The notes beneath the pieces are model-generated. The model was not told the DNA's origin, searched no databases, and saw only the letters and a list, made by a program, of their open reading frames with translations. From Phycisphaerae bacterium (GTDB lineage: Bacteria; Planctomycetota; Phycisphaerae; UBA1845; Fen-1342), in the NCBI GenBank assembly GCA_017999985.1, contig JAGNKU010000005.1:186001-250000 (forward strand): DNA of 64,000 bases, given 5' to 3'. Made by a program: the position numbers and the translations under genes. Positions 1 to 64,000 of the stretch are shown here, piece by piece (position 1 is the stretch's first letter; every line of letters starts with the position of its first letter).

Positions 1-88
1 CCAAAACCCAGTCCGCACGCGCTGGTCGGGACATCGTAACAGCTACGAGAAGCACAAGAACACACGTTAGACCCATCGCCGTTTTCAT
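1..88 (-). CDS. Secreted protein, N-terminal fragment (cut by window edge)
   Basis: Only the first 29 codons lie inside the window. They read MKTAMGLTCVLVLLVAVTMS and then RPARADWVL. This is a textbook Sec signal peptide: a Lys near the start, a hydrophobic core of about 15 residues, and an ARA/D cleavage site near residue 25. An AGGAGAG ribosome site sits about eight bases upstream of the ATG at 88, which supports both the start and the reading. The mature protein is off the left edge, so no function can be given. The 220 bases between it and the kinase gene hold nothing I recognise. Confidence 0.7.
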   Translation of the reverse strand, partial: MKTAMGLTCVLVLLVAVTMSRPARADWVL

Positions 89-308
89 GGCAGACTCTCC
101 TGTTTCCGGACGGTACTCCCAAACACCCGTGAAAGATCCGCGTCAGGCCCACACGAAGTGGTCCACAGAGGGCAGGAGAGGAAAGGACTGCCCGAAGCGC
201 CGCGGAATCTGCGAATCGTCGAGACCGCACAATGCGCGAGCCGTGGCCGGCGCCCTGACCGGCCGCGGATGGGGTGGCGACTTCTCTCGTCGGATCCGAG
301 GTCGACCG

Positions 309-2879
309 CTACCCACCGCCAGTCGTCCTGGGCAGTTCAGCACGCGGCCAACCGGGCAGACCCAGCCGGCGGCCAACAGCATCCACAGCCGCCACGGTCA
401 GCGAGCCACCGACCGGCCAAGGCGAAAGCAGCACGGTGGCATGTACGTCTTTCAGCCAGCAGGGATAAGCAGCGAACCCCCACCGTACTCCAAAGGCCGC
501 CGGCGCCTGCAGGCCGAGGGCGATCGCGTCGAGTGAGCCTGTCTCCGGCACGGCCACGGTTTGCCTGGCCGGGGTTGGCAACATCGCGTACTGAACATAG
601 TCCGTGAGGATCCGTGGCAGAGAACTCCGACCGTTGCGGCCCTCGGGCGATTCGTCCAGCGAAGCGCGGAGTGTCTGCCAGCGGAGATCCGGAGTCAGCC
701 CATTCCACCAAGGCGGAGCGACGCGCTGGAAACCATTCCACGCCTGACGGTAACGACCGGCAGAGCCGGCGAAGCCGTAGGCGCGTGTTGCCCCTTCAAG
801 GTCGCCACGCGACTCAAGGTACCGCGCGTAGTGGCACTGCGTGACCACCTGCGCATTGGCCTGCGACGTCCAGATGGCCAGGGCCAGGTCATCGCGCCCC
901 GTGGCGGCGTAGAGGTCGGCGTCCACCCGCACCAGCCCCAACGTGGAATCCAACCGGCCCAGGCTGCGGGCCTGCCGCAACAAGGCTTCCGCTTTGGCGT
1001 AATCTCCACACTGCAGCGCCGCATCGGCGAGATTGACGCACAGAAAGCCGGCGCCGGGAAACGCGCGAAACGCGTTCCGCAGTCGCGGATATGCGCGGGC
1101 CGGCTGATCCAGCAGCAGATAAAGCTGCCCGAGCGACGCTTCCACGAGCGGATCGGGATCGGTCAGCAGGTCCATCTGCGACCAGGCCTGCAGGCAGGTG
1201 TCGACGTCGTGGCACAGGTACGCCAGCAGCCCAACGGCGCGGAGTTCCAGCGCCGCGGCGTGCTCCAACTCTTGCGGCTCCAACTGCGGAAAGGCATCGC
1301 ACGCAGACCAGCCCTGGGCATACGCGCACGCAAGCGGCGCGCTGGTCCGCAAGCTCGGTGGCCAGACCGGTGTCTGGTCCGGGTGGACACACAAGTCGCG
1401 CGCCAACTGGACGATATCGCGCTCCAGACGCAGGGCCGTGTTCGCCGGCTGAAGGCGCAGCGCTGCCCGATAGCTGGCCAGTTCGGCGCGCAGGAAGTCG
1501 CCGGCCGCCGGGGTGCGCTTCCCCGGCGCGCCCCGCCAATACACGGTGACGAAGATTGCGTCGTTGCGATTCGGATCGAGCAGGCCCAGCCGCGCTTCGC
1601 TCACGTGCCGCTCGACCCAGCGCGGCACCATGAACACATAGCCGCCGATCAGCATGGCGAGGGCCAGCGCCGCGACAACGCCGAGCACCGAGCCAATCAC
1701 CGTCCCGCGATTACGCCGCGCCAGCTTGATCGTCCGCGTGATCAGGCCCGCGGGCCGGGCCTTGATCGGCTGCAGGTGCAGCAGCCGCTCCAGATCGTCC
1801 GCCAGCTCGTCCGCCGTCGCGTAGCGCCGCGCGGGGTCGGCGTCCATCGCTTTCGCGACGATCGTCTGCAGGTCCACGGTCACGCGCGGGTTCACCTCCC
1901 GCAGCGGCGTGGCGGCGCCGGCCTCGATCTTGCGCAGCAACTCGGACCCCGTCGCACTCTCGAACGGCAGCCGCAACGCCAGCGCGTGATACAGCGTCAC
2001 GCCCAGGCCGTAGACATCCGTGCGGGCGTCCAGCGCCGCACCGGCCCCGCGCAGTTGCTCTGGCGCCGCGAACGCCGGCGTGCCCACGAAATGCCCCGTC
2101 AGCGTCAACGCCGGGTTGTCGAGCTCGCGCGCCAGACCGAAGTCGGACAGCAGCGGCGTACCGTCGCGGCGGAGCAGGATGTTGGCCGGCTTCACGTCGC
2201 GGTGGAGCAGACCGGCGCGGTGCACCACACCCAGCGCGCGGGCGATCGCCACGCCGATCTGACAGACAAAGGTCGTCAGCGTTCCTTGCGCCAGCGCCGC
2301 CGGCGGACTGCAGAGCAGCACCCGCACATCCGCCAGGGTCGGGTCGTGAGACACCTGCTGGAGGTGCGCGATCAGCTCCGCGAGCGTCTTGCCGTCAACC
2401 CATTCCATCGCGTAGGCAAAGACGCCCAGCTCGTGCACGACGTCGTGCACGGCCACGATGTTCGGGTGCCGCAGCCGGGCAATGGCGCGGGCCTCGCTGC
2501 GAAAACGATCGCGGGCCGACGCGGATTGCGCAATCGCGGGAGCCAGCACTTTCAGCGCGACCGGCCGGCCGCCGACGCGCTCCTGCCGCGCGAGGTAGAC
2601 CGTGCCCATCCCGCCCTGCCCGAGCTCGCCAAGGATCGTGTAGCCGGGCATGGTCGGCATCAGTCGGCTTTGCCCGACCGCCACCTGTTGCGCCAGGCGA
2701 ATGAGCCGTTCCGCCTCCGCCAGCAGGTCCGGCCGATCATCCAGCCACTCGCGCGGATCGACCGGCAACCCCTCCTCGATCCGCTCGACCGCCTGCTCAA
2801 AAACCCAGTCAAGGCGTTCCTGGTCGTCGGCACCCAAGCCCGACGCGCGCGGCATCGCTGTCTCCTCAATCCTCGTCAT
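309..2879 (-). CDS. Transmembrane Ser/Thr protein kinase with C-terminal repeat domain
   Basis: This is a Hanks-type kinase of about 856 residues, probably phosphorylating Ser/Thr on signalling partners. The kinase domain spans about 78-370: Gly-loop GQGGMGTVY (87-95), Lys110, the HRDVKPAN catalytic loop (H226, D228), DFG (246-248) and an APE-like AAPEQ (271-275). An insert of about 35 residues lies before the catalytic loop. One TM helix follows (about 392-418), then a long TPR-like helical region that is presumably extracytoplasmic. The ATG at 2879 overlaps the sigma-factor stop as ATGA. A second ATG at 2855 has a better ribosome site (GAGGAG), so the start could be 24 bases downstream. The coupling suggests the kinase controls or is co-made with the sigma factor. 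The last 30 or so residues look low-quality, so a frameshift near 309-350 is possible. Confidence 0.88.
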   Translation of the reverse strand: MTRIEETAMPRASGLGADDQERLDWVFEQAVERIEEGLPVDPREWLDDRPDLLAEAERLIRLAQQVAVGQSRLMPTMPGYTILGELGQGGMGTVYLARQERVGGRPVALKVLAPAIAQSASARDRFRSEARAIARLRHPNIVAVHDVVHELGVFAYAMEWVDGKTLAELIAHLQQVSHDPTLADVRVLLCSPPAALAQGTLTTFVCQIGVAIARALGVVHRAGLLHRDVKPANILLRRDGTPLLSDFGLARELDNPALTLTGHFVGTPAFAAPEQLRGAGAALDARTDVYGLGVTLYHALALRLPFESATGSELLRKIEAGAATPLREVNPRVTVDLQTIVAKAMDADPARRYATADELADDLERLLHLQPIKARPAGLITRTIKLARRNRGTVIGSVLGVVAALALAMLIGGYVFMVPRWVERHVSEARLGLLDPNRNDAIFVTVYWRGAPGKRTPAAGDFLRAELASYRAALRLQPANTALRLERDIVQLARDLCVHPDQTPVWPPSLRTSAPLACAYAQGWSACDAFPQLEPQELEHAAALELRAVGLLAYLCHDVDTCLQAWSQMDLLTDPDPLVEASLGQLYLLLDQPARAYPRLRNAFRAFPGAGFLCVNLADAALQCGDYAKAEALLRQARSLGRLDSTLGLVRVDADLYAATGRDDLALAIWTSQANAQVVTQCHYARYLESRGDLEGATRAYGFAGSAGRYRQAWNGFQRVAPPWWNGLTPDLRWQTLRASLDESPEGRNGRSSLPRILTDYVQYAMLPTPARQTVAVPETGSLDAIALGLQAPAAFGVRWGFAAYPCWLKDVHATVLLSPWPVGGSLTVAAVDAVGRRLGLPGWPRAELPRTTGGG

Positions 2880-3538
2880 CTCTCTGGAGAGGATTCGGCG
2901 AGCAGGACGCGCGCGGCTTCCGGCGAAATGCTCTGCGAGCGCGTGGCCAGCTCCGCCATGAGGTGCTTTTGATAGAGTTCCGCCCCGCGTCGGAACCGGT
3001 GCCGCACGGCTGATGCGCCCAGTTGCAGGCGCTGGGCGATTTCCTCGACCGGCAACTGTTCGAGCAAGCGCAGCCGGACCACGTCCCGCACGTCGTCCGG
3101 CAGCCGTTCCAGCGCTCCCCGCATCGCCGCCGCCTGCTCGCGGTACACGGCGATGCGGCTGGGCGTGGTGGAGTCCCACGGCAACAGGGCGCTCCGGGTG
3201 CCGCTGGCGGTCAGCGCCGAGAACTCGACCGCCGGGGTATCGCCGCCGCGCTTCTGGGCGGCGCTGCGGTCGGCGAGATCCTGGATGCGGTGGTCGATGA
3301 TGGTCAGCAGCCAGTTGCGGAAGCTGCGGACGCCCCGCCACTCGTGGCGCGTGCGGTCACGCCAGGCGTGCAGGAGAGCCTCCTGGAGCACGTCCTCGGC
3401 AGGGTACTGGCGTTTGAGCGCAGTACTCATCCGCAATTCGATGACGGCCAGCAGCGCGGCGGGCCCGACGGCTTCGAGCAGCCGGTCCCAGGCACCAGGA
3501 GAATCAGTCAGCAGCGGATTGTCGTGCGGCCCCACCAT
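2876..3538 (-). CDS. ECF-type RNA polymerase sigma factor
   Basis: This 220-residue protein is a sigma70-family extracytoplasmic-function factor that would redirect RNA polymerase to a small regulon. Region 2 is visible at about 40-90 (AEDVLQEALLHAW, then RSFRNWLLTIIDHRI). Region 4 is at about 145-195 (LPDDVRDVVRLRLLEQLPVE, then a helix-turn-helix ending SAVRHRFRRG). Between them is a longer linker than in minimal ECFs. No anti-sigma gene is adjacent. Instead the next gene is a transmembrane Ser/Thr kinase overlapping by four bases, an arrangement known from planctomycete STPK-linked ECF groups. I infer phosphorylation-controlled activity. No clear ribosome site precedes the ATG at 3538, so the start is less certain than the family. 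Confidence 0.9.
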   Translation of the reverse strand: MVGPHDNPLLTDSPGAWDRLLEAVGPAALLAVIELRMSTALKRQYPAEDVLQEALLHAWRDRTRHEWRGVRSFRNWLLTIIDHRIQDLADRSAAQKRGGDTPAVEFSALTASGTRSALLPWDSTTPSRIAVYREQAAAMRGALERLPDDVRDVVRLRLLEQLPVEEIAQRLQLGASAVRHRFRRGAELYQKHLMAELATRSQSISPEAARVLLAESSPER

Positions 3539-3632
3539 GCACGCGTTTCCCGACCCGTTGGACTCCGCCTATTGGCGCATACAACACACCCCGGAAGCTG
3601 CACTGGTTCGCCCTAACTCCAGCACATCGGTC

Positions 3633-3638
3633 ATTGTA
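3633..3638 (-). promoter_or_regulatory. Possible promoter -10 for the sigma/kinase pair
   Basis: On the minus strand this reads TACAAT, five of six matches to the sigma70 -10 box, about 95 bases upstream of the sigma-factor start. The matching -35 position is weak (three of six), so this is a candidate only. Confidence 0.3.
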
Positions 3639-3727
3639 CTCTCGCCCTGCCCCCCTGCGGAAGTGGGAAATGGCAGCGCCTCCAAGGATTATCCCTTGTC
3701 GCCTGAAATCTGGTCGTGCACGCGGGT

Positions 3728-6070
3728 CTATCCTGGATTCGACAGCAGCGTCACGAACGGATTGATGTCGCCGAACGAGGGATATACGCCGTTGCCGTCG
3801 ATGTCGCCGTTGACCGCCGGGCAGCCGGCGTACGTCGTCTGCCACACCGGGAAGTTCGACAGGTAGAGCACGAAGGGATTGATGTCGCTGAAATTCACGA
3901 CGCCGTCGCAATTCAGGTCGCCGCGCGGATAGGCCACCGTGAACGACAGCGTCGCCGCGCCGCCCGCCACACCATTACCCGACGGCAGCGACGCCGGGTC
4001 CGCCGGGTCGGCAATCTCACCGTCCAGGTGCTGCCCGCTGTTCACCGCCGTCAGCGCGTCGCTGACGGTCAGCGTGTACGTGTCCGGCGGCAAGGGGCCT
4101 GCAGTCGTGAGCGTCGCCGTGTAGGTCGCGCTGTTGTACGCGAAACCGACCGGCTGCGCCCCGGTGCTGGCGCCGACGAGCGCGTAATTGCCCGCCGCCG
4201 TGCTGACGTTCGTGTGGAACGTGACCGCCAGCGTACTCGCGGCCGGGCTGGGAGGCAGCATATCCCCCGGCGCCGGCGTCATCGCCACGATCTTCGGCGG
4301 ACCGGCGACGTAGCTCGTGTTGCTGACCGTGCTCCACAGCACCCACGCATCGGGGTCGAACTGCACCGTCGTCGCCGGCGCGGGGATCGGAATGACGAAG
4401 TGCTGCGGATCGGCGCTGTCGAAGATCTTGTAGGTCGTGCCGTTCACGACGATGTCGATCGGCATCGTGAATCGCTGATACGATGCCGACTGCGTCTGAT
4501 CCACATACAGCAGCAGGTAGTCCTGACCCGCGACGTTGACCGTGGACCATCCGTACGCGTACGCCGGAGCACGCTCACCGTAGATCCACTCCTGGAAGAA
4601 CCAGTCCAGGCTGGCCCCGTAGAACGACTCGCACACGGCCTGCAGGTCCGCGGTGGTCGCGGCGCCGTACTCGTGCGCGGCCCGGTACGCCGCCAGCATG
4701 GCGAAGAAGTCGTCGTCGCCGAGCACATGCCGCAGCATGTGCACCACCCAGCCGCCCTTGTTGTAGCTCGTGTTGGTGTCGAAGATGCTGTACAGGCTGC
4801 CCAGCTCGGCGTCGGTCACATACACGCTGCCTGCGCCGGTGTACTTCTTCGCCGCCATCGTGCTCTTCAGCGCCGGCAGGCCCGGGCTGCCGGGCTTGAA
4901 CTCGGCCCAGAGCCCCTCGGCGTACGTCGCGAAGCCCTCGTTGAGCCAGATGTCGTTCCACGTCTTGCAGGTCACCATGTCGCCCCACCACTGGTGGCTC
5001 AGTTCGTGGACCGTCACCCACTCGGCGAACGTACCTTGCGCCGTGAAGGTCTGGTGCTCCATCCCGCCGCCGAACTGGCACTCATAAATGCCATACTTCT
5101 CGTTCACGAACGGGTACTCGCCATACAGGTCGCGCAGCGTGTACATCATCTGCACGACCTGCCCCCACGCCGCCCGGTTCGCCGGCGTGTCGCTTTCCGG
5201 GTAGATGTAGAAGAGCACGGGCATCGTTCCGCCGGCCAGCGGCACGTAATCCAGCGACCAGGTGTTGTAGTTCGTCGACGAGAAGCACACGAGGTACGTG
5301 GCGACGGGGTAGTCGCTCGACCAGTTGTAGCGCTGGCGGAACCCGGCCAGCGTGTCGATACTCTGCAGCACGCCGTTTGACGCCGTAACCATCGTCTCCG
5401 GCGCCGTCAGCGCCAGGTCCAGCGTGAACTTGTCGCCGTTGTCACCCGCCAGGCCGAAGTCCCCGTCCTTCACCGGCCACCAGGTGTACGCGTAGTAGGG
5501 CTCGCTGAGCGTGTAGACGATGTCCGCCCCGTTGTGCGTGTCGAACTCGATCGAGCCGAAGCCGCGCGACTCCGCATGCCCGTGATACGTCACCGCCAGC
5601 GTGAACACCTCGTCCAGCCCGTAGGCGCGGTCGAGCGTCGCTACGCGCGTTGTGTCGGACAGCATGGTCACGCTAACCGGCGTGGTCCCGTTGATGAGCG
5701 CGCTGTCAATGACGAATTGTCTGCGCAGCCGGAATGAGAACTGCGTGAGCGCCGCCGACTTGCTCTGAACGGTCATCGTGTTCGTGCCGACCAGGTTGTC
5801 GTACTGGGCTGGGAGAATCTCCAGGGCCAGCGCGCAATGCAGCAGGTCCGTATCCTCCAGCGCCTCGCGCAGCCCCGCGGCGACGTGGGCCTCGTATTCC
5901 GCCCGCTCGGCCTGTTGCGCTTCCGCTGCCGCCATCCGCTGCGCCAGCGCGTGCGCCTTGCCACACCCGACGGGGAGTCGCTCGTCCACCACCTGCGCCG
6001 CGGCCGCGACGGCCAGCCCCAACCCCAGAACGACCGCCAGAACGCAACGATTTTGCTCACTGGACAACAT
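3728..6070 (-). CDS. Secreted M1-family metallopeptidase with C-terminal dockerin-like module
   Basis: This is a 780-residue exported zinc aminopeptidase-like enzyme. The ATG at 6070 has an AAGGAG ribosome site and starts a signal peptide (VLAVVLGLGLAVAAAAQ). The catalytic centre is complete: GGMEH (335-339, a variant of the family GAMEN exopeptidase motif), HELSHQWWGD with H355, E356 and H359, and NEGFATY supplying the third zinc ligand E378. After the catalytic part comes a beta-sandwich region (about 625-710). The final 65 residues are a dockerin-like pair of Ca loops (NCDGVVNFSDIN and GDIDGNGVYPSFGDIN). M1 enzymes normally lack such a tail, so it is probably for anchoring or sorting. Family assignment is secure and the substrate is unknown. 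Confidence 0.93.
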   Translation of the reverse strand: MLSSEQNRCVLAVVLGLGLAVAAAAQVVDERLPVGCGKAHALAQRMAAAEAQQAERAEYEAHVAAGLREALEDTDLLHCALALEILPAQYDNLVGTNTMTVQSKSAALTQFSFRLRRQFVIDSALINGTTPVSVTMLSDTTRVATLDRAYGLDEVFTLAVTYHGHAESRGFGSIEFDTHNGADIVYTLSEPYYAYTWWPVKDGDFGLAGDNGDKFTLDLALTAPETMVTASNGVLQSIDTLAGFRQRYNWSSDYPVATYLVCFSSTNYNTWSLDYVPLAGGTMPVLFYIYPESDTPANRAAWGQVVQMMYTLRDLYGEYPFVNEKYGIYECQFGGGMEHQTFTAQGTFAEWVTVHELSHQWWGDMVTCKTWNDIWLNEGFATYAEGLWAEFKPGSPGLPALKSTMAAKKYTGAGSVYVTDAELGSLYSIFDTNTSYNKGGWVVHMLRHVLGDDDFFAMLAAYRAAHEYGAATTADLQAVCESFYGASLDWFFQEWIYGERAPAYAYGWSTVNVAGQDYLLLYVDQTQSASYQRFTMPIDIVVNGTTYKIFDSADPQHFVIPIPAPATTVQFDPDAWVLWSTVSNTSYVAGPPKIVAMTPAPGDMLPPSPAASTLAVTFHTNVSTAAGNYALVGASTGAQPVGFAYNSATYTATLTTAGPLPPDTYTLTVSDALTAVNSGQHLDGEIADPADPASLPSGNGVAGGAATLSFTVAYPRGDLNCDGVVNFSDINPFVLYLSNFPVWQTTYAGCPAVNGDIDGNGVYPSFGDINPFVTLLSNPG

Positions 6071-6201
6071 GCAGCGCGCTCCTTTCCGGTTCGCACCGAC
6101 TTCACTGTGCGCAACGCACCAGCCACGCCGGCGAGAGAGTCCCCCGCCGCGCGGCTCCGCCTGCTTAATCATACCAGTCTGTTCAACCCGCGCCCCCCGG
6201 A

Positions 6202-6432
6202 TCAGTTCGCCCCCGGCTGCAAATCGGTCGGAATTGTCGCGCAGTCCACGATCTCGCCGTTCCGGTAACACGTCGGCGCGCCCGTCCCACCCAGAGCCAG
6301 ATCCCGGGCGATCCAGCCGCTCACGAAACAGGCCGCGCTCGCCACCCACTGCACCGGCGTGCAGCCGACGCTGCCCAATGCCACCGTCAACAGCACGACC
6401 CCGGTCACGAAGCGCATCCGACCACGACGCAT
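6202..6432 (-). CDS. Small predicted lipoprotein
   Basis: This is a 76-residue protein with an AGGAGAG ribosome site about nine bases before the ATG at 6432. Residues 1-24 form a lipoprotein signal ending in a lipobox (LGSVGC). The rest is short and includes ALGGTGAPTCYRNGEIVDC, so two further cysteines could form a disulfide. It would be lipidated and membrane-anchored on the outside of the inner or on the outer membrane. I do not recognise a family beyond small planctomycete lipoproteins of similar layout. It lies between two dockerin-bearing exported proteins on the same strand, with gaps of about 130 and 157 bases. Confidence 0.6.
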   Translation of the reverse strand: MRRGRMRFVTGVVLLTVALGSVGCTPVQWVASAACFVSGWIARDLALGGTGAPTCYRNGEIVDCATIPTDLQPGAN

Positions 6433-6526
6433 GCCGGCTCTCCTGGAACACGCGCGCCCGATTTCCGTGACGCACCCATGACATCGACAGATGCGATCGC
6501 GGCGGCGCGCGGCCCGTCATCTTCAT

Positions 6527-6544
6527 CAGGGCCAGCCGGCCCTG
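6527..6544. terminator. GC-rich stem-loop after the GEVED gene
   Basis: A perfect inverted repeat, CAGGGCC-AGCC-GGCCCTG, gives a 7-bp stem and a 4-base loop about 46 bases past the stop of the GEVED gene. There is no U-tract. It could end transcription by a U-less mechanism or only stabilise the 3' end. Confidence 0.35.
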
Positions 6545-6589
6545 TCGCGGTCCCAAGCGCAAGAACTGCGTGCCCGCGTCCGACACGAA

Positions 6590-9500
6590 CTAGCGCCGGC
6601 CAGACAGCAGCATCGTGAAGGCATTGATGTCCGTGAACGACGGATACTGCCCGTCGCTGTTGACGTCGCCGTTGACCGCCGGGCAGCCGGGGTAGGTCAC
6701 CTGCCAGCCCGCGAAGTCGGTCAGATAGAGCACGAACGGGTTGATGTCGGCAAAATCAACGGCACCATCGCAGTTCAGGTCACCGGCGACGCCCGGCGCC
6801 GGCGGGCCGAAGTCCCGCCCGTTCGCAAACATGTAGCAAATCCGCCAATACCAAAAGTCGTAAAGTGTGATGCAGTGGTCGCCGTCCGCATCTGCCTCCA
6901 CTACGTAGTTGAGATCGCCCGCGCACGTGCCAAACGCCGCCAGGATCACCCAGTAGTCGTCCATGTCGACGTCCGCGTCCGCGTCGAGGTCGCCACAGTC
7001 ATCGCACGAATCCGGAATGCCGTTGTAGTTCAAGTCGGGCTCGCAGTCGGAGCCAATGCAGTAGCCGCCCCACTGAATCCCGATGTCGCACTCGTCCGGC
7101 CGCGTGTTGGCGTTGCAGTCCAGACTGTCGCCGCTGGCGATATCACACTCGTCCGGGACGCCGTTGCCGTTGCAGTCCTGGCTGTCGCCGCCGGCGATGT
7201 CACACTCGTCCGGGATCATGTTGTAGTTGCAGTCGAGGCTGTATCCGCACCAGATGTCGCATTCATCCAGCCGGCCATTCGCGTTGCAGTCGTTAGAGGC
7301 CGTGAGCCCCGTGGCCCGAATCAGCCAGTTGCCCTCCAGGCCGGGGAGGGTGTCGATGTTGACGGGCGGCACGTCCGCGGCACCCAGGTTGTTCGGATCA
7401 AGGTTGTACGTGGTATCACCCGCGATCCAGCTCTGACCGTGCAGCGGGCCGTCACTGTCAGCCGAAGCAGGGTGCTGACCCGCGGCATGCTCGATGTACG
7501 CACCCGCGAAGAAGCCCGTCCCGGCTGGCCCGACACTCGTGGCCGGGATGGTGACCGTGCTCAGAATATCCGTGTCGGCGTTCGCGACCACCGTTGGGGC
7601 CGAAGCGATGACCTGCGCGTCGGTCGGGTCGTCATCCTGGTTCGGGTCGCTCCACAACATAACTTCGCAGTACGTTCCATCCGGCACGTCGCCCCACGCC
7701 ACGCTGATCGCGATGATGTCCATGCCGCCGTCGATGACGAAGTGGTTCATCCAGGCGATCGCGCCTCCAGAGTTCAAACCGATCGTGTTCTCGTGCGTGC
7801 CGTCATCGTACTGCAAGATGACCTCGTCACCGCCCAGTTGGCACTCGTCCGGAATGCCGTCCCACTGGCAGTCCTCGCTCACTCCGCTCTCAATATCGCA
7901 TTCGTCCGGAACCCCGTTCTCATTGCAGTCGTGTGCGGCGCCGCTCAGGATGTCGCACAAATCGTCGTGCCCGTTGAGATTGCAGTCATCGCCCGCGCAC
8001 GTCGTGTTGTCGCCGGCGTAAGTCCCGTCGGCCGCGGTGCAATCCGGCTCGTACGTAACGACGCAGCTCCCGTCCGGCTGGCAGCAGGCGCCCTGCGGCC
8101 ATGCATTACAGACGATGTTCAGATTGAACTCGCCGCAGCCGGTGCTGTACGACGCGACGCGGATCCAGACTTCCTGCCCGGTGACGAGGTCCACGCTGAG
8201 ACGTGACCACAGGCCCGTACCGCCATCATCATCGCACGCCAGCTCGTTGCCGCCGCACGCGTCGTACACCGACAGCACGGTGTCGCTCTGCATGCTCCCC
8301 TCCGTGTCCATGACCACCGTACCGACGCAGGTTGCGGTGTAGCGATACCAGAGGTCGTGGTGTGAATTCGACTGGCACGACGCCGTGCCGTCGTCGGTCG
8401 ACAGGCAATTCTCACCGCTCACCGCCGGCGTGCCGTCGGTAACGACCTCGGCGTTCACGCACTCGTCGTTCGGGTGGAAGAAGCCGGTATAGAAGATCGT
8501 CAGCGTGTAATCCGAGCAGGATGGGGCCGGCCACGTGTCGATCATGAGGTAATACGTGCCGGCGGTCAGCCATACGTAGGGGATGGATGGATTGCCGCTC
8601 GAGCTCGTGTTGTACGCCAGGCAGGCCGGCCCCGGCGGGCATACGGTGTCGATTGCCATACCCAGATACGTCAAGGCCCCGTCGACGCTGATCCAGAGGC
8701 TCATATCTTCGTTCAGCGTCAGTTCGTAGATGATGTCCTCGCCGCCGTCGTAGTACCCGAGGCAAGTCGTCGTGTAGTCGTTGAGGTGGCCGCACGTCGT
8801 GTTGTCGTCAACATACGGCAACGCGTTCCATGAAAGCTCAACGGCGATCGGGGCCAAACAGTCGGTTCCGGGCTGCGGACAGGTGTTCGGCGTGCACGTC
8901 GTGCCAGCACCGCCAAAGGCACCACCCAGCCCCACGCACGTAGCCTCGTCCAGCGTCTCCTCGCAGGAGCCGTCGGTGTAACAGCAGGCACCCACGCAGG
9001 GATTCGGCGCGCAGTTCGAGCCGTTGCCCATGTACACGCCGCCCGCCGCGAGGCAGTCCACCTCGGTCACCGGGGCCGTGCAGTCCATGCCGGTGCAGCA
9101 AGCGCCTTCGGCGCCGGCCGGCAGGACGTTGATCGTGTAGTCCTCAACCTCGCCGTAGGTCGTCGCACCGCATGGATCCAGCGTGCCGGTGTACGTGATG
9201 CGAACACGCATCCGCGTCGGGCCTTCGAGCGCGGCCACCGGTGGTATGATCGTGCCGGTGTACGGGCCGTTGCCGGGCGACCCGGCCAGCGTGAAGGCTT
9301 CGCCGGCGTCGTAGAAATCCAGATCCTGGTTCCAGTCCACCCACACCTTGCACTGGTCGCTGCTGTACGGGTGGCCGTTCGTGACCGTGATCACATAGCC
9401 GCCACCAATCGTCATGTCGGCGACCAGGGCGGTGTAGTCGCCGTAGCCGCCGGGCGCTGCGCAGTCCGTCGCGTTGTCGATGCTGCCGACCTGGACGCGT

Positions 9501-9652
9501 GCGATGTGTTCATCGCAGCCGCCGCCGGCTTCGCAGTAGCCCGGCAACCGCAGCACACGCTCGGCCTCCGCGACGTCCGCGCCCGCCGCACCGCTCACAC
9601 TCCAAACCAACCCCACCAGCCCCAGGCCCCGCACCCACCTCGTCGGCTTCAT
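6590..9652 (-). CDS. Large secreted GEVED / Cys-repeat / dockerin-like surface protein
   Basis: This is a 1020-residue exported mosaic protein. The start at 9652 has GGGAG upstream and a signal peptide (GLGLVGLVWSVSGAAGA). Domains in order are: a beta domain ending in GEVEDYTINV (to about 175), the GEVED module of large bacterial adhesin-like proteins; two Cys-rich repeats beginning GACC and ending TPNTC-like (about 179-265); two PPC-like beta-sandwich domains (about 270-515); repeats of the type DCNxNGxPDECDI (about 554-600 and 785-882); a degenerate EF-hand pair (about 885-940); and a terminal dockerin-like module (955-1020, NCDGAVDFADIN). Loops of this sort bind Ca in related proteins. There is no catalytic motif, so a structural or adhesive surface role is the best inference. 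Confidence 0.85.
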   Translation of the reverse strand: MKPTRWVRGLGLVGLVWSVSGAAGADVAEAERVLRLPGYCEAGGGCDEHIARVQVGSIDNATDCAAPGGYGDYTALVADMTIGGGYVITVTNGHPYSSDQCKVWVDWNQDLDFYDAGEAFTLAGSPGNGPYTGTIIPPVAALEGPTRMRVRITYTGTLDPCGATTYGEVEDYTINVLPAGAEGACCTGMDCTAPVTEVDCLAAGGVYMGNGSNCAPNPCVGACCYTDGSCEETLDEATCVGLGGAFGGAGTTCTPNTCPQPGTDCLAPIAVELSWNALPYVDDNTTCGHLNDYTTTCLGYYDGGEDIIYELTLNEDMSLWISVDGALTYLGMAIDTVCPPGPACLAYNTSSSGNPSIPYVWLTAGTYYLMIDTWPAPSCSDYTLTIFYTGFFHPNDECVNAEVVTDGTPAVSGENCLSTDDGTASCQSNSHHDLWYRYTATCVGTVVMDTEGSMQSDTVLSVYDACGGNELACDDDGGTGLWSRLSVDLVTGQEVWIRVASYSTGCGEFNLNIVCNAWPQGACCQPDGSCVVTYEPDCTAADGTYAGDNTTCAGDDCNLNGHDDLCDILSGAAHDCNENGVPDECDIESGVSEDCQWDGIPDECQLGGDEVILQYDDGTHENTIGLNSGGAIAWMNHFVIDGGMDIIAISVAWGDVPDGTYCEVMLWSDPNQDDDPTDAQVIASAPTVVANADTDILSTVTIPATSVGPAGTGFFAGAYIEHAAGQHPASADSDGPLHGQSWIAGDTTYNLDPNNLGAADVPPVNIDTLPGLEGNWLIRATGLTASNDCNANGRLDECDIWCGYSLDCNYNMIPDECDIAGGDSQDCNGNGVPDECDIASGDSLDCNANTRPDECDIGIQWGGYCIGSDCEPDLNYNGIPDSCDDCGDLDADADVDMDDYWVILAAFGTCAGDLNYVVEADADGDHCITLYDFWYWRICYMFANGRDFGPPAPGVAGDLNCDGAVDFADINPFVLYLTDFAGWQVTYPGCPAVNGDVNSDGQYPSFTDINAFTMLLSGRR
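6998..7291 (-). repeat. Tandem coding repeats DCNxNGxPDECDI
   Basis: Five in-frame copies of an approximately 18-residue unit lie next to each other, with sequences such as DCNANGRLDECDI, DCNGNGVPDECDI and DCNANTRPDECDI. Three more divergent copies lie at about 7845-7975. The unit resembles Ca-binding thrombospondin-3-like loops with two cysteines per repeat. Repeated DNA of this kind is prone to copy-number change. Confidence 0.75.
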
Positions 9653-9770
9653 GCCCCGTCTCCCGTAATGGCCCACCGGCGGAGTCCGCGCTCCGTGCAC
9701 CGGCGGCGTTCAGGTTGGGCTGAGACAGTCCCCGGACGGTGGGAACTGCCGCCCACCGGATACGCACGTC

Positions 9771-9776
9771 AGTATA
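9771..9776 (-). promoter_or_regulatory. Possible -10 box upstream of the GEVED gene
   Basis: The minus strand reads TATACT (five of six), with TTGTAG 18 bases upstream as a weak -35. It lies about 120 bases before the start codon of the GEVED surface protein. Confidence 0.3.
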
Positions 9777-9826
9777 TCGCGCGTGCACCCCGCGCTACAA
9801 GGCACTTCCGTCCCGGCCACCGCCCG

Positions 9827-9850
9827 CCGGCGCGCGACACCGCGCGCCGG
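9827..9850. terminator. Perfect 10-bp stem-loop after the MFS gene
   Basis: CCGGCGCGCG-ACAC-CGCGCGCCGG is a perfect inverted repeat starting 14 bases past the MFS stop codon. It lacks a following T-run. Its position argues for a transcript end or 3'-protective structure. Confidence 0.45.
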
Positions 9851-9863
9851 GCCAGCCCATCGG

Positions 9864-11168
9864 TTACTCCGTCGCTGCCGCGGCTTTGCGGTGCGGCGGC
9901 CGGACCACGAACGTGACCAGCGCCGCCGCGATCAGCAGACCGGCCGAGCAGTAGTACGCGAAGCTGAACGAGTGCGTGCGGTCGTAGACGTTGCCCGCCA
10001 GCAGCGAGAGTACGAAGCCGCCGAGACCCCACGCCGTGAACACCAGGCCATAATTCACGCCGAAGTTCTTCAGTCCGTAGAAGTCCTTGGACACCGACGG
10101 GAACAGGGACAGGTTCGCGCCGTAGTTCGCGCCGACGAGCGCCGCGAGCACACACATCACCGGCAGCGTGGCCAGGGCGCTGCCGCTCTGCGCGCGGGAC
10201 AGCAGCAGGATCGTGATCGCCTGCAGCACGAAACAGATGAACATCGTCGTCTTGCGGCCCAGCCGGTCCGACAGCGTCCCCGCCACGATGCGCCCCGCCC
10301 CGTTGCCGATCGCCAGCACCGAGACCAGCATGGTCGCCAGTGAGAGCGACAGCCCGGCCTGCGTCGACGCGATCATCTTCACTTTCGAGATGATCATGAG
10401 CCCGGCCCCGGCCCCGCACGCGTACATGAACCACAACACGTAGAACTGCCACGTCGCCAGCATCTCGGACGGCGTCAGGTCTTCTCGCTTCATCGCCGCG
10501 GCCCCGGGCTGCGCCGGCGGCGTACCGGGCGGCACGTACCCCTTCGGCGGCGGGGCCAGCAGTTGCGCCAGCAGCACAACCAGCACAAGGAACCCGATCG
10601 CCAGGATCATCATCGTGCGCGGCAGGCCGTAGGCTTCCGTCAGGTAACTGGCCAGCGGCGCCGCATAGACACTCGCCAGGCCAAAGCCGGAGACCACGAT
10701 CCCGGCAATGAGCCCGGTCTTCTTCGCCGGAAACCACTTCACCGCTGGCGGAGTCGCGGCCGCATAGCCACAGCCAATGCCCGCGCCGGCGAGCAGGCCG
10801 AAGCCGACGATGTAGCCCAGCGCCGAGGTGGTGAAGCTGGCCAGAATCATGCCCGCGCCGACCAGCAATCCGCCGATCGTCGCGACCACGCGCGGCCCGA
10901 TGCGATCCTGCATCCGCCCGGCCGGGACCATGACGAGGCTGAACGTCAGGCACGCCACGGCGTACGGCAGCGACTTGGCCGCTTCCGACCAGCCCCACTC
11001 CGCGGGCACGCCCTTGCTGATGACGCTCCAGGTGTAAAGGATGCCGAGGGCCAGGTTGATGCCGGTCCCGGCCAACGTCACAACCCAGCCCCGCTGCGCG
11101 GGGGCCGTGACCGCCGTGGCGGCCGGATCGTCGAGCTGCGGACCAGAGGCAACGGTGGGACTGCTCAT
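9864..11168 (-). CDS. MFS transporter, oxalate/formate antiporter (OFA) type
   Basis: This is a 434-residue inner-membrane carrier with about 12 hydrophobic helices in two halves separated by a cytoplasmic loop of about 40 residues rich in Pro (residues 205-235). The family signature regions are visible: GRMQDRIGPR after helix 2, GIGCGYAAATPPAVKWFPAKK in the first half, and GTLSDRLGRK in the second half. These resemble the oxalate/formate and monocarboxylate branch of the MFS. AAAGGATG precedes the ATG at 11168. It lies 152 bases behind acetyl-CoA synthetase on the same strand, so uptake or exchange of a small carboxylate feeding that enzyme is a reasonable inference. The true substrate cannot be read from sequence. 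Confidence 0.88.
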   Translation of the reverse strand: MSSPTVASGPQLDDPAATAVTAPAQRGWVVTLAGTGINLALGILYTWSVISKGVPAEWGWSEAAKSLPYAVACLTFSLVMVPAGRMQDRIGPRVVATIGGLLVGAGMILASFTTSALGYIVGFGLLAGAGIGCGYAAATPPAVKWFPAKKTGLIAGIVVSGFGLASVYAAPLASYLTEAYGLPRTMMILAIGFLVLVVLLAQLLAPPPKGYVPPGTPPAQPGAAAMKREDLTPSEMLATWQFYVLWFMYACGAGAGLMIISKVKMIASTQAGLSLSLATMLVSVLAIGNGAGRIVAGTLSDRLGRKTTMFICFVLQAITILLLSRAQSGSALATLPVMCVLAALVGANYGANLSLFPSVSKDFYGLKNFGVNYGLVFTAWGLGGFVLSLLAGNVYDRTHSFSFAYYCSAGLLIAAALVTFVVRPPHRKAAAATE

Positions 11169-11275
11169 CGGGTCATCCTTTCAGGCGCACGCCGGAACGT
11201 GCAACCTAGATATGTGGGTGCCAATTTCCTGATATCTCGCCGCCGCGCGCCAGCGTGAGCCGCGAGCGCGGCGCG

Positions 11276-11307
11276 GCCCCCGGGGCGCGCGCCGCGCACC
11301 CGGGGGC
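11276..11307. terminator. GC-rich stem-loop after acetyl-CoA synthetase
   Basis: GCCCCCGGG (11276-11284) pairs perfectly with CCCGGGGGC (11299-11307) across a 14-base loop, starting 14 bases beyond the acs stop codon. There is no T-run. It may end transcription or attenuate read-through into the MFS gene. Confidence 0.4.
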
Positions 11308-11320
11308 GGGCGCCCGTCGC

Positions 11321-13297
11321 CTACTTGTTTTCGATCAGGTGCTGCACCACGCTCGGATCCGCCAGCGTCGTGGTGTCACCAATCTGGTCCGCCTGGCCTT
11401 CGGCGATCTTCCGCAGGATGCGCCGCATGATCTTGCCGCTGCGCGTCTTCGGCAGGCCCGGCGCCCAGTGGATCACATCCGGCGCCGCAATGGGGCCGAT
11501 CTCCTTGCGCACGTGATTGACCAGCTCCTTGCGGAGCGCGTCGGTGTACTCCTGGCCAACCTTGAGCGTCACGTAGGCATAAATGCCCTGCCCCTTGATC
11601 TCGTGCGGGTAGCCGACGACCGCGGCCTCGGCGACCGCCGGGTGCGACACGAGCGCACTCTCGACCTCCGCCGTCCCCATGCGGTGGCCGGATACGTTGA
11701 TCACGTCGTCGATGCGGCCGGTGATCCAGTAGTACCCGTCCTCGTCGCGCCGGCAGCCGTCGCCCGTGAAGTAGTAGCCCGGCACGCGCGTGAAATACGT
11801 CTCCTTGAAGCGCTCGTGCTGCCCGTAGACCGTCCGCATGATCCCCGGCCACGGCTCGGCGATGAACAGCGCGCCCGACGTCGCGCCCTCGATGATCTTG
11901 CCCATCTCGTCGATGATCGCCGGCTTCACGCCGAAGAACGGCAGCGTCGCCGAGCCGGGCTTCGTCGGAATCGCGCCGGGCAGCGGCGTGATCAGGATGC
12001 CGCCCGTCTCGGTCTGCCACCACGTATCGACGATCGGGCAGCGCTCGCGGCCGACGTGGCGGTGATACCACATCCAGGCCTCGGGGTTGATCGGCTCGCC
12101 GACCGAGCCCAGCAGCCGCAGGCTCGACAGATCGTGCCCGTCGACCCACTTCTCGCCCTCGCGCATCAGCGCCCGGATCGCCGTCGGCGCGGTATAGAAC
12201 TGGTTGACCTTGTACTTGTCGACCACGTCCCAGAACCGGCCTGCGTTCGGGTACGTCGGAATGCCCTCGAACATCAGTGAGGTCGCCCCGTTGCACAGCG
12301 GCCCATACACGATGTACGAGTGCCCGGTTACCCAGCCGATGTCCGCCGTGCACCAGAAAATGTCCCCGTCATGATAGTCGAAGATGTACTTGTGCGTGAC
12401 CGCGGTGAAGACCATGTACCCGCCGATCGTGTGGAGCACGCCCTTCGGCTTGCCCGTCGAGCCGGACGTGTACAGGATGAACAGCGGATCCTCCGCGTCC
12501 ATCCACTCAACATCGCACTGCGGCGACGCGTCCTTCATGACGTCATGCCACCAGTGGTCGCGGCCTGGCTTCATGGCCGTCTGCACCTTGTCGCCGACGC
12601 GCCGGTAGACGATGCAGGTCTTGACGTTCACCCCCTGCTTCGCCGCCAAGTCCATCGCCTGGTCTGCGTTCGCTTTCAGCGTAACCGCTTTCGCCCCGCG
12701 CATCACGCCATCCGTCGTCACCAGGAACTGGCAGGTCGAGTCCACGATGCGGTCCGCCAGCGAATCCGGGCTGAACCCACCGAACACGATCGAGTGGATC
12801 GCGCCGATCCGCGCGCAGGCCAGCATCGCGATCGCCAGCTCCTTGACCATTGGCATGTAGATCGAGACCCGATCGCCTTTCTTGATGCCGTACTTCTTCA
12901 GCACGTTCGCGAACTTGCACACCTCGGCGTGCAGTTCGCGATAGGTCAGCTTCGCGTCCTCGGTCGGCTCATTGCCTTCCCAGATCAACGCCACCTGGTT
13001 GCCGCGCTTCTCCAGGTGCCGGTCCAGGCAGTTGTAGGTGATGTTCGTCTTCCCGCCCACGAACCACTTGATGGTGATCTTGTCCTTCCAGTCGTACTCG
13101 CGAACCTTGCTCCACTTCTGCTGCCAATGGAACCCGTTCGCCACCTCGCCCCAGAAACCCTCTGGATCCTTGATGGAGCGCTCGTACATCTTCCTGTACT
13201 CATCCAGCGACTTGATGTGCGCCCGCTTGGCAAACTCGGCCGGCGGATTGAAGACGCGCTCATTGGCGCCGGAGTCCGTCATGACTTCCTGGGGCAT
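11321..13297 (-). CDS. acs: Acetyl-coenzyme A synthetase (AMP-forming)
   Basis: This 658-residue cytosolic enzyme activates acetate to acetyl-CoA through acetyl-AMP. The length is normal for the family. The adenylate-forming signatures are all present: [11 protein letters not shown] at about 275-285, TWWQTETGG in the middle, YFTGDG followed by [14 protein letters not shown] at the hinge, and [11 protein letters not shown] near the C-terminus. The Lys in that last motif is the residue that is acetylated for control in other bacteria. GAGGAG lies nine bases upstream of the ATG at 13297. It is divergent from gatB and followed on the same strand by a carboxylate-type MFS carrier, which suggests acetate scavenging. 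Confidence 0.97.
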
Positions 13298-13540
13298 CGT
13301 GGTCTCCTCAATACTTCGTCCCTGCGTCGGTGAAAGTGTCTGCTACGCCGCGACCCACCCGCGTCCACCATGTGTCCCCTCCGACTCAGAAGACCGGACG
13401 CGGCCCCCCGGGGAAACCAGCCTTATAGCGGTTTTCCCGTCCCGTCGCAACCCCGCCGCCCCGGGACAAGCCTCGCCCGCCACGCTACGATGGAGGGGGT
13501 CGCACCGGTGCGGCCCGGCCTGCGCGAGATTTGCGCCGTC

Positions 13541-15055
<1,515 letters not shown>

Positions 15056-15103
15056 CTTCTGCATTCCGATCAAGCCCGTTCGTGTCCCTGCCGATGCGCT
15101 GTT

Positions 15104-15120
15104 CATGCGCTCCGCGCATG
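15104..15120. terminator. Stem-loop after gatB
   Basis: CATGCGC-TCC-GCGCATG gives a perfect 7-bp stem with a 3-base loop about 48 bases past the gatB stop, with only a short TTT tract some bases later. It is a weak terminator candidate. Confidence 0.35.
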
Positions 15121-15220
15121 CAGGCTGTTTGCTGTCCCCAGCTGCGCGGTTAATCTAACGGCAATGACGCGGCCGGACGCGGCGTCCGCAACCGGCCATG
15201 CGGGGCGTGTGAGAGTGCTC

Positions 15221-15949
15221 ATGGACGACGTGACGCTGTTCGGCCTGCTCGGCACCGCGGCCTTCCTCGGCTTCTTCCACACCGTCACCGGCCCGGACCA
15301 CTACATCCCCTTCATCGCGATGTCCAAGGTCGGGCGCTGGTCGTTTCCGAAGACCATCGCGATCACGCTCGCCTGCGGCGTCGGCCACGTGCTTAGCTCG
15401 GTGCTGCTCGGCTTCCTCGGCATCGCCGCCAGCCTGGCTGTCGCGCGGCTCGAGTGGTTCGAAGGCGTCCGCGGCGATCTCGCTGCCTGGCTCCTGCTGG
15501 GCTTCGGCCTCGCGTATATGGTCTGGGGCATCCGGCGGGCGATCCGCAACCGGCCGCACACGCACGTACATGCGCACGCCGACGGCGCGATCCACGCGCA
15601 CACGCACACGCATCACGAAGACCACGCGCATCCGCACGTGGCGGAGTCCGAACCCGCCCGCCGCGCGGGCCAGATGACGCCCTGGATCCTGTTCACGATC
15701 TTCGTCTTCGGCCCGTGCGAGCCGCTAATCCCCATCCTCATGTACCCCGCGCTGCAACTGAACATCTGGAGCGTCGCGCTCGTCGCCGGCGTCTTCGCGT
15801 TCTTCACGATCGGCACGATGACGACGATCGTCGCCGGCGCGTACTGGGGGCTGATCCGCCTCTCAACCTCGCGCCTGGAACGTTACTCGCACGCAATCGC
15901 CGGGGCTGCGCTGGCCGCGTGCGGCGGCGCGATGGTCGCCGGCCTGTAG
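15221..15949 (+). CDS. His-rich membrane protein, probable nickel/cobalt-type transporter or exporter
   Basis: This is a roughly 242-residue inner-membrane protein with six hydrophobic segments. The first contains FLGFFHTVTGPDHYIPF, a His/Asp-bearing helix like those of NiCoT, UreH and TauE/SafE-type metal transporters. A cytoplasmic or periplasmic loop in the middle holds 12 histidines in 27 residues, beginning HTHVHAHADG, a probable metal-buffering segment. A second conserved part reads FVFGPCEPLIPIL. The ATG at 15221 was preferred (GAGAG upstream). An in-frame ATG at 15164 would add 19 residues. No regulator or metalloenzyme is adjacent, so the metal and direction are inferred only. Confidence 0.72.
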   Translation: MDDVTLFGLLGTAAFLGFFHTVTGPDHYIPFIAMSKVGRWSFPKTIAITLACGVGHVLSSVLLGFLGIAASLAVARLEWFEGVRGDLAAWLLLGFGLAYMVWGIRRAIRNRPHTHVHAHADGAIHAHTHTHHEDHAHPHVAESEPARRAGQMTPWILFTIFVFGPCEPLIPILMYPALQLNIWSVALVAGVFAFFTIGTMTTIVAGAYWGLIRLSTSRLERYSHAIAGAALAACGGAMVAGL

Positions 15950-16043
15950 CGTCGGTGTGGGGGCACCTCTGACCCCAGGGGACCGACCTCCGGTCGGACG
16001 TGCGCTTGAAACCGCCCATCCACCGCGCGACACTACGCAGCGC

Positions 16044-17162
16044 ATGCACACCGCCCCGCAAGCGCATCTCAGGTTGCCCGTGCTGCGCGGCCACCCAGTC
16101 CGCACACGGCTGTGGCGCGAGTGGTGCTTCTTCCGTGTCGCCATCCGCAGCTTCCGGATCAACTTTCTGGTGCTGGCGCTCCTGCTGCTCGTCGGCGGTG
16201 GGCTGTTTCGCGTGCTCGAGCCCGAGAAGCAGCACACGCTCGGCCGCGCGATCTACTATACCTGGTCGCTGATTTTCGCCCAGCCGCCGGAGGATTTCCC
16301 CAGCGCGCTGATCCTCCAGGCCATGTTCTTCATCGTCCCGGTCATCGGCCTGCTCGTCATTCTCGAAGGTCTCGTCGATTTCGCCCTCGTGCTGCGCGAC
16401 CGGGAGCGCCACGAACGAAGCTGGTGCAAAGTCATGGCTGCCTCACTCTCCGATCACATCATCCTCGTCGGCCTCGGCAAGCTCGGCTGTCGCATCTTCC
16501 GCCTGCTGCGCCAGCTCGGCCGCCCCGTGGTCGTCATCGAGCGCAACGCCGCCAACCAGTTCCTGGAAGAGATTCGCCGCGACGGGGCGCCGCTGTTCAT
16601 CGGCGACGCGCGCCGCGAGGCGTTCCTCGAAGACGCCCACGCCGCCTGCGCCAGCAGCATCATCCTCGCCACCAACGACGACCTCGCGAACCTCGAGGTC
16701 GCGCTCGACGCCCGTCGGCTGAACCCGAACATCCGCGTCGTCATGCGCATGTTCGATCAGAACATGGCCGACAAGATCCGCGCCGGCTTCAACATCCAAA
16801 CCGCGATGTCGCAGTCGGCGCTGTCCGCGCCGGCCTTCGTCACCGCGGCTCTCGAAGGCGCCATCGTCAGCAGCCTGCTGGTCAACGATGAGCTCGTGCT
16901 CACCCAGCGCTGGCAGGTCGGCGACGACAGCCCGCTCTGCGGCCAGACCGTGGGGGCCGTGATGTCCCGCTACGGCGTCGGCATCACGGAGCGCCGCCCG
17001 CGCGACGGCCAGCCGCGCATCCTGCCGCCGCCGGACACACAACTCGCGGCCGGCGACGAGCTGCTCGTGCAAGGCACGCTGGTGGCGCTGGAACGCCTGG
17101 ACAGCCGGCATCTCGGCCTTGCCGCGGTCACCGCCCGCGAGCCGCAGCGCCCCGCGCCGTAA
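16044..17162 (+). CDS. RCK (TrkA-N/TrkA-C) domain membrane protein, potassium-channel-like
   Basis: This is a 372-residue protein. It has two TM segments (about 38-57 and 92-115), then an RCK N-domain starting DHIILVGLGKLGCRIF (dinucleotide-type GxGxxG) and a TrkA-C domain (about 285-355, with a typical LAAGDELLVQG end). The plan matches a two-TM ligand-gated K channel subunit. However, the pore stretch between the helices reads TWSLIFAQPPEDFPS and lacks the TxGYGD selectivity filter. It may be a pore-inactive or differently selective relative. The start at 16044 is the first ATG, and a GTG at 15957 is possible. It follows the metal-transporter gene on the same strand. Confidence 0.8.
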   Translation: MHTAPQAHLRLPVLRGHPVRTRLWREWCFFRVAIRSFRINFLVLALLLLVGGGLFRVLEPEKQHTLGRAIYYTWSLIFAQPPEDFPSALILQAMFFIVPVIGLLVILEGLVDFALVLRDRERHERSWCKVMAASLSDHIILVGLGKLGCRIFRLLRQLGRPVVVIERNAANQFLEEIRRDGAPLFIGDARREAFLEDAHAACASSIILATNDDLANLEVALDARRLNPNIRVVMRMFDQNMADKIRAGFNIQTAMSQSALSAPAFVTAALEGAIVSSLLVNDELVLTQRWQVGDDSPLCGQTVGAVMSRYGVGITERRPRDGQPRILPPPDTQLAAGDELLVQGTLVALERLDSRHLGLAAVTAREPQRPAP

Positions 17163-17251
17163 CAAGGCCTGCAGGTAACAAGGTGGGCCCGCATGGCATC
17201 TGTGCGGCACCGGCCCATTGTGCGGCACCAGCAATCCTGCCCGTGGCCTGA

Positions 17252-17385
17252 GGTATCGGCGTCCCGCCGGTGATGTGGGGGAGAGCCAAGCTCTGCTTTG
17301 CTGCCGAGTGGTATCGGCATCCTGCCGGCGGTGCGGTATCGGCACCCGGCCGGCGGCGCCACAAACCATCGGCAGGATGCCGATG
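17252..17385. repeat. Cluster of ATCGGCATCCTGCCG-type repeats between convergent genes
   Basis: Three direct copies begin GGTATCGGC (17252, 17310 and 17335), the best being GGTATCGGCATCCTGCCGG. A fourth, inverted copy at 17367-17385 folds as CATCGGCA-GGA-TGCCGATG, an 8-bp stem. Copies two and four are complementary over 15 bases. Just before them TGTGCGGCACC is repeated at 17201 and 17219, and TAACAAGG at 17160 and 17177. The segment sits between the convergent ends of the RCK and DUF4340 genes. It looks like a REP-type intergenic element that may also stop transcription. Confidence 0.6.
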
Positions 17386-17444
17386 CCGCAGAGCGGAGCT
17401 TCGCGCTTCCCTCCGGGGGCGTCGGCTCCAGCTTCCGGGGCCGG

Positions 17445-19844
17445 TTACTGCGGCAACACCGGCCGGCCGGCCGGCCCGGGCATCCCTGGCTGGCCCGGCA
17501 TTCCCGGCGGTGCCGGCGTCTCCGGCGTCTCGGGCTTGTCGCTCTTCACGTACTCATCCAGCCCGCGCAGCAGCTTCTCGCAGTCCGCCGGCCGCATGAG
17601 GAATATGCGCTGCTCGGCGACCAGGGCCGCCAAGCGCGGCAACTCGCCCGGCCGCGGCTGCGCCATCTTGATGACCGTCTCGCCGCCATCGGCCAGCCGG
17701 ATGGTCACCGTCGCCGGCGCGTCGACGAGCCCCGCGGCGGCCAGATCGCCGTCGCGATACGCGGTGTACGTCTCCGCCCGCATCTGCGTCAGCTCTTTGG
17801 CGAAGTCCTGCACCTTCTTCTGGTTCAACTCGACGTACGGGTCGGGCGCGTACTTCCACACGTCGCCGACCTTGGCGAGCTCGAGCGTACCGCCGGTCGC
17901 GACGACCTTCACGCCGACGATATCCTCCGGCTTGAACGTGAAGAGCCGCGGGTCAATCAGCTCCGCCGTCAGCACGCGGTACACCGTCTCGTCCAGCTCG
18001 AAGACGAACGGGTCGTCATCCTTGCACGCGTACGCGACCTTGTCCTGCAGCGCGACGCGCAGCACGTGCTCCTCCAGCGCCTCGGCTGGCGCGGAGCTCG
18101 GCTGGCTGTCGGCCGGCGCCGCGGCCAGCGCGAACTGGATCGTGACCCCCGGTTCTTCCAGCCCGTACTTAGCCGCATCGCCACGGCTGACGACGCGCTT
18201 CGCCCGCAACCGCGACAGGTCATTGACCAGGTTCTGCACGTTGCCGGCGTCCAGCGGCGCATCCGCCGGCTCGGTCAGTTGCCACACCCCGGCGGCCCGC
18301 GTCAGCGCCGTGCGTCCCGGCCCGCGCGTAACCGCGACCGACTGCACCTGCTCCGGTGGGAACGAGAAGACCGCGCGGGAGCGCAGCGTCAGCGGCGTCA
18401 CCGCCAGCCGCGCCGCGACCGCCTCGGTGATGACCATCACGCCCGGCTCGCCCTCGCGCTGCACGTACGCGTTGCGCCCGCTGGCGGACTCACTGCCGAC
18501 CCGCACCGTGATCGGCGCCACCGCGCCGGCGACGCTCGCCGTCAGCACGGCGCGCGGCGTCGCCAGCCCGTACTGCCCGAGTTCCTGCGGGTCATCGACA
18601 TAGTTGATGGCCGCCAGCTCGGCGAACGCCGTCAGCACGTCGTTGACCGCTTCGGGGTCCACGGTGGCGAGATCGCCGGTGCCCTGCCAGACGCCGTTCT
18701 CCTTCTTGAGCACGGTCGTCGTTTCGCCGGTGGTCAGCTCGAGCTGTGTGATGTCCGTCGCCTTGACACGTGTGATGCGCGGGTCGCGCAGCTCGCTGAG
18801 CTTCGGGACGAGGTTCGCGATGTTGGTCTGAGCGACGATCGCGACCCACGGGCCGGCATCGGTCTGCACGTAGCGACGCTCCGACTTCAGGTCCGCGGCG
18901 CCGCCGATCACGAGCCGCTGCGTCTGGGTGATGACCTCCGGCTCCGGTTGCGCGTCCCCGTCCGGCTGCGTGGCCGGGGCGGGCTTCGGGCGCTTCTGCT
19001 CGATCGTGACGGTCACGGTCATGAACGGCTCGTCGAAGCCGTAGACCGCCTGCGTGGCCGGCGACTCGTCCACGTAATCTGCTGCCTGCAGCGTGCTCAG
19101 CGGCGTGAGCAGCTTCTCGCGCAGCTTTGCGCTTTCAGCCTGCGCCCGCAGCGGCTGGTCAATGACCCACTGGTTGTCCGCGCCGCGCGAGAACTGGTAC
19201 GTCTGGCCGGCGTGTTCAACCTGCACGTGCGTGGCCTCGTCCGGCTTGAAGCGGATGAGCTGCTGCAAGCGAAAGTCGCGCGGCTCCTTGTCGACCTGCG
19301 GGCGCAGGTCGCGCGCCGCCACGCGAATGTCCTGCTCGCCGCCGACCCGCACGTACGTGTCGCTGGACATCACGACTTTCTGGCCGACCTCCAGCGTGTA
19401 GGTCTTGCCGTCCTTGTCCGTCAACGTGACGGTGGCGGTCGGCGGCTCGAGCCCGGCGTCCTTCGCCGTCAGCGTGCTCGCGGCCCCCGGCCGCGCGATC
19501 GAGCGGGCCTGCAGATTCGCGACCGTGCGCACCAGGCCGAGGAGCTTGCTGCTGTCCGCCGGCACCGCGAGCGGCTCGGTCATCCGCCACTCGCCCGGAC
19601 CCGGCCCGGCCGTGTCCGTCGCGACGCGTTCGAAGACCAGGCGCGGCTTGCCGGCCCGTTCCAGCGCGACGCGCACCAGTTGGTCATCCTGCGGCGGCGA
19701 CGCGAAGACGGACTTCAACTCGTCGGTGGTCGGCGGCGGCGGCGCGCTGTCGCCGTCCCGCCGCTCCGCGCTCGGGAAGAACAGCCAGACCGCCACGACG
19801 ATCACGAGCAGTGCCACGAGCAGTACGGTGGTCTTGAAACTCAT
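17445..19844 (-). CDS. DUF4340 repeat protein of a Gld-type ABC system
   Basis: This is a 799-residue protein anchored by one N-terminal TM helix (VLLVALLVIVVAVWLFFP), with the remainder presumably periplasmic. It contains several DUF4340-like beta repeats, seen as recurring patterns such as TVTLTDKDGKTYTLEVG, ITVRVGSESASGRNAYVQRE and TVTIRLADGGETVIKM. The C-terminus is Pro/Gly-rich (PAPPGMPGQPGMPGPAGRP). GGAGG lies eight bases before the ATG at 19844, and the gene starts six bases after the GldG-like gene ends, so it is the last gene of the ABC operon. The family is known beside gldFG-type genes. Its biochemical role is unknown. Confidence 0.82.
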   Translation of the reverse strand: MSFKTTVLLVALLVIVVAVWLFFPSAERRDGDSAPPPPTTDELKSVFASPPQDDQLVRVALERAGKPRLVFERVATDTAGPGPGEWRMTEPLAVPADSSKLLGLVRTVANLQARSIARPGAASTLTAKDAGLEPPTATVTLTDKDGKTYTLEVGQKVVMSSDTYVRVGGEQDIRVAARDLRPQVDKEPRDFRLQQLIRFKPDEATHVQVEHAGQTYQFSRGADNQWVIDQPLRAQAESAKLREKLLTPLSTLQAADYVDESPATQAVYGFDEPFMTVTVTIEQKRPKPAPATQPDGDAQPEPEVITQTQRLVIGGAADLKSERRYVQTDAGPWVAIVAQTNIANLVPKLSELRDPRITRVKATDITQLELTTGETTTVLKKENGVWQGTGDLATVDPEAVNDVLTAFAELAAINYVDDPQELGQYGLATPRAVLTASVAGAVAPITVRVGSESASGRNAYVQREGEPGVMVITEAVAARLAVTPLTLRSRAVFSFPPEQVQSVAVTRGPGRTALTRAAGVWQLTEPADAPLDAGNVQNLVNDLSRLRAKRVVSRGDAAKYGLEEPGVTIQFALAAAPADSQPSSAPAEALEEHVLRVALQDKVAYACKDDDPFVFELDETVYRVLTAELIDPRLFTFKPEDIVGVKVVATGGTLELAKVGDVWKYAPDPYVELNQKKVQDFAKELTQMRAETYTAYRDGDLAAAGLVDAPATVTIRLADGGETVIKMAQPRPGELPRLAALVAEQRIFLMRPADCEKLLRGLDEYVKSDKPETPETPAPPGMPGQPGMPGPAGRPVLPQ

Positions 19845-19850
19845 GCCCCG

Positions 19851-22082
19851 TTACCTCCGCCGAATCAGCCACACCCCGAGCCCGACGAGCAGTGCCACGC
19901 CCGGCCAGACGCCGACCAGCAGCCACGGCAGGCGCGCGGCCCAGGCCTCGTCCAGGTCCTTCAGTCGCGGCAGCTCGCCGCTGCGCGGCCCCACCGCGAT
20001 CCGGTCTGCATCACCCGCCAGCCAGTGCAGCGCGTTGATGAACAGGTCGCTGTTAGCCGGATACAGGGGCCCAACGATCAGCGCGTTGCCGCGCTGCTGC
20101 AAGCCCGACGCCTGCGCGAGCGCATCGCTGGCAAAATGCTCGCTGCTGAACACGACCACCCGCTGCACCGCGGGTTGCGAGGTCGGCGCGGACGACGGGG
20201 CCGCCGGCGCGCGGCTCGCCGCGACGGCAATGGGGAACGGCGTCGGCACGTCACCCGGGCCGGGCTGCACGCCCTGCTTGCGCTTCAACTGCTCCTCGAT
20301 CGAATTCAGGTCCGCACATGCCCACACGTCCACCGTCTTGCGCACCTCGGCGAGCACGTCGAGCGTCAAGCCCGCCGGTCGACTGTCGGCCGGGGTCAAA
20401 CGCAGGGGCGCCGCCAGCACGAACGCCGCCCGGTCTGCCTTCAGCGGCGCGGATATCTGGTGGTCACTGAGCCGTACCACGTCATCCGTGCTGAGCAACT
20501 GCGGCTGCCGCCCCGCGGGCACCCATTCGCCCTTCTTGTCCGGATGCTGGACAAACCGCAGCGTCAGACCGCCGTACAGCACGTCGATTCCCCAAGTCGA
20601 CTTCAGGTAGTCCGCGTATTCGTAAGCCCCGACCGCGCCGGGCATCGGCGAGGGCGGCGGCATCCAGCCGGTCAGGAAGATCGCCAGGCCCGACGCCTCC
20701 ACCGCGTCCAGCACGATCTTCCGGTCCGCGGGCGTCATCGTTCCTTCGGGCGACGGCCGCCGCGGATCCTGCTGGGGCGGCGGCTCGGGCGGCAGCACGA
20801 CGTAGATGGTGCGGGCCGCGTTCTCCACAACTGGGGGGGTCTTCTGCGTGGCGACGTCCCATTCCTGCGTGACGAAATTCGCCTTTTCCAGCAGCGCGTT
20901 GCACTCCTGGTACGGCGCCCGCGGCATCTGCTGCATCATCATCGGATTCATCCGGCTGAAATCCGGGCGCAGCAGCGGCTCGCCACCGAACCGCGTGAAC
21001 ACCACCGCCGTCTTCTCGGTCTGCGTGAGCTGGAGAACCGCGGACGAGATCGCCGACTCGCCTGCGAAGACCCGGTCGTCGCCGTCGGGCCCGACGGGCG
21101 CGCCGGGGTCACTCGGCGCCGTCCACAGATCCCAGAACGGGATCACCCGCGCCTCGCGCGTGTTCTCGACCAGCACCGGGGGCCCCTGCCGCCAGCGGGT
21201 CAGGTTGTTGTACAGCTCCTCGACCTTCACGTCCTTCAGGTTCTCGGTCTGCTCCTGCAGCGTGCGCATCTCGGCGAGCAGCGGCTCGTAGCGCGTGTTC
21301 GCGTCCTGGAAGAACGTCCGCAAGTCCGGCGTGATGCCCGGGCTGGACAGGCCGTCGCCGGTCATCCAGGCCGCGGCGTCGCGCAGCAGCAGCTCAGCGT
21401 TCTTGACGTAGTCGCGCAGCGCCTTGACCGCCTGGCCGAAGCGCGGGATCTCGCCGTGCGTGAGGTCCTGGATCTTCTCCTGCGTATCCTGTGCGTCGCG
21501 GGCCGTCTGCTGGAGGTTCATGCGGATGATGGCCAGGTTGCGGTTGCGCGCAAGCTGCGCGTCGCCGCCCACCAGCGTGTCGAGCTGCTTGGCGTCGCTG
21601 TCAACGAGGGCCTTGATCTTCTCCGTCAGCTCGGCGGACTTGGTCAGGGCCTCCTGGTGCGGGCGGGCCTCGTCCTTGTAAGCCGGCAGCTCGAGCAGGT
21701 GCTGGAGCATGCGGTCGGTGGCCGCCTTCTCCAGCGACGGGTCGATCATCTGCGTGGTAACCCGCGCCCCGCCGGCCTGCTCGTAGAGGTCGAGCAGGTC
21801 ACGCATGGCCCGGCGCCGCTTCTGGCCGATTTCGTCGCGCTTGTCGGGCTCGGCGAACACCGCCGTGATGCGGACGTCCTCCTTCAGCCCTTTCAGCAGG
21901 TTCACGGTGCGCGAGCTGAGGCTGTTGCGGCCGCTACCGGTGAGGTCGGCCTGCACGTTGAAGCGGCCCGCGATCCAGAGCAGCGCCACCACGACCACAA
22001 TCGCCAACAGCGCCTGCACAAACACGTTGACGCCGAAGACGAGCCGGCGCCGGGGAGCATCCATGGTGCCGTTTACCGCCAT
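19851..22082 (-). CDS. GldG-like ABC transporter auxiliary/permease-associated protein
   Basis: This is a 743-residue protein with a TM helix near the N-terminus (FGVNVFVQALLAIVVVVALL) and another at the extreme C-terminus (WLLVGVWPGVALLVGLGVWL ending in IRRR). The large extracytoplasmic part resembles the ABC-type uncharacterised transport (GldG/IntG) domain. It begins with the characteristic DLTGSGRNSLSSRTVNLLKG stretch. A central coiled-coil-like region (about 110-300) carries many charged residues. The start at 22082 overlaps the permease end by ten bases and has GGAG upstream. In gliding Bacteroidetes GldG works with GldA and GldF. Here a role in envelope transport or secretion is inferred only. 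Confidence 0.82.
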   Translation of the reverse strand: MAVNGTMDAPRRRLVFGVNVFVQALLAIVVVVALLWIAGRFNVQADLTGSGRNSLSSRTVNLLKGLKEDVRITAVFAEPDKRDEIGQKRRRAMRDLLDLYEQAGGARVTTQMIDPSLEKAATDRMLQHLLELPAYKDEARPHQEALTKSAELTEKIKALVDSDAKQLDTLVGGDAQLARNRNLAIIRMNLQQTARDAQDTQEKIQDLTHGEIPRFGQAVKALRDYVKNAELLLRDAAAWMTGDGLSSPGITPDLRTFFQDANTRYEPLLAEMRTLQEQTENLKDVKVEELYNNLTRWRQGPPVLVENTREARVIPFWDLWTAPSDPGAPVGPDGDDRVFAGESAISSAVLQLTQTEKTAVVFTRFGGEPLLRPDFSRMNPMMMQQMPRAPYQECNALLEKANFVTQEWDVATQKTPPVVENAARTIYVVLPPEPPPQQDPRRPSPEGTMTPADRKIVLDAVEASGLAIFLTGWMPPPSPMPGAVGAYEYADYLKSTWGIDVLYGGLTLRFVQHPDKKGEWVPAGRQPQLLSTDDVVRLSDHQISAPLKADRAAFVLAAPLRLTPADSRPAGLTLDVLAEVRKTVDVWACADLNSIEEQLKRKQGVQPGPGDVPTPFPIAVAASRAPAAPSSAPTSQPAVQRVVVFSSEHFASDALAQASGLQQRGNALIVGPLYPANSDLFINALHWLAGDADRIAVGPRSGELPRLKDLDEAWAARLPWLLVGVWPGVALLVGLGVWLIRRR

Positions 22083-22795
22083 CGCCGTGACTCCACCACT
22101 TTGACCGTCAGGAACAGGAACAGCGCCGCCACCGCCAGGAAGAACACGACCCCGCTGGTTTCGAGCTGGCCACGGGCGAACTGGCTGAAGCGCCCGATGA
22201 TATTGATCTGCTGGACGAATTCGCGCTGCCAGCCTTCGACGCGGCGCACGAGGTTGTAGACCGACAGCACCAGCAGCATCAGCGGCATCGCACCGAGGAT
22301 CCACGCCACGGCCTGGTCCCGTGTGAGGCTGCTGGCGAACATGCCGATCGCGGTGAACGTGATCCCCAGCAGCAGCAGCCCGATGTAGACCGCCGCCATC
22401 TCGCCCCAGTCGGGGTTGCCGAACGCCGCCATCAGCAGCGGGTAGATCAGCGTCCCCGCGAGCATGATCACGTAGAACACCAGCGCCGCGAGGTACTTGC
22501 CCAGGACCATCGCCGCGTCGGACACCGGCGCCGTCATCAGCGTCTCGAACGTCCCGCTGCGGTATTCCTCGCTCAGGCTCCGCATGCACATCGCCGGGAC
22601 GATGATCGTCAGGATGAACGGCGTCCACATGAAGATGTCGCGGAGCGTCGCGGGCTTGCCGGGCCCGAACGCATCCGCGTTCCACACGGCGAGCGCCCCG
22701 GTCACCAGCCAGAAGCCCGCCATCACGATGTAGCCGATGGGGGAGCAGAACAGCGACAGTACGTCGCGCTGCATGATTGCCATCACGTTTCGCAT
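22073..22795 (-). CDS. ABC-2 type permease (GldF-like)
   Basis: This is a 240-residue integral membrane protein with six hydrophobic helices, beginning with the typical MQRDVLSLFCSPIGYIVMAG. The ABC-2 motif with RSLSEEYRSGTFETLMTAPV after helix 2 marks the GldF/NosY-type permease. It would form the channel with the ATPase encoded just upstream (gap of about 28 bases). The ATG at 22795 was chosen because it places the first helix correctly. An upstream in-frame start at 22840 would lie inside the ATPase gene. Confidence 0.88.
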   Translation of the reverse strand: MRNVMAIMQRDVLSLFCSPIGYIVMAGFWLVTGALAVWNADAFGPGKPATLRDIFMWTPFILTIIVPAMCMRSLSEEYRSGTFETLMTAPVSDAAMVLGKYLAALVFYVIMLAGTLIYPLLMAAFGNPDWGEMAAVYIGLLLLGITFTAIGMFASSLTRDQAVAWILGAMPLMLLVLSVYNLVRRVEGWQREFVQQINIIGRFSQFARGQLETSGVVFFLAVAALFLFLTVKVVESRRWR

Positions 22796-22823
22796 CACAG
22801 AGCCCCTGCTCCTGACCTGGTTG

Positions 22824-23762
22824 TCACCGCGCGCCACCACGGGCCGCGATGATCGCCTTTACAAAGAAATCCTCGAGCGACGGCTGCTCCTGGCGCAGCT
22901 CGCGCACCGCCCAGCCGCGCGACGCCGCCAGCTCGGAAACGGCCTGCGATGCGTCGCGCTTCGCCGCGATGTCCAGCCGAGTCCACGGCCCGTCGGTCAC
23001 CACACGGACGTTGAGCACGTCCGGGAGTTTCCGCACGCCCGCGGTGACGTCCGCCTCCGGCCCCTTGAGCTCGGCCAGCACGCGCCGCTCGCCGCCGACC
23101 TGGGACTTCAACTCCTCGACCGTCCCCGACGCGATGATGCGCCCCTCATGAATAATGAGGATGCGCTTGCAGATCGCCTCCACCTCGGACAGCGTGTGGC
23201 TCGAGAACAGGATGGGGTGATCCGCGGCCAGCTCGCGGAGAAGCGAACGCGTCTCGCGCACCTGCGTCGGATCGAGTCCAACGGTTGGCTCGTCGAGGAT
23301 CAGCACCTTCGGGCTGTGCAGCAGCGCATCGGCCAGGCCCACGCGCTGCCGGAAGCCCTTCGACAATTGTCCGATCGGCCGGTGGTACGCCTCGCTGAGC
23401 CAGCAGCGCTCGACGACCCGACTGATCGCGGCCTGCCGCTGCCCGCCGTCGAGGCCGCGCAGCTTGCCGCGGAAGTCGAGGTACTCGCGCACCCGCATTT
23501 CCGGGTACAGCGGCACCGACTCCGGCAGGTAGCCGACCACGCTGCGCACCTGCATCGACTGCGACAGCACGTCGTAGCCGGCCACCCGGGCCGTACCCGA
23601 CGTCGGCGGCATGTAGCCGGTCAGGATGCGGATCGTCGTGGTCTTCCCGGCCCCATTCGGTCCCAGGAAGCCCACGATCGTATCCTCGTCGACGGTGAAC
23701 GAAATGCCGTTCACCGCACAACGCTGGCCGAAATACTTCGTCAGATTGCGAACTTCGATCAC
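22824..23762 (-). CDS. ABC transporter ATP-binding protein (GldA-like)
   Basis: This is a 312-residue cytosolic ATPase that powers the downstream permease. Walker A is GPNGAGKTTTIRIL, the signature region is LSKGFRQRVGLADALL, Walker B is VLILDEPTVGLDP, and the switch His is in LFSSHTLSEVEAI. A C-terminal domain of about 90 residues follows. GTG at 23762 is the start: GGGAGGAAGG lies immediately upstream and the family begins with an xIEVRNLTKYFG stretch. It is the first gene of the four-gene operon, and a TTGACA/TAGAAT promoter lies about 160 bases upstream. Confidence 0.93.
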   Translation of the reverse strand: MIEVRNLTKYFGQRCAVNGISFTVDEDTIVGFLGPNGAGKTTTIRILTGYMPPTSGTARVAGYDVLSQSMQVRSVVGYLPESVPLYPEMRVREYLDFRGKLRGLDGGQRQAAISRVVERCWLSEAYHRPIGQLSKGFRQRVGLADALLHSPKVLILDEPTVGLDPTQVRETRSLLRELAADHPILFSSHTLSEVEAICKRILIIHEGRIIASGTVEELKSQVGGERRVLAELKGPEADVTAGVRKLPDVLNVRVVTDGPWTRLDIAAKRDASQAVSELAASRGWAVRELRQEQPSLEDFFVKAIIAARGGAR

Positions 23763-24112
23763 GCGCCTTCCTCCCGCGGTTTCCTGTCCCAGACCGCCAG
23801 GGGCCTCTGTGCCGGACGAAATCGTGCGAGGGCACCCGTCCCGAGGGGCCGGACGCCTCCGGCACCGCTCACCGACAACGCCGGCACGAGCCCGGTCTTC
23901 GGTGCGTACGAGTGGCGAAATTCTAGAGTGCCGTGGCAGGCTGTCAAGCGCAGGTCCGCGGCCGGCAGCGCGTGCCAAGTCGTTTTACCCACAAGACCTG
24001 CGCGCCGTGGCCGCACGCGCGCACCGGAAGCGCTCGGCCACTTTCTACCACTTTTACGCCAATGTACCTCGGCGGTTCGCGCCGCCGCCGGGCCACGGCG
24101 CAACCCGACCGC
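23763..24112. other. Gene-free stretch upstream of the ABC operon
   Basis: 350 bases with no credible gene. It contains the operon promoter (23920-23947). It also holds a 6-bp stem, CGGCGG-TTCGCG-CCGCCG, at 24070-24087 just beyond the zinc-ribbon gene stop, a possible 3'-end hairpin. I see nothing else. Confidence 0.6.
23920..23947 (-). promoter_or_regulatory. Sigma70-type promoter of the Gld-like ABC operon
   Basis: Read on the minus strand: a perfect TTGACA (23942-23947), 16 bases, then TAGAAT (five of six, 23920-23925). It points into the ATPase/permease/GldG/DUF4340 operon, leaving an untranslated leader of about 150 bases. Confidence 0.6.
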
Positions 24113-24367
24113 TTACCCCTTCCGTTTCGTCCGCGCCAGCAGCTTTGGGTGCGCCCGCCACGCCGGCATCGTCGCCATGTACGCCAGCGCCTGCTGCTCC
24201 GCGGCCGCCCGCGTCGGGGCCCGCTTCTGGACCACCATCCATTCCGCCAGCCGCTTCAACCGCTCCTCGAAGTCCTGCAACCGGCCTGACTCGTCCGTGC
24301 AGTGCCCGCAATACACGCCGGACGCAACCGGCATTCCGCAACTTTCGCACTTCCGCTGGGCAGGCAT
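24113..24367 (-). CDS. Small zinc-ribbon protein (PF12674-like)
   Basis: This is an 84-residue cytosolic protein. Four cysteines in CESCGMPVASGVYCGHC form a zinc ribbon. The rest (EERLKRLAEWMVVQK, then AEQQALAYMATMPAW) matches the helical tail of the putative zinc ribbon family, in which a CGMP/YCxxC start and a YMxxMPAW end are conserved. GGAG lies upstream of the ATG at 24367. The function of the family is not established. The protein is divergent from the first M28 peptidase gene. Confidence 0.82.
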   Translation of the reverse strand: MPAQRKCESCGMPVASGVYCGHCTDESGRLQDFEERLKRLAEWMVVQKRAPTRAAAEQQALAYMATMPAWRAHPKLLARTKRKG

Positions 24368-24785
24368 CGTCAGTCTCCAAGTCGAAATTCCCGCGCCGGC
24401 GATCCGCACGCGTCCGCGCGCCAGCGTCGAGCGCCTGGGTCCCGCGGTGCGCGCCACGGCAACCGCGTGCACGGCGATGGTTCCATTGTTGGATCGACGC
24501 GGAGCCCGTCAACCCCGATGCACTCAAGTTCCAGCGCGCCGTGCAGCGCGGCACACGCGCGCGACAACTTCCGACAACGTCCGACGCTTCGGCACAGTGG
24601 GGCTCTTGTCCGGGGCTTTATAGTTCTGATGGAGGCGAGACGTCGTTCTCGGGCTCGCGCTACAACGGGAGAGTTCATTCCTGGGATGTGGACAGGGCTC
24701 GTCCCTGTCGTTCGCAGCGGACAGCGCTGGCGGCAAAGTCGCCGCGGCGGGTGATGCAGGTCGCTTTCCGGCAGGAGGAAATGCA
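24368..24785. other. Divergent gene-free region with leader hairpin
   Basis: 418 bases between the divergent zinc-ribbon and M28 genes. On the plus strand a TATAGT lies at 24619-24624, but no fitting -35 is seen. A hairpin GACAGGG-CTCGT-CCCTGTC (24691-24709) would lie in the leader of the peptidase mRNA. No credible coding sequence was found. Confidence 0.5.
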
Positions 24786-27326
<2,541 letters not shown>

Positions 27327-27612
27327 ACACAGGCGCAGCACGGCCGCGCGCCGTCGCAGGCATCATCCCGCTGGTGCTGTCGGCCCTCGTGGCGGGTCCG
27401 GCCTCCCCGACTCGCCCGGGGCCGCAGCCCACTCGGCGCTGCCCGATAACAGGCCCTGGACGCCGCCCGCGCGGTCCGCAGGGCGCATTTGCGTAGTTTC
27501 CGCCACCCCACCCGGGTACCATGGAACGGAGGGTGCGCCGTGCGGCGCGCGCGCCGACGGCGGTGTCGGCTGGATCGGTGCACTGCCCAACACCTCGGGG
27601 AGAGGAGCAGCC

Positions 27613-30159
27613 ATGCGTTCAGCAACTGCTGTAGCAAGCGGCGCCTTGATTCTCGCGGCACTCATGCCGGCTACCGCGTCGTCCGCCCGCGCCCAGGGCA
27701 CGCCGTTGGGACGCTACGCCGCGAGCTGCGTGGACCAGGCCATCTTCGAGCACGTCCACGGCAACGTCCTGTACACGCATGATGGCGACGACAACGGGTA
27801 CGGCCCGGAGCACGACCTGAGCCGCCTCGCCATCGAGGCGGAGCTCAGCTCCTACGGCTTCACGCCCGTGCTGGACCCGTTCGTCTACCAGGGGCAGACG
27901 TACTACAACGTCGTCGTCGAGCGGCTTGGCACCACGCGCCCCGAGGACATCTATGTCGTCGGCGCGCATTGGGACTCGGTCGACAACCCCGGGGCCGACG
28001 ACAACGCCAGCGGCGTCGCCGCCCTGCTCGAGATCGCGCGGCTGATCGGGCAATGGGAATCCGCCGCGACGATTCGCCTGATCGCCTTCGACCGCGAGGA
28101 GCAGGGGCTCAGGGGCAGCGCCGCATACGTGCTCGATCACCTGGACGACAACTTCGCCGGCATGGTCGCGCTGGACATGCTGGCCTGGCGCGAGGGACCC
28201 CACAGCCTCGCCCGCATTTATGGCCGCGCGCTCTCGGACAGCGTCAAGTATCCGCTCGCCGCCGCGGTCGCCGACTACGCGCACATCCAGTGCAGCGTCC
28301 ATGGCCTGCTCGACCGCAGCGACCACGCCCCGTTCGAGCAGCACGGCTTCCCCGCTGCCTGGCTCATGGAATACGACTTCTGGACCAATCCCTACTACCA
28401 TTTGCCGAGCGACTCACTCGATACCCCCGGCTACATCGACTACGACTACGCGCTCGCCCTGACCCGCGGCGTGCTGGGCTGGCTGGTTGATGCCGCTGGC
28501 GTCGTGCCCAGCCATCCGACCGGCGACCTGAACTGCGACTACCGCTGCGACGCCGCCGACATCAACGCGTTCGTGCTCGCACTGAGCAGCGCCGCCGCGT
28601 ACAGCGCCGCGTACCCGGACTGCGACCGCCTCAACGCCGACATTGACGGCGACGGCGAAGTGTCCTTCGGCGACATCAACGCGTTCGTCAGCCTGCTCAT
28701 CAGCCCGTGTGCCGGCCCGCAGGTCGTCGGCAAGCTGCTGACCACGGAAGACGTCGTGGACGCCCGCTTCGGCGGCGCCCTCGCGCTGCGCGGCGATACA
28801 CTCCTGGTCGGCGCGCGCGCCGACGCCGCGCCGGACGTCGGCGCCGGGGCGGCGTACGTCTTCACGCGCGCCGGCGCCGACTGGGCGGATGGCGTCCGGC
28901 TGGTCGCCGACGACGCCGCCGAATTCGACGCGTTCGGCACGGCCGTCGCGCTCGGCGCGGACACCGCCCTGATCGGCGCGCCGGGCGACGACGACGGCGG
29001 CGAGCTGGCCGGGGCGGCATACGTGTTCACGCACAGCAACGGCACCTGGTCGCAGAGCTGCAAACTCACGGCGGACGATGCGGCCGCGGAAGACGCGTTT
29101 GGCAGCAGTGTCGCGCTGGACGGCGACGTGGCCGTGATCGGCGCGCCCGGACGCGACGGCAGCGGCTATGACATGGGCGCGGTTTACGTCTTCGAGCACA
29201 GCGGCGACGCTTGGACGCAGCAAACGATGCTGCTCGCCTGGGACGGCCTGGACCTCGACAACTTCGGCTTCGCCGTGGCGATCGACGGTGACGTGGCGGT
29301 GGTCGGCGCGCCGTACCATGACGAGGAATACGCGGCCCGCGGCGCGGCGTACGTCTTCGAGCGGATCGACGGGGCCTGGACGCCGGCGGCGCGCCTCACT
29401 GCCGACGACGGGGCCGACTACGACCGCTTCGGCTGGAATGTCGCGCTCAGCGGCGACACCATCGTGGTCGGCGCGTTCCGCGACAGTGGCATCCCCACGG
29501 CGCTCAGTGCGGCTTATGTCTTTGACCGGCACGACGGTGTGTGGACCCAGACGACCAAGCTTGGCACGTGGACCTACACGTATGGCATCCCGCTGGCCAT
29601 CGACGGCGACACGATCATCGTCGGGCGCGACTTCGGCAATCTCCCGCAGAACGCCGGCGCGGCGCGCCTCTTCCGGCGGATCGAAGGCGTCTGGCAGCGC
29701 CAGTCGGAGTTGACCGCCTGGGACGCCAGTGCCAGCGCGATGTTCGGTACGGCTGTCGTTATCGAAGCGGCGACCGTCGTCTGCGGTGCGACTTACGACT
29801 ATGCGCCGGCCTCCGGGTTCGGCACCGTGTACGTGTTTGACCTGAACGGCGCGGGCACACCGTGGATTGCCGCCGCGCCCGTCGCGCCGGAGGTGATCCT
29901 GGGGCAGCCCGTCACCCTGACCGTGTCGGCCGTCGGACGCACGACGCTCAACTATCGCTGGCGCAAGGACGGCCACTGGCTGCACGATGACGAGCATGTG
30001 TCGGGAGCCATGACAGCCACGCTGACGATCGACGCGGTCACCGCCGCCGACGCGGGTGTGTATGACGTGGTCGTGAGCAGCCTGTGCGGCACGGTGACCA
30101 GCCCCGCCGCCACGCTGGTCGTGCCGCCGGCCGCGCCACCGGGCAGCATCAAGCGCTGA
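27613..30159 (+). CDS. Secreted M28-family peptidase with dockerin-like, FG-GAP and Ig-like domains (copy 2)
   Basis: This is an 848-residue paralogue of the preceding gene with the same domain order. The signal peptide is SGALILAALMPATASSARAQ and a GGAGAGGAGC ribosome site precedes 27613. M28 metal motifs are GAHWDSV, PGADDNASG, FDREEQGLRG, LDMLAWR and DRSDHAPFE. The dockerin-like module begins at residue 304 (NCDYRCDAADIN and DGDGEVSFGDIN). Repeats such as DAFGSSVALDGDVAVIGAPG follow, then a C-terminal Ig-like domain ending in VYDVVVSSLCG. The two copies are close over their whole length, so this is a duplication, but divergent enough at DNA level not to be recent. A 286-base spacer carries no recognised signal. 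Confidence 0.9.
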   Translation: MRSATAVASGALILAALMPATASSARAQGTPLGRYAASCVDQAIFEHVHGNVLYTHDGDDNGYGPEHDLSRLAIEAELSSYGFTPVLDPFVYQGQTYYNVVVERLGTTRPEDIYVVGAHWDSVDNPGADDNASGVAALLEIARLIGQWESAATIRLIAFDREEQGLRGSAAYVLDHLDDNFAGMVALDMLAWREGPHSLARIYGRALSDSVKYPLAAAVADYAHIQCSVHGLLDRSDHAPFEQHGFPAAWLMEYDFWTNPYYHLPSDSLDTPGYIDYDYALALTRGVLGWLVDAAGVVPSHPTGDLNCDYRCDAADINAFVLALSSAAAYSAAYPDCDRLNADIDGDGEVSFGDINAFVSLLISPCAGPQVVGKLLTTEDVVDARFGGALALRGDTLLVGARADAAPDVGAGAAYVFTRAGADWADGVRLVADDAAEFDAFGTAVALGADTALIGAPGDDDGGELAGAAYVFTHSNGTWSQSCKLTADDAAAEDAFGSSVALDGDVAVIGAPGRDGSGYDMGAVYVFEHSGDAWTQQTMLLAWDGLDLDNFGFAVAIDGDVAVVGAPYHDEEYAARGAAYVFERIDGAWTPAARLTADDGADYDRFGWNVALSGDTIVVGAFRDSGIPTALSAAYVFDRHDGVWTQTTKLGTWTYTYGIPLAIDGDTIIVGRDFGNLPQNAGAARLFRRIEGVWQRQSELTAWDASASAMFGTAVVIEAATVVCGATYDYAPASGFGTVYVFDLNGAGTPWIAAAPVAPEVILGQPVTLTVSAVGRTTLNYRWRKDGHWLHDDEHVSGAMTATLTIDAVTAADAGVYDVVVSSLCGTVTSPAATLVVPPAAPPGSIKR

Positions 30160-30231
30160 CCGCCCCGGTCAACCGCAACTGGACGACTGGAGATTTGTTG
30201 ACGCCCGGATTTTGGGGCCGTGGCGAGGTGT

Positions 30232-30251
30232 GCACTGCTCTTGAGCAGTGC
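30232..30251. terminator. Palindromic stem-loop between convergent genes
   Basis: GCACTGCTC-TT-GAGCAGTGC is a perfect 9-bp inverted repeat between the convergent M28 and DUF255 genes. The position suits a bidirectional terminator, though neither side has a T-run. A repressor-type palindrome is the alternative. Confidence 0.45.
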
Positions 30252-30310
30252 TTCGTGCGGATACCGCTGCTCGAGAGCCGCAACACAGCGGCAGACCCGC
30301 TGGCGACAAC

Positions 30311-32536
<2,226 letters not shown>

Positions 32537-32605
32537 CAACGCCTCGTGACGTGGCCTAGCACCTCTTCCTCGCCACCCTGAATTGTTGGCGCGCCCGCGC
32601 CGAAA

Positions 32606-33838
32606 TCAATCGCGCGCCCGGCGATTCTCCGATTCGGCCGCCCCACCCGCAAAACAGTACAGCACCCCGCTCTCCGTGCCGACCACCAGGCACCCCGCGC
32701 CCACCGCCGGCGACGCCGCAATCGCCCCGCCCGCCTCGAACCGCCAGACCTCCGCGCCCGTGCGCAAATCCAGCGCGTACAGGTTGCCGTCCGCCGAACC
32801 CACGTACACGCGCTCACCTGCAACCACCGGCGATGAATCAACCCGTCCGCGCGTCACGAACCGCCAGCGCTGCGCGCCATTCCGCGTGTCCAGCGCGTGC
32901 ACCCGCTTGTCTTGGCCACCCACAATCACGAGGCCCCCGCTTACCGCCGCCGACGAAAGATACGGCAACTGCCGCTCCTCATCCTCGAACCGCCACAGCA
33001 CCGCGCCCACCCGCCAGTCGATTCCCACCACCTCCTGCCCATACGTCGCTAAATACACATACGCACCGCTCACCGCCGCCGCCGCCCCGCTGACCGCGCC
33101 CAGCTGCACCCGCCGCACCGGCGTGCCGTCGGCGAGGTTCACGATGTGCAACTGCCCATCGCACGCCGCGACCAGCACCTGTTCGCCCACCACGGCCGGC
33201 GTCGCGTGCACGCGTTCCTGCACGTCGTAGCGCCAGACGCGCTCGCCGTCTGCAATCCGCAGGCAGTACAGCCCGCCATCGTATGACCCCACGACCAGAC
33301 GCTCGCCCTGCGGAACCGCCGATGAAATGATCCGATCATCCGTCTTGAACGTCCAGCGCGCGGCGCCCGTCTGCGCGTCGCAAGCCTGCAGCACGCCGGC
33401 GTCATCCCCGCACACGACCAGACCGGCGACGACCGTTGGCGATGACTGGACCGCATCCGCGGCCGCGTACTGCCATCTCAGCCGCCCGGTGGCCAGCTCG
33501 AGCGCGTACAGCTTGCCATCATCATCGCCCACGTACACGACGCCGTTCGCGATCGCCGCCGTGGAAGTCGTGCCGGCCCCCAGCTCATGCTTCCAGCGCA
33601 CGTGCAATTTCTCGGGGAGCGCCGTACCCGCAACGCCGGTGTTGGCCGAATTGCCGCGGAACATGGGCCAATCCGTTCCGGTCGCCGGCGCGCTGCTGGG
33701 TGCTGACGCCGGCGCGGACGCCGGTCGCGTGGTCGCTTCCTGTCCGCCGGACGCGCTGACGCAAACAATCGCGAGCAGGATCGCGATGCCAAGCCCGTGC
33801 TGTCGCCCGAATCGAAGATTCATCGTCGCCACGCTCAT
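32606..33838 (-). CDS. Exported PQQ-type beta-propeller protein
   Basis: This is a 410-residue predicted exported protein. After a signal peptide (GLGIAILLAIVCVSASGG) and a Ser/Ala/Pro linker comes a DWPMFRGNSANTG start typical of planctomycete outer-membrane-type propellers. It is followed by seven or eight blades, each of the pattern VVYVGDDDGKLYALELATG with a W in the last strand (GRLRWQYA, GAARWTFK, GERVWRYD, GAVLWRFE, GAQRWRF, GAEVWRF). The family includes BamB-like scaffolds and PQQ enzymes. No catalytic PQQ-dehydrogenase motif is visible, so a scaffold or binding role is likelier. The ATG at 33838 has GAGGA upstream. It is divergent from the glycosyltransferase gene. Confidence 0.85.
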   Translation of the reverse strand: MSVATMNLRFGRQHGLGIAILLAIVCVSASGGQEATTRPASAPASAPSSAPATGTDWPMFRGNSANTGVAGTALPEKLHVRWKHELGAGTTSTAAIANGVVYVGDDDGKLYALELATGRLRWQYAAADAVQSSPTVVAGLVVCGDDAGVLQACDAQTGAARWTFKTDDRIISSAVPQGERLVVGSYDGGLYCLRIADGERVWRYDVQERVHATPAVVGEQVLVAACDGQLHIVNLADGTPVRRVQLGAVSGAAAAVSGAYVYLATYGQEVVGIDWRVGAVLWRFEDEERQLPYLSSAAVSGGLVIVGGQDKRVHALDTRNGAQRWRFVTRGRVDSSPVVAGERVYVGSADGNLYALDLRTGAEVWRFEAGGAIAASPAVGAGCLVVGTESGVLYCFAGGAAESENRRARD

Positions 33839-33967
33839 GTCGTCCTCATCGTCTTGGTCAGCAGCCACGCTGGCTGATTCTACCCCGCCGATCACGACTG
33901 CGCGCCGGTCTTCGACAGCCGGGCCATTCTGCGTGAGAATGCGCCCGGCGACACGCGAGGCGCCCGT

Positions 33968-35284
33968 ATGAGAGTCGTCCATCTCGCCGCCGGGGCCGCG
34001 GGCATGTACTGCGGCAGTTGCCTGCACGATTGCCGGCTGACCGCCGCGCTGCGCGCGCAGGGCCGCGACGCCGTCCTCGTCCCGCTCTACACGCCCGTCC
34101 GCACCGACGAGACCGACCCCAGCACGCCGCATGTCTACTACGGCGGCATCAACGTCTATCTCCAGCAAGCCAGCGCGCTTTTCCGCCACACGCCGTGGCT
34201 GCTCGATCGGCTCTTCGACGCCCCGGCCCTGCTGCGCGCGGTCGGGCGCCTGGCCGCCCGCACAGGCCCGGCAGAGCTGGGGAAACTGACGGCCGCTGTC
34301 CTCGCCGGCGAACGCGGCCCCCAGCGCAAAGAGCTGGAGAAGCTCGTGGTCGGTCTGCGCCAGCTCAGGCCCGATCTCATTTACCTCCCCAACCTGATGT
34401 TCGTCGGACTGGCGCGGCGCTTGAAGGCGGCGCTGCACGTGCCGCTGCTTTGCGGCCTCACGGGCGAGGACATCTTCCTCGACCGCCTGCCGCCGCCGTA
34501 CCGCGCGCAAGTCTTCGACATGATCCGCGCCGCCGCGGCCGGGATCGACGGCTTCATCGCGCTGACGGACTATTACGCACACCACGCCGCCGTGCATTTC
34601 GGCCTGCCCGTGGACCGCATCCACCGCATTCCGCTCGGCATTCAGACTGCCGACTTCGCCCCCGCCGCCGGCCCACCGGAGCGGCCTTTTACGATCGGCT
34701 ATCTCGCCCGCATCTGCGCTGCCAAAGGCCTCGCTGAGTTGGCTCACGCCTTTCGCGTACTGCGCCGCACCGGTCGTGACTGCCGGCTGCGTGCGGCGGG
34801 CTATCTCGGCGGCGCGGACCGGCCATACCTGGAGCGCATCCGCGCCGAACTGGGCGCAGAAGACCTGGACTTCGAATATCGGGGTGAAGTAACCCGCGCC
34901 GAGAAGCGGCAATTCCTGCAGAGTTTGCACGTCCTCTCCGTGCCGACCGTCTACGCGGAATCGAAGGGTCTGTACGCGGTCGAAGCGCTGGCGGCCGGCG
35001 TCCCCGTCGTTCAGCCTGCCCATGGGTCGTTCCCCGAGCTGATCGAGGCGACCGGCGGCGGCCTGCTCTACGGGCCCGGCGACACCGAAGCCCTCGTCGC
35101 ACACCTCGCCCGCCTCATGGACGATACCGCGCTCCGGCAGCGTCTCGCCGAACAGGGCCGCGCCGCCGTCCACCGCGATTTCACCGCCGCCCGCATGGCC
35201 GACGCCGCCTGGGCGTTGTACGGGCGCTTCGTATCCAGCGCCCATCCACCATATGATGCCGCATCGGAACGACACCGATGCTGA
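33968..35284 (+). CDS. Glycosyltransferase family 4
   Basis: This is a 438-residue GT-B fold transferase that would move a sugar from a nucleotide donor, probably to a glycan or small acceptor at the cytosolic membrane face. The N-terminal half has GGINVYLQQAS, the inter-domain region has RIHRIPLGIQTADF, and the C-terminal half has IGYLARICAAKGL. The donor-site motif ESKGLYAVEALAAGVPVVQP has the family EX7E spacing. It overlaps the next gene (ABC ATPase) by seven bases, so the two are translationally coupled. No strong ribosome site precedes 33968. The acceptor is unknown. Confidence 0.88.
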   Translation: MRVVHLAAGAAGMYCGSCLHDCRLTAALRAQGRDAVLVPLYTPVRTDETDPSTPHVYYGGINVYLQQASALFRHTPWLLDRLFDAPALLRAVGRLAARTGPAELGKLTAAVLAGERGPQRKELEKLVVGLRQLRPDLIYLPNLMFVGLARRLKAALHVPLLCGLTGEDIFLDRLPPPYRAQVFDMIRAAAAGIDGFIALTDYYAHHAAVHFGLPVDRIHRIPLGIQTADFAPAAGPPERPFTIGYLARICAAKGLAELAHAFRVLRRTGRDCRLRAAGYLGGADRPYLERIRAELGAEDLDFEYRGEVTRAEKRQFLQSLHVLSVPTVYAESKGLYAVEALAAGVPVVQPAHGSFPELIEATGGGLLYGPGDTEALVAHLARLMDDTALRQRLAEQGRAAVHRDFTAARMADAAWALYGRFVSSAHPPYDAASERHRC

Positions 35285-35952
35285 ACGCCACCTCCATCTC
35301 CAAACACTATTCGACGCGCGCTGGCGAACTCGTGGTCCTGCGCGACGTTTCGCTCACCCTGGAACCCGGCCAATCCGCGGCCATCCTCGGCCCCTCCGGC
35401 TCCGGCAAGAGCACCCTGCTCAACATCCTCGGCACGCTCGAGCCGCCGACCACCGGGCGCTTGCGGCTCGGCGACTGCGACCCCTTCGCGCTCGCTGCCC
35501 GCGACCTGGCCCGATTCCGCAATCGCCACATCGGGTTCGTCTTCCAGGATCATCACCTGCTCCCCCAATGCTCCGTGCTTGAGAACGTGCTGCTGCCCAC
35601 GCTCGCCGGCACACCCGCACCCGCTGCCGCCGATCGCGCGCAGCGCCTGCTCGCCCAGGTCGGACTTGCGGACCGTCTCGATCACCGCCCAGCCGAGCTC
35701 TCCGGCGGCGAGAAACAGCGCGCCGCGCTGGCCCGCGCGCTCGTCAATCGCCCGACACTCGTGCTCGCCGACGAGCCCACCGGCAACCTCGACAGCGCGA
35801 CCACCAACACCGTGGGTGCCTTGCTCGCGCGCTTGCCGCGCGACGAGCAGGTCATCCTGATCGTCGTCACGCATAGCCCGATGCTCGCGGCCCGCTTCGA
35901 CTGCCGGTACGAGCTCACCGACGGCGTGCTGCACCCGCAGCCGCCCGCGTAG
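35278..35952 (+). CDS. ABC transporter ATP-binding protein, LolD/MacB type
   Basis: This is a 224-residue ATPase. Walker A is GPSGSGKSTLLN, the Q-loop is FVFQDHHLLPQ, the signature is LSGGEKQRAALARAL, Walker B is LVLADEPTGNLD and the switch is VVTHSP. These forms, especially SGGEKQR and ADEPTGNLD, are typical of LolD/MacB/FtsE-like ATPases that drive mechanotransmission rather than import. It overlaps the glycosyltransferase by seven bases and is followed after ten bases by a giant FtsX-like permease, which is clearly its partner. Confidence 0.93.
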   Translation: MLNATSISKHYSTRAGELVVLRDVSLTLEPGQSAAILGPSGSGKSTLLNILGTLEPPTTGRLRLGDCDPFALAARDLARFRNRHIGFVFQDHHLLPQCSVLENVLLPTLAGTPAPAAADRAQRLLAQVGLADRLDHRPAELSGGEKQRAALARALVNRPTLVLADEPTGNLDSATTNTVGALLARLPRDEQVILIVVTHSPMLAARFDCRYELTDGVLHPQPPA

Positions 35953-35962
35953 CGAGGTCGCC

Positions 35963-38900
35963 GTGGACCTGCTGACCTTCCAGCGCCGCAGCCTGGTGCA
36001 CCACTGGCGAGCCCAGCTCGCCGTGCTGCTCGGCGTGGCGGCGGCGACGGCGGCGCTTAGCGGGGCATTGTTCGTGGGCGACTCGATGCGCGGCAGCTTG
36101 CGGGACATGGCGCTCGAGCGCCTCGGCCGAGTCACCCACGCTGTGCAGACACCCACGACAATCCGTGCGGCGCTCGCGGACGAAATCGCCCAAGCGCCTG
36201 AAGCTGGCACCGTCGTGCCTGTCACGCTGCTGACGGGCTCGGCGCGCCACGCAGCCACGCGCGCGGCGGTCCATCGGGTCGCCATCCTGGGCATTGATGA
36301 CCGCTTCTGGCAGCTCGATCAAACCCCTCTTCCTCCCGGGGGGACAGCAGGCTGGGGGCCGAGCGGCAGCGGTCTCGCCGTCCTTCTCAACCAGCCGCTC
36401 GCCGACGACCTCGGCGCCCAGCCGGGCGATGACCTCCTGCTCCGCGTCGCGCGGCCGGCGCTCATCTCCCCCGAACTGCTCCTCGGGCAACGTGCCGACA
36501 CCACGCTCGCGCTGCGGCTGACCGTGCAGGCAATCATCCCCGCCGCCGGCAGCGGCGTCTTCGCCCTCCAGCCGCGTCAGACGCTGCCGCGCAACGCCTT
36601 CGTCCCGCTCGCGACACTCCAGCGCGCCCTCGGCCAGCCCGAACGCGTGAACACGCTGCTGGTCGCAGCGCCCGCCCTTGAAGCGTCCGACGAGGCACAC
36701 CTGACGCAGCTTCTCGCCCGACACGCCACGCTCACCGATCTCAACCTCAGGCTCCGCGCCAATCCGAACCGCGGCTATGTCGCCGTCGAAAGCGACACCC
36801 TGCTTTTGCCGCCCATCGTCGAAGACGCCACCCGCGCCGCCGCCCGCGCGCTCGGCTGCGAAGCGCCCGCGATTCTCTCCGGCCTCGCGAACTCTATCGC
36901 GGTCGAAGCGCGCCCCGACACGGAAGTCCCGTATTCCACCGTCGCGGCCATCGAAGCCACACCCGCGCTGCTCAGCGGCCTGACGCTCGCGGATGGCACA
37001 CCAGCGCCGCCGCTTGCGCCCGGCGAAATCCTGCTCAATGACTGGACCGCCGCCGCACTCGCCGCGCAACCCGGCGAGACCATCCGTCTGACCTACTACG
37101 CCGTTGGCCCGCTCGGCCGCCTCGACACGCAGGCCGCCGCGTTTCGGCTGCGCGGCATCGTCCGCCTCGCCGGCGCCGCCGCGGACACCGGGTTCACCGC
37201 CGAGTACCCTGGCGTCACCGACGCCGACAGCCTCTCCGACTGGCATCCGCCGTTTCCAATTGATCTGCACAAGATCCGCCCGGCGGACGAACAATACTGG
37301 AAAGACCATCGCGCGACGCCCAAGGCGTTCATCACGCTGGCCGACGGCGTGCGCCTGTGGGCCGCCGACCACGAGCGCTTCGGCCGCGTCACATCGGTAC
37401 GGCTGTATCCGGCGCCCGGCCAAACCGCTGCCGGACTAGAACCCGCGTTCGACGCCGCCCTGCGCAAGCAGCTCGATGTCGCCGCCTTGGGCCTGCGGGT
37501 CGAACCGGTGCGGGCCCGCGCCCTCGCCGCCAGCGCCGGTGCGACCGACTTCGCCAGCCTGTTCCTCGGGTTCAGTTGCTTCCTGATCGCGTCAGCGGCG
37601 ATGCTCATCGCGTTGCTGTTCCGGCTGGGCGTCGAACGCCGTGCCGCCGAAATCGGCCTGTTGCTGGCACTCGGCTTCGAGCCGCGCCGCATTGCGGGCA
37701 TTCTGCTCGCGCAGGGCACGGTAATTGCCGCGCTCGGCGCCGCGCTCGGCCTGTGGGCGGGCCACGGCTATGCGTGGCTACTGCTCGCCGGTCTGCGTAG
37801 CTGGTGGCTCGACGCCGTGCACACAGCGCACCTGCGGCTGCACACCACCTTAACCAGCTACGGCATCGGCTACCTTAGCAGCGTCGTCATCGCCAGCGCC
37901 GCGATTGCCCTCGCCCTGCACGGCCTGACACGCATCTCGCCGCGCGCCCTGCTGGCCGGCGGCGTGGCCCAGCCGACGATCACCACCACGCCGCGACGCG
38001 CCCGCATCCACCTCGTCCTTGCCGTGCTGCTCCTTGGCGGCGCCCTCGCGCTCATGGCCCTGTCGCTGCTGACCGAGACTGTCCCCGCCCCCACGGCGTT
38101 CTTCATCGGCGGCACGGCGCTGCTTCTGGCCGGACTGGTCGCTGTGACCGCCTGGCTACGCAGCGAACCGCACACCGCGCTGCGCCCGTCCGACCCCAGC
38201 GCTTTACTGCGTCTCGGCGTCCGCAACGCCCGCCGTCACGCGGGCCGGAGCCTCCTCACCGCCGGCCTCATCGCCGCCGCCACGTTCATCATCACCGCAC
38301 TGCAGGCCATGCGTCTCGACGCGCCGGCGAACACGCAGGACCGCCGCTCCGGCACCGGTGGATTCGCCCTGCTGGCGGAGTCCGACGCCCCGCTCACGTA
38401 CGACCTCAACACCGCCGCCGGCCGCGCTGCGCTGGGTATATCCGACGCCGGCCAAGCCACCCTGACCAACACGCAGGTGTTTCCGCTGCGCCTCCGCGCC
38501 GGCGACGAGACCAGTTGCCTCAATCTCTACCAGCCGCGTCAGCCACGCATCGTCGGCGCGCCCGACGCACTCCTCGACCGCAACGGCTTCACCTTCGCCG
38601 CGAGCTGCGCGCAGACCCCCGACGAGCAGCGCAATCCGTGGCTGCTCCTGCACCGTCCGCTGCCGGATGGCGTCATTCCGGCGATTGCGGACGAGGCCGC
38701 CGCGCTCTGGCAACTGCATGTCAAGCTCGGCGGCGAGCTGCACGTCCCGCGCGACCGTGGCCCCGCCGCGCGCCTGCGGCTCGTGGGTCTGCTGCGCGGC
38801 AGTATCCTGCAAGGTGAAATCATCATCGCCGAAACCGACTTCGCGCGCCTGTTCCCGACCACCGCCGGGTACAGCTACTTCCTGATCGACACGCCGCCGG

Positions 38901-39388
38901 AGCGCGTCGCCGATGTACGACAGACGCTGAGCCGTGAGCTCGCCGATTTCGGCCTGGAGGTCACACCGACGGCCGCCCGCCTCGCCGACCTCCGCGCTGT
39001 CCAGAACACGTACCTCTCGACGTACCAGACGCTCGGCGGGCTGGGACTGCTGCTCGGCACCGTCGGCCTGGCGGCGGTGCTGCTGCGCAACGTCTGGGAA
39101 CGCCGCAGTGAGCTGGCCCTGCTGCGCGCCCTGGGCTTCGCGCGCGTGGCGCTCGGCCTGCTCGTGCTCTCCGAGAACGCGCTGCTGGTCGCGACCGGGC
39201 TGCTGATCGGCCTGCTCTCCGCCGCCGTCGTGGCCGCCCCACACGTGCTCGCGCGCACCGCTGTCATTCCCTGGGCATCTCTGCTGCTGATGTTCAGCGG
39301 CATCCTCGTCGCCGGGCTGCTCGTGGGCATCCTCGCCCTGGCGACCGCGCTCCGCGCCCCGCTGTTGCCGGCCCTGCGTTCCGAGTAA
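35963..39388 (+). CDS. Large FtsX-like permease (two FtsX halves)
   Basis: This is a 1141-residue membrane protein that partners the preceding ATPase. The GTG start at 35963 has GAGG upstream. An N-terminal TM helix (LAVLLGVAAATAALSGALFVG) leads to a periplasmic domain of about 480 residues. The first FtsX block follows (about 530-680, with GVERRAAEIGLLLALGF), then further TM helices, a second periplasmic part, and a terminal FtsX block with WERRSELALLRALGFARVAL. The LGF-R motif in each block is the usual coupling helix. Two-block FtsX permeases are larger than LolC/E or MacB and may handle lipids, lipoproteins or glycans. The glycosyltransferase coupling hints at the last, but this is inference. 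Confidence 0.88.
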   Translation: MDLLTFQRRSLVHHWRAQLAVLLGVAAATAALSGALFVGDSMRGSLRDMALERLGRVTHAVQTPTTIRAALADEIAQAPEAGTVVPVTLLTGSARHAATRAAVHRVAILGIDDRFWQLDQTPLPPGGTAGWGPSGSGLAVLLNQPLADDLGAQPGDDLLLRVARPALISPELLLGQRADTTLALRLTVQAIIPAAGSGVFALQPRQTLPRNAFVPLATLQRALGQPERVNTLLVAAPALEASDEAHLTQLLARHATLTDLNLRLRANPNRGYVAVESDTLLLPPIVEDATRAAARALGCEAPAILSGLANSIAVEARPDTEVPYSTVAAIEATPALLSGLTLADGTPAPPLAPGEILLNDWTAAALAAQPGETIRLTYYAVGPLGRLDTQAAAFRLRGIVRLAGAAADTGFTAEYPGVTDADSLSDWHPPFPIDLHKIRPADEQYWKDHRATPKAFITLADGVRLWAADHERFGRVTSVRLYPAPGQTAAGLEPAFDAALRKQLDVAALGLRVEPVRARALAASAGATDFASLFLGFSCFLIASAAMLIALLFRLGVERRAAEIGLLLALGFEPRRIAGILLAQGTVIAALGAALGLWAGHGYAWLLLAGLRSWWLDAVHTAHLRLHTTLTSYGIGYLSSVVIASAAIALALHGLTRISPRALLAGGVAQPTITTTPRRARIHLVLAVLLLGGALALMALSLLTETVPAPTAFFIGGTALLLAGLVAVTAWLRSEPHTALRPSDPSALLRLGVRNARRHAGRSLLTAGLIAAATFIITALQAMRLDAPANTQDRRSGTGGFALLAESDAPLTYDLNTAAGRAALGISDAGQATLTNTQVFPLRLRAGDETSCLNLYQPRQPRIVGAPDALLDRNGFTFAASCAQTPDEQRNPWLLLHRPLPDGVIPAIADEAAALWQLHVKLGGELHVPRDRGPAARLRLVGLLRGSILQGEIIIAETDFARLFPTTAGYSYFLIDTPPERVADVRQTLSRELADFGLEVTPTAARLADLRAVQNTYLSTYQTLGGLGLLLGTVGLAAVLLRNVWERRSELALLRALGFARVALGLLVLSENALLVATGLLIGLLSAAVVAAPHVLARTAVIPWASLLLMFSGILVAGLLVGILALATALRAPLLPALRSE

Positions 39389-39423
39389 CGCTCCGCACGC
39401 AGCTTCCAGCCGGGGCCGCGCCG

Positions 39424-39432
39424 TGTTATGCT
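39424..39432 (+). promoter_or_regulatory. Possible extended -10 promoter before the second PQQ-propeller gene
   Basis: TGTTATGCT (a TG-N-TATGCT extended -10) lies 31 bases upstream of the ATG at 39463. The -35 region is poor. The ribosome site AAGGAG follows. Confidence 0.3.
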
Positions 39433-39462
39433 CCCCCAACGTTCAACCCAAGGAGCGCGTGT

Positions 39463-40668
39463 ATGTTCGGCCATGTCAGACAAATCCTGCGCATCACCAT
39501 CGGCGCCACCCTCGTGCTCGCCGCCACCGCGGCCGCCGCCGACTGGCCCTGCTGGCGCGGCCCTAATCACGACGGACTGAGCCCGGAGAAGGGCTTCGAG
39601 CCCAAGTGGGACGCCGCCCCGCCCAAGGTCTGGGAAGCCGACATCGGCTCCGCCTTCAGCGGGCTGACGGTCGTCGCCGGCAAGGTCTACACCTGCGGCA
39701 CGCAGAACAAGCAGCAGACGCTCTTCTGCCTCGCCGCCGACACCGGCAAGATCATCTGGCAGACGCCCATCGAGGAAGAATATCCTGAGCGCCAGGGCGG
39801 CGACGGCACCCGCGGAACGCCCGCGTTCAACGACGGCCGCGTTTATATCCAGGGCGCGCTCGGCCGCGTCCTCTGCTGCGACGCCGAAACCGGCAAGGAA
39901 ATCTGGAGCCGCCAGTACGAGGCCAAGCCGCAGTGGGGCTACGCCGCCTCGGTCCTGATCGACGGCGACCTCGCGCTGGTCACCGCGGGCGGCAAGGACG
40001 GCGCGCTGGTCGCGCTCGACAAGCAGACCGGCAAGGTCGTCTGGCAGTGCGGCCGTGACCCCGTCGGTTACGCCACGCCCTACCCCTTCACCTTCGAGAA
40101 CCAGCGCTACATCGTCGGCTTCATGGGCAAGGAAGTCATCATCGCCGATGCCAAGACCGGCCAGCAGGTCTGGAGCATGCCCTGGCAGACCGACTGGGAT
40201 GTCAACGCCTCCACCCCGATCTACCACGACGGCCACCTGTTCCTCAGCTCCGGCTACGACCACGGCTCGATCCTGCTCAAGCTCGCCCGCGACGGCGAGC
40301 AGCTCAAGACCGAGACGGTCTGGCAGAACAAGAGCATCCGGGCCAAGTTCCAGTCGCCCGTGCTCTACGACGGCCACCTCTACGCCAGCGACGAAGTCGG
40401 CCTGTCCTGCGTCGCGTTCGCCACCGGCGAAACAAAATGGAACCAGCGCGGCGTCACCAACGGCACACTGCTGATCGCCGACGGTCACGTGCTGCTCCTG
40501 ACCGAAAAGGGCGAATTGCAGATCGCGCCGGCCTCACCCAGGGCATTCGAGCCGCGCACGACAGTCCCGCTGCTCAAAGGGCGCTGCTGGACCGTTCCGA
40601 CATTGTGGAACGGGCACTTCTACGCGCGCAATTTCAAGCAGGTGGCGTGCTACAAGCTGACGAAGTGA
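39463..40668 (+). CDS. Exported PQQ-type beta-propeller protein
   Basis: This is a 401-residue exported protein. A signal peptide (IGATLVLAATAAAA) precedes DWPCWRGPNHDGLSPEKGF, the WxxWRGPxxDG opening common to planctomycete propellers. Blades follow with KVYTCGTQNKQQTLFCLA-like strands and Trp endings (KIIWQTP, KEIWSRQ, KVVWQCG, QQVWSMP, TETVWQNK, ETKWNQR). AAGGAG lies before the ATG. There is no visible PQQ-dehydrogenase catalytic Asp motif or haem site. It is likely a scaffold or a surface protein. It is a distant relative of the propeller encoded at 32606-33838, not a close duplicate. Confidence 0.85.
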   Translation: MFGHVRQILRITIGATLVLAATAAAADWPCWRGPNHDGLSPEKGFEPKWDAAPPKVWEADIGSAFSGLTVVAGKVYTCGTQNKQQTLFCLAADTGKIIWQTPIEEEYPERQGGDGTRGTPAFNDGRVYIQGALGRVLCCDAETGKEIWSRQYEAKPQWGYAASVLIDGDLALVTAGGKDGALVALDKQTGKVVWQCGRDPVGYATPYPFTFENQRYIVGFMGKEVIIADAKTGQQVWSMPWQTDWDVNASTPIYHDGHLFLSSGYDHGSILLKLARDGEQLKTETVWQNKSIRAKFQSPVLYDGHLYASDEVGLSCVAFATGETKWNQRGVTNGTLLIADGHVLLLTEKGELQIAPASPRAFEPRTTVPLLKGRCWTVPTLWNGHFYARNFKQVACYKLTK

Positions 40669-40696
40669 CCTGGCCGCCCGCGGGACGCCGTCGCTG

Positions 40697-43198
40697 CTAC
40701 CGTCCGTCTCCCGCCGCTTCCGACGCCGAGAGCGCCGGCGCCGCCGGCAGGTACTTGCAGATCACGTGGATCAGCGCGGCGCGATTGATCGGCTTTGCCG
40801 CGTAGTCGTCACATCCCGCGTCAAGGCATCGCTGCCGATCATCCAGCATCGCGTGTGCCGTGAGCGCGATGATCGCGCCGCGGTAGCCCAGCCGCCGGAG
40901 CATCCCCGTCGCCTCATACCCGTCCATGACGGGCATCTGCATGTCCATCAGTACAACGTCGAACGGCTGCCCCTGCTCAACGGCGTCCCGGGCCGCCCGC
41001 ACCGCGCACATGCCGTTTTCGGTGACGGTGACCGTGGCGCCCGCCTGGCGCAGGAAATGACTGATCAGCCGCTGGTTGTCCGGACCGTCCTCAGCCAGCA
41101 GCACCCGGCGGTGGCCCAGCGGGTGCCCGCCGTCGGCGGCCAGGCCGTCCGGCGGCTCCGCGCGGCGGCGACCCGCTTCGCGCACGCCCGAGACCAGCTC
41201 CACCCCCGCCCGCGGATCGACCGCCAGGGTCAGGCGAAAACAACTGCCGCTGCCGAGTCGGCTACTGACGAGCGTGACATCGCCGCCCAGCCGCTGGGCC
41301 AGGCGACGACTGATCGCCAGGCCCAGGCCCGTGCCGCCATGCTGGCGGCGCGCGGTCGCGTCGACCTGCGAGAAGGGCTCGAAGAGCAGGCGCGTCTGTT
41401 CGGCGCTCAGGCCGATGCCGGTGTCGACGATGTCGAATTCGAGCCGGGCCGTATCCGCCTCGGCCAGATAGCGCACCAGCAGGTCGACCCGCCCGACCTC
41501 GGTGAACTTGATCGCGTTGCCGACCAGGTTCAGGAGAATCTGCCGCAGGCGCGTCGGGTCCGTCTGCACGGTCCTGGGGATCGGCGTGGCAAACGCGGCC
41601 CGCAGGGCAACGCCCTTCGCTTCCGCACGGACCCGCATCAGCGAGAGCACTTCCGCCACGACGTCGGCCGGCGCGCAGGCCCGCAGCTCGATCGACATCT
41701 TGCCGGCCTCGATCTTGGACAGGTCGAGAATGTCGTTGATAACCGCGAGCAGGTGCTCGCCGTTGCGCTTGATGATCGCCAGGGCCGGCGCTGCCTCCTC
41801 GCCGCCCGCCTGCTCCAGCATCACTTCCGCGAAGCCCAGGATCGCGGTCAGCGGCGTGCGAATTTCGTGGCTCATGTTCGCCAGGAACTCGCTTTTCGAG
41901 CGATTCGCCGACTCCGCCAGGTCCCGGGCCCGCTCGAGCTGCGCCTCGGCCTGCTTCCGCAGCCGGATGTCAACAAACGACTCGATTAGGTGGGGGCGCC
42001 CATTGAGTTCGCAGCGGCTGACCGACTTGAGCACCGGGACTTGTTCGCCGCTCACGGTGCGCACAACGGTTTCCATGCCCTCGACCACCTGGTCCGGCTC
42101 GGTGATCGGGCAGCGTCCCCCCGGCGCCGCACACATGAACTTGCGGCACGACAGGCCGACCACCTGCTCGCGCGGCGCGCCAAACAGCCGCAGCGCCGCG
42201 GCATTGACCTCGGTGATCGTGTGCGACTCTTCCTCCACCAGGAACACGCCGGCATGCACGGTGTCGAGGATTGACCGCAGCCGCTCCTCGCCGGCCCGCA
42301 GCGCGTCCTTGGCCTTGCGGAGCTCCACCACGTCGCGCGTCAGCAGCAGGTTGTTATAGCCCAGCATGGAGAGCTTCTGCGCCAGTACCCACAGCAGCTC
42401 GAGTGTGCGCTCGAACTGCTCCAGGGACATGTTGGAGAGCTGGTCGTACGCGGCGAGCATGGCCGCCTCGTCCGCCCCGATCTCCCGCGCGTACGCGCGA
42501 ATGCGCGGCCGGTCCACCCCCATGACGTTGCTCTGCCCGATCAGCCAGTTGGCGACGTGCTTGCCCCCCACGATGATCGGCGCGCTGGCGTCGACAAAGC
42601 CGCAACTGCGGCACTTCTCGTACGTCGGCCGCATGGACTGCCGCGCCCGCTCGCCCAGCACCCGGTCCGAGGCCTCGCAGTGCTGCCGGCCCTTCGGCGT
42701 GCTGCGCACAATCTGACACACGCCGCAGAAACTGCTTGGGCTCGTGATGGGCACCCCGTTCACGTCGCTGATAATCGACGCCACGCCGCTGGCCCGCGCG
42801 AAGGCGTCCTGGATGCGCTGCAGATCCTGCACGTCGATCAGGGCGGGCAGCGTGACATTGCCCACCACGCTCTCGTTGGACGCCACGCACTGCAGCTTCA
42901 CCCGCAGGCGATGCTCGGCGGCCTCGGCCGCGGCCCGGGCCTGCTCAAGTTCCGCGGCCTGTTGCTTCAGTTCGTACGCCTGGGCCTCCGCGACGTTCTT
43001 CGCCGCCATGAGGTCCCGCGTCCGCTGCCCTACCAGCTCTTCCAGCGCCAGCGCCCGCTCGAACACCCCGAAGGCCGACGCGCCCGACGTCAGGCTGCGC
43101 TCCACGCGGGTCATCAGCGCCTCGTTGATGCGCTGCAGCCGCGCCAGCTCCTGTTCAAGCTGCGCGACCTGCTCCGCCGCTGGCTCGTGTGCCGTCAT
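40697..43198 (-). CDS. Cytosolic hybrid histidine kinase with PocR, PAS and REC domains
   Basis: This is an 833-residue soluble kinase. An N-terminal coiled coil (10-100) precedes a PocR ligand-binding domain (about 125-285) with clustered cysteines (C158, C161, C174, C196, C199). A PAS domain follows (about 305-410) with a second cluster, CRKFMCAAPGGRC (C351, C356, C363). The HisKA domain holds the phospho-acceptor H444 in MSHEIRTPLTAILGF. The ATPase domain has N561, DTGIGL and GGTGLGL. A C-terminal receiver domain (697-815) holds phospho-acceptor D752 (LMDMQMPVMDG). There is no TM segment, so it senses a cytosolic signal. It overlaps the upstream FIST gene by four bases (ATGA). No separate output regulator is adjacent. 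Confidence 0.92.
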   Translation of the reverse strand: MTAHEPAAEQVAQLEQELARLQRINEALMTRVERSLTSGASAFGVFERALALEELVGQRTRDLMAAKNVAEAQAYELKQQAAELEQARAAAEAAEHRLRVKLQCVASNESVVGNVTLPALIDVQDLQRIQDAFARASGVASIISDVNGVPITSPSSFCGVCQIVRSTPKGRQHCEASDRVLGERARQSMRPTYEKCRSCGFVDASAPIIVGGKHVANWLIGQSNVMGVDRPRIRAYAREIGADEAAMLAAYDQLSNMSLEQFERTLELLWVLAQKLSMLGYNNLLLTRDVVELRKAKDALRAGEERLRSILDTVHAGVFLVEEESHTITEVNAAALRLFGAPREQVVGLSCRKFMCAAPGGRCPITEPDQVVEGMETVVRTVSGEQVPVLKSVSRCELNGRPHLIESFVDIRLRKQAEAQLERARDLAESANRSKSEFLANMSHEIRTPLTAILGFAEVMLEQAGGEEAAPALAIIKRNGEHLLAVINDILDLSKIEAGKMSIELRACAPADVVAEVLSLMRVRAEAKGVALRAAFATPIPRTVQTDPTRLRQILLNLVGNAIKFTEVGRVDLLVRYLAEADTARLEFDIVDTGIGLSAEQTRLLFEPFSQVDATARRQHGGTGLGLAISRRLAQRLGGDVTLVSSRLGSGSCFRLTLAVDPRAGVELVSGVREAGRRRAEPPDGLAADGGHPLGHRRVLLAEDGPDNQRLISHFLRQAGATVTVTENGMCAVRAARDAVEQGQPFDVVLMDMQMPVMDGYEATGMLRRLGYRGAIIALTAHAMLDDRQRCLDAGCDDYAAKPINRAALIHVICKYLPAAPALSASEAAGDGR

Positions 43199-44325
43199 GC
43201 ATCGTCACCCAGGACCACGCCCGTCAGCGTCTGGTTGACGTGCAGGCCGTTGAACTGCTCACCATACGTGCTGAAGCCAAACAGCTTCAGGTTATCGACC
43301 GTCCGCCGCACCGGCCGCCGCAGGTCGCGATCCAGGATCTCCAGCCGCCGCAGAATGCAGTCGAACCCGAGCGTCACCCGGATGTTCGGCACCACCGCCT
43401 CCAGCGCCCGCCGCTGCCGGTCCAGGTCCGCCAGAATGTCCACCGGCCGCCCCAGGCGCACCACGATGCCCTCCTCGATTGCACAGAACATGGCCAGGCT
43501 GCCGTCCGGCTCCGTGCTCCGGACCGCCCGCACGTAGTGGTCCTCGCCGACCGGCAGCAGCAGCGGATTGCGCGCCGCGTGCATCGTATCAAAGCCCTCC
43601 CGCGCGATGCCCGTCTGCTCCAGGTAGAAATCCGCCGGCGGAATCCCGTTGATCTCCAGCAGCCGGCGTGTCTCCGGCTCCGCGCGCGTCACGACGTAGC
43701 GCGTGTCGCGCGGCTCGAAATGGTCGGTCTTGAAGACCGTGCACGGCAACGACGTCTGGACCAGCGTCAGCACGGCCGCGTTCGTGCGAAACTCCCCGTC
43801 GGCAAAGACGCGCGTCTCGCGCCATTGCCCCGCCTCGCCCGCCGAACCGCCCACGATCGGAACCCCGCCCAGCGCCCCGTACAGCAGCGCCGCCACGTAT
43901 TCCTCCCGCGCGCACAGCCCGTCGATCAGCAGCAGGCCGAAACGCCGTGCGCTGGGCGGACACGCGCCGCCCAGCCGCTCCACCAGGCGCCGCTGGAGCT
44001 GCAGCGCGGCCGCGTTGTCGAAGCTGCGCACGTCGAGGATCGCCTCCTGCGCCACTTTCATGTCCGGCGAACCCAGGCTGGCGACGGCCAGCCCGTCCTC
44101 CACGTAGCCGTGGCCCGGCACGATCTCCCCCGCCGTGGTGCACGCCAGCACCGGGCAGTCGTACGCGGCGCGGACGCCGCGCGCGAGTTCAGCGAGATCA
44201 TGTTTCGGCGAACAATACAAGAACACGCACGCCGGCGCCGCCTGCGCGATCTGGCCGCGCACCTCGGCGAGCGCCGCGCGCGAGTCGTGTGTGGCCGTCC
44301 AGGCACACTTGAAATCCAGTGCCAT
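43195..44325 (-). CDS. FIST-domain sensory protein
   Basis: This is a 376-residue soluble protein with FIST_N (about 20-215, including the typical VLACTTAGEI near residue 60) and FIST_C (about 230-360, with FGFSTYGEQFNG at the end). FIST domains are signal-input modules thought to bind small ligands such as amino acids, and several partner with two-component kinases. AGGTGA lies just upstream of the ATG at 44325. The ATGA overlap with the hybrid kinase argues that this protein feeds the kinase its signal or modulates it. The gene itself has no output domain. Confidence 0.9.
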   Translation of the reverse strand: MALDFKCAWTATHDSRAALAEVRGQIAQAAPACVFLYCSPKHDLAELARGVRAAYDCPVLACTTAGEIVPGHGYVEDGLAVASLGSPDMKVAQEAILDVRSFDNAAALQLQRRLVERLGGACPPSARRFGLLLIDGLCAREEYVAALLYGALGGVPIVGGSAGEAGQWRETRVFADGEFRTNAAVLTLVQTSLPCTVFKTDHFEPRDTRYVVTRAEPETRRLLEINGIPPADFYLEQTGIAREGFDTMHAARNPLLLPVGEDHYVRAVRSTEPDGSLAMFCAIEEGIVVRLGRPVDILADLDRQRRALEAVVPNIRVTLGFDCILRRLEILDRDLRRPVRRTVDNLKLFGFSTYGEQFNGLHVNQTLTGVVLGDDA

Positions 44326-44543
44326 CGTCTCACCTGTCCAGGGGGCTCTGCGCCCGCAGCGCGCCGCGTCCACACTCGCCGTGTCGAGCCGCGCACGACC
44401 GCGTCCGCACTATTCAGGGCATCGACCAGGCGCGCGCGACTCTCCAGCCTTTTGTGCATGCATTACTGCCCCCAACGCGGCGTCCTCCGCGCCCGCGCCC
44501 CCTGCGGCCCGAATTTATCGGGCACCGCCGGCCCCACGCGTCT

Positions 44544-45755
44544 TCAAATCACGCGCTGTCCCGCGACCCAGACCTGCTGAGGCGCCGGGGCGCGTTCCAC
44601 CAGCCACGCCGCCGGGTCAGACACGCCGCCGGCGCGGGTAAAGGCAATCAGGTCCGCTTGTTTCCCCACTTCGAGCGACCCGATCCGCGTGTGCAGCCCC
44701 AGCGCGCGGGCCGCATCCAGCGTCGCCATCCGCAGCAGCGTCTCGGCGCGCGGCGGATCCGGCGCGTTCTGCCAGACGAACCGCGCTTCCTCCAGCAGCG
44801 CCAGGTTCTCGTTGCTGGCCGCGCTGTCCGTCGCGAGCGCCACGTTGACCCCCGCACTCAGCAGGGCCCGGAACGGGTGCGGCGCGTGCCCGAAGAAGGC
44901 GTGCGACCGCGGACAGTACGCCACGCTGTACCCCGCCTGCGCAAGCCGCTCGGCGTCGCCGGGCTGCGCATAATTGAAGTGCGCCAGCAGCCCCGGTCGC
45001 GCGCCGCGCCGGCATTGCTCGAGCAACTCCACGGCCGACAGCCCCGGCGAGCGCAATTGGCCTTGCGCCAGCAGATCGCGCATGTATCCCGGCAGCGCTT
45101 GCGTGTCCCCCAGCAGAAACGCCCGCTCCTCACGCGTCTCCATCCAGTGCGTGCACCACGGCCGGCCCAGTTCCTCGGCCAACGCCACCGCCGCCGCGAT
45201 CTGCTCCATCGGCACCGTGTACGGCGCGTGCGGCGAGAGACCCACCGTCAGCAGTGCGTCCTCCATCACTTCGGCCACACCCGCGCGCAGCTCCTCCGGA
45301 TTGCGCGGCGGGTCGTCCGCCAGCGAGAGCAGCTCGACGTAGCACACCTTGCGAACGGGGATTGTCCGCAACACCTGCGAGTTCAGGTTGCGCCGCGTGA
45401 TGTCCCCCACGCACGTGACCCCCGCCCGCAGAGATTGCCAGGCCCCGTCTTGCACGCCCTGCTGCTCGCGCTCCACCTGCCCCCGCGCGCGGCGCAGACG
45501 CACCAGCTTCGGGAACCAGTCCCACAGCGGCTCCGGCTTCAACCGCCCTGCATAACACGTCAGCTCCAGATGCGTGTGCGGATTCACCAGCCCCGGCATC
45601 AACACCGCAGCCCCCAGATCGGTCACCGCTTCGGACACGGCACCCAACTCGGCTGCGCTGCCCACCGCCACGATCCGGTCGCCCGCGACCTGCACATAGC
45701 CGTCGCGGAGCGGCGCCCCGCTGATCGGCAACACCCACGCCGCTTTGAGAATCAC
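44544..45755 (-). CDS. Amidohydrolase of the MtaD/TrzA deaminase family
   Basis: This is a 403-residue metal-dependent hydrolase in the cytosine-deaminase-like superfamily. Metal and catalytic residues are visible: NPHTHLEL (HxH), SPHAPYTV, HWMETREE (His and Glu) and ATDSAASNENL (Asp). A CPRSHAFFGH stretch is typical of this branch. Relatives deaminate methylthioadenosine, S-adenosylhomocysteine, aminofutalosine or triazines. The GTG start at 45755 overlaps the phosphorylase stop as GTGA, so the two are translated together. That coupling makes a 6-aminopurine nucleoside such as methylthioadenosine a likely substrate. Aminodeoxyfutalosine is the main alternative. Confidence 0.85.
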   Translation of the reverse strand: MILKAAWVLPISGAPLRDGYVQVAGDRIVAVGSAAELGAVSEAVTDLGAAVLMPGLVNPHTHLELTCYAGRLKPEPLWDWFPKLVRLRRARGQVEREQQGVQDGAWQSLRAGVTCVGDITRRNLNSQVLRTIPVRKVCYVELLSLADDPPRNPEELRAGVAEVMEDALLTVGLSPHAPYTVPMEQIAAAVALAEELGRPWCTHWMETREERAFLLGDTQALPGYMRDLLAQGQLRSPGLSAVELLEQCRRGARPGLLAHFNYAQPGDAERLAQAGYSVAYCPRSHAFFGHAPHPFRALLSAGVNVALATDSAASNENLALLEEARFVWQNAPDPPRAETLLRMATLDAARALGLHTRIGSLEVGKQADLIAFTRAGGVSDPAAWLVERAPAPQQVWVAGQRVI

Positions 45756-46648
45756 AGGGTCTCTTTCTGCGGCGCCCCCGTCGCCGGCGGATTGAACCAC
45801 GCCCGCCAGTCCAAGCTGAGCTGCCCGGCCGTCATATACGGCGTCATCGCCGACTCGCAACTGCACATCCCGGGCGTGTGCGAGAGTACTTCACAGAACC
45901 GTTCGAGCAGGCGCGGCATGCGATCCACCGCCGCGGTCGCGCGCTGCCGCTCCACTTCCTCAGGCAGGACGCGCCCATCCTCGAACGGACGATAGTTCGT
46001 GCCGTCCTCCGCGTAGCGCCCCACGTAACACAGGCTCGCGTAGCACATCTGCAGCTCGCGCGCCAGGAACACCTCCGGCGCCAACACCTGCCCCAACAGC
46101 TCGCCGCCCTGCGCCGCGTACTTCCGCGTCTCCGCCGGCGTCTCGTGCCGCGGCCCCTCCACGCAGACGTACACGCCCCGCCCGGCGAATTCGCACTTCT
46201 CCTCTGTCAACGTCGCGATCAAGGCCTTCCGCAGGCTCGGGCAGAACACCGGCCACTGCCGCAAATGCCCAAAACCCCGATCCTGGAAAAACGTCGACGG
46301 CCGTGCCACCGTTTCGTCGACCAGGTCGTCCACCACCACGTACTCGCCGATCTTGAAGTTGTGGCTGATCGCCCGCGTCTCGCTCCACGAGATGATCGAC
46401 CGCGTCCCCAGGTCCCGCAGCGCGTAGATGTTCGCCCGGTAGTTGACGAACGTCGGCGTCCGCTCGTACCCGGTTTCGCCGTGCCGCGACAGGAACAAGA
46501 ACCCCCCAAACCGCGACTCACACCGGTAAATCGGCTGGGAATCCCCGAACGGCGTCGCCCGCGGCCCCAGCCGCTCCGCCATCAGCGCCCCTTCGCGCAG
46601 CAGGTTGTACGCGTCGCGTCCGCCAATACACGCCAGCGTCACCGTCAT
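45752..46648 (-). CDS. MTAP-family purine nucleoside phosphorylase, probably not adenine-specific
   Basis: This is a 298-residue enzyme of the methylthioadenosine phosphorylase / 6-oxopurine phosphorylase branch of the PNP family, which cleaves a nucleoside with phosphate. Landmarks are FLSRHGETGYERTP with FVNYRANIYALRDLG after it, VEGPRHETPAE, and APEVFLARELQMCYASL. In human MTAP the base is held by D220 and D222. By eye those positions read R and A here (VGRYAED). The 6-oxopurine branch usually has Asn at the first site. It is coupled by a GTGA overlap to a deaminase-family gene, which fits deamination followed by phosphorolysis as in bacterial methylthioinosine phosphorylase. The start at 46648 has GGGAG upstream. 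Confidence 0.85.
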   Translation of the reverse strand: MTVTLACIGGRDAYNLLREGALMAERLGPRATPFGDSQPIYRCESRFGGFLFLSRHGETGYERTPTFVNYRANIYALRDLGTRSIISWSETRAISHNFKIGEYVVVDDLVDETVARPSTFFQDRGFGHLRQWPVFCPSLRKALIATLTEEKCEFAGRGVYVCVEGPRHETPAETRKYAAQGGELLGQVLAPEVFLARELQMCYASLCYVGRYAEDGTNYRPFEDGRVLPEEVERQRATAAVDRMPRLLERFCEVLSHTPGMCSCESAMTPYMTAGQLSLDWRAWFNPPATGAPQKETL

Positions 46649-46746
46649 CCGCTCACTCCCGCGCTCCGCGCCACTCTCAACCCCGCGCCGCGGCCAAGCC
46701 CGAAGTGCCCCAATCAGCCTCAGCCGTCCCTGTGCCAGCCGTCGGC

Positions 46747-46752
46747 AGTATA
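46747..46752 (-). promoter_or_regulatory. Possible -10 box of the phosphorylase/amidohydrolase pair
   Basis: The minus strand reads TATACT (five of six), with TTGTTG 18 bases upstream as a weak -35. It lies 99 bases before the ATG at 46648. Confidence 0.35.
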
Positions 46753-46848
46753 AGCGCTGCGCTCGCCGGCCAACAAGCCGACGCGCGCCGCGCTCCCGGT
46801 GACGACCACACCGCCACCACGATTCCACACACGCCGTGAGACTCCCCG

Positions 46849-46877
46849 CTGGCAGCGCGCCGTTTGCGCGGTATGAT
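46849..46877 (+). promoter_or_regulatory. Possible sigma70-type promoter for the FG-GAP/dockerin gene
   Basis: CTGGCA (46849-46854), 17 bases, then TATGAT (46872-46877). The -10 box matches at five of six and the -35 at four of six. The spacing is ideal. Confidence 0.4.
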
Positions 46878-47045
46878 ACCGAAAGCGTTCCCGATATCTT
46901 TGTCGAACACGGCCGGAATCGGCTTCGGCCAGACGCGCGACCGCGAACAGCGACCGGTCCCTGCGATCCGTGCCAGTGTGCCCCGTGCGGCGTCCGCCGG
47001 GGCGCAGGCGGGAGCGCAGTCTGCACCGCGAGAAAGGAGCCCCCC

Positions 47046-48731
47046 ATGCAACCATCACGTCTCACCTGCCTGGTACTGGCGACGGCGCTGTGTTGCGCCG
47101 GAGTCGCCAGCGCGCAACATCAGGAATGCCTGCGCGTCGCGGATATGGGCGCGCTGTTGCCGGGTGCCACCGAAGTTGTTTCGTGGGACGGTGGCTTTCC
47201 GCCGGCGCCGCCGCTCGGGCGCGAGCTGGCCCAGATGCCCGGGTTCCCGAAGACCGTGCCCATCAGTTCGTATTTCGCCCCCAACCGCGGTCTGCTCTTC
47301 GCCGACCTCGACGCCGACGGCGACCAGGAAATCATCTGCGGCAGCACCGACAAGCAGCTTCACGCCTGGGACTATGAAGGCAATTACATGCCCGGCTTCC
47401 CCGTGACGCTGAACAACATGTGCCAGTTCGCCGCCGCCATCGGGGACCTGGACGGCAACGGCTACCCTGAGATCGTCCAGTTCACGCGCGGCCCCACCAG
47501 CGGCGGACGCATCTACATCCTCGATCACCTGGGCCAGACCCTGCCGGGATTCCCCCTCAACGTGAACAACAAGAACATTGAAATGTCGCCGGTCCTGTAT
47601 GACCTCGATCAGGACGGCATGCTCGAAATCATCGCGTGTGAGCGCGCCTACCCGCTCGGCAACGTGCACATCTTCGAGATGGACGGCACCGAGTGGGGCG
47701 GCAACTGGCCCTTTGCGATGCAGCACGTCCCGGCGGCCACGCCCGCGGTCGGTGATCTCGACGGCGATGGCGACGTGGAAATCGTCTGCATCGCCTACAA
47801 CGCGATGTACGTCCTGAATGTCGATGGCACCGTCATGCCCGGCTGGCCCCGCCTGACGGTCGATCAGAACTTCAGCTACCAGTCGCCCGCGCTCGCGGAC
47901 ATCGACGGCGACGGCGACCTCGAGATCGTGATCGGGGCCCACGGCAACCTCCCCCAGACCCACGTCTGGCACCACGACGGCACCGACGCCACCGGCTGGC
48001 CCATCAACATGGAATACTGGACTTATTGCCCGCCGACCGTCACCGACCTCGAAGGCGACGGACAGCTCGACATCATCAACGGCCAGGCCGGCGACAATTA
48101 CCTGCCGAGCAACTGCTTCTTCGCCTGGACCGCCACCGGCGAGCTCAAGCCGAACTTCCCCTACATGATGCCCCTCGGCGGGTCCGAGGGCGCCATCGTG
48201 ACGGCGGACATCAACGGCGACGGCCAGATGGAGATCTTCACCGACTACCGCGCCGCCGTGGACAATTACGGCTACGTCTTCGGCACGGACGCGCTCGGCA
48301 ACGATCTGCCCGGCTTCCCGCTGCGACCGCTTGGGCTGACGTATCTGAACGGCCCAACGATCGGCGACATCGACAACGACGGGCACTACGAGCTGGCCGT
48401 CACTTCGCGGCACGAGACGTTCATCGACATCAACCTGTACAAGCTGCCGGATACGTACAAGCTGACCAACCGCGATTGGCTCACCTACCACGGCAACAAC
48501 GCCCGTACCGGGCTTTACCCGGTCGTGCGGCTCCGGCCGGGCGACCTGAACTGCGATGGACGCGTCAACTTCCGCGACATCAACGGGTTCGTGCTGGCCC
48601 TGACCGATCCGCCCGCATATGAAGCCATGTACGCGAGCTGCGACATGTACGTGACGGGCGATCTCAACGGCGACGGCGCGGTCAATGAACCTGACGTCAA
48701 CCGCTTCGTGTCGCTGCTGACCGGTCGGTGA
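47046..48731 (+). CDS. Secreted FG-GAP/VCBS-repeat protein with C-terminal dockerin-like module
   Basis: This is a 561-residue exported protein. AAAGGAG lies eight bases before the ATG at 47046 and a signal peptide follows (VLATALCCAGVASAQ). The body is a seven- or eight-bladed propeller built from VCBS/FG-GAP repeats with Ca loops: DLDADGDQEI, DLDGNGYPEI, DLDQDGMLEI, DLDGDGDVEI, DIDGDGDLEI, DLEGDGQLDI, DINGDGQMEI and DIDNDGHYEL. Residues 499-561 form the dockerin-like module (NCDGRVNFRDIN and NGDGAVNEPDVN) with the same Cys pair as in its neighbours. There is no catalytic motif. A Ca-stabilised binding or surface protein is the best reading. Confidence 0.88.
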   Translation: MQPSRLTCLVLATALCCAGVASAQHQECLRVADMGALLPGATEVVSWDGGFPPAPPLGRELAQMPGFPKTVPISSYFAPNRGLLFADLDADGDQEIICGSTDKQLHAWDYEGNYMPGFPVTLNNMCQFAAAIGDLDGNGYPEIVQFTRGPTSGGRIYILDHLGQTLPGFPLNVNNKNIEMSPVLYDLDQDGMLEIIACERAYPLGNVHIFEMDGTEWGGNWPFAMQHVPAATPAVGDLDGDGDVEIVCIAYNAMYVLNVDGTVMPGWPRLTVDQNFSYQSPALADIDGDGDLEIVIGAHGNLPQTHVWHHDGTDATGWPINMEYWTYCPPTVTDLEGDGQLDIINGQAGDNYLPSNCFFAWTATGELKPNFPYMMPLGGSEGAIVTADINGDGQMEIFTDYRAAVDNYGYVFGTDALGNDLPGFPLRPLGLTYLNGPTIGDIDNDGHYELAVTSRHETFIDINLYKLPDTYKLTNRDWLTYHGNNARTGLYPVVRLRPGDLNCDGRVNFRDINGFVLALTDPPAYEAMYASCDMYVTGDLNGDGAVNEPDVNRFVSLLTGR

Positions 48732-48789
48732 CGCCATCCCGCGCCCACCCCGCTCAGGGGACCGGGCGGACATGTGGATAAGCCGCAAG

Positions 48790-48825
48790 CGGCCGGCGTC
48801 GGGCGCACCCGCCCGGCGCCGGCCG
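48790..48825. terminator. Long GC-rich stem-loop between convergent genes
   Basis: Bases 48790-48805 and 48810-48825 pair over 16 positions (one G-T wobble) around a CACC loop. The arms begin CGGCCGGCG and end CGCCGGCCG. It lies midway between the convergent FG-GAP and glutathione peroxidase genes and lacks T-runs, so it may act as a bidirectional terminator. Confidence 0.5.
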
Positions 48826-48907
48826 ACGTCTTGGAGCACGGCGGGGACACCGACCGCCGCTCAGCTCGACCGTGTGCGTCTTCGTGCGCGCCGCGTTTCT
48901 GTCATGA

Positions 48908-49546
48908 TCAGTTCTTCTTCCCCGCCGGCTGCGACGTTGGCACCGCCGCGTGCAGCGCCGCCTCGACCGCGCGCGTCACCGCCTCGTCGGTCGGCTTCAC
49001 TTTGGGCTCGAAGCGCGCCACCACGCGGCCGTCGCGCCCAACGAGGAACTTCGTGAAGTTCCACGCGATCTCGCCGCCGTGGCTGGGATTCGTCTGCTCC
49101 GACGTCAGGAACTTGTACAGCGGACAGATGTCGTCCCCCTTCACCGACACCTTCGCGAACATGTCGAACGTGACGCCGAAGTTCTTCTGACAGAACTCCT
49201 TGATCTCCGCGTTGCTGCCCGGCTCCTGCGCTTTGAAGTTGTTGGCCGGAAACCCCAGGATGCGCAGGCCGCGCTCGCGGTACCTGTCATACAGCGCCTG
49301 CAATTCCTTGTACTGCGGCGTAAACCCGCACTTCGACGCTACGTTGACGAGCAGCACGACGTCCCCCTTGTACTTCGCCAGGGGCACGCTGTGGCCGTCG
49401 ATGTCGCTGACCGTGAAGTCCAGTGGCCCCGCCGGGGACGAGGGCTGGCTCTCGATGACCTTCCGCCCCGCGGCCTCCGGCTTTTCCTGCGCCACAACCA
49501 CCGCCACCATCAACGCAAACACCGCCAAAATCGCACACGCTCTCAT
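48908..49546 (-). CDS. Exported glutathione-peroxidase-family thiol peroxidase
   Basis: This is a 212-residue peroxidase that would reduce hydroperoxides. The signal peptide (AILAVFALMVAVVVAQ) places it outside the cytoplasm, which is unusual for the family. The active-site motif NVASKCGFTPQY has Cys in place of selenocysteine. The partners GFPANNFKAQEPG (Gln) and IAWNFTKFLV (Trp, Asn) complete the tetrad. The second conserved Cys, in EIKEFCQKNFGVTF, is consistent with a thioredoxin-dependent two-Cys mechanism rather than use of glutathione. The ribosome site GGAGAG lies upstream of the ATG at 49546. It ends 176 bases from the convergent FG-GAP gene. Confidence 0.93.
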   Translation of the reverse strand: MRACAILAVFALMVAVVVAQEKPEAAGRKVIESQPSSPAGPLDFTVSDIDGHSVPLAKYKGDVVLLVNVASKCGFTPQYKELQALYDRYRERGLRILGFPANNFKAQEPGSNAEIKEFCQKNFGVTFDMFAKVSVKGDDICPLYKFLTSEQTNPSHGGEIAWNFTKFLVGRDGRVVARFEPKVKPTDEAVTRAVEAALHAAVPTSQPAGKKN

Positions 49547-49630
49547 GGCCGTCGCTCTCCAAAAAGTTTGTCAGCGCATCCACGCTCGGAGCCTGACCTG
49601 TCCTGATGATAGCGCCCCCGCGCCGCCCCC

Positions 49631-50947
49631 CTATTCCGCGTGTCGGATATCCGCCGCAATGCTGTGCAGTTGGTTGAGCGCCCGCGGCGCAATCGCCACC
49701 TCCAGGATCGCCCGCCCGTCCTCGAACCGCCGGTCCAGCACCTCGGCAAACCGCTCCAGAAAGCCCAGTGCTTTGCCATCGTGTGCCGGCACCGACAGCA
49801 CGATCCGGCGTTGCTCGCCGCGCATCCGCCGATCCACCGCGGCCCGCAGCTCATCCAGCCCGTCGCCGGACCGCGCCGACACCAGCAGCGCCTGCGGATG
49901 CCGCGTGCGCAGGATCGACAGCGCCGCCAGGTCCCGCACCGCATCCGCCTTGTTCAGCAGCAGCAGCGTCGGCTTGTCCGCTACCTCCAGCTCGGCCAGC
50001 ACGCGCTCCACCGCCTCCACCTGTTGCTCCGCTTCCGGGTTCGCCGCGTCCACCACGTGCAGCAGCAGGTCCGCGTGAATCGCCTCCTCCAGCGTCGCGC
50101 GGAACGACGCCACCAGGTGATGCGGTAAATCCCGAATGAACCCCACCGTGTCCGACAGCAGCAGGTAGCGCCCGCTGCCCAGGTCCCACCGCCGCGTCAG
50201 CGTGTCCAGCGTCGCGAACAGCCGGTCCTCGGTCAGCGTGCCGGCGTTGGTGAGCGCGTTCATCAGCGTGCTTTTGCCGGCGTTCGTGTAGCCGACCAGC
50301 GACACCGTGAAATGGTCCTGGCGCGCCCGCACCTCGCGCACCTTGCGCCGGTCGATCTCTTCGAGCTGCCGCTTGAGCAGCGCGACGCGTTTGTCGACCA
50401 GCCGGCGGTCGATCTCGATCTGGCTTTCGCCCGGCCCGCGCGTGCCGATGCCGCCGACCACGCCGGCGCCCGTCGCGCCGCCCGCGCCGGCGATGCGCTC
50501 CAGGTGTGTCCACATGCCGCGCAGCCGTGGCGCCGTGTATTCGAGCTGTGCCAGCTCGACCTGCAGGCGCGCCTCGCGCGTCCGTGCCCGCGACGCGAAG
50601 ATGTCGAGGATCAACTCGCTGCGATCCAGCACTTTCCGGCCGGTCGCCTTCTCAATCTCGCGGATTTGCGACGGACTGAGGTCGTTGTCGAAGATGACGA
50701 CGTCGGCCTCGTACACGTCGGCGCGCTGGCGGATTTCTTCGAGCTTCCCCTTCCCCACGCACGACGCCGGGTGGTACGCTGGCCGCCGCTGCACCACGCG
50801 GCTCACCACGTTCGCCCCCGCCGAGCGGGCCAGTTCCGCGAGTTCCACCAGAGGATCTTCGATCGGGGCTGCACCCCCCAGGATCACTTTGACCAGCAGC
50901 GCATTCTCTCGCCGAACTGAGAGATTCTCGCGCGGATTAACCGACAC
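49631..50947 (-). CDS. hflX: Ribosome-associated GTPase HflX
   Basis: This is a 438-residue GTPase that in other bacteria splits stalled or stressed 70S ribosomes. The N-terminal domain carries the HflX-specific GKGKLEEI and FDNDLSPSQIREIE, and the linker carries GIGTRGPGESQIEIDRR. The G-domain has G1 GYTNAGKST, G3 DTVGFIRDLP, G4 NKAD and G5 VSARSGDGL. Length and order are normal. A possible minus-strand promoter lies about 95 bases upstream of the ATG at 50947. Confidence 0.95.
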   Translation of the reverse strand: MSVNPRENLSVRRENALLVKVILGGAAPIEDPLVELAELARSAGANVVSRVVQRRPAYHPASCVGKGKLEEIRQRADVYEADVVIFDNDLSPSQIREIEKATGRKVLDRSELILDIFASRARTREARLQVELAQLEYTAPRLRGMWTHLERIAGAGGATGAGVVGGIGTRGPGESQIEIDRRLVDKRVALLKRQLEEIDRRKVREVRARQDHFTVSLVGYTNAGKSTLMNALTNAGTLTEDRLFATLDTLTRRWDLGSGRYLLLSDTVGFIRDLPHHLVASFRATLEEAIHADLLLHVVDAANPEAEQQVEAVERVLAELEVADKPTLLLLNKADAVRDLAALSILRTRHPQALLVSARSGDGLDELRAAVDRRMRGEQRRIVLSVPAHDGKALGFLERFAEVLDRRFEDGRAILEVAIAPRALNQLHSIAADIRHAE

Positions 50948-51039
50948 TCAGCATACCTCGCACGACCTCGCGCAAGCGGCCCATGTCCGCGCCGTCCGGA
51001 CCGACCTGCCGGCCCCGGGGCGCCCCGCTCACCTCCTAT

Positions 51040-51045
51040 ATTGTA
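51040..51045 (-). promoter_or_regulatory. Possible -10 box of hflX
   Basis: The minus strand reads TACAAT within an AT-rich island (GTACAATATAGG) in otherwise very GC-rich DNA, about 95 bases upstream of hflX. No convincing -35 is present at optimal spacing. Confidence 0.3.
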
Positions 51046-51096
51046 CCAACCGCCCGACCCAATCCCGCGCGCCCACCGCGAATTTCGCCGCGCACC

Positions 51097-52695
51097 CTAC
51101 GGCGGCTCGCTCCCGGCCTCCTCCGCCCCCTCCTGCGGAAGCCCGAGCAGCCCTGACGGGGCCGCGAGCGCATCCAGCTCCTCCGGCGTGAACAGCCGCA
51201 GCAGCACGTCGGTCTGCTGCGCCTCGCCGAGGTAGGCGCTGTCGAGCTGAAACGTGATGCGCAGCGCGTCCGCGGCGCGCTCGCGCTGCGAGCGTTTCGC
51301 GTGCACGATCGCCAGCAGGAAATGTGCCAGCGGCCGACGCGCGTTGCTCGCCACGGCGCGCGTCAGGCAGTCCAGCGCGGCGTCCAGTTGATCATCATTG
51401 ATCTCGAGCGAGGCCAGGGCCTCCCACGCCGGCGCCAGGCGCGCCGCGCTCGCCACCGCGTTCTTCAGGTGGGCACGCGCCACGTCCACGCGTCCCACGC
51501 GCGCCTCGAGCACGCCGAGGTAGTACTCGGCCTCCGGGCGGCCCGGGTTGCGCGCGGCCGCCTCCCGCAAGGTCTCGCGGGCCGCTTCGTTCTGCTGCGC
51601 CAGCATCAGCGTCGCGCCCCGCCACACGTCGATCTCGTGGCGATCCGGGCGCGGCCAGCGCCACCCCCCGGTCGCGCGCGCGTCCGCCGCGGGCTGCTCC
51701 GCGCGCAACGCGTCCAGGATCGCGAGGGCTTCAACCGTGCGGGCGGCGTGCGCAATCGATACCGCCATGAGAAAGTTGTGTTCCGCGCTCAGTTCGGCCG
51801 GCACGTCGCGGACGGTGCCGAGGACCACGGCCAGCCGCGGCCACTGCTCGAGCGCCAGCAGCACGCGGGCCAGGACGAGCTTGTCATACGTGTCCACCAC
51901 CACGGGCAGCGGCAGTGCCTCCAGGGTTTCATCCGCCGACGCGGGGTCATCCGCCCCCAGATGCGCGGCCGCCAGCAGGATCCGCGGCGCCGCGGCCAGC
52001 GGCTCCTGCGCACACAGCGCCCCGGCAATCGGCAGCGCGTCCCGCGGCCGGCCGCGCGCCAGCAGCGCGCGGGCGGACACTTCGGCATAGCGGGCCAGCG
52101 GCTCATGCGCGGCATGGGCCCGCTCCGCAAACGCCTCCGCCGCCACGTCGCGTTCCAGCAGACGCGCCAGGAGCGCGAGCCGCAGCCAGGTGGGCCCGGT
52201 CCACGTCGCCTGCCGCAACCACTGCGTCGCAGTGGCCACCAGCACGAGGCCCTCATCCGCGGCGCTGATGTCCAGCGGCGTCACGGGCGCGTCACTCATG
52301 ATGTTGTCGAGCTGCGCGCGGAGAGCTTCATCGCTGGGGATCGCCGGCGCGGGCGTCGCCACGGGGGGCGTGGCGCGCGGCAGCGGCGCGGCCGGGGGTT
52401 CCGGCCGCGGCGGCTCCTCCGGCTCGGTGACCGGCGCCGGCACGGCAGGGACCGGGGCCGCGGGCGGCAGGCGCCGCGCCTGGATGCGCAGGTCGCGGAT
52501 TTCCTCCTCCAGGGTCGTCACGTGCGTGCTGAGTTCGTTGATGGTCAGCGCCTGCTGTTGCAGCGTGCCGCGCGTCATGATCGCCACGGTGACCGTCACC
52601 AGCACCAGCAGCGCCGTGCTCACCAGCCAGTACACGTACAGACGCTCGACGGCGTCAGGCGCGTCGGGCGGCCGGGTCGGTCGGGTACCGGGCAT
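51097..52695 (-). CDS. Membrane-anchored TPR protein
   Basis: This is a 532-residue protein with one TM helix near the N-terminus (YWLVSTALLVLVTVTVAIM), then a short coiled coil (about 52-75). A Pro/Ala-rich linker of about 70 residues follows. The rest is helical TPR-type repeats (about 130-520), for example RPEAEYYLGVLEARVGRVDV and PLAHFLLAIVHAKRSQRE. The start at 52695 has AGGGAG upstream and lies four bases after the preceding gene's stop, so they are co-translated. It is the last gene of the TlpA-like/DnaJ/two-TM operon and probably scaffolds a membrane complex. No enzymatic motif is present. Confidence 0.78.
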   Translation of the reverse strand: MPGTRPTRPPDAPDAVERLYVYWLVSTALLVLVTVTVAIMTRGTLQQQALTINELSTHVTTLEEEIRDLRIQARRLPPAAPVPAVPAPVTEPEEPPRPEPPAAPLPRATPPVATPAPAIPSDEALRAQLDNIMSDAPVTPLDISAADEGLVLVATATQWLRQATWTGPTWLRLALLARLLERDVAAEAFAERAHAAHEPLARYAEVSARALLARGRPRDALPIAGALCAQEPLAAAPRILLAAAHLGADDPASADETLEALPLPVVVDTYDKLVLARVLLALEQWPRLAVVLGTVRDVPAELSAEHNFLMAVSIAHAARTVEALAILDALRAEQPAADARATGGWRWPRPDRHEIDVWRGATLMLAQQNEAARETLREAAARNPGRPEAEYYLGVLEARVGRVDVARAHLKNAVASAARLAPAWEALASLEINDDQLDAALDCLTRAVASNARRPLAHFLLAIVHAKRSQRERAADALRITFQLDSAYLGEAQQTDVLLRLFTPEELDALAAPSGLLGLPQEGAEEAGSEPP

Positions 52696-52699
52696 TCGT

Positions 52700-53158
52700 C
52701 TAGCTCCCTGCCGGCTGGTCCGGCGGCTGGGGCGGCGGCGCGGCGGGGCCAGGCCCCGGTCCGCCCGGGTTGCGATCCGGCCTGTCTTCGGACGTCGCGG
52801 CGGCGATCTGCTCATCCGTGAGGCGGTACTTCTGCCAGGCGTCCACGTACGCCGTCGGCGTGCCCCCGACGCGCTCGCGGGCCACGAACTGCCCGATCCG
52901 GATGATCAGGTAGGCCCCGAGCACGAATAACAGGATCAACAGTGCGGAGATCAGCAGAAGGGTCAGCAGCGTGGCCAGCCAGCGTGCCTCCGACAGCAAC
53001 TCCGTGGCGTCACCCTCGCTGGCGATGCCGGCCGCGCCGCCGCGTCCGCCGTGGCGGGCCACGAGGATGTACACGGCCGCGCAGATGGTCAGCACCAGCA
53101 CGCCCAGCACCAGCAGCGTAACGGCGCGACCCGACGATGTATGCGTCTCGCGCGACAT
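52700..53158 (-). CDS. Two-TM membrane protein of unknown function
   Basis: This is a 152-residue protein with two hydrophobic helices (about 13-34, VTLLVLGVLVLTICAAVYIL, and about 62-88, TLLLISALLILLFVLGAYLI). A loop of about 27 residues lies between them and the C-terminal tail is Pro/Gly-rich. No family is recognised. It is tightly packed between the DnaJ-like gene (10 bases) and the TPR gene (4 bases), which makes it a real gene and a likely member of one membrane assembly. It could present the TPR or J-domain protein at the membrane, but that is inference from position only. Confidence 0.72.
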   Translation of the reverse strand: MSRETHTSSGRAVTLLVLGVLVLTICAAVYILVARHGGRGGAAGIASEGDATELLSEARWLATLLTLLLISALLILLFVLGAYLIIRIGQFVARERVGGTPTAYVDAWQKYRLTDEQIAAATSEDRPDRNPGGPGPGPAAPPPQPPDQPAGS

Positions 53159-53168
53159 CCGTTCGGTC

Positions 53169-54107
53169 TCACTTCGGCCAGCCCAGCTTCGCCCGCGGCT
53201 CCTGATGCAGCTCGCGCTCCAGTTCGGTCAGCAGCTCGCGGCCCCGCGGCGACACCGACTTCGGCGCTGCGATCTGCACGAGAGCATACAGGTCGCCGCA
53301 TTGCCCGCTGGCATCGCGGACGCCCCGCCCGCGCAGCCGCAGCTTGGCGCCGCTCGACGTGCCCGGCGGAACCTTGACTACTGCCGTCCCGTCGAGCGTG
53401 GGAATCTCCACCTGCGTGCCGAGCGCCGCCTCCGCGAAGGTCAGCGGCAGATCAAGCAGAATGTCGCGCCCGTCCCGGCGGAAGTACGGGTGCGGGCGGA
53501 TCTGGCAGCGGATCAGCAGGTCCCCGCGCCCGCCGGGGCCTTCCTGGCCCTGGCCACGCACGCGAATCCGCTGCCCGTCGCTGACCCCCGGTGGCACGCG
53601 AAAGCGGATGCGCTCGCTGGCGCCGCCCGGCCCGCCGGTTGTCAAGACGACCTCGCGCACCGCGCCGTGCAACGCCTCCTCGAATGACAGCTCAATCGCG
53701 TAATCCAGGTCGGCGCCGCGCGGCGCGGCCGCGCGCGGCCCGGCGCGGCGCCGCCCGCGCCCGCCCCGGTTGAAAAACTGCTCGAAAATGCTGGTCAGAT
53801 CGCCCATCCCGCCGAAGTCGAAGGGGATGTCCTCGACGCGGATGCCCGGGCCCCCGGTCGTCCAGGCATGCACGTCGGGCGCCGGGCCGCCGGCGCCAAA
53901 CCGGTCGTACTGCGCGCGCCGCTCCGGGTCGCCGAGCACTTCGTACGCCGCGTGCACTTCCTTGAAACGTTGCTCCGCCGTCTTGTCGTTCGGATTGCGA
54001 TCGGGGTGATACTGCTTGGCGAGTCGGCGATACGCCTGCTTGATCTCGGCGGCGGTCGCACTGCGCTGCACGCCCAGGATGTCGTAAGGGTCCTTGTTGC
54101 TCGTCAT
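53169..54107 (-). CDS. DnaJ/CbpA-type J-domain co-chaperone
   Basis: This is a 312-residue co-chaperone that would stimulate the ATPase of an Hsp70. The J-domain (7-72) contains HPD at 34-36. A Gly/Phe-rich segment follows (about 85-125, including FDFGGMGDLTSIFEQFF). The two C-terminal substrate-binding beta domains then come directly (IRFRVPPGVSDGQRIRVRGQ and VVKVPPGTSSGAKLRLRGRG). The cysteine-rich zinc domain of classical DnaJ is missing, so it is a type II (CbpA-like) protein. No dnaK or grpE is nearby. It sits between a TlpA-like gene (37 bases) and a two-TM gene (10 bases). Confidence 0.92.
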   Translation of the reverse strand: MTSNKDPYDILGVQRSATAAEIKQAYRRLAKQYHPDRNPNDKTAEQRFKEVHAAYEVLGDPERRAQYDRFGAGGPAPDVHAWTTGGPGIRVEDIPFDFGGMGDLTSIFEQFFNRGGRGRRRAGPRAAAPRGADLDYAIELSFEEALHGAVREVVLTTGGPGGASERIRFRVPPGVSDGQRIRVRGQGQEGPGGRGDLLIRCQIRPHPYFRRDGRDILLDLPLTFAEAALGTQVEIPTLDGTAVVKVPPGTSSGAKLRLRGRGVRDASGQCGDLYALVQIAAPKSVSPRGRELLTELERELHQEPRAKLGWPK

Positions 54108-54144
54108 ACCGTTTCCGTGGCGCCGCGCGTCCGGCCGCCGTCCG

Positions 54145-55374
54145 TCAGGGCATGCGCGCCAGCCGCTGGGCGGCCTCGTCGGCGTAGATTGTATCCCCAT
54201 ACTTGTCGAGGATTTCGCGGTACAGCTCGCGGGCCCGGCTGGCGCGGCCCGTGCGCTCGTAGGCGTCGGCCTGGGACAGCAGCGTGCGACAGGCGCGCGA
54301 CGCCTTGTAGTCGCGCACATACCCCATCACCGCGTCGTTCTGCTGCATCCGCGCGAGCAACGTCTGGGCCTTGGCGGCCGTCTCGGTCGACGCGTACTCC
54401 TCGGCAACCTGCTCCAGCGTCTCGTACGCCGGCCCGAACTTGCGCTCCTGGATGCGCTCCATCGCGGCCGCCAGCAGGGACTCGGCCTGCCCCATGTCGG
54501 CGTGCGCCTTCATGATCCGCGCGACATCGGGCACCTTCTTCTCCAGTGCCGCGAGCTTCTTGTTGACCGACCGGGCCACGTCCAGGCCGCGATACTCGCG
54601 CCGCAGCTCCAGCAGCAACGTGACGGCGTCCTCGTACTTCTTCTCGTCCAGCGCGCGCTCCGCCAGCGCCAGCTTGTCGCGCCCGAGCGCTTCGATCAGA
54701 TCGAGCAGATCCTGGCAGCGGGTCTTCAGCGCATCGCCGCGCAACGCGTGATCGAACGCGCTGTTCGCCGCGCGATACGCCTCGTTCACCTTGTCCTCGC
54801 GCAGCGCCTGCCGCGCCTGTTTGAGATAGGCGTTGGCTTTCTCCGCTTCCTCGGGATGGGTCTTCGTCGGCGGCGTGTCCGCCAGCACTTTGCGGACTTC
54901 GGTGAACAGGGCATCGCCCGTCCGGTCCCCGGACCAGCCGGCCCAAGCCACCTTCCCGGCCGGATCGATGATGATCACGCGGGGCAGATCGGTCAGGCCA
55001 TAGTCCTCGAAGGTCGCCTTCGCCTCCGCCGCCACCGGGAAAAAGGCCTTCTCCTGTTGCAGCACCTCCGCGGCCCGCTTCTGGTCCGCGTCCGTGACGC
55101 CGATGATGAACACGCCCGACCGACGCCCGACCACGGAGTTGTTCATCGCGGTCATCATCGGCATGACCGCCTCGCCACCACCCGGCCCGGCCCCCCAGCA
55201 AAACAGGACCACCACCATGCCCCGGTATTCCGCCAGCGACAGCGGCTGCCCGTCCGTGTTCATCCAGCTCTTGGCTTCGATGTCGGGCGCATAGCTGCCG
55301 ATCTTCGGATCGGCGCGGACCACGCTGATCCCCGCCCAACCCAGGCATAGCGCCGCCAGCATCACCGGTCTCAT
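54145..55374 (-). CDS. Exported TlpA-like thioredoxin-fold protein with lost redox cysteines and TPR-like tail
   Basis: This is a 409-residue exported protein. GGAGGAAG lies before the ATG at 55374 and a signal peptide follows (LAALCLGWAGISVVRA). Residues 25-165 match an AhpC/TlpA thioredoxin fold: IGSYAPDIEAKSW at the start, VVVLFCW before the active site, LPRVIIIDPAGKVAWAGW at the end. The canonical WCxxC is replaced by CWGAGPGGG, with the only Cys (C59) displaced, so normal disulfide exchange is unlikely. The C-terminal 240 residues are helical repeats (for example KKYEDAVTLLLELRREYRGL), probably for protein binding. It heads the DnaJ/two-TM/TPR operon. Confidence 0.82.
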   Translation of the reverse strand: MRPVMLAALCLGWAGISVVRADPKIGSYAPDIEAKSWMNTDGQPLSLAEYRGMVVVLFCWGAGPGGGEAVMPMMTAMNNSVVGRRSGVFIIGVTDADQKRAAEVLQQEKAFFPVAAEAKATFEDYGLTDLPRVIIIDPAGKVAWAGWSGDRTGDALFTEVRKVLADTPPTKTHPEEAEKANAYLKQARQALREDKVNEAYRAANSAFDHALRGDALKTRCQDLLDLIEALGRDKLALAERALDEKKYEDAVTLLLELRREYRGLDVARSVNKKLAALEKKVPDVARIMKAHADMGQAESLLAAAMERIQERKFGPAYETLEQVAEEYASTETAAKAQTLLARMQQNDAVMGYVRDYKASRACRTLLSQADAYERTGRASRARELYREILDKYGDTIYADEAAQRLARMP

Positions 55375-55442
55375 CGTCTTCCTCCGCGCCCCACGGGCGG
55401 TGGGCGGGCCCGGACACATATCACCACGGCCCACCGCACGCT

Positions 55443-55448
55443 CTTATA
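55443..55448 (-). promoter_or_regulatory. Possible -10 box of the TlpA-like/DnaJ operon
   Basis: The minus strand reads TATAAG (five of six), with TTGTGT 16 bases upstream (three of six). It lies about 70 bases before the ATG at 55374. Confidence 0.35.
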
Positions 55449-55529
55449 CCCGTCTTTGGCATGAACACAAGCCGCCCCGCCCGCCTTGCCGCACCCCGCC
55501 TATCCATGCTACGTTGCCCGCCAGCCCCC

Positions 55530-57071
55530 ATGGACCGACCCTCCGACAGCCCGTTGCTCCAGACGCGGGAAATCCGCAAGGCCTTCTCGGGCGTGACCGT
55601 CCTGCACGGTGTCGACTTCGACCTCCGCGCGGGCGAAATCCACGCCCTGGTCGGCGAAAACGGCGCCGGCAAGAGCACCCTGATCAAGATCCTCGCCGGC
55701 GCGTACCGTGACTACACCGGCCAGGTGTTCATCGGCGGCCACCCCGTGCGCTGCACGGGGCCGCGGCACGCCGAAGACCTGGGCGTTGCCACCATCCACC
55801 AGGAACTGAGCCTGGTCCCGTACTTATCGGTCGCTGAAAACATCTTCCTCGGCCGCGAGCCGGTCCGCGGGTGCGGCTGGCTCGACCGGCGTGCCCTGCA
55901 GGCCGCCGCGGACCGCGTGCTGCGCGCCGAGCTGGGCGTGGCGCTGGACGTGGCGCAACCGATCGCCGACTTGCCGATCGCCACCCGCCAGATGGTGGAA
56001 ATCGCGAAAGCCCTCGCGCGGCACGCCCGCATCCTGATCATGGATGAGCCGACCAGCGCGCTCTCCGAGACCGATGCGCAGCGCCTCTTCGCCACGATGC
56101 GCCCGCTGCGCGACCGCGGTGTCGGCATCATCTACATCTCGCACAAGATGAACGAGATCTACGCGCTGGCCGACCGCATCACCGTGCTGCGCGACGGGCG
56201 GCACGTCGGCACCGCCCGCACGCCGGACTTGCCGCAAGACCAGCTCGTGCAGTGGATGGTCGGCCGGCAGATCGACCAGTTCTTCCCGCACCACGCGGCG
56301 CGCCCCGGCCCGGAGCGGCTGCGCGTCACCGGGCTGCGGGTGCGCGCTCCGACCGGCGACCGCTGGCTGGTCCGCGACGCGAGCTTCCACGTGCGGGCGG
56401 GCGAGATCGTCGGTCTCGCGGGACTGGTCGGGTCCGGCGCGAGCGAGATGCTCGGGGCGCTGTATGGGCGGTTTGGCACGCCCCAGCACGGCACCATCCT
56501 CCTGGACGGCCAGCCGCTGCGCCGGCCGTCACCACGTGCCGCGCTGCGCCGCGGCCTGGCGCTGCTCACCAACGACCGCAAGGGCAGCGGCCTCGTCCTG
56601 CCCATGTCCGTCCTGCACAACCTCAGCCTGGCAACGCTGAACCGCTGTACGCGCGGCGGCCTGCTCAGCGCGCATCGCGAACGCACGCGCTGCACGCCGC
56701 AGGTCAACAGGATGAACCTGCGCGCCCCCACCCTCGGGGCCGAGGTGGCCACGCTCTCGGGCGGCAACCAGCAGAAGGTCGTGCTGGCTCGCTGGCTCCT
56801 GACCGAACCGAAGGTGCTCCTGCTTGATGAACCCACGCGCGGCATCGACGTGGCCGCCAAGGCCGACATCTACGCGCTGCTGAACGAGCTCACCGCCGCC
56901 GGCGTGGCCATCGTGCTGATCACCACCGAGCTGCCCGAGCTACTCGCCCTGGCGGACCGTATTCTCGTCGTGCATGGCGGCGGCATCGTGGCCGAACTCG
57001 GCCGCGGCGAGGCCACCCAGGAACGCATCATCCACGCGGCGATGGGCGGCGGCCCCGCACCGGCGTCCTGA
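55530..57071 (+). CDS. Sugar/nucleoside ABC transporter double ATPase (RbsA/MglA type)
   Basis: This is a 513-residue fusion of two ATPase domains, the arrangement used by ribose, galactose, xylose and nucleoside importers. The first half has GENGAGKST (42-50), Q-loop TIHQELSLVP, signature-like ATRQMVEIAKALA and LIMDEPTSALSE. The second has the usual degenerate Walker A (GLVGSGASE), LSGGNQQKVVLARWL and LLLDEPTRGIDV. The start at 55530 was chosen by family alignment, and no clear ribosome site exists. No permease or binding-protein gene is adjacent, so it is an orphan here and must pair with products made elsewhere, or the operon was split. Confidence 0.9.
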   Translation: MDRPSDSPLLQTREIRKAFSGVTVLHGVDFDLRAGEIHALVGENGAGKSTLIKILAGAYRDYTGQVFIGGHPVRCTGPRHAEDLGVATIHQELSLVPYLSVAENIFLGREPVRGCGWLDRRALQAAADRVLRAELGVALDVAQPIADLPIATRQMVEIAKALARHARILIMDEPTSALSETDAQRLFATMRPLRDRGVGIIYISHKMNEIYALADRITVLRDGRHVGTARTPDLPQDQLVQWMVGRQIDQFFPHHAARPGPERLRVTGLRVRAPTGDRWLVRDASFHVRAGEIVGLAGLVGSGASEMLGALYGRFGTPQHGTILLDGQPLRRPSPRAALRRGLALLTNDRKGSGLVLPMSVLHNLSLATLNRCTRGGLLSAHRERTRCTPQVNRMNLRAPTLGAEVATLSGGNQQKVVLARWLLTEPKVLLLDEPTRGIDVAAKADIYALLNELTAAGVAIVLITTELPELLALADRILVVHGGGIVAELGRGEATQERIIHAAMGGGPAPAS

Positions 57072-57184
57072 GCAACCCCGCCGTGCCGCGGGCGACAACC
57101 CGTGGTATACTCCGCCCGTGGATCTGCGCGCGTTATCGATCCGTGGGGTGTGCCGCGCGCCGCCCGCAGCCTTGGAGGACCGCC

Positions 57185-58807
57185 ATGCGCACCATTTTGG
57201 CCCTCACCGTCGGCCGGTTCGGCCTTGTGCTGCTGTGCGGCGTGCTGCTCGCTTCGGTCACCGTGCCGTCGCTGGCCCAGCCGGCGACCTCTGCGCCGAC
57301 CGCTCCCCGGCCGGCGACCGATGCGCGGCCGCGCGTGGCCGTCATCGGTTTCGAGCCCGATCCCGCGGGCGACGCGCGCGACACGTGGATTCCCGTCGCC
57401 CTCGAGGAACTGCTCGCCCGGCGTCTGCAGCGCGTGCCGAACCTCGTGATCGTGCCCACGCTGCGTCTGTACCAGGCGCGCAGCGAGCTTGGCGACCCGA
57501 ACGCGCCGCCGCCGTGGCCCGACATCGTGCGCGGCCTGGGCGCTGGATATATTCTCAGCGGGCGCTGCCAGGGACCAGACAACGCCATCACGCTCGAACT
57601 GACGTTGCAGCCGCTCGCGGAGGGCGCGGCGGGCTGGCAGACCACCATCCCGGCCGCGCGTCTGTTCGAGATGCTCGACCTGGCCACGCGCTGGACGCTG
57701 GAGCGATTTGAACTCACGCTCGATGATGCCACACGGACGGTCGTGCTGGCGACGCCCAGCCGCACACCCACCGCGGTCGAATACTACGCGCGGGCCCTGA
57801 TGGCCACGCGTGCCGATCAGTCGCGTGACGCCTTGCGCTTCGCCACGCTGGCGCTCGATCGCGACAAGCGTTTCCGGCCGGCACTCGCCCTGCTGGCGCA
57901 ACTGGAGATGCCGCTCGGTCCGTCCGGACGCGGCTCGGCGGGGCGGCGCTTTCGCGCCTTGAGCGACCTGGCGCGGCTCGAAAACGACCCGTTTGACCGT
58001 GTGCGCGCCGAGATCGGCCAGGCGCTGCTCCTGCAGGCCGATGACGCGTCGGACGCGGCCTACACGCGGGCGGAGACGGCCCTGGCGCTGGCCTACGAGT
58101 GCCGTGACGTCTACGGGCAAATGGCCGCCGTCACGGCAATTTGCGACGCGTACCTGCTCCGCGCGCTGCCGATCAACGGCACATCGTCGGAGGCGGACCG
58201 CGAGGCCCACACGCGCACCTGCGTGCAGCGCGCCATCGAGTGGCAGATCCTCCTCGTCGATCTGCTCACCGAGCTGGGCGACCAGATCGCCTGCCTGCCC
58301 GCCACCAACAAGCTCGCCCTGCTTTACGAGCGCGTCGGCGACACGGCGCGCGCCCTGGAGCTGCATCGCCGCACGCTCGCGCTGGCCGAGCAACTGCAGT
58401 CACGCCGCCACCAGGCGACGGCGTGGCTCTACATCGGCGAGTGGCACCGCGTGCAGAAACAATGGCCCGAGGCCCTCGCTGCGATCACCCGCTGCCTCGC
58501 CCTCGCCGACGAAGCGGCCAAGCCCCCCGTGCGCATCATTCTCGGCGGCGTGTACCAGGGCATGGGCCAGCGCGAAGAGGCCCTGGCGCAGTTCGAGCTC
58601 GCCTACGAACAGGTGCGCAAGACCGATGACCTCGGCAGTCAGTTCGCCTGCCTGCGCCAGATCGCCTCCGCCCACATGCAACTCGGTCGCCGCGATAAGG
58701 CGATCGCGGCCCTGCAGGAGGCCATCGACATCGCCCATGTGCTCGAGCTGCGCGAGGAGCAGGATCTGCGGACCGAATTGCACAAATGGCAGGATGGCGG
58801 GACCTGA
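57185..58807 (+). CDS. Exported TPR protein with TolB/FlgO-like N-terminal domain
   Basis: This is a 540-residue exported protein. GGAGGA lies eight bases before the ATG at 57185 and a signal peptide follows (FGLVLLCGVLLASVTVPSLA). Residues 50-165 (RVAVIGFEPDP, then LARRLQRVPNLVIVPTLRL, then GYILSGRCQGPDNAITLELT) resemble the TolB-N/CsgG/FlgO-type fold, often found in front of TPRs. Helical repeats fill the rest, the clearest being 370-530 (ARALELHRRTLALAEQLQSR; EALAAITRCLALADEA; KAIAALQEAIDIAHVL). A periplasmic or surface scaffold is likely. No enzymatic motif is present. Confidence 0.78.
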   Translation: MRTILALTVGRFGLVLLCGVLLASVTVPSLAQPATSAPTAPRPATDARPRVAVIGFEPDPAGDARDTWIPVALEELLARRLQRVPNLVIVPTLRLYQARSELGDPNAPPPWPDIVRGLGAGYILSGRCQGPDNAITLELTLQPLAEGAAGWQTTIPAARLFEMLDLATRWTLERFELTLDDATRTVVLATPSRTPTAVEYYARALMATRADQSRDALRFATLALDRDKRFRPALALLAQLEMPLGPSGRGSAGRRFRALSDLARLENDPFDRVRAEIGQALLLQADDASDAAYTRAETALALAYECRDVYGQMAAVTAICDAYLLRALPINGTSSEADREAHTRTCVQRAIEWQILLVDLLTELGDQIACLPATNKLALLYERVGDTARALELHRRTLALAEQLQSRRHQATAWLYIGEWHRVQKQWPEALAAITRCLALADEAAKPPVRIILGGVYQGMGQREEALAQFELAYEQVRKTDDLGSQFACLRQIASAHMQLGRRDKAIAALQEAIDIAHVLELREEQDLRTELHKWQDGGT

Positions 58808-58831
58808 TCGACCGCCCCGCGCGCTTCGCGC

Positions 58832-59224
58832 TCAGTCGGCCGGCACCAGCATCCGGACGATTTCCGCGTTCGCGGCCGGCATTTCCAGCTCCGCCAGCTC
58901 CGCCGCCGTCACCCAGCGGCACTCCGTGCTTGCGAGCGCGCGGGCCTCGCCCGTGCGCCAGCGACAAACCACCGGCGTAAGCTGCACGATGCGGTCCGGG
59001 TATTCGTACGTGACGGTTGCGAGTGTGCGCAGCGGGTCGGCCAACATGTCACACTCCTCGCGCAATTCGCGGAGCGCGGCGTCGACACTGGTCTCGCCTG
59101 CCTGCACTTTGCCGCCCGGAAACTCCCACAGCCGCCCGAGATGCATATGCGGCCGTCGGCGTGCAACCAGCCAACGCTCATCGCGGCACACGAGCGCGAG
59201 CGCGATGGCAAACGTCGGCTTCAT
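58832..59224 (-). CDS. MutT-like Nudix hydrolase
   Basis: This is a roughly 130-residue cytosolic pyrophosphohydrolase. The Nudix box (38-60) starts GGKVQAGETSVDAAL and ends RELREECDM. It fits Gx5Ex7REUxEE, with Asp where Gly is usual near the end. LWEFPGGKV and the overall size match MutT/8-oxo-dGTP diphosphatases. The ATG at 59224 was chosen, and an in-frame GTG at 59239 is possible. Neither has a good ribosome site. It is convergent with the TPR gene (24 bases) and divergent from the structured region before the PyrK-like gene. Confidence 0.9.
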   Translation of the reverse strand: MKPTFAIALALVCRDERWLVARRRPHMHLGRLWEFPGGKVQAGETSVDAALRELREECDMLADPLRTLATVTYEYPDRIVQLTPVVCRWRTGEARALASTECRWVTAAELAELEMPAANAEIVRMLVPAD

Positions 59225-59355
59225 GCGCAACAGCGTCACTTAATGCAACCGATGCCGCAACGCAAATTCCTCCGGGGCGCAGGCAATGCGCCCCCGTTGC
59301 CGGCACAATCCCGTAACCGATCACGGATGCCTCTGCGACGCGCTCCAGTGGGAAT

Positions 59356-59384
59356 CTGACAAACCTAACTGTCTGTAATATAAT
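59356..59384 (+). promoter_or_regulatory. Strong sigma70-type promoter P1
   Basis: CTGACA (59356-59361), exactly 17 bases, then a perfect TATAAT (59379-59384), in an AT-rich island. It is among the best promoter matches in the window. Transcription would start near 59391 and run into the hairpin array and terminator. Confidence 0.65.
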
Positions 59385-59429
59385 GAGTTAAAGATATTCT
59401 ACCCCGCCCCCCAAAACGACTGCTTTAGG

Positions 59430-59458
59430 TGGACACGCGCCGGGCGATCTGATATAGT
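59430..59458 (+). promoter_or_regulatory. Second sigma70-type promoter P2
   Basis: TGGACA (59430-59435), exactly 17 bases, then TATAGT (59453-59458). Each box matches at five of six. GGCGATC (59443-59449) inside the spacer is complementary to GATCGCC at 59476-59482, so an operator or an alternative fold is possible. Confidence 0.5.
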
Positions 59459-59527
59459 CCCGGTGTCGGCGGTTTGATCGCCAGACGTTCATCGAACGGA
59501 ATTTGCGGCTGTTCTAGCCGTGGCGCG

Positions 59528-59569
59528 CTTCCGGGATCGGCCCCAGGGTTCGATCCCGGAAGTTTTTTT
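59528..59569 (+). terminator. Rho-independent terminator / attenuator
   Basis: CTTCCGGGATCG (59528-59539) pairs perfectly with CGATCCCGGAAG (59551-59562) across an 11-base loop and is followed by seven T (59563-59569). It is the only intrinsic terminator with a U-tract that I found in the window. It acts on plus-strand transcripts and stands in front of, not behind, a gene. Confidence 0.85.
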
Positions 59570-59628
59570 GACAGACCCATCGTCGTCCGCGTACCGTTCT
59601 GGCACGCTGTGCGAAGTTCCTGACTGCA

Positions 59629-60606
59629 ATGAATTCAGTAACGACACTCCAAAGGCAATGCGCGGTCGACGCCGTCGTCGTGGATTGCATCCCGATCTGT
59701 CGCGAGCACATCGCGCTGGAGTTGGCGCCCCCTGCTTTTCCTGACAGCACGCCGGGCCAATTCGTACAACTGCTCTGTCGCAGCGCAACGGAGCCGGAAA
59801 CGGAGGCGCTCGCGTGGCCTGCCGACGGGTTTCCGTCTCTGTCCGCGCACTTCTCCGCCCAGGAACCCTTATTGCGCCGCCCGTTCAGCATCGCGGACCA
59901 CTGGATCGACGGCACCGGCCAGGCCCGGCTGCGTGTGATCTCGCGCGCGGTCGGTGCTGGTACCCGCTGGCTGGCGCAGCTCCAGGCCGGTGACACGCTC
60001 AATCTGACGGGCCCGCTCGGACGTGGTTTTTGCCTGCCGTCGCCAGAAACGCCGGTGGTGCTCGTGGGCGGGGGTGTCGGCATTCCGCCGCTGATGTACT
60101 TGGCGCGTCGCCTGTACGACTTGGGGCACCGCGACGTCGTCGCGATCTTCGGCGCCACGACGCGCGACCTGCTGCCCCTGCGGCTTACGGCCGAGCCGCC
60201 GCACGCAGCCACGCCGACCGTTTGTGCGGTGCTGCCGGGCGCCGCCGCGTTCCCCGCCATCCTCACGAGCGATGACGGCACGCTGGGATTGCGCGGGCGC
60301 GTGACCGACGCATTGGCGGCCTGGCACGCGCGTTACGCGGACCCGCGACGTCCGGCGCTCGTGTGTGCGTGCGGTCCGGACGCCATGCTGCGCGCCGTTG
60401 CCGACCTGACTCGCGCGCACGGGCTGGCATGCCAGTTGTGCATCGAACGTCCGATGGGCTGCGGGGTCGGCACCTGCCTGTCGTGCGTGGTGCGGCGCGC
60501 TGACGCGGAGCATGCCGCCGGGTGGCGCTGGGCACTGACCTGCACCGACGGACCGGTGTTTGCCCGCGACGATTTGCTCGACTATGGGCCGGTGCGGAGC
60601 GCATAA
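59629..60606 (+). CDS. PyrK-like FAD/NAD/[2Fe-2S] electron-transfer reductase
   Basis: This is a 325-residue ferredoxin-reductase-family protein resembling the electron-transfer subunit of type 1B dihydroorotate dehydrogenase. The FAD site is LLRRPFSIAD (81-90), the NAD site is VGGGVGIPPLMYLA (146-159) and a CGP follows at 248-250. The [2Fe-2S] cysteines are C278, C283 and C286 in ERPMGCGVGTCLSCV, plus C305 in LTCTDGPVF. An insert of about 25 residues precedes the FAD motif, making it longer than usual. No PyrD or other partner gene is adjacent, so the electron acceptor is uncertain. It stands behind a structured, terminator-bearing leader. No ribosome site is visible before 59629. Confidence 0.87.
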   Translation: MNSVTTLQRQCAVDAVVVDCIPICREHIALELAPPAFPDSTPGQFVQLLCRSATEPETEALAWPADGFPSLSAHFSAQEPLLRRPFSIADHWIDGTGQARLRVISRAVGAGTRWLAQLQAGDTLNLTGPLGRGFCLPSPETPVVLVGGGVGIPPLMYLARRLYDLGHRDVVAIFGATTRDLLPLRLTAEPPHAATPTVCAVLPGAAAFPAILTSDDGTLGLRGRVTDALAAWHARYADPRRPALVCACGPDAMLRAVADLTRAHGLACQLCIERPMGCGVGTCLSCVVRRADAEHAAGWRWALTCTDGPVFARDDLLDYGPVRSA

Positions 60607-60629
60607 TGTAAGTTGAACAGGAGTTGACC

Positions 60630-61586
60630 ATGCGACGGAGCGCGGCGTGTGCGGTAATCATCCTGACCGGCGCGGTTCTGCTGGCCTGCGTCGGTTGTCA
60701 GGCGGTGGGGCTGCGGTTCCTCAGCCTCATCGGCCTCCAGAAAGATCCGCTCTCGATCGCCCTCGTCGTCAACCAGCCGGGCGCGGTGGCGGCCGCCGCC
60801 GTCAATCCGTTCCCGGATTTCGCCGGGTTGCAGAAGGCGCTGTCGGATGACCTCCGGCGCCCGGTGGCGGTCGACCTGTGTTTTCCGTTTCAAGTTGAAT
60901 CGGAATTGAGATCGGGCTGGTACGAGCTCGCGATGCTGCCGCCGTTCGCGTATGCGACGCTCAAGGAGACGCCCCCCTTGCCCGTGCTGGCAGTGGCGGT
61001 CGACGAGCACGGACAGGCCGCCCGCGGCGCTGTGCTGGTCGTGCCCGCGCGGTCTGACATTCAGGCCATCGCCGACCTGCGCGGCAAAATCGTGGCTTTC
61101 GGCCCGGCCGGCGACGACCGCACGCACTATGCGGCGCTGCAATTGCTGCAAAGCGTCGGGCTGCGCGAGACCGACCTGTCGCTGGAACTGCTGCCCGTGC
61201 CGCGTTCGCTGAAGCACCTGCCCGACATGCGCAGTGTCGCCCAGACGGTCATCAATAACAGCTCTGACGCCGGCTTCATCGATGAGGCCGCCTGGAACGC
61301 CCTGCCCGAACACACGACCAAGGAAAACGAGCCCGCGCGCAGCCAACTGCGCGTCATCGGCCGCACCGTCGCCCTCCCCTGTCGCCTGGTCGTCGCATCG
61401 CCCAAGCTGGATTCCGCCACCGTCGCCGAAGTGCGCGAGTTCCTGCTCTCCGCGGACACGAAGCACCCGCAGGCACTGCAGCCGCTGAAATTGTCGGATT
61501 TTCAACCCCCCACCGAGGCCATCCTCACCGCATGCCGCGCGCTGCGCCCACCGACCAGCTCGTCGGCCGAGCCGCCTCCACCGTAG
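60630..61586 (+). CDS. PhnD-like substrate-binding lipoprotein
   Basis: This is a 318-residue lipoprotein with a signal sequence (VIILTGAVLLACVGC) and lipobox cysteine near residue 23. The body resembles the phosphate/phosphite/phosphonate (PhnD) periplasmic binding-protein fold: an N-terminal lobe ending YELAMLPPFAYATLKE, then RSDIQAIADLRGKIVAFGPA and a SSDAGFIDEAAW stretch. AGGAG lies nine bases before the ATG at 60630. It starts 24 bases after the PyrK-like gene, so they are probably co-transcribed. No ATPase or permease of a Phn-type importer is nearby. The ligand is unknown and need not be a phosphonate. Confidence 0.8.
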   Translation: MRRSAACAVIILTGAVLLACVGCQAVGLRFLSLIGLQKDPLSIALVVNQPGAVAAAAVNPFPDFAGLQKALSDDLRRPVAVDLCFPFQVESELRSGWYELAMLPPFAYATLKETPPLPVLAVAVDEHGQAARGAVLVVPARSDIQAIADLRGKIVAFGPAGDDRTHYAALQLLQSVGLRETDLSLELLPVPRSLKHLPDMRSVAQTVINNSSDAGFIDEAAWNALPEHTTKENEPARSQLRVIGRTVALPCRLVVASPKLDSATVAEVREFLLSADTKHPQALQPLKLSDFQPPTEAILTACRALRPPTSSSAEPPPP

Positions 61587-61594
61587 GCACGCGC

Positions 61595-62908
61595 TCAGGG
61601 TGCGGGTGACACCGCCTCCGGATCATCCGGCGCGGCGGTGGTTGCTTCCGGTGGCTGGGGCATCGCAGCCTTGGACAGCCGCCATTCGTCCAGCACGCTG
61701 CCATCAAGCGCGATCTGCCGTAGGCGCAACTCCCCCTCGTCAATGCTCACGTGCGTGAAGCTCCAGTGCTGATCGTCCAGCGCGGCGACGTAGGCCGGAC
61801 GCGGCGGGCGCGCTTCATACAGCGTGGCGCCGCCCGCCCCCGTGATGACATAGACGACGCCCTGCCCCGGCTCCACCACTTGCCCGCCCCGCAGCGGCCA
61901 GGTGCGCTGATAATTGTGATCGTGTCCGTTGAAGACCAGATCGACGCCCGTGGCCTCCAGCACGGGCACCAGCGTCCGCTGGATGCGCTCGTCCGGCTTG
62001 TACTTGCCGCCGGTGTACGGCGGATGGTGGAGCACCACGAACTTCCAGCGCGGCGTCGGGTCCGCCAGTACCGCGTGCAGCCAGGGCGCGACGTGGTCGC
62101 GCAGCGTCACCTCGTCCAGATTGCTGTCCACGACGGCGAGGCGCGCGCTGGCGTAATCGAACCAGTAGTTGCCCTCAGCCGGCACGCCCGCTGGACCGTT
62201 GTCGGGCAGCTCGAACACCTCGCGGTACGCCGCCGCCGTCCCATCGTCGCCGAGATCGTGATTGCCGAGGCTGGGCCAGATGTTGATGGCCGCGATCAGG
62301 TGGCGGTAGGGTGCGAAGAACCGCTCTTCATAGTCCGCGCGCGCCCCGTTGGGGTACACGACGTCGCCGCTCTGCAGCAGGAAATCCGCCGCCGGCACGG
62401 TCGTCCGCATGACCGCCGCCAGCAGATACTGGGCCCGTGTGCCGCGCCCGCTGTCGCCGAACACGATGAAGGCGAACGGCTCGTCGGGGTTGCGGCTGGT
62501 GCGGAAGGACAAGTCCGTGGTGAGGGACCGCGCGCCCGCGAGGATTTTATATGGATAGTCGCGACCGGGGGCGAGACCCTCCACGCGGGCCATGTGCCGC
62601 ACGCCGAGGGCCGTGCTCGGCACGCTGCGCATCTCGCCGTCGACGTTGACCTGCAGCGTGCACGCCGTCGGGCGGGTCAGGTACCAGACCAGCGTCACCC
62701 CTTCGGCGCCGGTCAGCTGCACCAACGGGCCCTCGTAGATGCGCGGCGGCAGAATCCGCGGCGCAATTGCATAGAGCCCGAGCGCCACGACGATGGCCGC
62801 CAGCACGCCCGCCAGCACCGTGCGGGGCGGCACGCGCGCGGCGCGCGTGGTACGGCGGAGGGCCCACCGGCCGTCGAGGGCTGCGCCCGGCCGGGTCACG
62901 ACAGACAT
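61595..62908 (-). CDS. Membrane-anchored purple-acid-phosphatase-like metallophosphoesterase
   Basis: This is a 437-residue protein with an N-terminal TM anchor (about 30-50, VLAGVLAAIVVALGLYAIAP). A fibronectin-like domain is followed by a calcineurin-type metallophosphatase domain. All five metal motifs are present: FGDSGRG, QSGDVVYP, SLGNHD, VVLHHPPY and NGHDHNYQR. The set and the preceding FN3-like domain match purple acid phosphatases, so hydrolysis of extracytoplasmic phosphomonoesters is likely. The start overlaps the 3' end of coaD by 13 bases, so the two are co-transcribed. The C-terminal tail is Pro/Ala-rich. Confidence 0.9.
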   Translation of the reverse strand: MSVVTRPGAALDGRWALRRTTRAARVPPRTVLAGVLAAIVVALGLYAIAPRILPPRIYEGPLVQLTGAEGVTLVWYLTRPTACTLQVNVDGEMRSVPSTALGVRHMARVEGLAPGRDYPYKILAGARSLTTDLSFRTSRNPDEPFAFIVFGDSGRGTRAQYLLAAVMRTTVPAADFLLQSGDVVYPNGARADYEERFFAPYRHLIAAINIWPSLGNHDLGDDGTAAAYREVFELPDNGPAGVPAEGNYWFDYASARLAVVDSNLDEVTLRDHVAPWLHAVLADPTPRWKFVVLHHPPYTGGKYKPDERIQRTLVPVLEATGVDLVFNGHDHNYQRTWPLRGGQVVEPGQGVVYVITGAGGATLYEARPPRPAYVAALDDQHWSFTHVSIDEGELRLRQIALDGSVLDEWRLSKAAMPQPPEATTAAPDDPEAVSPAP

Positions 62909-63459
62909 CCGCCGCCGGCGCCGGACGGACGGGGGCGCCGCCGCACGGCTCCAAGCTTCTGGGCGAGTTGCGCGGCGACGTTGGCCGGCACGAGCTGCTC
63001 GATCCGGCTGATGTCGCCGCCGCCCATCTCGTAGATCTGCTTAATGTAAGTGCTGGAAGTCAGCGCGTGCTGATCGCTGGTGAGGATGAAGACCGTCTCG
63101 ACGCCGCCCACCAGCCGGTTGAGGTTGGCCACCTGCACCTCGTGGTTGAGGTCGGCCATGTCGCGGATGCCACGTACCAAAACGTGGGCGCCGCAGTCGC
63201 GCACGAAGTCGATGGTCAGGCCGTCATACGTGGCGGCCCGCACGTTCCGCAGGTCGGCGATGTGCGGCAACAACAGCTCGAGCCGCTCCGCGGGCGTGAA
63301 GAGCTGCTCCTTGTCCGGGTTGTGGCCGATGCCGACCACCAGCTCGTTGAACAGGCGGGCCGCCCGGCGCACCACGTCCAGGTGTCCGAACGTCACCGGA
63401 TCGAACGATCCCTGAAATACCGCCACGATGTGCGTGTGCTCGTCTGACATGCGCTTCAT
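62896..63459 (-). CDS. coaD: Phosphopantetheine adenylyltransferase
   Basis: This roughly 187-residue cytosolic enzyme converts 4'-phosphopantetheine and ATP to dephospho-CoA. The nucleotidyl-transferase signature is AVFQGSFDPVTFGHLDVV (TxGH at 23-26). LVRGIRDMADLNHEVQVA in the centre and the TSSTYIKQIYEMGGGDIS end motif are diagnostic. The length is slightly above the family norm because of a basic, Gly-rich tail. The ATG at 63459 follows the upstream gene's TAG by one base. An ATG at 63450 is equally possible. Confidence 0.95.
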   Translation of the reverse strand: MKRMSDEHTHIVAVFQGSFDPVTFGHLDVVRRAARLFNELVVGIGHNPDKEQLFTPAERLELLLPHIADLRNVRAATYDGLTIDFVRDCGAHVLVRGIRDMADLNHEVQVANLNRLVGGVETVFILTSDQHALTSSTYIKQIYEMGGGDISRIEQLVPANVAAQLAQKLGAVRRRPRPSGAGGGCLS

Positions 63460-63460
63460 G

Positions 63461-64000
63461 CTACCGATCGTGCGCAGACTTGTCCAAATCGCCCCGCCGG
63501 CGCAACAGTTCCATCCCGGCCACGTGCGCCACCGGCTCGTACGCCGCGCACACCCACCGCGCGAAGCCGCTTTCGGCCGCCGCGGCGCGCAGCGCGGCGA
63601 GATCGCCCGTGGAGACAATGAACAGCACAGGCGGCGCCCGTTGCAGGTCGGCTTCGGCGCCGTCCAGGATGAAGCGCGCCCACTCGCCGACCTGGCCGCG
63701 TTTTTCGAGCGTTGCGTAGCGCGACGCCGCGCGCCGCAGCGCATACCGGTAGGTCCCCGGACTCCAACCCCACACATAGATCGTCTGATCCGGAGTGGTG
63801 CGCCGCGCGATCTCGGCCCCCTGCAGTTCACACGGCGTCGGCAGGGCACGCTGCAGCCCGCACCAGTGCGTCTTAGTGTGCCAGCAGCGTCTGGCTTCCA
63901 CCAGGCTCGCGCGGGCCACGCCGCCCAGCACGGCCGCCACCAGCACCACGACGCACGCCACGCTCGGCCGCGCGGTCACCCGCGCCCACAGGCCGCGCCG
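63461..64000 (-). CDS. C-terminal part of an ArnT/GT39-like membrane glycosyltransferase (cut by window edge)
   Basis: The frame is open to the right edge, so only about 179 C-terminal residues are seen. They comprise a last TM helix (VACVVVLVAAVLGGVARASL) and an extracytoplasmic tail with QTIYVWGWSPGTYRYALRRA followed by ASRYATLEK. The YVWGW...R.ASRY pattern is common at the end of dolichol-phosphate-mannose/ArnT-type (GT39) transferases in planctomycetes. This assignment rests on the tail only. A GTG at 63979 exists but is unlikely to be the true start because coding continues upstream. Confidence 0.55.
   Translation of the reverse strand, partial: RRGLWARVTARPSVACVVVLVAAVLGGVARASLVEARRCWHTKTHWCGLQRALPTPCELQGAEIARRTTPDQTIYVWGWSPGTYRYALRRAASRYATLEKRGQVGEWARFILDGAEADLQRAPPVLFIVSTGDLAALRAAAAESGFARWVCAAYEPVAHVAGMELLRRRGDLDKSAHDR

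Follow-up and report, generated by a model that had tools for sequence, protein, structure and literature searches.

Bacterial RNAs that meet by base pairing take several described forms. CopA/CopT is an antisense pair of the loop-linear or kissing kind, in which a hairpin loop meeting an exposed segment starts the pairing. C-rich small RNAs (sRNAs) directed against the Shine-Dalgarno (SD) sequence include RsaE of Staphylococcus aureus and the CCUCC families of Alphaproteobacteria. Sponge RNAs derived from mRNA 3′ untranslated regions (3′ UTRs) are also known, as in the pairs SroC/GcvB and SkatA/PrrF1 (PMC9438474). Our literature searches returned nothing on sRNAs that act by base pairing in Planctomycetota and no description of the RNA reported here, which we call RNA-A. 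The older candidate Rhodopirellula-1 is listed for Proteobacteria and Planctomycetes in a text that carries no sequence (PMC2864571); RNA-A has no convincing copy beyond its class. We analyzed a 64,000-nucleotide stretch of DNA (the window, G000:C5:186001–250000, where G000 is the window's own genome; its family is called f1). By the sequence comparisons below, RNA-A is a previously uncatalogued small-RNA gene spread across the class Phycisphaerae, and a second hairpin, RNA-B, is its candidate antisense partner.

RNA-A in the window and across the class

The two sites P1 and P2 are the sole promoter-like sequences in the 2.1 kb between positions 58500 and 60600, where shuffled sequence would be expected to hold 0.2 (Table 1). 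They are followed by three short hairpins and a perfect 12-bp terminator stem (59528–59562), after which seven T reach position 59569, 59 bases short of the start of a PyrK-like gene. All of these parts had been listed in a preliminary description of the locus, and all are present in the sequence. For the 114-nt stretch, the computed folding energy is −53.3 kcal/mol (z = −4.1), a stability equaled by 0 of 200 shuffles. We placed the predicted start of RNA-A ∼7 nt past the −10 hexamer, and the transcripts predicted across the class have a median length of 109 nt. A pattern scan that allows terminator loops of at most 8 bases passed over the RNA-A terminator, because its loop exceeds that length.

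Table 1. Features of the RNA-A locus, its neighbors, and the RNA-B site of the same genome (window positions unless a contig is named)
Feature	Position	Strand	Basis or remark
P1 promoter-like site, CTGACA-N17-TATAAT	59356–59384	+	Scan; unconserved in relatives
P2 promoter of RNA-A, TGGACA-N17-TATAGT	59430–59458	+	Promoter scan; 24/24 same-family loci
RNA-A, predicted transcript of ∼105 nt	59465–59569	+	Fold and conservation; both ends predicted
5′ hairpins H1 (59468–59482) and H2 (59486–59498)	59468–59498	+	Sequence unconserved
Hairpin H3, CGGCU-loop-AGCCG	59506–59520	+	Conserved; stem nearly invariant, loop 2–12 nt
Conserved core AGCCGUGGCGCGCUUCC	59516–59532	+	Alignment of RNA-A copies
RNA-A intrinsic terminator	59528–59569	+	Conserved stem base, covarying upper stem
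Nudix hydrolase (MutT-like), upstream divergent neighbor	58832–59239	−	Adjoins RNA-A in f1, f4, f13, f20, and f22
PyrK-like electron-transfer subunit, downstream neighbor	59629–60606	+	PyrD next in f13–f15, f21, f25, f28, and f29
PhnD-like substrate-binding protein, neighbor only	60624–61586	+	
RNA-B in the window's own genome	G000:C1:59393–59447 (= L341:1501–1555)	−	Model search; loop CCAAGCGCGCCACGGCUA

A DNA search found the element in 75 of 200 relatives, with its conserved portion at 59494–59570, and a covariance model found RNA-A in 181 of 397 Phycisphaerae genomes, essentially one copy each. Second matches, where present, are opposite-strand matches to the palindromic terminator. The covariance model gave no convincing copy in other Planctomycetota; two ∼30-bit matches from one genus outside the class were rejected, as they lack GCCGUGG and resemble ordinary terminators. 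Named records in a loose pattern scan came mostly from Phycisphaerae (Planctomycetota), and its scattered matches in other phyla are expected because the pattern is loose.

Only one of the two tandem promoters shares this conservation. P2 recurs throughout the family (Table 1), whereas P1 is found at a score of at least 10/12 in 0 of 23 other same-family loci and probably lies outside the RNA-A system. Class-wide, a sigma-70-type site scoring at least 10/12 stands just upstream of RNA-A at 79 of 106 loci, with 1.8 expected; in most f8 loci, no promoter site was found within 160 nt upstream. The GGCGATC/GATCGCC pair once singled out as a feature has to be given up, since it draws on bases of the P2 spacer, which precede the transcript made from P2, and relatives do not keep the partner.

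In an alignment of 70 RNA-A copies, the H3 hairpin is near-invariant and the linker UGGCG is invariant. The core comprises the 3′ arm of H3, this linker, and the opening bases of the terminator stem. The base of that stem is conserved in sequence (CUUCCGG/CCGGAAG, or CCUCCGG/CCGGAGG in f7), its first five bases being CUUCC at 93 of 106 loci, CCUCC at 8, CCCCC at 2, and GCUCC at 1. When the set is widened to 93 copies, changes on both sides appear at 10 of the 12 terminator pairs; overall, 96.7% of RNA-A stem cells are paired, with 173 both-side changes vs. 43 in shuffles. The compensatory changes looked for in relatives are found in the upper terminator stem. The H3 stem gives no covariation support because it hardly varies, and the alignment indicates that its sequence itself is constrained. 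Hairpin conservation holds for H3 and the terminator and fails for the sequences of H1 and H2. A 5′ hairpin of some sort occupies the H1/H2 position in many relatives, the 5′ part has a mean folding z of only −0.5 (79 loci), and structure there is weakly supported. Two f15 loci (L283, L284) have ∼25–35 extra nt inserted in the H3 loop, and the insertion is itself hairpin-like. We also considered a small protein inside RNA-A and rejected it: the H3 loops vary over 2–12 nt in steps that are not multiples of three, which excludes a conserved reading frame, and the frames are about equally open. With its own promoter and terminator and no conserved reading frame, RNA-A has the makeup of a stand-alone sRNA gene, and P2, H3, and the terminator are, on this comparative evidence, parts of a single-copy RNA gene.

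The locus could not initially be matched to a known class, and Rfam was likewise negative: the window has no match in Rfam 15 at the curated threshold, and at E ≤ 10 the surroundings of RNA-A give only chance-level matches of 13–15 bits. Like RNA-A, 6S RNA (RF00013) is a class-wide single-copy noncoding RNA. We rejected it as an identity for RNA-A, since its model is unmatched at 59200–59700 and the same genome has a separate locus, its sole 6S-like one, at G000:C11:51061–51242 (− strand; 44.7 bits, family cutoff 46.4). The 6S scores of relatives mostly lie near the 46.4-bit cutoff too, and this 6S type seems under-recognized.

RNA-B and the Lys-rich peptide gene

An antisense scan of 25 genomes gave, besides RNA-A itself and mostly uninformative matches, two sites (G005 and G010) that lie in the loops of terminator-like hairpins and share one gene neighborhood. 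A first model of RNA-B, built from these two hairpins, found the hairpin in 62 of 110 relatives, and a broader one found it in 157 of 397 genomes of the class. In the window's own genome, RNA-A positions 59515–59530 are perfectly complementary, over 16 bases, to the RNA-B loop CCAAGCGCGCCACGGCUA. The loop core GCCACGGC is present in 49 of 49 aligned rows, with free loop flanks and covariation in 11 of 13 stem pairs, and it is the exact complement of the invariant RNA-A segment GCCGUGGC. This invariance is no mere product of the search, because many RNA-B matches score well above threshold. Perfect complementarity in cognate pairs extends over 8–17 bases, and cognate RNAs are predicted to bind better than permuted ones (P = 0.0026 in f1 and 0.018 in the other families, relatedness ignored). 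Where RNA-A reads GCCGUGGCA, in f21, two of the three partners compared (G198 and G269) carry U opposite A.

The two RNAs also occur together. Both are present in 128 genomes (odds ratio 15.6, Fisher test, relatedness ignored), RNA-B without detected RNA-A in 29, and RNA-A without RNA-B in 53. Two f23 genomes (L418 in G412, L424 in G296) retain the RNA-B loop core, and a sensitive re-search of them gave no convincing RNA-A; its sequence may have drifted too far, or the assembly may lack it. At 16 of 18 f8 loci, a second loop with CGCCACGG lies 52–63 nt upstream, outside the searched model, against 0.16 expected. Nested two-strand folding lent the loop contact no support: it did not pick the contact, and loop-shuffled controls did equally well. 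The contact would be of the kissing type, which such co-folding cannot represent. Conserved complementarity of the kind that marks an sRNA with an mRNA-borne partner or sponge is thus found, and at the level of sequence the RNA-A/RNA-B pairing is well supported.

Beyond f1, RNA-B forms the end of an mRNA for a tiny Lys/Ala-rich peptide (MAKKKAKKKV...). The SD of this gene is strong, typically AAAGGAGGTGA, and its ORF, 15–101 codons long, begins MAKKKAKKKVAKKK and is about 45–75% Lys+Arg. A fixed rule placed it upstream of RNA-B at 66 of 73 non-f1 loci. Among the seven failures, five have a Lys-rich tail or end, truncated either at the edge of the sequence compared or by the rule. Another is masked, and the last, G312 (f24), has neither peptide gene nor RNA-B loop core. 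A promoter stands just upstream of the peptide gene at 35 of 58 loci, with 0.96 expected. Pfam has no family for these Lys-rich peptides; to judge from composition, the peptide may act on the nucleoid. Among relatives (L363, L367–L392, L400–L435), the gene is class-wide, unnamed, and very variable in length. The window's own family differs, with a peptide gene before RNA-B in 0 of 25 loci and a TTGCNN-18-CAAGAT element 66–71 nt upstream of RNA-B in 8 of 25 (0.1 expected). Because no peptide gene precedes it and this promoter-like element does, RNA-B in f1 looks like a separate RNA.

The RNA-A core is also complementary to GGAGG(U)...AUGGCU in the peptide start region, with a mean pairing energy of −19.1 kcal/mol (one shortened site being counted as zero) vs. 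−10.1 for shuffled sequence. The possible contacts are CYUCC with GGAGG, the SD, and AGCCGU with AUGGCU; both CUUCC, by way of one G-U, and CCUCC are able to pair with GGAGG. Other strong-SD genes reach a mean of −15.9 kcal/mol, and seven of these that also start with Met-Ala reach −19.5, equaling the peptide gene. We therefore rejected specific targeting of the peptide ribosome binding site (RBS), with which RNA-A may plausibly pair but for which it shows no preference. What singles out the peptide mRNA would then have to be the loop or loops of its 3′ UTR.

Proposed circuit and competing readings

We consider it probable that RNA-A is a stand-alone, trans-acting base-pairing sRNA that regulates the peptide mRNA and is titrated by it. 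The complementarity and the link to the peptide gene are read from the genomes, and from them we infer pairing in the cell, repression, and a decoy role. The seed AGCCGUGGCG, in which the 3′ arm of H3 is joined to the exposed UGGCG linker, would pair with CGCCACGGCU in the apical loop of RNA-B, contact beginning at the single-stranded UGGCG and then opening H3. The core would also contact the SD and start region of the peptide mRNA, and RNA-A would thereby reduce its expression or translation. The terminator loop of the 3′ UTR, which mimics the start region, might be a docking site or a decoy that sets the level of free RNA-A. In f1, where the peptide gene is absent from the locus, RNA-B would be a separate decoy RNA. 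Hfq, sought with PF17209 only, was found in 0 of 61 genomes while the controls were positive, which leaves RNA-A outside the definition of an Hfq-dependent sRNA. A broader picture, which we offer tentatively and with more doubt than belief, is a class-wide, Hfq-less two-RNA circuit in which an sRNA core antisense to a generic strong RBS and Met-Ala start is countered by a start-mimicking terminator loop, so dosing a histone-like Lys-rich peptide, with one family reduced to the decoy.

RNA-A might instead act on other strong-SD, Met-Ala-start mRNAs or on unknown ones, the peptide 3′ UTR being mainly a sponge, as in enterobacteria. The unspecific RBS pairing and the two loops of f8 both suit such an arrangement. 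So does f1, where the loop, at times with its promoter-like element, is kept at a locus that has no peptide gene, so that the contact between the RNAs outlives the peptide; sponging by 3′ UTR fragments is itself documented for SroC and others (PMC9438474). However, no conserved alternative target emerged from the largely uninformative 25-genome antisense scan, and we judge this possibility unlikely.

A type I toxin-antitoxin-like pair, with a toxic Lys-rich peptide and RNA-A as its RNA antitoxin, would account for a tiny peptide, a strong SD, and a trans RNA complementary to the mRNA. We find it highly improbable: the system is essentially single-copy, vertical-looking, and class-wide, the predicted peptide is highly basic rather than hydrophobic, and f1 retains both RNAs at loci from which the peptide is missing.

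Equally hard to sustain is a cis-acting leader that would control the PyrK-like operon by conditional termination at 59569, the role once proposed for the element with respect to the reductase and PhnD-like genes. Its best argument is gene order, since the PyrK-like gene lies downstream on the same strand at 72 of 106 loci and PyrD follows it in seven families beyond the window's order. At the remaining loci, however, the PyrK-like gene is absent nearby (33, or 31 without the two doubtful out-of-class matches) or divergent (1), and in several lineages RNA-A persists with its promoter although PyrK is lacking, divergent, or located elsewhere. RNA-A is present in G047, a 100% complete genome with no PyrK-like match, and it outlasts the loss of both genes of the proposed operon. 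Its downstream neighbor can be a DegT-type aminotransferase gene (f4), PanC (f8, genus g34), a HAD hydrolase gene (f17), a lysyl-tRNA-synthetase-like gene (f12), or an oppositely oriented gene. Moreover, the longest complement available as an antiterminator is 6.06 vs. 5.89 in shuffles, none is conserved, and the terminator is intact at the loci inspected. A pyrK attenuator or riboswitch would call for both a constant downstream gene and a conserved antiterminator. Because the gene is absent or divergent at some loci and no antiterminator is conserved, RNA-A is, as a predicted transcript, a stand-alone RNA rather than a PyrK leader. The preliminary description had held this as its other option, an RNA of ∼105 bases, and that option is borne out by a conserved promoter and terminator, both retained at loci that lack the downstream gene or have it in the opposite orientation. 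The adjacency of RNA-A to pyrK(D) has the look of a gene order kept by descent. On the upstream side, an SRP54/Ffh-like divergent gene replaces Nudix in f7 (L098, L099, L100, L297, L298; by eye).

A protein-mediated action of RNA-A, with CsrA as one possible binder, is scarcely credible: the CsrA gene is present in 34 of 36 genomes, against 0 of 61 for Hfq, and terminator loops hold GGA in f12, f13, f21, f22, f25, f28, and f29, but nearly no loop does in the window's order, and the antisense partner would be left unexplained. A CsrB/RsmZ-like CsrA sponge, which would display several exposed GGA motifs, was rejected, with at most one GGA in the terminator apical loop, the only loop tested. Beyond the window's order, terminator loops often read AGUGGAU, AUAGGAG, or AUCGGAG and resemble CsrA sites (L097, L101, L262–L266, L269–L272, L275–L282).

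Comparison with described systems

The pair adds an sRNA family that spans the class, together with its specific candidate partner, in genomes where no Hfq gene could be detected. It also presents one mRNA terminator that doubles as a candidate sRNA pairing site, and it brings to light a tiny Lys-rich peptide whose gene is widespread and unnamed.

Like C-rich anti-SD sRNAs such as RsaE, RNA-A has a CYUCC segment able to pair with the SD; unlike them, it holds this segment in a terminator stem, not a free loop, and joined to a conserved anti-start segment. With CopA/CopT the pair shares a proposed first contact of hairpin loop with exposed segment, but RNA-A and RNA-B are separately encoded and have only 8–17 complementary bases. 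SroC/GcvB and SkatA/PrrF1 resemble RNA-B in that an mRNA 3′ end is complementary to a trans-encoded sRNA, of which the parental mRNA is possibly a target. Those best-known sponges concern Hfq-associated sRNAs of Proteobacteria, whereas no Hfq gene was found for the Phycisphaerae pair. RNA-B also differs from sponges of the SroC type in that its site is the apical loop of a terminator, is class-wide, and mimics an mRNA start region. Sponges derived from 3′ UTRs are known elsewhere (PMC9438474), but a start-mimicking terminator loop, kept across a class in which Hfq was not found, is, as far as we have checked, a new arrangement.
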